DNA from: a virus
Strand: one strand, 5' to 3'
IMG/VR virus record: IMGVR_UViG_3300005537_000505
Location: 1 to 20,804 of that record
Length of the DNA: 20,804 nucleotides
The first letter of the stretch is position 1, and each line of letters begins with the position of its first letter. This document shows positions 1-20,804 of this stretch, piece after piece. The notes below the pieces were generated by a model. That model saw nothing but the letters and a program-made list of their open reading frames with translations, was not told the DNA's origin and made no database searches. Both the position numbers and the translations under genes were made by a program.

Positions 1-2
1 CG

Positions 3-458
3 TGGGCGGTGCACCAGTACGGCCAGCAGGGCATCGACCTGGACGTCGCGAACTACCCGGACGCCGCGGCGATGACCCGCGCGCTCGGCAGGCCCCGGCC
101 TTCCCCGCCCGCACCGCCGAAGCCCGTGGAGGACGACATGGTCAGCATCTCCCCGCTCCAGCTCCCCGCGTACCAGTCCGGACCGGCCGGCGCCACGGCG
201 GCCGTCACGGTCGACCTGTCGTCCGCGGGCACCTTCAGGGCCATCGGGTTCTCCTCGCACTGGTCGCTGGCCGGGCAGCCGCAGCCGGCCATCCGGGTGG
301 AGGTCCACTCGTACAGCAAGGGGTTCACGCAGACCGTGCCTGAGCTGATGATCCCGCAGTCCGGCAAGGCCGTCGTTGTGTTCACCGAGCATGACGTCGA
401 TTACCTGTCCGTCAGCAGGGCGAACGGCAGCCCTGCGCTGGTGTCAGCGGGGACGTGA
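3..458 (+). CDS. C-terminal part of lysozyme-like glycoside hydrolase (GH25/DUF1906-type), partial
   Basis: The reading frame is open from base 3, so the gene begins outside the window and only its last ~151 residues are seen. The first residues, WAVHQYGQQGIDLDVANY, match the closing strand of GH25 and DUF1906 (Rv2525c-like) TIM barrels, where a W-x-x-QY ... D-x-N pattern ends the catalytic domain. Such enzymes cut or bind peptidoglycan and are common as phage or secreted lysins. A Pro-rich linker (PRPSPPAPPKP) follows, then a ~110-residue Ser/Val-rich, probably beta-rich C-terminal domain that I do not recognise and that may bind the cell wall or the virion. The stop codon overlaps the GTG of the next gene (GTGA), so the two are translationally coupled. 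The family call rests only on the C-terminal signature, because the catalytic Asp/Glu residues lie upstream of the window. Confidence 0.6.
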   Translation, partial: WAVHQYGQQGIDLDVANYPDAAAMTRALGRPRPSPPAPPKPVEDDMVSISPLQLPAYQSGPAGATAAVTVDLSSAGTFRAIGFSSHWSLAGQPQPAIRVEVHSYSKGFTQTVPELMIPQSGKAVVVFTEHDVDYLSVSRANGSPALVSAGT

Positions 459-631
459 CGGTGAGGGACTGGGTCTCGTTCCTGATCGCCGCGTTCGGCC
501 TGCTGCTCCTCCTCGCGGACACGGCCGTCGCGGGCGGCCAGGTCCGGATCGACAATCCGCAGTGGCTTCTCCCCGGCGGCCTCGCCTGCTGGCTCCTCGC
601 CTGGATAATCGCGATGCTGCCGAGGAATTAG
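455..631 (+). CDS. Small membrane protein with two predicted helices (holin-like position)
   Basis: This 58-residue frame starts at a GTG that overlaps the previous stop codon (GTGA). Residues ~5-25 (WVSFLIAAFGLLLLLADTAV) form one hydrophobic segment and residues ~37-54 (LLPGGLACWLLAWIIAMLP) a second, joined by a short polar hairpin. It therefore looks like a two-span inner-membrane protein with both ends on the same side. It lies directly after a lysin-like gene, where phages often put a holin, but no sequence signature proves holin activity and small membrane proteins of this form are also common in actinomycete islands. It is too short for many ORF callers. Confidence 0.55.
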   Translation: MTVRDWVSFLIAAFGLLLLLADTAVAGGQVRIDNPQWLLPGGLACWLLAWIIAMLPRN

Positions 632-697
632 GCCCCCATCGTCCCCTGGACGCGCGGCATCGTCCGCCCTGACCTGACGCAACGGAGGCACGTGACT

Positions 698-1618
698 ATG
701 CCTGCCCGCAGGCCGCTCGGCCGGCTCCCCGAGGACCGCTCGAAGCCGCGGCTGCTGCTCACCCCCCACCTGCGCGCCACGCCGCCCCCGCCCGCGTCAG
801 CGGACTGGTACAGCCACGTCCCGGCATGGGGGACGCTCGGGAACACGGACTGGGGCGACTGCGTGTTCGCAGGCACCGGCCATATCGCCGAGCAGCAGAC
901 CGCAGCCGGTGAAGGTACCGAGGTGATCGTCACCGACGCCGAGATACTCGCTGCTTACACCCGGGTCACGGGCTTCGACCCGGCCGCCGGGCCGCCAGGC
1001 CAGAACCCGACCGACAACGGCGCGCTGCTCCAGGACGGCCTCGCCGACCTGCGCAGGAACGGGCTCGCCGGGCAGAAGATCGCCGCGTTCGCCCGGCTCG
1101 CGGACGGCGATGAGGACGAGCTGAGGACCGCTGTCGCCCAGCTGGGCTGCGCGGCCATCGGCGTGCGGCTCCCGCAGTCCGCCCTCGCTCAGTTCGACGC
1201 CGGCGAGCCGTGGACACTGGTGCCGGACGACGGAGGCATAGCCGGCGGCCATGCAGTGACCGCCTTCGGGTACGACCAGACGTACATCTACCTGGTCTCC
1301 TGGGGAAAGGTCGTTCCCGCTGCGTGGGACTGGCTGCGCGCCTACTGCGGCGAGGCGTGGGCGGTCGTGTCGCAGGACTGGGCGGGACGCGACGGCAGGG
1401 ACCCGGAAGGCGTAGACCTGCACCAGCTCGGGAACGAGTTCGCGATGCTCACCGGCTCGCCGAACCCGTTCCCGGCCCCGCCCGCGCCGCCGCCGCACCC
1501 TGCACCGGGACCCGCCGCGCAGCTCGCCGAGCTGGCCGCTTTCATCCGCGAGGTCGCCGCGGACACTGCCCGCGACGTCACCGACATCACCCGCTGGCTC
1601 AGCCAGCACGGCATCTAG
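698..1618 (+). CDS. Papain-like (C1-type) cysteine peptidase domain protein
   Basis: The 306-residue product carries the papain-fold signatures in order. Residues ~49-58, NTDWGDCVFA, place the nucleophile at Cys55. Residues ~183-193, GGHAVTAFGYD, place the catalytic His at 185. SWG at ~201-203 corresponds to the NSWG motif, although the usual catalytic Asn is not clearly kept. The N-terminus is basic without a signal peptide. After the peptidase comes a Pro-rich linker (PFPAPPAPPPHPAPGP) and a ~40-residue C-terminal helix. The ATG at 698 is preferred over GTG 692 because GGAGG at 684-688 then sits 9 nt away instead of 3. Proteins of this type occur in actinobacterial prophage-like regions. 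The substrate is unknown, and a structural, non-proteolytic role is possible given the doubtful Asn. Confidence 0.7.
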   Translation: MPARRPLGRLPEDRSKPRLLLTPHLRATPPPPASADWYSHVPAWGTLGNTDWGDCVFAGTGHIAEQQTAAGEGTEVIVTDAEILAAYTRVTGFDPAAGPPGQNPTDNGALLQDGLADLRRNGLAGQKIAAFARLADGDEDELRTAVAQLGCAAIGVRLPQSALAQFDAGEPWTLVPDDGGIAGGHAVTAFGYDQTYIYLVSWGKVVPAAWDWLRAYCGEAWAVVSQDWAGRDGRDPEGVDLHQLGNEFAMLTGSPNPFPAPPAPPPHPAPGPAAQLAELAAFIREVAADTARDVTDITRWLSQHGI

Positions 1619-1630
1619 AGGAGAACCGCC

Positions 1631-1924
1631 TTGACAGAGACGGGCACCGGGCAGGTACCTGAGCCGTCGCACCCGGGATTCCTGGCACACCTCCGCGACC
1701 ACCTGCTGCCGGAAGTCGCGGCCCTCCGCGCCGACGCGGAGCACGCCAGGACGGCAATCCCGGCCGCGCTCGCCGGCATCGGCACCCTCGCCGGCATCAT
1801 CGGGTCGCTCGCCAGGATGGCGGACCCTTCAGCCGGGCCGGAGGTCACCGCGATGATCGCCGAGGCGGATAAGGCGGCTGCTGAGGCGGCCGCGGCAGCG
1901 GAGAAGCTCCTCGGGAAGATGTAG
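1631..1924 (+). CDS. Small hypothetical helical protein, phage-like neighbourhood
   Basis: The 97-residue product begins at TTG 1631, supported by AGGAG at 1619-1623 with 7-nt spacing, and follows the peptidase gene after 12 nt. The N-terminal half (LRDHLLPEVAALRADAEHA) is amphipathic helix. The centre (IPAALAGIGTLAGIIGSLA) is a Gly/Ala-rich hydrophobic stretch that could be a membrane segment or a packed helix. The end is Ala/Glu/Lys-rich helix or coiled coil (AAAEAAAAAEKLLGKM). I recognise no family. Its position as the last gene of the plus-strand run, just before a strong hairpin, suggests it belongs to the same transcript as the lysin-like and peptidase genes. Confidence 0.6.
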   Translation: MTETGTGQVPEPSHPGFLAHLRDHLLPEVAALRADAEHARTAIPAALAGIGTLAGIIGSLARMADPSAGPEVTAMIAEADKAAAEAAAAAEKLLGKM

Positions 1925-1949
1925 GCCCTCAGCCCCGGCTAAGAACGCA

Positions 1950-1987
1950 CCGCCCCGCTCCTGGTCACGCGGCCCGGAGCGGGGCGG
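1950..1987. terminator. Hairpin between convergent genes, likely bidirectional terminator
   Basis: A perfect 12-bp inverted repeat (CCGCCCCGCTCC / GGAGCGGGGCGG) encloses a 14-nt loop. It lies between the end of the plus-strand phage-like run (1924) and the end of the minus-strand glycosyltransferase operon (2021). There is no T-tract, as is usual for actinomycete terminators. Confidence 0.75.
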
Positions 1988-2020
1988 CTTCCGCATGCCC
2001 GGTGGTGGGCGGCGGCCATC

Positions 2021-2827
2021 TCAGGCGGCATCGTTCCCGCCTCGGGAGACCGCGTACCTCACTGGCTCGCGGTGCGCCATGAATGACCCGGCCTGCGAGA
2101 ACGCAAACGAAGCCTCCGTCGAGGCCCAGCCGTCAAGCAGCCCGATGGTCTGCGACCTGGACGCGTCCGGGACGACGGTGACGTACCCGGCCTGCGTGAC
2201 ACGGCTGAGCTGCCAGTCGTATCCGGAGTCGAAGCCGCGCGTCCCCGAGTCGCATTCCCAGTCCCACACCGGGCGGATGGCCCGCTCCCACCGGCTGCGC
2301 CACGTGCCCCAGCACCACGCGTTGAAGTACGGCAGGAGCCTGACCGCCGACTGGTCCGCGTCCGTATCCTGTGCCGGCTCGTGCGGGTCCCATCCCTGGC
2401 CGCCCCGGCTGTGCGCGCACACCGCGAGAACCTGTTCGTCCTGCGCGAACAGGCCGGCCGCCCAGCAGAAGTACTCCAGGACGTCGGAAGACACCACCAC
2501 GTCTTCCTCGCCGAAGATGACGAACTCCGCCGCCGGGTCAGCGAGCACATGGTCCGCGGCCTCCGCGATGGCCCTTCCCATGCCCCTTGACGCCGCCGCC
2601 GCGGCGGAGTCCGGCTTGATCCGCACCCGGGCGCCCAGCCCGGAGGATGCGCGGAAATCGCTGATGACCTCAACCTGCTCAGCGAACTGGGCCTCGTCGT
2701 AGCCGAGCGCGATGGTGAACGAGTGCACGCCGCCGAGGCCGCGCGCCCCGCGCCAGGACTCCAGGGTCTGGCGGAGATAGTAGGGGCGTTTCAGCGCCGT
2801 CACGATGACCGCAGGCTCACAGCTCAT
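2021..2827 (-). CDS. GT-A fold glycosyltransferase (GNT-I/GT2-like)
   Basis: The 268-residue product starts with PAVIVTALKRPYYLRQTLES (residues ~5-24), a pattern typical of the first strand and nucleotide-binding loop of GT-A glycosyltransferases such as GT2 and GNT-I (GT13). At ~103-122 comes FVIFGEEDVVVSSDVLEYF, where the EED at ~107-109 takes the place of the metal-binding DxD/EDD motif and is followed by the expected helix. Aromatic-rich segments downstream (YFNAWCWGTW, FDSGYDWQL) resemble acceptor-side motifs. The ATG at 2827 is chosen because it overlaps the stop codon of the upstream methyltransferase as ATGA; a longer frame exists but would run far into that gene. It is the last gene of the operon. 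Donor and acceptor sugars cannot be told from sequence. Confidence 0.75.
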   Translation of the reverse strand: MSCEPAVIVTALKRPYYLRQTLESWRGARGLGGVHSFTIALGYDEAQFAEQVEVISDFRASSGLGARVRIKPDSAAAAASRGMGRAIAEAADHVLADPAAEFVIFGEEDVVVSSDVLEYFCWAAGLFAQDEQVLAVCAHSRGGQGWDPHEPAQDTDADQSAVRLLPYFNAWCWGTWRSRWERAIRPVWDWECDSGTRGFDSGYDWQLSRVTQAGYVTVVPDASRSQTIGLLDGWASTEASFAFSQAGSFMAHREPVRYAVSRGGNDAA

Positions 2828-3378
2828 GCCCATACGACCCCCAGTCCGTAGCTGCCGTGCCGGTTCACCCAGGTCCGCCCTGTCTCCGCGCAGTAGATGC
2901 CCAGCGCCTCGGTGACTGGTCCGCCTGGCTCGCCGAGCATCCTGTCCCCGTCCGGCATCCACTCGGTATCATGCAGCAGCGCGAGGCCGCCCGCGCGGAT
3001 TCGCGGGACGTACAGGCGCAGCTCGGCCAGGGTGTGACTGGTGGCGTGGGACGTGTCGACGAACAGGATGTCGCACGTGGCAGGCAGCCACTCCTGCGCC
3101 TGCACGCTGAGGTCATCGGCCTGGAGGAAATGCCACCTGGGCAGCCCGTTCCAGTCCGCCGGCACATCAGGCGGCTCGATGTCGGCCGACCAGACGTGGC
3201 CGTCGTTGCCGGCGGTCCCGGAGAGGAACGCCGCCGTGCTGTTCCCGGAACGCACCCCGAGCTCGATGATGACCGGTCTCGTGAATGCTGCCGCAGTGTC
3301 GCGCAGGAATCTCATATGGCCTTGCATGTCGGACTTCGCGGCGGCCCTGGCCTCGTAGTCGCCTGCTATCGCCGTCAC
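2824..3378 (-). CDS. Class I SAM-dependent methyltransferase (Methyltransf_24-like)
   Basis: The 184-residue product has the Rossmann methyltransferase motifs in order. Motif I is IIELGVRSGNSTAAF (~37-51). The acidic residue after strand 2 is in WSADIEPP (~63-70). The DILFVDTSHATSHT segment (~103-116) is characteristic of the CmcI/Methyltransf_24 group, and GGLALLHDTEW (~130-140) follows strand 5. The HDT is the usual metal or acceptor site of this group. The GTG start overlaps the upstream stop (GTGA), and its own stop overlaps the downstream ATG (ATGA), so it sits tightly inside the glycosyltransferase operon. The context suggests O-methylation of a sugar or glycan made by the neighbouring enzymes, which is inference. 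Confidence 0.8.
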   Translation of the reverse strand: MTAIAGDYEARAAAKSDMQGHMRFLRDTAAAFTRPVIIELGVRSGNSTAAFLSGTAGNDGHVWSADIEPPDVPADWNGLPRWHFLQADDLSVQAQEWLPATCDILFVDTSHATSHTLAELRLYVPRIRAGGLALLHDTEWMPDGDRMLGEPGGPVTEALGIYCAETGRTWVNRHGSYGLGVVWA

Positions 3379-4193
3379 GCTGCGCCTTCAGTCATGCGCG
3401 GCCGGAGCCAGTATGGCGGGCACCTGCCGTCGCGGATCCAGGCCGGCCACGTCTCGTCGACAGTCACTGGGACCACGCCGGAGTCGGGTGCGTGATGCTC
3501 GCCGCGATTCCAGGTGGCGCCGGTCCGGATGGCTTCCCATTCCGCGCGGGGCATCTCGGTGTGGCAGGTGGCGGCGAGCTTCCGCTCACGGTCAGCCTCC
3601 GTGCCCAGCCACGAGAAATGCCAGCCGCCGTCCTCGATGACAGGAAGGGCGTGACGCTGGTCGCGGACCTGGCTCAGCGATGGCCTCCTCGGCCCGCTGA
3701 CGCATCCGGCGCGGACGACGACTGACGTGAGCTGAGGGACTGGGTACTCCCAGTCGCAGGCAGAATGGAAGACCCGCTGCCTCAGCGCCGCCGCCCCCTG
3801 CTCCGGGCAGCCCCCCAGCGCGGCATCAGATGGGATCTCATCGCAGTCAGCGACGAGGAGGATGTCATCCGGGCGCACGCCTGCCAGATGGTGCCATGCT
3901 GCGTCACGCTGGGCGTGCTCGCGTTGCCAGTGGTCAGACCCCTCAGGGAGCTCACTGACTTCCACAAAGGTGATCCAGTCAGCGAACGCGGCAAACCGTT
4001 CCCGGTTCTCTGTGTACCGCAGGGGCTTGGGGACGCCGCGGTGGGTCACGCTAGCTTCCGTTATGACCGTTCGATGCACCTTTCCGGCGAGATGGTTCAG
4101 TCTCATCTCGAGCATGTCCAGTTCACCGTCGAACATGATCAGGTCCCAGACCCGGCCGGTAAGGATGCGACCACCCCGGCATCCTGGCCGCAC
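3375..4193 (-). CDS. GT17-family-like glycosyltransferase
   Basis: The product resembles glycosyltransferase family 17 (beta-1,4-N-acetylglucosaminyltransferase type, PF04724). It has WDLIMFDGELDMLEMRL near the N-terminus, then a VITEASVTHRGVPKPLRY segment, then WQREHAQRD, then the acidic site DDILLVADCDEIP, and GGWHFSWLG towards the C-terminus. All are in the order expected for the family. The start is uncertain. GTG 4193 keeps the first beta strand and overlaps the upstream gene by ~55 bp. ATG 4136 lies just after the upstream stop but would remove the WDLI strand. A GTG at 4244 is also open. Its stop overlaps the next gene's GTG (GTGA). Bacterial GT17 genes are uncommon and often found in phage or capsule-type loci; acceptor unknown. 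Confidence 0.75.
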   Translation of the reverse strand: MRPGCRGGRILTGRVWDLIMFDGELDMLEMRLNHLAGKVHRTVITEASVTHRGVPKPLRYTENRERFAAFADWITFVEVSELPEGSDHWQREHAQRDAAWHHLAGVRPDDILLVADCDEIPSDAALGGCPEQGAAALRQRVFHSACDWEYPVPQLTSVVVRAGCVSGPRRPSLSQVRDQRHALPVIEDGGWHFSWLGTEADRERKLAATCHTEMPRAEWEAIRTGATWNRGEHHAPDSGVVPVTVDETWPAWIRDGRCPPYWLRPRMTEGAA

Positions 4194-4981
4194 CAGGGCG
4201 GCATCGGCGCCCCTGGCGGAAGGACCGCTCCGCCTGCCATGCACCCGCCCGCATCGCGGCCGTCGTGTCCGTCAAGGCGGTCACAGTCCGGCAGGCAGTG
4301 CCGGACGAGCGCCCTTACCTTCGCGGTATCGGCTGCCATCCGGTCGTCCCGCCAGCGTGCGTAGGCGTCCCGGTCGTCCTGATGCAGCGCCTCCGCGTCG
4401 GCATAGGTGGCGTCCAGGGCCGACTTGGCTACGCCCCAGTGCATGTGCTCGATCACCACGTCCGGGACGTAGGAGAGGCAGCCGGAGAGCTCGCCGATGT
4501 CCCTCCAGCACAGGTCCACGCACATGTGGCGCATCGACGGCTCGCACATCCAGCCGAGTGCTTCCACGATGCCGGCCGAGATGACAGGAGCGGTGGGAAG
4601 CCGGCCGCCCATGATCATGTCATTCCCGTACGCGATGCCGGTTCCCCCCGTCCGCCCGAGCGCGGCGAGCAGCAGGCCGTCCCAGTTCCCGGTCCTGGGC
4701 AGGTGGTCATCACCGAGGGACGCGAAGGCCCGGTAGCGGCCGGAGTGCCGGCTCGCGAGCTTGTTTGTCCACCCCGTGAGGGTGTCGCGGGGCCCGGTGA
4801 ACATCCGGACCCGACCCTGGCAGTTACCGGGGACGGTGCCCGCGTAGAGCAGCGCCTGGTCGTCGTCGACCGCGACCGCAACGTCCGTCGCCGCTCCTGA
4901 CAGGCTCAGGCAGGCCGCGAGCATTTCCTGCAGCCGGCCGGGGCGCCCCCGGGACGGCGTGATGACCAGCAGGTCCCTCAC
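4139..4981 (-). CDS. GT2-like glycosyltransferase
   Basis: The 280-residue product begins LLVITPSRGRPGRLQEMLA, the classic GT-A start with an R-G-R nucleotide loop. It has an acidic DDD at ~39-41 after the second strand and ASLGDDHLPRTGNWD (~87-101) as the DxD-type metal site followed by the conserved W-D. IEHMHW later on resembles the His ligand seen in many GT2 enzymes. The last ~50 residues after LVRHCLPD are Gly/Pro-rich and lie over the start of the downstream gene, so they may be a dispensable tail. Its ATG overlaps the preceding stop (ATGA at 4978-4981), giving coupling to the bifunctional gene upstream. Confidence 0.75.
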   Translation of the reverse strand: MRDLLVITPSRGRPGRLQEMLAACLSLSGAATDVAVAVDDDQALLYAGTVPGNCQGRVRMFTGPRDTLTGWTNKLASRHSGRYRAFASLGDDHLPRTGNWDGLLLAALGRTGGTGIAYGNDMIMGGRLPTAPVISAGIVEALGWMCEPSMRHMCVDLCWRDIGELSGCLSYVPDVVIEHMHWGVAKSALDATYADAEALHQDDRDAYARWRDDRMAADTAKVRALVRHCLPDCDRLDGHDGRDAGGCMAGGAVLPPGAPMPPWCGQDAGVVASLPAGSGT

Positions 4982-6966
4982 TGAGCGCCGGCCCGGTCTC
5001 TGGTGACGGCGCGCAGGTCAGCCGCCGTGGCGGCTGCATGTGCTGCCGCGGTCCGCTCAGCGAGCTCGCGGGCGTCCAGTTCCCCGGCGTCCCACGCTCC
5101 GGCGAGCCGCGCGATGACCTCATCCCTCGCCGCTGCCGGCACAGCGACAGGCAGCGCGACCAGGTAAGGGGCGCAGCCGTACATCCCGGCCGGCCGCACC
5201 TCGTACCCGTATCCGCCCAGGAGCCCCACCAGCTCGCTGCGGTCGTAACAGCCGTACACTGAATGGTCCTCGATCCACAGCACCGGCCGCAGCCGGCTGA
5301 GGGTTTCCCGCATGCCGCGCAGGGCGTGCAGGTCCGCGCCTTCCACGTCTAGCTTCACCAGGTCGATGCGCGGCTCATCCGCGAGCAGGTCATCCAGCGG
5401 GCAGCCGGTCACGGTGCCGCCGTCATCGGGGATGACCCGGGTGGACCCGTCCCGCTCATGCCCGGCAGGTGAGTCGAGCCGCAGCAGGGCGTTCTCGTCC
5501 CATGCGGCGACCTCGAGGACCGTGACGTTCCCCGGCTCGTTGAGGGCGATGTTGTCGCGCAGTCTCGCTGCGGTAGCCGGGTTCGGCTCGACGGCGATCA
5601 CCTTCGATGCGGCCTCTGCCGCACGGAGGGTGTAGTGCCCGACGTGGGCGCCGACGTCCAGGAACACCCCGCCGGGCGGGAGGAGCGACAGGAGCGAGTC
5701 TTCGACGGACTCCTCGTGGAACGGGCCGAGCCGGTCACCGTGATCTTCCGGGCCGTCTACCCGCCAGTCCAGGCCGGCGTGGCGGACGATCCGGCGGTCC
5801 TCCTGGCGCATCTGCTCGAGCCGCGCCAAGACCGGCTTCCAGTACTGCTCCAGCACCAGGTCGGCGTCGTACCCGAGCGCGAACTCGCGGGTAGCCTGCC
5901 GTTTCGCCTCGATGGCGCCCGACATGGTCAGCTCGTAGGCTTCCTCGTAGGCGGCCTCGATATCGTCGATGAACGGGACCTGCCAGCTTTCCCCGTGCCA
6001 CTCGTTCCACCACGGCTGCCCGCGCACTTTCCAGCCGGAGCCGCACAGCTCGGTCATGGCTGTCGCGTCGTTCACCACTACGGGCGTGCCGCACGACTGG
6101 GCTTCGAGGACGGGGATACCGAAGCCCTCCCCGTACGAGGCGGAGGACAGGACGTCGATCGCGGAATACCACTCGGCCAGCTCGGCGGCCGTAACCGCGC
6201 CGATGGCCATCCTGTACTGATCGCTGAACGAGACAGCGCCGGCGACGCCTTTCCTCTGCGCCATCCTGACGAGGTTCAGCCCGGTCGGCACGCCGCCCTT
6301 GACCGAGTGCACCGACAGGATCGCCTCGGGATGCCGCGCGTGGAACCGGCTGAACGCTTCGAACTGTTCGCCGAAAGCTTTCCTTGAACTGTCTTTATTG
6401 GCAGCCGCAATGCCTACGATGAAGCGTCCGTCGTGCCCGAACCTGCGGCGCACCTCCTCCCGGTCCGGTGCCGGCCTGAACACGGAGGTCTCGCAGGCGT
6501 GCGGTACGTACGCCGCGTCGAAACCCCGCGCCGTGAGCTGGGCCTGCCCGTGCCTGCTCATCGCGACCGGGAACGCTCCGGTCTCCCGCAGCCAGTTCTC
6601 GTCGGGCTCGCCGAGGGCAAGCGTGTCGACCGGCATCCACGCCGCAACCGGGACGCCCTGCTCCTGGTGAATGGCCCTGATCTGGCCCTTATCGAGAACC
6701 CACGCATCCATCAGCGTGATGAGCGCGTCGGCACGCGACTGCCTGACGTGCTCGGCGATGATGTCCGATCCGTACGCGTCTATGCCTGGCGGGAGGACCA
6801 GGTGACCTTTCCAGTTCCCGGTGTCCCCCTGGATGCCGTAGAAGGCCGACGCGATGACCTCGTGTCCTAGGGCGGCAATACGGGTGATGAACAGGCCCGC
6901 TTCTATGCCGTACCCGGTGGGCAGTCCCGGGCGGTTCGAGTGGAAGAGGATTCGGATGGGAGCCAC
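4978..6966 (-). CDS. Fusion of GT-B glycosyltransferase (GT4-like) and FkbM-family methyltransferase
   Basis: The 662-residue product joins two enzymes. Residues ~1-385 are a GT-B glycosyltransferase: IRILFHSNRPGLPTGYG opens the N-terminal Rossmann domain, and SYGEGFGIPVLEAQSCGTPV (~278-296) is the donor-binding E-x7-E motif with E280 and E288. Residues ~395-600 are an FkbM-type methyltransferase with FLDVGAHVGHYTL (~435-447), VIAVEPNP (~456-463) and LVKLDVEGADLHALRG (~536-551). A helical Ala-rich tail ends the protein. The GTG at 6966 has no convincing Shine-Dalgarno sequence but gives the natural first strand. It is the first gene of a five-gene coupled operon. The likely role is to transfer a sugar and O-methylate it or a neighbouring sugar; the sugar is unknown. 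Confidence 0.85.
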   Translation of the reverse strand: MAPIRILFHSNRPGLPTGYGIEAGLFITRIAALGHEVIASAFYGIQGDTGNWKGHLVLPPGIDAYGSDIIAEHVRQSRADALITLMDAWVLDKGQIRAIHQEQGVPVAAWMPVDTLALGEPDENWLRETGAFPVAMSRHGQAQLTARGFDAAYVPHACETSVFRPAPDREEVRRRFGHDGRFIVGIAAANKDSSRKAFGEQFEAFSRFHARHPEAILSVHSVKGGVPTGLNLVRMAQRKGVAGAVSFSDQYRMAIGAVTAAELAEWYSAIDVLSSASYGEGFGIPVLEAQSCGTPVVVNDATAMTELCGSGWKVRGQPWWNEWHGESWQVPFIDDIEAAYEEAYELTMSGAIEAKRQATREFALGYDADLVLEQYWKPVLARLEQMRQEDRRIVRHAGLDWRVDGPEDHGDRLGPFHEESVEDSLLSLLPPGGVFLDVGAHVGHYTLRAAEAASKVIAVEPNPATAARLRDNIALNEPGNVTVLEVAAWDENALLRLDSPAGHERDGSTRVIPDDGGTVTGCPLDDLLADEPRIDLVKLDVEGADLHALRGMRETLSRLRPVLWIEDHSVYGCYDRSELVGLLGGYGYEVRPAGMYGCAPYLVALPVAVPAAARDEVIARLAGAWDAGELDARELAERTAAAHAAATAADLRAVTRDRAGAQ

Positions 6967-7039
6967 CAGGGGAATCGCGGGGGAACCTGACTTCCGAAGA
7001 TTGTGCGGGGTAACGCCCCCGTAGCGGCAACATCAGCGA

Positions 7040-7126
7040 GGCCGGGAAAGGCGAAGGCCCTGCGGGGAGCCGTGGCTGGAAGCTCGGCGGCCCGCGAGCC
7101 CTGTCCTTCAGGGCCGGGTTAGCCCG
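7040..7126 (+). mobile_element. Orphan TnpB (IS200/IS605-type) right-end / omega-RNA-like remnant
   Basis: The segment shows the pattern found at the 3' end of TnpB genes: a GGCCCTGCGGGGAGCCGTGG block, then GGAAGCTCGG, then a hairpin GCCCTG-tcctt-CAGGGC at 7098-7114 followed by CGGGTTAG. The intact TnpB element at 13938-15170 has a matching order (CCGTGAAACAGGAACCCCGG, then hairpins), and both segments are followed immediately by CTAGGAGGG. No TnpB reading frame lies upstream here; the neighbouring minus-strand genes are glycosyltransferases. I infer a decayed insertion that kept only its right end. It could also be a chance GC-rich structure. Confidence 0.4.
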
Positions 7127-7492
7127 TGCCCTAGGAGGGTTCGGCGAAACCCTTAGCTCCTGGTAGGCGGTGCGGGCAGGGGCTTGCCGGGTGGGGCTGA
7201 CCCCAGATTCCGGTACTGGTTACCCCAGGAACGTGAAGAACGGGCGGCAGGTGATCTGCCGTCCGGTCTTGCTGTCTGCGGTGACTGCCTTGACGTTCGA
7301 CGTCACGCCACGCCTTGGCTGGCTTCCGGGTGTACGCCGCCTCCGGTTCTTACCCCGGGCGTGTCTGCCCGGTCTCCGGTGTCGCCGGGCACGGGGCGGG
7401 ACTCCTGCTCGCGGATGACCTCGGTGAGCCGCTGCTGGAGCTGAAAATTTATGATCCTTACCCCAAAGGCGCGCGCCCAAGGCTGACAAGCT

Positions 7493-7501
7493 TGGTATAC
7501 A
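7493..7501 (+). promoter_or_regulatory. Extended -10 promoter, leaderless start at 7509
   Basis: TG at 7493-7494, one spacer base, then TATACA at 7496-7501 make an extended -10 element. The ATG of the next gene lies 8 nt further on, at the position expected for the transcription start, and no Shine-Dalgarno sequence precedes it. This suggests a leaderless mRNA, which is common in actinobacteria. No clear -35 is seen. Confidence 0.5.
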
Positions 7502-7508
7502 TGCGCCC

Positions 7509-7685
7509 ATGGACGACCTGCTGTATGGAACCTCCCAGGAGGACGGCAACTACTCGCATGCCGTTGACCCGTCTGACCGCACCGTCAGTATCTGCGGGAG
7601 GATTCAGAACCCCACGGTGAACGGGGAGTCATGGGCAGATGCCCCAGCGCCGCGCTGCCAGGAGTGTACGGCGCAAGCGCGCTGA
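7509..7685 (+). CDS. Small Cys-rich protein, possible zinc ribbon
   Basis: The 58-residue product reads MDDLLYGTSQEDGNYSHAVD at its start and has three cysteines in the pattern C29 ... C50-x2-C53, plus His17, which could form a zinc-binding site. Short proteins with a HAVDPSDRT-x3-CGR core and a closing C-x-x-C are frequent in actinomycete accessory regions, but I know no function for them. The frame has high GC at third positions, a good extended -10 directly upstream and a classic terminator directly downstream (7700-7731), so it looks like a complete single-gene transcription unit despite its size. Confidence 0.6.
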   Translation: MDDLLYGTSQEDGNYSHAVDPSDRTVSICGRIQNPTVNGESWADAPAPRCQECTAQAR

Positions 7686-7699
7686 CGGCTGATGTATCG

Positions 7700-7731
7700 A
7701 ACGGGACGGCCGCCTGCATGGCCGTCCCGTT
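7700..7731 (+). terminator. Rho-independent-type terminator
   Basis: A perfect 12-bp stem (AACGGGACGGCC / GGCCGTCCCGTT) with an 8-nt loop is followed by TCCGTTTT. It ends the small gene at 7509-7685 and may also stop transcription from the minus-strand genes on its right. Confidence 0.85.
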
Positions 7732-7773
7732 TCCGTTTTGGCGCGGCGCTTGACGGCTACTGTTGCTGCTTGG

Positions 7774-7965
7774 CTAGCTGGGGGCAGTCTCCCGCTTGAA
7801 CACGAACGGCGGCTGGAGGCTGATCAGTTCCCAGCCTTCGTGGCCGAGGGCGTTGAGGATTCCCTCGATCTCGTTGACGTGGTTCTTCTCTACTGAATCG
7901 GCCAGGCTCTTGTGGGTGCCGCCGACCATGACGGTTCCCCTGCCGAGGACCTTGTACTCTGGCAT
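7774..7965 (-). CDS. DUF4177-family protein
   Basis: The 63-residue product has the DUF4177 layout: an opening strand YKVLGRGT, a central helix with IEGILNALG, then HEGWELISLQPPFVFKRE, where the G-W-E-L and final F-x-F-K-R are the family's hallmarks. Start ATG 7965 is preceded by AGGAAGGAAG. It lies 37 nt downstream of the DUF6941-like gene on the same strand and is probably cotranscribed with it. DUF4177 proteins are small, of unknown function, and are often found near regulators and in mobile regions. Confidence 0.8.
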   Translation of the reverse strand: MPEYKVLGRGTVMVGGTHKSLADSVEKNHVNEIEGILNALGHEGWELISLQPPFVFKRETAPS

Positions 7966-8002
7966 GCTGGTCTTCCTTCCTCGTGGTGCTTGCCGGCCCG
8001 GC

Positions 8003-8497
8003 CTACTGGCCCGACTGGATGGGGAACTGGACGGGCGCCATGGGTGTCTGGATCGCCCTGATCGCGTAGGTAGCCATCTCCTTGCTATCGAGCCACAGTA
8101 CGAGCGTGTACATGCCGGGCGCCGGGATCTCGACGTTGGTCACGGTGACGGCGAACGGCACCTGTGCCGGGTCGCCGAAGTGGGCCTCCAGCGACGGTGC
8201 GGTGCGGAACCCCGCCTCGACGCGGACCGGCAGCTCCTGGCCGTTCTCGCCGCGCACGCCGACGCGGATCATCCGGTCGGTCATGGTGTCCTGGAACGGA
8301 AGTTCGAGCACTGCGGTGATGCCGAGCGTTGGCACGAGCGCCGGGAAGGCGTGGAAGCGCAGCAGCGTGATGAACCCGCCGTTCACGTACACCTTGCCGT
8401 CTGCCCCTGAGGCAGCGTGGTCGGATGCGAAGAACGCCACGACCCTGGTTGCTGTCAGCCGGGCTGGCGAGTCGGGGGCGGTGCTCTCCTGTGTCAT
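8003..8497 (-). CDS. DUF6941-like hypothetical protein
   Basis: The 164-residue product is soluble and beta-rich. Residues ~19-45 (VVAFFASDHAASGADGKVYV then NGGFITLLRF) followed by FPALVPTLGI and a strand-rich half ending in APGMYTLVLWLDSKE resemble the DUF6941 family, which has an N-terminal 'vyvlGG' strand and a C-terminal 'pG.Y.f.v.ld' strand. Function is unknown. The gene is divergent from the toxin-antitoxin-like pair that starts at 8548, with only 50 bp between, so the two promoters must overlap in that gap. It heads a short minus-strand unit with the DUF4177 gene. The family assignment is from pattern memory and could be wrong at the family level. Confidence 0.65.
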   Translation of the reverse strand: MTQESTAPDSPARLTATRVVAFFASDHAASGADGKVYVNGGFITLLRFHAFPALVPTLGITAVLELPFQDTMTDRMIRVGVRGENGQELPVRVEAGFRTAPSLEAHFGDPAQVPFAVTVTNVEIPAPGMYTLVLWLDSKEMATYAIRAIQTPMAPVQFPIQSGQ

Positions 8498-8547
8498 ACA
8501 CGAATGATATCTTCTGTATTACCAAGGCTCAAGCAGAGGAGGGCAAG

Positions 8548-8895
8548 TTGCTCGACGTGGGGAAGTACGACCTGATCGACTGGGATGACCCGGAATCCGA
8601 CCCGGACCCGGCCACGAACAACCTTCTCCACTGCCAGCAGGCGGACCACCTCGGAGCGCAGGCTGAGCTGGTCGTGTACGAACTGCTCGCCGGGGTATGG
8701 GCCGAGGTGAACTTCAAGACCATGACCGCGCAATGGGCCATCGTGGGGCTGGCACTGTCCCGGGTGTGGCTCGTACTGTTGAAGGAATCGGAGAAAAGAG
8801 GCGACTGGCTCCGCCCGGTCACCGGGTGGCCGGCCGAGACCGCTGAGATCCGGCAGTGGGAGAAGCTGACCGGGCAGAAATGGAGGGGACGATGA
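8548..8895 (+). CDS. Hypothetical protein upstream of RHH gene, toxin-like position
   Basis: The 115-residue product begins at TTG 8548, chosen because AGGAGGG at 8537-8543 sits 4 nt upstream; GTG 8557 is an alternative. The N-terminus YDLIDWDDPESDPDPATNN is strongly acidic. The middle is helical with a strand VWAEVNFKTMTAQWAIVGLA, and the end has RGDWLRPVTGW and a basic tail. I do not recognise the family. Its stop overlaps the ATG of the ribbon-helix-helix gene (ATGA), giving the architecture of type II toxin-antitoxin loci such as BrnTA, where the toxin comes first and an RHH antitoxin second. It does not carry the BrnT sequence signature. Confidence 0.6.
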   Translation: MLDVGKYDLIDWDDPESDPDPATNNLLHCQQADHLGAQAELVVYELLAGVWAEVNFKTMTAQWAIVGLALSRVWLVLLKESEKRGDWLRPVTGWPAETAEIRQWEKLTGQKWRGR

Positions 8896-9185
8896 CCGCC
8901 GACCGCCCCCAGGGCCTGATAGAAGACGCCGGGCAGGCCGGGAAGCCGCGCCGCCTGGACCAGATGGTGTCCGCCCGGCTCGACCCGCCGCTCGTCGCGG
9001 CACTGCGACGCTTCGCCAAGAGGCGCGGCATCACCTTCAGCGACGTGATCCGGCTGGCCAGCCTGAACCTGCTGGCCCGCGAGGACGCCCAGAACGTCAT
9101 CGTCTTCTCAGTCCGGGTGACCAACGAGACACTGCCGAAGGCGGTCACCCGTTCGTACTGCGAGGAAATCCCGGCCGCCATCTGA
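8892..9185 (+). CDS. Ribbon-helix-helix (CopG/Arc-like) protein, antitoxin-like
   Basis: The 97-residue product has an Arc/CopG-type core at ~27-58: the strand QMVSARLDPPL, helix VAALRRFAKRRG, turn ITFSD and helix VIRLASLNLLARE. Family members dimerise and insert the paired strands into DNA. A second region, NVIVFSVRVTNETLP to the end, may bind the partner protein. The ATG overlaps the upstream stop (ATGA), so the two products are made together in a fixed ratio. By analogy with toxin-antitoxin loci it would repress the shared promoter in the 8498-8547 gap, but no clear operator is visible there. Confidence 0.65.
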   Translation: MTADRPQGLIEDAGQAGKPRRLDQMVSARLDPPLVAALRRFAKRRGITFSDVIRLASLNLLAREDAQNVIVFSVRVTNETLPKAVTRSYCEEIPAAI

Positions 9186-9345
9186 TCATCCGGGCCCAGC
9201 CCGGCGTTGTGCGGGGCTGCCATCCGCTGCGGAAATCGAATGTGTGGCCGTGCCGGCTGGCGGGTGTTTCCGGGGTTTCCCTCATCCGCCCCGGCGCGGG
9301 AGCGTACCTGTCCGCATGCCCGGTGGTCCGGCCGGCACGGCCGGC

Positions 9346-9756
9346 TCAGTTACCCGGTGGCGGGGTGGGGATGAGTGCCCATGCGGTGCGCCCGGTGTCG
9401 TCCCCGGTGATACCCCAGTTGCCGGGTCCGGTGAGGATCTCGGTCACGTCGAGTCCGTGTGCCCGCCCGTCCGCGTGGCGGCCTCGCCGCCATGGACCGC
9501 CGGCGTCCTCGACCTCGATCCGGATGTGACCGTGGCGGATCTCGGCGCGGAGGGTGAACTTACCGCCGTTCCCGGACGCGGAATGGAGTATGGCGTTGGT
9601 GGCGAGTTCGGATGCGACTAAGGTCGCGTCGTCGGCGGCGGGATGGCCGTGCAGCGCCTGTGTGAGCGCGCGGCGCGCGTGGCTGACTTGTGCGGGTTCT
9701 GCGGGGTAGGTTCCCTGGAACCGTCTGGTGCCGGGTGGTGCCGCCGTGTCGTCCAT
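9346..9756 (-). CDS. HATPase-domain regulator (RsbW/AbaA-like anti-sigma type), left copy
   Basis: The 136-residue product is a stand-alone GHKL ATPase domain of the kind widespread in streptomycetes next to XRE/DUF397 pairs. The N box is ELATNAILHSAS with the Mg-binding Asn, the G1 box is IEVEDAGG, and G2 is in AHGLDVTEILTGPGNWGITG. The ATG at 9756 is used because GGAGGGGAC precedes it; a longer frame runs 18 codons upstream through the conserved divergent promoter region and is unlikely. It is divergent from the XRE gene at 9874, with 117 bp between. A near-mirror paralogue is at 19212-19619. Such proteins are thought to be protein kinases or anti-sigma factors; the partner is unknown. Confidence 0.85.
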   Translation of the reverse strand: MDDTAAPPGTRRFQGTYPAEPAQVSHARRALTQALHGHPAADDATLVASELATNAILHSASGNGGKFTLRAEIRHGHIRIEVEDAGGPWRRGRHADGRAHGLDVTEILTGPGNWGITGDDTGRTAWALIPTPPPGN

Positions 9757-9785
9757 CGTGTCCCCTCCGTGCTGTGCTGGCCTAT

Positions 9786-9809
9786 TGCCGATCACACAGT
9801 GAAGGGGCA
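9786..9809. promoter_or_regulatory. Conserved dyad in HATPase/XRE divergent promoter, left copy
   Basis: TGCC-GAT-CAC-ACA-GTG-AAGG-GGCA forms an imperfect dyad. The same element, with only a few changes, occurs at 19159-19182 in the mirror-image locus, embedded in a longer conserved block running from CTATTGCC to GGGCACGCTT. Conservation in non-coding DNA between two diverged paralogous loci makes it a good candidate operator for the XRE regulator or a promoter core. Confidence 0.5.
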
Positions 9810-9873
9810 CGCTTTAGCTACGTGACCGAACTGCCCGCCACGATCCGCCACGGTGATTCTGGAGGCATGCCAC

Positions 9874-10704
9874 ATGACACGGCGCGACCCTGACACCGAC
9901 CCGCGTGCGTTCCTGGGCGGCGAGCTTCGGCGCGGCCGGATGGCTGCTGGTTTCTCCAGCCAGGAGGCGCTGGCCGCCAAGCTCGGGTTCGACAGGACCG
10001 TTGTCACGAAAGCGGAGACAGGGAAGCGCCCGCCCACGGCGGACGTGCTGGTGGCGTGGTGCGTGGCGTGCCGTATGGACGAGGAACTATTCACGCGGCT
10101 GGCCAGGCTGGCGCGTGCCAGTGACGGGCCGGTACCGACGTGGTTCGAGGACTGGCTTGAGGCTGAGGGTGAAGCTCAGTCCCTCCGGATCTGGTCCCCG
10201 ACCCTGATACCGGGACTGCTCCAGACAGCGGACTACGCCCGTGCGCTGTTCCTGGCCGCGCAGTCCGACACCAGCGATGACCTGATAGACGGGCTCGTCA
10301 CGGCGCGGCTGGAACGGCGGGCGATCCTGGACCGCGCCGGCCCGCCTGATGTGGTGGTGGTCCTGGACGAGGTGGTCCTGCACCGGCTGATCGGCACGCA
10401 CGAGATCATGCGGGACGCGCTGGTGCAGGTCGCGGAACTGTCCCGCCGGCCGAACGTCGTTGTGCAGGTGATCCCCGCATCTAACGGCGCTAACGCGGGC
10501 CTCGGCGGCGCGTTCGACATCGCGGCGGCGGACGGCATGCCGGACACGCTGCGGATGGAAGGCGTGGAAGACCAGACGATAGAGAAGCGCTCCCTGGTGC
10601 GCAAGGCGGCGGTAGCGTTCGACCGGGTGCGCGGGGACGCGATGTCACGGGGACAATCGAGAGACCTGATTCTGAAGGTGGCAGAGGAAATATGGAAGCC
10701 ATAG
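9874..10704 (+). CDS. Scr1-type XRE regulator (HTH + DUF5753), left copy
   Basis: The 276-residue product has an XRE helix-turn-helix at ~12-75 (FSSQEALAAKLGFDRTVV then TKAETGKRPP), followed by the DUF5753 domain from ~90. There the hallmark WSPTLIPGLLQTADYARALF and later VVVQVIPASNGANAGLGGAF are present. This is the pattern of WhiJ/Scr1 regulators of streptomycetes. The ATG at 9874 has GGAGG 8 nt upstream and matches the paralogue's start. The 3' end overlaps the DUF397 gene by 13 nt. In the known Scr1/Scr2 and WhiJ-type loci the XRE protein binds DNA and the DUF397 partner modulates it. A mirror-image copy is at 18263-19093. Confidence 0.9.
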   Translation: MTRRDPDTDPRAFLGGELRRGRMAAGFSSQEALAAKLGFDRTVVTKAETGKRPPTADVLVAWCVACRMDEELFTRLARLARASDGPVPTWFEDWLEAEGEAQSLRIWSPTLIPGLLQTADYARALFLAAQSDTSDDLIDGLVTARLERRAILDRAGPPDVVVVLDEVVLHRLIGTHEIMRDALVQVAELSRRPNVVVQVIPASNGANAGLGGAFDIAAADGMPDTLRMEGVEDQTIEKRSLVRKAAVAFDRVRGDAMSRGQSRDLILKVAEEIWKP

Positions 10705-10901
10705 ACCACGGCTGGCGCAAGGCCAGCTACTCAGGGAACGGCGGAGGCAACTGCGTCGAAGTGGGGCAGGACGCGGACGGGACGATCCTGGTCCGCGACA
10801 CCAAGGACAGCGGCACCGGGCGAGTGCACCGCATCTCATCGGCTGACTGGCGCACGTTCCTGGCACGTGTGCGCTGCGGCGATCCCGGCACGCATGGTTA
10901 G
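10692..10901 (+). CDS. DUF397 protein (Scr2-like partner), left copy
   Basis: The 69-residue product has the family's signature pieces: WRKASYSGNGGGNCVEVG, then ILVRDTKD, then WRTFLARVR near the C-terminus, with the usual length for the family. The ATG lies inside the last codons of the XRE gene (13-nt overlap), so translation is coupled. DUF397 proteins act with the adjacent XRE regulator, as in Scr1/Scr2 and BldB/WhiJ-type systems, and have been proposed to form toxin-antitoxin-like pairs. It differs from the right copy mainly in the C-terminal half and stops where the family normally stops. Confidence 0.9.
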   Translation: MEAIDHGWRKASYSGNGGGNCVEVGQDADGTILVRDTKDSGTGRVHRISSADWRTFLARVRCGDPGTHG

Positions 10902-11064
10902 GGCTGTTATCGCATCGGATGAACCTCGTTATCCGCTCTCTCTGGTTTTAGCCCAGTGCGGGTGATTACTGTACCCTCATGGCACCAGGATCGTCACTTG
11001 GAATGCTGCGGCTGACGAGGCTTACGTTCTGTGCGCATCCAGTTGCTGGGCCGGGAGCATCGTG

Positions 11065-11577
11065 ATGACACTCCCAGCTTGGACGGAAGTGGGTTTACTA
11101 CCTGCTGGCGCGCACCGGTCAGACATGCCTGGCATTTATGACCGCTTCGTGCTTGATGCCCCGCATCGGGATCACCGGGAACTGCTGTTCAGCGCGTTGA
11201 CAACACATCTCCGGCTAATGCAAAGGATCATTCCTGCTGGCGTAGCTTGGATAGATGGAAGCTTCGCCACGTGCAGAGAGGAACCACCGGAGGATGTGGA
11301 CGTGGTGGTCCTGCCGATGGACTGGGCTGCGGTCAGGTCGCTGCCTGATGTGGCGCGCATGAACCTTCATGCGCTCCTGACCCTCAAGGAGGTCTCCATC
11401 GCGCACCCGGAAGACCTCTGGTTCTCCAGGTTGCAGCCCATAGGCGGCCTGGTAGACGCCTACCTGTGCGCACCTGGCCAGGAGGCGACATGGCAGGAGA
11501 CGTGGTCGCGGGTAGTCGATGCTAAGGGTGTGGTCATCGATGGCCAGGTCAAAGGCTTTGCGGAGGTGACGTGGTGA
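11065..11577 (+). CDS. DUF6932-like nucleotidyltransferase-fold protein
   Basis: The 170-residue product carries a minimal nucleotidyltransferase signature at ~63-83: WIDGSFATCREEPPEDVDVV, with G-S followed 10 residues later by D-x-D, the two metal-binding aspartates of the pol-beta superfamily. The helix before it (RELLFSALTTHLRLMQRI) and the strand IGGLVDAYLC after it fit the DUF6932 arrangement. ATG 11065 is preferred over GTG 11062 because GGGAG at 11053-11057 is then 7 nt away. The stop overlaps the next gene (GTGA). Base and codon use are less GC-rich than in the flanking regulator genes, suggesting separate acquisition. The domain occurs in toxin-antitoxin and defence-like pairs, but enzymatic activity here is unproven. 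Confidence 0.7.
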   Translation: MTLPAWTEVGLLPAGAHRSDMPGIYDRFVLDAPHRDHRELLFSALTTHLRLMQRIIPAGVAWIDGSFATCREEPPEDVDVVVLPMDWAAVRSLPDVARMNLHALLTLKEVSIAHPEDLWFSRLQPIGGLVDAYLCAPGQEATWQETWSRVVDAKGVVIDGQVKGFAEVTW

Positions 11578-12452
11578 CCAAGAGCTTCAGCGAGGCCCGG
11601 CAGGAGATCACGGGCGACTCGTGGCTGGACAAGCTGGCCCGCGCGTCGCTGCTGGCTGCGGAGGCGAAGTTTTCCGGCCGTGAGATTCCGCTACTCCGGG
11701 TTGTCGTCTCCGGGGTGCGCACTATCGATGCTTACGACTCGTCGCAGGTCACAAAGGCTGTCCAGGACGCGACTGCGAAACTCGGCCACACAATCAGCTT
11801 CCCTAACGCGGACAGGTCCAGCGCACTCGCCGCCGACCGCGAACGGGCACGATTGATCCAGCGAGGCCAGACCGGCAACGTGATCATCTTCGGGTTCCCT
11901 GAGCCCAGGACCCACGAGGACATCCTTGGTCTCACCGTTGAGACGCTTGCGGAACGGGCAGTCCGGGAACTTGTCAGTGTGCTCCCAGGATCGACGGATG
12001 ACGATGCCTCGCTCGACGCAGTGCTGGCTCAGCGCCTGACCGTCCGTAATGCAGTCAACGACATCGCGCGCGCGGTGCCGCAAAGTGCGGCCGGCCTCGG
12101 ATTTCACATGGCCTCGGCTGACGGCGAAGAGATCGACTCGGTTCTCTCACAGGAGCAAGCGACGGTTCTCAAGAGCAGCCTCGGTGAATCGCGGGTTGAC
12201 CGCCGCACGGTGACGGTTGCCGGCCGTCTGGACGGGGTTCGCACAAAGCGCCGCATCTTCTACCTCGAACCGGATTCAGGCCCAGAAATTCATGGCGCTA
12301 TAGAACTGGAGCTGATGGAGACGGTTAGGGCCAGTCTCGATCAGCGCATTATTGCCACGCTTGAGGAAGAGCGCACGCGGACCCTCGCTGGTCGGCAGAG
12401 TGGCCGCCTGTTCCGCCTTGTCAGGATCGAGTCGGCCCCAGGAATTTTCTAA
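11574..12452 (+). CDS. Unknown protein coupled to the nucleotidyltransferase
   Basis: I do not recognise this 292-residue protein. The start at GTG 11574 gives a GTGA overlap with the upstream stop and puts GGAGG 7 nt away; GTG 11571 is also possible. The N-terminal half is mixed alpha/beta with RVVVSGVRTI, an ADRERARLI helix and NVIIFGFPEPRTHEDILGL. The middle is helical with an Ala/Gly-rich stretch, PQSAAGLGFHMASADG. The C-terminal ~90 residues look like a small beta barrel: VDRRTVTVAGRLDGVRTKRR, IFYLEPDSG, IHGAIELELMET and a closing GRLFRLVRIES strand. No transmembrane segment or nuclease motif is visible. Coupling to the upstream gene implies a joint function. It ends shortly before an insertion sequence but appears complete. 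Confidence 0.65.
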   Translation: MTKSFSEARQEITGDSWLDKLARASLLAAEAKFSGREIPLLRVVVSGVRTIDAYDSSQVTKAVQDATAKLGHTISFPNADRSSALAADRERARLIQRGQTGNVIIFGFPEPRTHEDILGLTVETLAERAVRELVSVLPGSTDDDASLDAVLAQRLTVRNAVNDIARAVPQSAAGLGFHMASADGEEIDSVLSQEQATVLKSSLGESRVDRRTVTVAGRLDGVRTKRRIFYLEPDSGPEIHGAIELELMETVRASLDQRIIATLEEERTRTLAGRQSGRLFRLVRIESAPGIF

Positions 12453-12487
12453 GCAGTGGAAATTCCGGGGCGTCTGTGCATCCTTTT

Positions 12488-13891
12488 TGTCAGACCCTGC
12501 CGCTATTATCGGAGTGAGAAGAAAAGGAAATAGCAAGCGGCCCCCGCGACGCGCCAACGTCCGAGGGCCTGGACCAAGGAGCGCAACTCCATGGCCACTC
12601 CGACCATAGCACGCGACGCGTCGCACGTCGCCGCTCTGCTCGACAGCCCTGAGATCGCCGCGCTGATCGGTGAGCTTGAGGCGACCCGGTGGACCGGCCG
12701 TCCCGGCTACCCGCTCCGCTCCCTGCTCGGCCTGGTCCTGGTCAAGAGCGTGTACTGTATCCCGACGTGGACCCGGGCCGTGTCCCTGGTCCGTGACCAT
12801 GCCGCGCTGCGGGACGTGCTCGGCGCTGCCCCGTCCACGGACGCGTGCTACAGGTTCGCCCGCAAGCTCCGCAAGCACAGCGCAATGCTGGCGGAATGCA
12901 CCACGCGGATTCTCGGGGAACTGCATTCCCTGCACCCGGATATGGGCAGCACCGTTGCTATTGACGGCTCGGATCTTCCCGCTTACGCGAACGGGCAGAA
13001 ATACGTTTCCCGTGGCGGGAAACTTCGGGAGCGGTTCTCGGACCCGGATGCGTCATGGGGTCACCGCTCATCCATTTCCACCCGATCGGGCGGCGGGTAC
13101 TATGGCTATAAAATTCACGCGGCCGTTGACGTCGCGACCGGGCTGCCGCTGGCGTGGGAGGTCCGGACTGCGAAGGACTCAGAGATACCACTCGTGCCGG
13201 ACCTGCTGGACGCCGTGACCGCGCTCGGGTTCACGCCGGGTGTCGCCGTGCTCGATCGCGGGTACGACTCGCAGGCTGTCTATGAGGAGATCGAGTCGCG
13301 GGACATCCGCCCCGTCATCCCGCTGCGTGAAACCAAGGCCGTCAAGGACGGCCAGCACCTTCCCCCGTCCTGCGACCACGGCACATGGACATTCGCTGGG
13401 TCCGACACCAGGCGGGGAGCGTCGAAGTGGCGGTGCCCGACCGGCGAGTGTAAGCCGGCGTCGGTCTGGCTCAAGGCTGACCGGCTCCACACTCTCATCC
13501 CGCGCACCACCCCACGGTGGAAGGCGTACTACCACAAGCGGTGCGCCGTCGAGCGGGAGTTCGGCGTCCTCAAGCACCAGTGGGCACTGCTGCCGCTCCG
13601 CGTCCGGGGACTCGCGAAAGTCCGCCTCCACGTGAACCTGACCATCCTCGCCCAGCTCGCCGCCGCGCTCCTCAAAGCCCGGACCTAGAACCTGCCCGTC
13701 CCGCACCCCGCCGCGAGCGGGACCACCGGCATGCCCGGACACGGGAAACCCGCCTCACACGCAATTGCGCGGCCGCACGGCACCCGCTAACTGGACACAG
13801 AGGACAAAAGTCCAGGTCAGTCCGCCATCCCGCTCGATGTCAGGTCGCTCAGCACCGGGTTTCGCCGGTCCTATCGCCGATCCCTCCTAGC
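12488..13891 (+). mobile_element. IS4/IS5-superfamily insertion sequence, left copy
   Basis: The block matches a second, inverted copy at 15171-16582 from TGTCAGACCC upstream of the transposase, through conserved AAAGGAAATA and CCCCCGCGA segments, over the whole gene, to GGACAAAA (13802-13809) and finally CCCTCCTAGC. Similarity is strong to about 13809 and patchy beyond. A short inverted match between the TTTTTGTC end and the GACAAAA end suggests the true termini are near 12485 and 13820. No target-site duplication could be identified. Confidence 0.65.
12591..13688 (+). CDS. DDE transposase, left IS copy
   Basis: The 365-residue transposase has the DDE triad in the expected setting: VAIDGSDLPAY (Asp125), AVLDRGYDSQAVY (Asp222) and CAVEREFGVLKHQW (Glu321/323, with the R-E-F-x-x-LK context of the IS4/IS5 superfamily). 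The N-terminus (WTGRPGYPLRSLLGLVL) is the DUF772-like DNA-binding part. The GGGYYGYKIHAAVD motif precedes the second Asp. A central insert contains CDHGTW and CPTGEC, four cysteines that could bind zinc. It is full length and undamaged. The copy at 15373-16476 is clearly homologous but diverged along its whole length, so the two arrived separately or long ago. Confidence 0.9.
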   Translation: MATPTIARDASHVAALLDSPEIAALIGELEATRWTGRPGYPLRSLLGLVLVKSVYCIPTWTRAVSLVRDHAALRDVLGAAPSTDACYRFARKLRKHSAMLAECTTRILGELHSLHPDMGSTVAIDGSDLPAYANGQKYVSRGGKLRERFSDPDASWGHRSSISTRSGGGYYGYKIHAAVDVATGLPLAWEVRTAKDSEIPLVPDLLDAVTALGFTPGVAVLDRGYDSQAVYEEIESRDIRPVIPLRETKAVKDGQHLPPSCDHGTWTFAGSDTRRGASKWRCPTGECKPASVWLKADRLHTLIPRTTPRWKAYYHKRCAVEREFGVLKHQWALLPLRVRGLAKVRLHVNLTILAQLAAALLKART

Positions 13892-13922
13892 GCGGCTCAG
13901 TAAAGGCAGTGAAATATGAGTG

Positions 13923-13931
13923 TGCTAGTAT
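13923..13931 (+). promoter_or_regulatory. Extended -10 promoter, leaderless start of tnpB
   Basis: TG at 13923-13924, one base, then TAGTAT at 13926-13931 form an extended -10. The tnpB GTG begins 7 nt later at 13938, where transcription would start, and no Shine-Dalgarno sequence is present. The layout matches the promoter at 7493-7501. Confidence 0.5.
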
Positions 13932-13937
13932 CTCAGC

Positions 13938-15086
13938 GTGAGCAGCCGGGTGGTGAAGCGGGCGTACAAGTACCGCTTCTACCCGACCCCGGAGCAGGCG
14001 GAGCTGCTGAACCGGACGTTCGGGTCGGTGCGGTACGTGTACAACCGGGCGCTCGCGGAACGGTCCCGGGCGTGGACACAGGACCAGAAGCGGGTCACGT
14101 TCGCGGAAACCTGCCGGATGCTCACCCAGTGGAAAGCGGACCCGGAGACATCCTGGCTGTACGAGGTATCCAACGTCGCGCTCCAGCAGGGGCTCCAGCA
14201 TCTCCAGCAGGCATACCTGAACTTCTGGGGCAAACGCTCCGGGTACCCGACGTTCAAATCGAAACGGAAGTCGCGGGCATCAGCGACGTTCACAACCTCG
14301 GGGTTCCGCTACCGGGACGGGCAGATCACGCTGGCGAAGATGGATGTCCCGCTGGATATCCGCTGGTCCCGCCCGCCGCCCGAATGCGCGGAGCCGTCCA
14401 CGGTGACGGTCAGCCGGGACGCGGCCGGACGGTGGCATGTCTCGATCCTGGTCGAGGAGACGATCGAGCCGCTTCCCCCGGCGCCAGCATCGGCGGTTGG
14501 GGTCGATGCCGGGATAACGTCGCTGGTGACCCTGTCGACCGGGGAGAAGATCACCAACCCGAAGTGCGAGAAACGGGACCGCGCCCGGCTGGCGAAGGCG
14601 CAGCGGAACCTGGCCCGCAAGCAGAAAGGCTCCCGCAACCGGGCCAGAGCGCGCGTCAAGGTCGCCCGCGTGTATGCCCGGATCACCGACCGCAGGACCG
14701 ATTTCCTGCACAAGTTGTCCACGAGGATCATCCGCGAGAACCAAACGGTGATCATCGAAGACCTGACCGTCCGCAACATGCTCAGGAACCATTCCCTGGC
14801 CCGCGCGATCTCCGATGCGTCCTGGTCGGAGTTCCGCAGGCAGCTGGAATACAAGGCGGACTGGTACGGCCGCACCGTCATCGCGGTCGACAGGTTCTAC
14901 CCGTCGAGCAGGACATGCTCTGCGTGCGGCCGCCTGGCCGCGTCGATGCCGCTGAACGTCCGGGAATGGGCGTGCCCCGCGTGCGGCACAGTCCACGACC
15001 GGGATATCAACGCCGCGAGGAACATACGAGCTGCCGGGCTGGCAGTGCTTGCCTGCGGAGATGGCGTAAGACCTGCCCGCACGTAG
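13938..15086 (+). CDS. tnpB: TnpB RNA-guided nuclease (IS200/IS605 / IS1341-type)
   Basis: The 382-residue product has every TnpB feature. The N-terminus AYKYRFYPTPEQAELLNRTF is typical. RuvC-I is SAVGVDAGITSL (Asp190), and RuvC-II is VIIEDLTVRNM (Glu274). A C4 zinc finger is formed by CSACG (327, 330) and CPACG (346, 349). RuvC-III is HDRDINAARNI (Asp354/356). No frameshift or stop interrupts it, so it is probably active. It works with the right-end RNA encoded by the end of its own gene to cut the donor site after transposon loss and restore the element. No TnpA transposase is in the window, so it would depend on one elsewhere. It sits between two inverted IS copies. The start is GTG 13938, apparently leaderless. 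Confidence 0.93.
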   Translation: MSSRVVKRAYKYRFYPTPEQAELLNRTFGSVRYVYNRALAERSRAWTQDQKRVTFAETCRMLTQWKADPETSWLYEVSNVALQQGLQHLQQAYLNFWGKRSGYPTFKSKRKSRASATFTTSGFRYRDGQITLAKMDVPLDIRWSRPPPECAEPSTVTVSRDAAGRWHVSILVEETIEPLPPAPASAVGVDAGITSLVTLSTGEKITNPKCEKRDRARLAKAQRNLARKQKGSRNRARARVKVARVYARITDRRTDFLHKLSTRIIRENQTVIIEDLTVRNMLRNHSLARAISDASWSEFRRQLEYKADWYGRTVIAVDRFYPSSRTCSACGRLAASMPLNVREWACPACGTVHDRDINAARNIRAAGLAVLACGDGVRPART

Positions 15087-15170
15087 TGCTGGTAGGCGAC
15101 CGTCCGTGAAACAGGAACCCCGGCCCGTGAGGGCCGAGAATCCCCTCCCTGAAGGAAGGGGAGAAGTCAA
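15020..15170 (+). ncRNA. omega-RNA / right end of TnpB element
   Basis: The 3' end of tnpB and the next ~85 nt contain the structures seen in omega-RNAs: CGGCCC-gtga-GGGCCG at 15121-15136, then a CCCCTCCCT / AGGAAGGGG hairpin (one mismatch) at ~15142-15160, then AGAAGTCAA, a typical IS605-type right terminus. The guide would be the sequence just beyond, beginning CTAGGAGGGAACC. The 5' edge of the RNA is not determinable here, and the right end is set by analogy with other IS1341-type elements. Confidence 0.6.
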
Positions 15171-16582
15171 GCTAGGAGGGAACCCCGAAACGAGCCGCGA
15201 AACTCAGCGCGGCGCGGGTTCCGGGTTCCGGAGTTAGCGTCCGGCCTGCGGTTTTGTCCTGTCTGTCCGGTAGTGCGTGTCCGCGCGGGACCGGGCGCGA
15301 TCTCATGGCCGCAATTCTCGTGTCCGGGCATGCCTGCGACCCCGCCAGCAGCGGGGTAATAGGCAGGGCTGCCTATGTCCGGGCGATGAGCAGCGCGGAT
15401 GCGAGCTGGGCGAAGATGGTCAGGTCCACGTGGAGCCGGACGCGGTAGATGCGCCGGACCCGCAGCGGCAGCGCGCCCCACTCGTTCTTGAGCCGGCCGA
15501 ATTCCCGCTCCACCGCGCCGCGCTGGTGATACAGGCTTTTCCATCGGGGCGTGCTGCGCGGGATCAGGGTGTGCAGCCGGTCCGCTTTCAGCCACGTGGA
15601 CGCGGGCGTGCACTCACCGGACGGGCAGCGCCACTTGGACGCTCCCCGCCTGGTGTCGGACCCGGCGAACGTCCACGTACCGTGCTCGCACGACGGCGGC
15701 AGGTGCTTGCCGGCCTTGACGGCGGGTGTCTGCCGCACTGGGATCACCGGCCGGATGTCCCGCTCTTCCAGCAGCGTGTACAGCGCCTGAGTGTCATAGC
15801 CACGGTCAAGGACCGCGATCGACGGGGCGAACCCGCGCCCGTTCGCGGCGTCGAGCAGCACCGGCACCGTGGGTATCTCGCTGTCTTTCGCGGTCTGCAC
15901 CTGCCACGCCACCGGCAGCCCGGTCACGATGTCCACGCACGCGTGAACCTTATAGCCGTAATACCCGCCGCCGCTGCGCGTGGAAATGGACGAGCGGTGA
16001 CCCCATGTCGCGTCCGGGTCGGAGAACTTCTCGCGCAGTTTCCCGCCGCGTGACACGTATTTCTGCCCGTTCGCGTAGGCGGGAAGGTCGGACCCGTCAA
16101 TAGCGACCGCGCTGCCCATTTCCGGGTTGAGGGAATGCAGTTCCGCCAGCACCTTCTCAATGCACGACGTGAGCATGTCCCCATGGGTCCGCAGCTTGAC
16201 CGTGAACCTGTAGCACGCGTCCGTGGACGGGGCCGCACCCAGCACGTCCCGCAGCCCGGCGTGGTCAGCGACCAGCGCGACCGTCCGCGTCCACGTGGGC
16301 AGGCAGTACACGGACTTGACCAGCGTGATGCCGACCATGGCACGCACCGGGTAGCCGGGCCGGCCCGTCCACCGGGTCGCCTCAAGCTGGGCGATGAGCC
16401 CGGTGATCTCCGGGCTGTCCAGCAGCGCGGCAACCTGTGCGGCATCGCGCGGGAGTGATACGGTCGAAGCGGCCATGGAGTTGCATCTCCTGGTCCAGGC
16501 CCCCGGAGTGTTACCAGCACTCGCGGGGGTCGCCCTTTATTTCCTTTTCCCTTCTCTTCGACTATATCGCTTGGGTCTGACA
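15171..16582 (-). mobile_element. IS4/IS5-superfamily insertion sequence, right copy (inverted)
   Basis: This is the inverted homologue of 12488-13891. Read on the minus strand it starts at TGTCAGACCC (16582-16573), keeps the AAAGGAAATA and CCCCCGCGA segments, the transposase, GCATGCCCGGACACG (15333-15319), GGACAAAA (15259-15252), and ends at CCCTCCTAGC (15180-15171). Total length agrees with the left copy to within ~10 bp. The stretch beyond GGACAAAA is only weakly alike, so the real right terminus may be near 15250. Confidence 0.65.
15373..16476 (-). CDS. DDE transposase, right IS copy
   Basis: The 367-residue protein is a diverged homologue of the left copy, with the same DDE layout: VAIDGSDLPAY, IAVLDRGYDTQALY and GAVEREFGRLKNEW. 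The four-cysteine insert (CEHGTW ... CPSGEC) and the GGGYYGYKVHACVD motif are also kept. Differences are spread evenly (for example LRTHGDMLTSCIEK against LRKHSAMLAECTTR), so this is an independent lineage rather than a recent duplicate. The gene is intact. With the left copy it frames tnpB in an inverted, composite-transposon-like layout; either transposase might act on both sets of ends if the termini are similar enough. Confidence 0.9.
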   Translation of the reverse strand: MAASTVSLPRDAAQVAALLDSPEITGLIAQLEATRWTGRPGYPVRAMVGITLVKSVYCLPTWTRTVALVADHAGLRDVLGAAPSTDACYRFTVKLRTHGDMLTSCIEKVLAELHSLNPEMGSAVAIDGSDLPAYANGQKYVSRGGKLREKFSDPDATWGHRSSISTRSGGGYYGYKVHACVDIVTGLPVAWQVQTAKDSEIPTVPVLLDAANGRGFAPSIAVLDRGYDTQALYTLLEERDIRPVIPVRQTPAVKAGKHLPPSCEHGTWTFAGSDTRRGASKWRCPSGECTPASTWLKADRLHTLIPRSTPRWKSLYHQRGAVEREFGRLKNEWGALPLRVRRIYRVRLHVDLTIFAQLASALLIART

Positions 16583-16763
16583 TTTTCAGGGGTCCTGAAA
16601 GCCGCCATCGGCAGGAATTGTTGCTTTTCTAATATGGGCGAACTCGCGGGTTAATCCGGCCGCGCGCCTGCCGCGACGATGCTGAGAAGCCGGTGTGGCG
16701 TGGACGATTGGCCACGCCTGGCTATACTCTCAAGCAGCGCCTCAAGTAGCGCAGGCTGAATCG

Positions 16764-16837
16764 TGCCCCAGGCAGGGTTCCAACCTGCGACTGTCGGCTT
16801 AGCAGGCCGGCGCTCTATGCGACTGAGCTACTGGGGC
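16764..16837 (-). tRNA. tRNA with anticodon GCU (serine codons) on an arginine-like type I body
   Basis: The minus strand folds into a full cloverleaf of 74 nt. The acceptor is GCCCCAG/CTGGGGC (7 perfect pairs) and the D stem is GCTC/GAGC with loop AGTCGCATA. The anticodon stem is CCGGC/GCCGA (one C27-A43 mismatch) with loop CTGCTAA, giving U33 and anticodon GCU. A 5-nt variable region CAGTC follows, then T stem GCAGG/CCTGC with loop TTGGAAC and discriminator A. CCA is not encoded. Anticodon GCU means serine AGC/AGU, yet the long variable arm required of bacterial tRNA-Ser is absent. The body matches tRNA-Arg(UCU/CCU), including A20, C35 and U36. Position 19 is C rather than G and position 56 is G rather than C, a reciprocal swap that preserves the D-loop/T-loop pair. 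It may be a functional oddity or a decaying gene. Confidence 0.8.
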
Positions 16838-16880
16838 TGGAGGCTGCGGAGCCACTGGTATGGCCCCGCAGCCAGAGTTA

Positions 16881-16925
16881 GCCCCGGGAGGGCTGGGTGT
16901 CTGAGCCCGTCGGTCCTCCCGGGGC
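16881..16925. other. Strong 11-bp hairpin between tRNA and DUF5343-like gene
   Basis: GCCCCGGGAGG (16881-16891) and CCTCCCGGGGC (16915-16925) are perfect inverted arms around a 23-nt loop. On the minus strand it lies upstream of the tRNA; on the plus strand it is ~220 nt before the gene at 17143. It may end transcription arriving from either side or shape a leader RNA. Confidence 0.4.
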
Positions 16926-17142
16926 GGCTTCTCTCATAGGCATTCGCTCCCAACTCAGGAAGTAAGCCGCGCTCCCACCGGAGCTTAGCGCACTGAAGGC
17001 GTGCGTGGGGCGCGGTGATGGGCTTGCCGCCTCGCGTGTCCCTCCGGGCGGATCGGTGTAGGCGCGCATGTCCCTCGGCGAGTTGCTGAATCGGTCCGGT
17101 GTTCCCGCTAAGATGCTCTTGGCGACACTTGGAGGAACGGCC

Positions 17143-17994
17143 ATGCCGAGCGCAAGGGGACACGTGAAGGACGGGAAGAGCCCGACGGCCTTTCCGATCA
17201 TCCCGCTCAAGGACGTAGTGGAAATGGCGTGCCTGATTGGCCGACGGGGCGGCAGGTGCCGATTTGATGAGCTTGCCAGCTCACTGGACCAGGTCAGGAC
17301 CAGCGGCGCGTTCCGGGGGCGGACGGCCGCCGGCCGTATGTTCGGTGCAACAGAGACTGTCGGCAGTGAGCTGGTCCTTACCGACATCGGACGGCGCATG
17401 GCCGCGTCGCCCTCGGACGTGGACATGCTGGCGGAAGCCTTCCTGAGCGTGGAGCTATACGGGAAACTGTTCGACCGGTACGCCGCCGACGGCGGGAAGC
17501 TGCCTGCTGTAGACGTCATCGACGTGGACATCGAGCGTCTCGGAGTACCCGAGCACCGGGCGACCAGGGCGCGTCAGGTCTTCATCCGGAGCGCAGAGAC
17601 CGCCGGATTCTTCCGCTCGGGTCGCGACCGGCTCATCCGCCCCAACGGAGGTAGCATCGCAGTCGGGCGTAGTGCCGTGCCCGAGCGCAAGGAGCCTGCG
17701 GAAGTGTTTCATCCAGAAGCAGAAGTGGTGCTTGCGATGCCAACGCCGGCACCGCCGTCGCACTCACTACCGCCGTCGCACTCACTACCGCCGTTGATGC
17801 AGGCGCTGGTGGACAGACTGCCGGCTGAGGGCGAGCGGTACACACCTCAGCAGCGCGAGCACTGGCTTGAGACAGCGAAGAACGTCCTCGACCTTGTCTA
17901 CGTGGATGATGCACCCGCGCCGCCGTCTGCCAGCCCGAACGGGCACACAGGCTCGTACCCGGAACCGGTGATTCAACCCGAAACGCGGGCATGA
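17143..17994 (+). CDS. DUF5343-like protein with low-complexity tail
   Basis: The 283-residue product starts at ATG 17143, with GGAGGA 7 nt upstream. Residues ~15-165 resemble DUF5343: a helical N-terminal part (IIPLKDVVEMACLIGRRGG), a central ELVLTDIGRRMAASPSD segment with the family's 'LT..G' turn, then LSVELYGKLFDRY and RARQVFIRSAETAGFFR near the end of the domain. The tail is Pro/Ser-rich and contains a tandem PPSHSL repeat at ~204-217, then a helix (REHWLETAKNVLDLVYV). DUF5343 has a winged-helix-like look and appears in islands and defence-type regions, but its role is not known. It is convergent with the DUF397 gene and overlaps its 3' end by 22 bp. A lone gene next to the odd tRNA. Confidence 0.65.
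   Translation: MPSARGHVKDGKSPTAFPIIPLKDVVEMACLIGRRGGRCRFDELASSLDQVRTSGAFRGRTAAGRMFGATETVGSELVLTDIGRRMAASPSDVDMLAEAFLSVELYGKLFDRYAADGGKLPAVDVIDVDIERLGVPEHRATRARQVFIRSAETAGFFRSGRDRLIRPNGGSIAVGRSAVPERKEPAEVFHPEAEVVLAMPTPAPPSHSLPPSHSLPPLMQALVDRLPAEGERYTPQQREHWLETAKNVLDLVYVDDAPAPPSASPNGHTGSYPEPVIQPETRA
17752..17787 (+). repeat. Two tandem 18-bp units inside a coding region
   Basis: CCGCCGTCGCACTCACTA is repeated exactly twice (17752-17769, 17770-17787), followed by CCGCCG, encoding PPSHSL twice. Perfect identity suggests recent replication slippage within the linker of the DUF5343-like protein. Confidence 0.9.
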
Positions 17995-18275
17995 CCAAGG
18001 GGCACCCCCGGCACGGGAATGCCCCCGTATGCGCGTCCCTGAGTTCGTCGGCCTAACGGCAGGCGTCCGGACTCGTCGAGGCCGAACCCGCCGCTGCGCA
18101 CCCTGGCGATGAACGCCTGCCACTCGGCCTGGGCGCAGCGGTGGACCGGCCCACTGCCGTGCTGCTTGGTGTCGCGGACCAGGATCGTCCCGTCGGCGTC
18201 CTGCCCGATTTCGACGCAGTTGCCGCCGCCGTTCCCTGAGTAGCTGGACTTCCTCCAGCCGTTCACGTTTTCCAT
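17973..18275 (-). CDS. DUF397 protein (Scr2-like partner), right copy, extended C-terminus
   Basis: The 100-residue product opens with WRKSSYSGNGGGNCVEIG, then ILVRDTKQ and WQAFIARVRSGGF, all DUF397 hallmarks. The ATG overlaps the XRE gene by 13 nt, exactly as in the left copy. Unlike that copy, it does not stop after the core (~residue 65) but runs a further ~35 residues, Gly/Arg/Pro-rich, into the 3' end of the convergent DUF5343-like gene. The extension looks like read-through into formerly non-coding DNA after stop-codon loss, so its function is doubtful while the core should still work with the XRE partner. Confidence 0.85.
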   Translation of the reverse strand: MENVNGWRKSSYSGNGGGNCVEIGQDADGTILVRDTKQHGSGPVHRCAQAEWQAFIARVRSGGFGLDESGRLPLGRRTQGRAYGGIPVPGVPLGHARVSG

Positions 18276-19093
18276 TTCTCTTCCGCCACCTTCATGATCA
18301 AGTCCCGTGACTGGCCCCGTGACAGCGCATCTCCCCGCACCCGGTCAAACGCTACAGCCGCCTTGCGTACCAGTGAGCGCTTCTCGACCGTCTGGTCCTC
18401 CACGCCTTCCATCCGCAGCGTGTCCGGCATGCCGTCCGCGCTGGCGATGTCGAACGCACCGCCGAGTCCGGCGTTGGCCCCGTTGACGGCAGGGATCACC
18501 TGCACCACCAGGAACGGGCGGCGTGACCACTCGGCCACCTGCACCAGCGCGTCGTGCATCACCTGCGGCGAGCCGATCAGGCGGTGCAGCACCGCCTCGT
18601 CCAGCACCACCACGGTATCGGGCGGGTCGCCCCGCTCGAACACGGCCTGACGCTCCAGCCGCGCCGACACCAGCCCGTCGATCATGTCCTCGCTGGTATC
18701 GGACTGTGCCGCAAGGAACAGCGCCCGCGCGTACTCCGCCGTCTGGAGCAGGCCCGGTATCAGCACCGGGGACCATATCCGCAGCGACTGCGCCTCATGC
18801 TCAGCCTCAAGCCAGTCCTCGAACCACGTCGGGACCGGCCCGTCACTGGCGCGCGCCAGCCTCGCCAGCCGGGTGAACAGATCCTCATCCAGCCCGCACG
18901 CGGAGCACCACGCCGACAGCACGTCCGGTGTCGGCGGGCGCTCCCCGGTCTCCGCCTTCGTGACGACTGTCCGGTCGAACCCGAGCCGGGCGGCCAGTGC
19001 CTCCTGGCTGCTGAACCCGGCCGTCATCCGGGCCCGGCGAAGTTCCCCGCCGAGGAACGCGCGGGGGTCGGTGTCCGGGTCGCGTCTGGTCAT
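18263..19093 (-). CDS. Scr1-type XRE regulator (HTH + DUF5753), right copy
   Basis: The 276-residue product has exactly the same length as the left copy and is collinear with it. The HTH at ~12-75 includes SQEALAARLGFDRTVVTKAE. DUF5753 follows with WSPVLIPGLLQTAEYARALF and VVQVIPAVNGANAGLGGAFD. Substitutions cluster in the region between the HTH and DUF5753 and in ERQAVFERGDPPDTVVV, whereas the C-terminal 70 residues are almost unchanged, including the PDTLRMEGVEDQT stretch. The recognition helix is the same as in the left copy, so cross-regulation of both loci is likely. It is divergent from the HATPase gene at 19212, with 118 bp between. Confidence 0.9.
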   Translation of the reverse strand: MTRRDPDTDPRAFLGGELRRARMTAGFSSQEALAARLGFDRTVVTKAETGERPPTPDVLSAWCSACGLDEDLFTRLARLARASDGPVPTWFEDWLEAEHEAQSLRIWSPVLIPGLLQTAEYARALFLAAQSDTSEDMIDGLVSARLERQAVFERGDPPDTVVVLDEAVLHRLIGSPQVMHDALVQVAEWSRRPFLVVQVIPAVNGANAGLGGAFDIASADGMPDTLRMEGVEDQTVEKRSLVRKAAVAFDRVRGDALSRGQSRDLIMKVAEEKWKT

Positions 19094-19158
19094 CGTGGCA
19101 AGCCTCCAGCAGCACAGTGGCGGATCGTGGCAGGCGCATTCGTCACGTAAACCAAGCG

Positions 19159-19182
19159 TGCCCTTTCACGCTGTGATCGGCA
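19159..19182. promoter_or_regulatory. Conserved dyad in HATPase/XRE divergent promoter, right copy
   Basis: On the minus strand it reads TGCC-GAT-CAC-AGC-GTG-AAAG-GGCA, matching 9786-9809 except in the dyad centre and one flanking base. It sits between the divergent XRE and HATPase starts at the same distance from both as in the left locus. Confidence 0.5.
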
Positions 19183-19211
19183 ATAGCCGGCACAGTACGG
19201 AGGGGACAGCG

Positions 19212-19619
19212 ATGGAACACACGGCAGTCGAGACCTCAATGCGGCTGCTCCATGCCGTCTACCCCGCCGAGCCCGCGCAGGTCAGGCACGCCCGGAAAGC
19301 ACTCGCCGGCCTGCTCGGCGACACCCCCGTCACCGACACCGCGCTGCTGATCGCGTCGGAGTTCGCCACCAACGCCGTCCTGCACAGCGCATCCCGCAAC
19401 GGCGGGACGTTCACCCTCCGCGCCGGGATCACCGGCAGCACCCTGCGGATAGAAGTGGAAGACAGCGGCGGCGCATGGAACAGCCAGCCGCACGACGACG
19501 GCAGGCCGCACGGGCTTGACGTGATAGAGGCATTCACCGGACCCGGCAACTGGGGCATCATCGGGGACGCCGGCGGGCGCACCGCCTGGGTCTACCTCAC
19601 CATCCCCGCAGCAGGGTAG
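19212..19619 (+). CDS. HATPase-domain regulator (RsbW/AbaA-like anti-sigma type), right copy
   Basis: The 135-residue product parallels the left copy: YPAEPAQVRHARKALAGLL, N box EFATNAVLHSASRNGG, G1 IEVEDSGGAW, and HGLDVIEAFTGPGNWGIIG. The start ATG 19212 follows GGAGGGGACAGCG. A much longer upstream frame is the shadow of the XRE gene on the other strand and is rejected. Identity with the left copy is lower than for the XRE genes, suggesting relaxed constraint or partner divergence. The GHKL fold without a receiver or dimerisation domain indicates an anti-sigma or Ser-kinase type role in the cytoplasm. Confidence 0.85.
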   Translation: MEHTAVETSMRLLHAVYPAEPAQVRHARKALAGLLGDTPVTDTALLIASEFATNAVLHSASRNGGTFTLRAGITGSTLRIEVEDSGGAWNSQPHDDGRPHGLDVIEAFTGPGNWGIIGDAGGRTAWVYLTIPAAG

Positions 19620-19696
19620 CCCGCCGACAGCACGACGCCGGGCAAGATCCAGGATGACCCCGGACCCGCCCGGCGTGGCTTGCACGTTCCTGGCCT

Positions 19697-19736
19697 CGTT
19701 CCGTGGAACGATTGCCGGTTGGGAACTCACGGAACG
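19697..19736. promoter_or_regulatory. Inverted repeats with GTTCC/GGAAC boxes upstream of DUF3892 gene
   Basis: CGTTCCGTG (19697-19705) and CACGGAACG (19728-19736) are perfect 9-bp arms. Inside the first arm lies a 12-bp palindrome, GTTCCGTGGAAC (19698-19709). These lie ~100 nt before the gene at 19833 and could be an operator or, for the HATPase gene ending at 19619, a terminator-like hairpin. Confidence 0.4.
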
Positions 19737-19808
19737 TAGCGGCCGTTCGCAGCGGCTCTGGCTACGTTAGCGCTTTCATGCTGCCGCCGGCAGCAGGCGC
19801 GCCGTTCT

Positions 19809-19829
19809 GTTCCCTAACCGAAAGGGAAC
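19809..19829 (+). promoter_or_regulatory. Hairpin covering the ribosome binding site of the gene at 19833
   Basis: GTTCCCT (19809-19815) pairs perfectly with AGGGAAC (19823-19829) around AACCGAA. The 3' arm contains the only purine-rich Shine-Dalgarno candidate (AAAGGGAA), 3-6 nt before the ATG, so the hairpin would hide it. It also repeats the GTTCC/GGAAC theme of 19697-19736. Confidence 0.45.
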
Positions 19830-19832
19830 TCA

Positions 19833-20108
19833 ATGAGCGAATTCCTGATCACGTGCGTCCGGATGAGCGGGCGCACCGCTGCGGGCCATCACCACATCGT
19901 CAGCGTGGGCGTCGGCGGCGAGCAGTTCACCGTAGAGGAGATCTACCAGGCAATCGATGCGGGACACAGGTTCCGCACTGCGAGCCCGTCATCGGGGACG
20001 GAAGCGCCCGTAGCCAAGTACCACTGCGCCTGCGGTCTTGACACGCTCCGCTCGCACTCGGACAAGTACTGGGACAACAACCTGGACAACCTGCCTGCGT
20101 GCCCGTAA
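19833..20108 (+). CDS. DUF3892-family protein
   Basis: The 91-residue product matches DUF3892 in layout: opening strand FLITCVRMSG, then HHIVSVGV, a helix start QFTVEEIYQAIDAGHRFRT, and the C-terminal segment DTLRSHSDKYWDNNLDNLP-x-C, where the 'dNLl.lP.C' ending is the family's hallmark. A C-A-C pair at ~74-76 and the terminal Cys could bind metal. The function of the family is unknown. Start ATG 19833 is set by the AAAGGGAA just upstream, which lies in a hairpin. Its 3' end is overlapped by the opposing hypothetical gene. Confidence 0.8.
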   Translation: MSEFLITCVRMSGRTAAGHHHIVSVGVGGEQFTVEEIYQAIDAGHRFRTASPSSGTEAPVAKYHCACGLDTLRSHSDKYWDNNLDNLPACP

Positions 20109-20405
20109 ATCCGCATCCGTCCTGATCCAGTCAATAGCATGATCAGCCGGGAAGGGACTGGCGCGAACCGGTTCCTTCCCGGCACGCGGATGGCAGGTAT
20201 AGCCCATCGCGATCGCGATCGCGTCGGCGATCCACGGGATGAACGCGTCCGCGTCGGCCACGGAAATGTCAAGGGCATACCGGCCATCCAGCAGGAGCCC
20301 GATCTTCCCGCCATTGACTGGCATCGCGTCCAGGAACGGGACCCGGTGGCCATCTACGACCACACGGTGACTCTCAAAAGGGCCAACGATCTGATAATCG
20401 CTCAT
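19989..20405 (-). CDS. Hypothetical protein opposing the DUF3892 gene
   Basis: The 138-residue frame starts at ATG 20405 with AGGGGAAG 9 nt upstream. The first ~95 residues look real, with QIVGPFESHRVVVDGHRVPF, a two-strand unit, KIGLLLDGRYALDI and an acidic helix DADAFIPWIADAIAIAMGY. From ~100 onwards the frame enters the DUF3892 gene on the other strand and becomes Arg/Val-rich and shadow-like (RRQVVQVVVPVLVRVRAERV). Either the overlap of 120 bp is genuine, or the original stop was lost and the tail is meaningless. I recognise no family. Confidence 0.55.
   Translation of the reverse strand: MSDYQIVGPFESHRVVVDGHRVPFLDAMPVNGGKIGLLLDGRYALDISVADADAFIPWIADAIAIAMGYTCHPRAGKEPVRASPFPADHAIDWIRTDADLRARRQVVQVVVPVLVRVRAERVKTAGAVVLGYGRFRPR
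20146..20183 (+). terminator. Inverted repeat downstream of DUF3892 gene
   Basis: GCCGGGAAGG and CCTTCCCGGC form perfect 10-bp arms around an 18-nt loop, 38 nt past the DUF3892 stop. It could terminate that plus-strand transcript. It lies inside the opposing minus-strand coding region, so it may instead be chance. Confidence 0.4.
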
Positions 20406-20468
20406 GTCGTCAGCTTCCCCTGGCTAGCGCACGCAACGCCAGTCCCGATCAGGGGCTCTTGAAACGGA

Positions 20469-20498
20469 ACGGGACGGCCATGCAGGTGACCGTCCCGT
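20469..20498. terminator. Terminator-like hairpin
   Basis: ACGGGACGG (20469-20477) and CCGTCCCGT (20490-20498) flank a 12-nt loop. The stem sequence is nearly the same as that of the terminator at 7700-7731, which argues that it is a real terminator type in this genome. It lies upstream of the minus-strand gene ending at 20405, so it probably insulates that gene from transcription entering from the right. Confidence 0.6.
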
Positions 20499-20575
20499 CC
20501 AAGCCATGCCCTGCCGCGAATCCACAGCATCACCACGGCGAGCCGTGACGCCCCGCTTCTTCCAGGAGCACCTGC

Positions 20576-20752
20576 ATGCCCGCGACGGAACCGGGCGGAG
20601 TGTGGTTATCCCGCATGGGTTTTCCGGAGAGGCTGCAAGGTCAGGCTGGGTACCAACGTGACCACCCCCTCACGGTCCGGGAGATGAACTCCCGGCCACC
20701 AGGGTACCCGGAACATGGGGTAGACAGCGGCCGGATCTGGGGTCCGCGCTGA
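20576..20752 (+). CDS. Possible small ORF (58 codons), hypothetical
   Basis: ATG 20576 is preceded by CCAGGAG with 7-nt spacing and opens a 58-residue frame beginning MPATEPGGVWLSRMGFPERL and ending GRIWGPR. The composition is ordinary for a small basic protein, with no helix-turn-helix, Cys pairs or membrane segment. It contains one TTA leucine codon (20603-20605), rare in high-GC actinomycetes and read by the bldA tRNA, which either points to developmental control or argues against coding. No other gene occupies 20406-20804. I report it because the Shine-Dalgarno match is good, not because the protein is recognisable. Confidence 0.3.
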   Translation: MPATEPGGVWLSRMGFPERLQGQAGYQRDHPLTVREMNSRPPGYPEHGVDSGRIWGPR

Positions 20753-20785
20753 CCAGCCACGACACCTAACCGCAGGCCAGCACCG

Positions 20786-20804
20786 TTTCGCAGAACCCTC
20801 CTAG
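20786..20804 (+). repeat. TTTCGC...CCCTCCTAG motif at the right edge
   Basis: TTTCGCAGAACCCTCCTAG closes the window. The same motif, as direct or reverse complement, is at 7131-7151 (CTAGGAGGGTTCGGCGAAAC), 13859-13890 and 15172-15191. The last two flank the tnpB element in inverted orientation. The window ending exactly on it suggests that a repeated element follows. Confidence 0.6.

What the first reader, a model, noticed from the sequence alone, without database searches (positions are those of the whole stretch)
16764..16837. Arginine-like type I tRNA with a serine (GCU) anticodon and a swapped 19-56 elbow pair
Seen: a complete cloverleaf on the minus strand with anticodon GCU, a 5-nt variable region, a D-loop with C19 and a T-loop with G56. 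Known: bacterial tRNA-Ser is type II with a long variable arm needed by SerRS; ArgRS reads A20, C35 and U/G36, all present here; G19-C56 is nearly invariant. Changing both bases together keeps Watson-Crick pairing, which is hard to explain by decay and suggests selection for a working, perhaps insulated, tRNA. If charged with arginine it would insert Arg at AGC/AGU. It could be a deliberate mistranslation factor, an escape tRNA of a mobile element, or a non-ribosomal tRNA (for example an aminoacyl donor).
Basis: partly seen in the sequence, partly recalled or inferred. Interest (0 to 1): 0.82.

Follow-up and report, generated by a model that had tools for sequence, protein, structure and literature searches.

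The report
Prophage arginine tRNA with serine anticodon
A bacterial prophage carries a well-formed arginine-type tRNA whose anticodon reads serine codons, one of a rare, scattered set of such mismatched tRNAs that often have a rewired elbow and tend to sit on mobile DNA; if it is made and charged it would put arginine where serine is coded, but whether the cell uses it is not shown.

Summary
In detail: 16764-16837 (-) is a complete type I cloverleaf with anticodon GCU, a 5-nt variable loop, C19 and G56. Its body is a tRNA-Arg: all 30 best matches in 397 actinomycete genomes are tRNA-Arg, the best being UCU at 85%, one wobble base from GCU. It has A20, C35, U36 and A73. The window lies wholly inside a 135 kb prophage-like contig.

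The elbow swap is compensatory, but not tied to GCU. C19-G56 also occurs in 16 other viral-contig tRNAs of several isotypes, including an Arg(UCU) with the same D-loop. Still, type I GCU tRNAs (62 loci in 84,980 species genomes) deviate at the elbow in 11 of 43 well-formed cases; G19 is lost in 4 of 14 (one D-loop class) against 0 of 99 Arg(UCU) controls.

Five such tRNAs sit just upstream of an IS1-type transposase. The unknown protein divergent from the window tRNA (17068-17994) has relatives divergent from odd tRNAs in two other loci.

Signs of decay exist: C27-A43 is mismatched, and G34 favours a misfold that hides the anticodon.

Best reading: a mobile-element chimeric tRNA, probably Arg-charged if expressed. 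Use in deliberate mistranslation is unproven.

The parts
16764..16837 (-). type I tRNA, Arg body, GCU anticodon, 5-nt variable loop, A73, no encoded CCA
   Evidence: Arg body
16801..16803 (-). anticodon GCU (U34 to G34 relative to tRNA-Arg UCU)
16819..16819 (-). C19 (normally G19)
16818..16818 (-). A20, main bacterial arginine identity base
   Evidence: identity set from PMC9976931
16781..16781 (-). G56 (normally C56), pairs with C19
16794..16810 (-). anticodon stem with C27-A43 mismatch at its outer pair (4-bp stem)
16842..16873 (-). strong hairpin directly upstream of the tRNA
   Evidence: upstream 93 nt, z -5.9
16881..16925 (-). second strong hairpin upstream (11-bp outer arms)
17068..17994 (+). 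308-aa protein of unknown family (called A2 here), divergent from the tRNA; relatives are divergent from odd tRNAs in L125 and L523
15315..16582 (-). insertion sequence with DDE transposase (15373-16476), 77% identical to the copy at 12521-13747; its homologous block ends 181 bp short of the tRNA, so the tRNA is outside it

Best explanation
It is a tRNA-Arg carried by a prophage of an actinomycete. A tRNA-Arg(UCU)-like gene whose elbow pair had been exchanged (G19-C56 to C19-G56) changed its wobble base from U34 to G34. SerRS should ignore it because it has no long variable arm; ArgRS should still charge it through A20, C35, U36 and A73. If transcribed and matured it would therefore be an Arg-tRNA that reads AGC and AGU and places some arginine at serine codons, in competition with the host's tRNA-Ser(GCU). 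Shown: structure, Arg body, prophage setting, compensated elbow, recurrence of such chimeric tRNAs on mobile DNA. Inferred: Arg charging, use by the ribosome, any benefit. I put the origin at about 0.85 and real function as an Arg-inserting tRNA at about 0.45.
For: Cloverleaf and score. All 30 best matches in 397 actinomycete genomes are tRNA-Arg, best UCU at 85%. Against L261 (Arg UCU) two pairs change on both sides (C6-G67 to A6-U67, G19-C56 to C19-G56), the mark of past selection on structure. Arg determinants present (PMC9976931). Prophage setting: tape measure, tail-like protein, integrase with a tRNA-Pro 3' end as att site. The phage genes use AGR for 18% of Arg codons, so a tRNA-Arg(UCU/CCU) ancestor is reasonable. 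Other Arg-body tRNAs with AGY-reading anticodons lie on mobile cassettes: five GCU loci next to an IS1-type transposase, plus an ACU one found without selecting for anticodon. Chimeric tRNAs that mistranslate are known in actinomycetes (PMC11415595).
Against: No promoter or terminator signal for it was recognised. G34 makes a fold in which the anticodon pairs with the T stem 1.2 kcal/mol better than the cloverleaf; with U34 the cloverleaf is best (secondary structure only). C27-A43 is mismatched. AGY codons are common in the phage's own genes (29% of Ser codons, 18.7 per 1000), so strong expression would damage its own proteins. No aminoacyl-tRNA synthetase was recognised among the window proteins scanned.
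Confidence: 0.5

Rival explanations
1. A decaying relic: a phage tRNA-Arg(UCU) with a previously fixed elbow swap that lost its use, gained G34 and A43, and is not expressed or not matured.
For: C27-A43 mismatch, anticodon-hiding fold caused by G34, no clear promoter, no relative of the exact tRNA outside this sample, surrounding IS insertions.
Against: Acceptor, D and T stems are intact, all usual tertiary bases are present, and two pairs changed on both sides. Chimeric GCU tRNAs recur on mobile cassettes with conserved gene order, which decay alone does not predict.
Confidence: 0.35
2. An escape tRNA: the phage carries a tRNA altered so that host tRNA-cutting defences miss it, with the anticodon change a by-product.
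For: Phage-borne; altered anticodon loop and elbow relative to host-like tRNA-Arg. Phage tRNAs escape anticodon nucleases by anticodon-loop changes (PMC10264068). Other elbow-swapped viral tRNAs have ordinary anticodons.
Against: Changing the wobble base means it no longer replaces the cut tRNA's decoding. No nuclease target was identified.
Confidence: 0.1
3. Part of a two-part mobile module in which protein A2 (17068-17994) and an odd tRNA act together, for example as a toxin and its regulator or as a stress switch. This could hold together with the best explanation.
For: A2 relatives sit divergently about 200 bp from odd tRNAs in three settings (window, L125, L523). A2 is rare: 10 of 297 actinomycete genomes, none in 72,556 plasmids or 50,697 phages.
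Against: Most A2 relatives in actinomycetes have no tRNA beside them. Only three cases. The A2 model is poor (pLDDT 45) and no family matched.
Confidence: 0.2
4. A non-ribosomal aminoacyl donor for a peptide or cell-wall enzyme.
For: Altered elbow is one way to keep a tRNA off the ribosome (inference; no tool result speaks for it).
Against: No aminoacyl-tRNA-using enzyme was recognised in the proteins scanned. Elbow bases G18, U54, U55, A58 and the 19-56 pairing are kept.
Confidence: 0.04

Closest known systems
tRNA-ProX mistranslating tRNAs of Streptomyces and Kitasatospora (PMC11415595)
   Same: Actinomycete tRNAs whose body (Pro) and anticodon (Ala, Asn, Thr) disagree and that mistranslate in E. 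coli tests.
   Different: Pro body, A33, A15-A48, G21, A34 and a partner ProRSx gene; here an Arg body, U33, G15-C48, A21, G34 and no partner synthetase recognised.
Allo-tRNAs (PMC7609411)
   Different: Allo-tRNAs have a 12-bp acceptor branch and mostly Ser identity; this one has a normal 7/5 branch and Arg identity.
Phage tRNAs that evade anticodon nucleases (PMC10264068)
   Same: Phage-borne tRNA with changed anticodon-loop sequence.
   Different: Those keep their decoding; here the codons read change from Arg to Ser.
4-bp anticodon-stem tRNAs (PMC13092985)
   Same: Outer anticodon-stem pair is open (C27-A43).
   Different: That feature is common (5.6% of bacterial tRNAs in that paper) and is studied there mainly for C34 tRNAs, not G34.

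Membership tests
bacterial tRNA-Ser | long variable arm (type II) | tested here: not met
   5-nt variable region
bacterial tRNA-Ser | Ser anticodon | tested here: met
   GCU
bacterial tRNA-Arg | A20, C35, U/G36, A/G73 | tested here: met
bacterial tRNA-Arg | nearest relatives are tRNA-Arg | tested here: met
   30 of 30 best matches
bacterial tRNA-Arg | anticodon reads Arg codons | tested here: not met
   GCU reads AGC/AGU
bacterial tRNA-Arg | charged with arginine | not testable with these tools
   needs charging assay
tRNA-ProX | Pro body with A33, A15-A48, G21, A34 | tested here: not met
   features
tRNA-ProX | co-encoded ProRSx | tested here: not met
   no synthetase among the window proteins scanned
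allo-tRNA | 12-bp acceptor branch (8/4 or 9/3) | tested here: not met
   7/5 branch
phage nuclease-escape tRNA | phage-borne with altered anticodon loop | tested here: met
phage nuclease-escape tRNA | resists a host tRNA nuclease and restores decoding | not testable with these tools
   no host and no nuclease identified

The most novel reading that the evidence does not exclude
Mobile elements in unrelated bacteria spread a two-part module: a chimeric or otherwise odd tRNA, often with a rewired elbow, and a divergent partner protein (A2 type) or an IS1-type cassette. The tRNA deliberately misreads codons (Arg at AGY) or acts as a toxin-like RNA that the partner controls.
Probability: 0.2. Interest if true: 0.85.

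Novelty: new variant of a known kind. Interest (0 to 1): 0.55.

Why it matters
Natural tRNAs with body and anticodon in conflict are among the few known ways in which a cell may mistranslate on purpose. An Arg-for-Ser version carried by a prophage, with similar tRNAs on IS1-type cassettes in Proteobacteria, would mean that mobile DNA spreads mistranslation factors. The elbow data also show that the nearly invariant 19-56 pair can be exchanged when both sides change, which makes its role testable.

Tried and rejected
The tRNA as part of the neighbouring IS: rejected, because the homologous block of the two IS copies ends at 16582, 181 bp before the tRNA. The C19-G56 swap as a GCU-specific mark: rejected. 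The first GCU pattern in viral contigs mostly returned tRNA-like RNAs or chance matches without a cloverleaf, several of which match YrlA (Y RNA-like) below its cut-off, so a cloverleaf pattern was used instead. The 27-43 mismatch as a special feature: 7 of 52 well-formed GCU tRNAs, against a published background of 5.6% for 4-bp stems, so not distinctive. Structure of protein A2: model too poor for a fold search. No near-identical plasmid DNA. The host genome is not held, so its own tRNA-Ser(GCU) could not be checked.

Full report
Observation. ARAGORN and Rfam both find a tRNA at 16764-16837 on the minus strand (61.8 bits against a cut-off of 29). The sequence has a perfect acceptor stem, a D-loop AGTCGCATA with G18, C19 and A20, anticodon loop CTGCTAA, a 5-nt variable region, a perfect T stem, a T-loop TTGGAAC with G56, and A73. 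The only broken pair is C27-A43.

Where it lies. The window is a virus record and is contained, 100% identical, in a 135 kb IMG/VR contig, G001. It is the only tRNA found there above the Rfam cut-off. In the first 60 kb, G001 has a tape-measure match and a large tail-like protein at its left end, phage-type glycosyltransferases and methyltransferases, and an integrase followed by the 3' half of a tRNA-Pro as a likely att site (the att reading is mine from the sequence). The tRNA sits in an accessory, IS-rich part of this prophage, about 8 kb from the integrase. The host genome is not held; that the host is an actinomycete is inferred from gene content (DUF397, DUF5753 regulators) and the best tRNA matches.

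What the body is. In 397 actinomycete genomes the 30 best matches to the tRNA are all tRNA-Arg, the best tRNA-Arg(UCU) at 85%. UCU to GCU is one base. Against a close Arg(UCU) tRNA, pairs 6-67 and 19-56 changed on both sides, while 27-43 was broken. The bacterial arginine set A20, C35, U/G36, A/G73 (PMC9976931) is present. The serine feature, a long variable arm, is absent.

Is the elbow swap special? I searched viral contigs for the same D and T arm with C19-G56, with C19-C56, with G19-G56 and with the normal pair: 17, 26 (19 after removing shifted GG), 0 and more than 120. So positions 19 and 56 covary strongly, though the sequences are not independent. The 16 other C19-G56 tRNAs carry Cys, Arg, Thr, Gly and Ala anticodons; L297 is an Arg(UCU) with the same D-loop AGTCGCATA. 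The swap therefore does not need the GCU anticodon.

Is GCU on a type I body rare, and does it go with elbow changes? A pattern without any elbow constraint found 62 loci in 84,980 species genomes and 13 in viral contigs. Of 43 well-formed genome cases, 11 deviate at the elbow; five have an exchanged Watson-Crick 19-56 pair (U-A in L103 and L130, A-U in L125, L148 and L159), others lose G18/G19 or change 55 or 56. In the matching D-loop class, 4 of 14 lack G19, against 0 of 99 Arg(UCU) tRNAs in 249 pseudomonadotal genomes (Fisher p about 2e-4; the two hits of the control pattern are shifted GG). So elbow rewiring is enriched in this odd class, in line with fast-evolving or mobile tRNAs. The GCU set spans many phyla and the control only one, which is a weakness of this comparison.

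Mobile cassettes. L125, L130, L133, L155 and L167 have the tRNA roughly 100-250 bp upstream of an IS1-type transposase. Searching with the transposase alone, without an anticodon filter, gave further tRNAs at the same place: L170 (Arg-like body, ACU) and L199 (Leu-like body, UUA), and L125 has a UUA one too. Most elements of this type have no tRNA; they share a small left-hand ORF and variable cargo. In L130, L133, L155 and L167 the order small ORF, 190-207 aa ORF, tRNA, transposase is conserved at 45-61% transposase identity where the transposase is intact. These are side findings, but they show that Arg-like bodies with AGY-reading anticodons are kept on mobile cassettes.

The partner protein. 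The gene divergent from the window tRNA (17068-17994, called A2) matches no Pfam, NCBIfam or PADLOC family. A relative (33% over 268 aa) is divergent from the GCU tRNA in L125. A further search in the order of L125 gave one more A2 gene (L523), again divergent, about 210 bp from two odd tRNAs, one with an 8-nt anticodon loop and one that I read as a Cys-like body (U73) with UGC. These three share a C-terminal LPxEG motif absent from the actinomycete relatives, which have no tRNA beside them. A2 is rare. With three cases this is suggestive only.

Signs of decay. With G34 the best secondary structure pairs the anticodon with the T stem, 1.2 kcal/mol better than the cloverleaf; with U34 the cloverleaf is best. 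The calculation ignores tertiary contacts and modified bases. No promoter is recognised upstream of the tRNA, although actinomycete promoters are poorly covered by that scan. Two strong hairpins lie upstream. The phage genes do not avoid AGY, so high expression would be costly.

Conclusion. Most likely this is a prophage tRNA-Arg that has become a chimeric, Arg-body, Ser-anticodon tRNA, structurally sound enough to be charged with arginine. Deliberate mistranslation is possible and has precedent in actinomycetes (PMC11415595), but a relic is nearly as likely. It is not a member of the tRNA-ProX or allo-tRNA families.

Noticed in passing
L125, L130, L133, L155, L167, L170, L199: IS1-type transposase cassettes carry tRNAs with mismatched anticodons just upstream of the transposase: Arg-like body with GCU or ACU, Leu-like body with UUA.
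   Followed up: partly
L133:3163-3238 and L167:9594-9670: GCU tRNA-like genes with a D-loop lacking GG and a T-loop AGAATAA, next to intact or truncated IS1-type transposases.
   Followed up: partly
L523:2506-2683 (also L524:9047-9224): Two odd tRNAs (8-nt anticodon loop; probable Cys body with UGC) divergent from an A2-family gene, beside genes that look like a type I restriction system.
   Followed up: partly
L005, L025, L028, L035: Phage contigs with tRNA-like RNAs holding CTGCTAA plus a T arm but no cloverleaf; these loci match YrlA (Y RNA-like) below its gathering score.
   Followed up: partly
L097:9575-10321 and L097:14490-15300: In G001, right of the window: a cas1 fragment, and an array of repeats (GTCTCAGCAGGTACGCAGCTGAGCATGCGTTGCGAC type) next to the likely att site, resembling a CRISPR array.
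   Followed up: no
L106 and L141: Repeated type I GCU tRNA genes (two copies about 860 bp apart in L141) with a 4-nt variable loop in an Elusimicrobia MAG and another MAG.
   Followed up: no
window 11062-11577: DUF6932 protein that also matches the PADLOC candidate defence family PDC-M63A.
   Followed up: no
window 12521-13747, 13938-15086, 15315-16582: Two 77% identical DDE-transposase IS copies in opposite orientation flank a TnpB (IS605 OrfB) gene.
   Followed up: no
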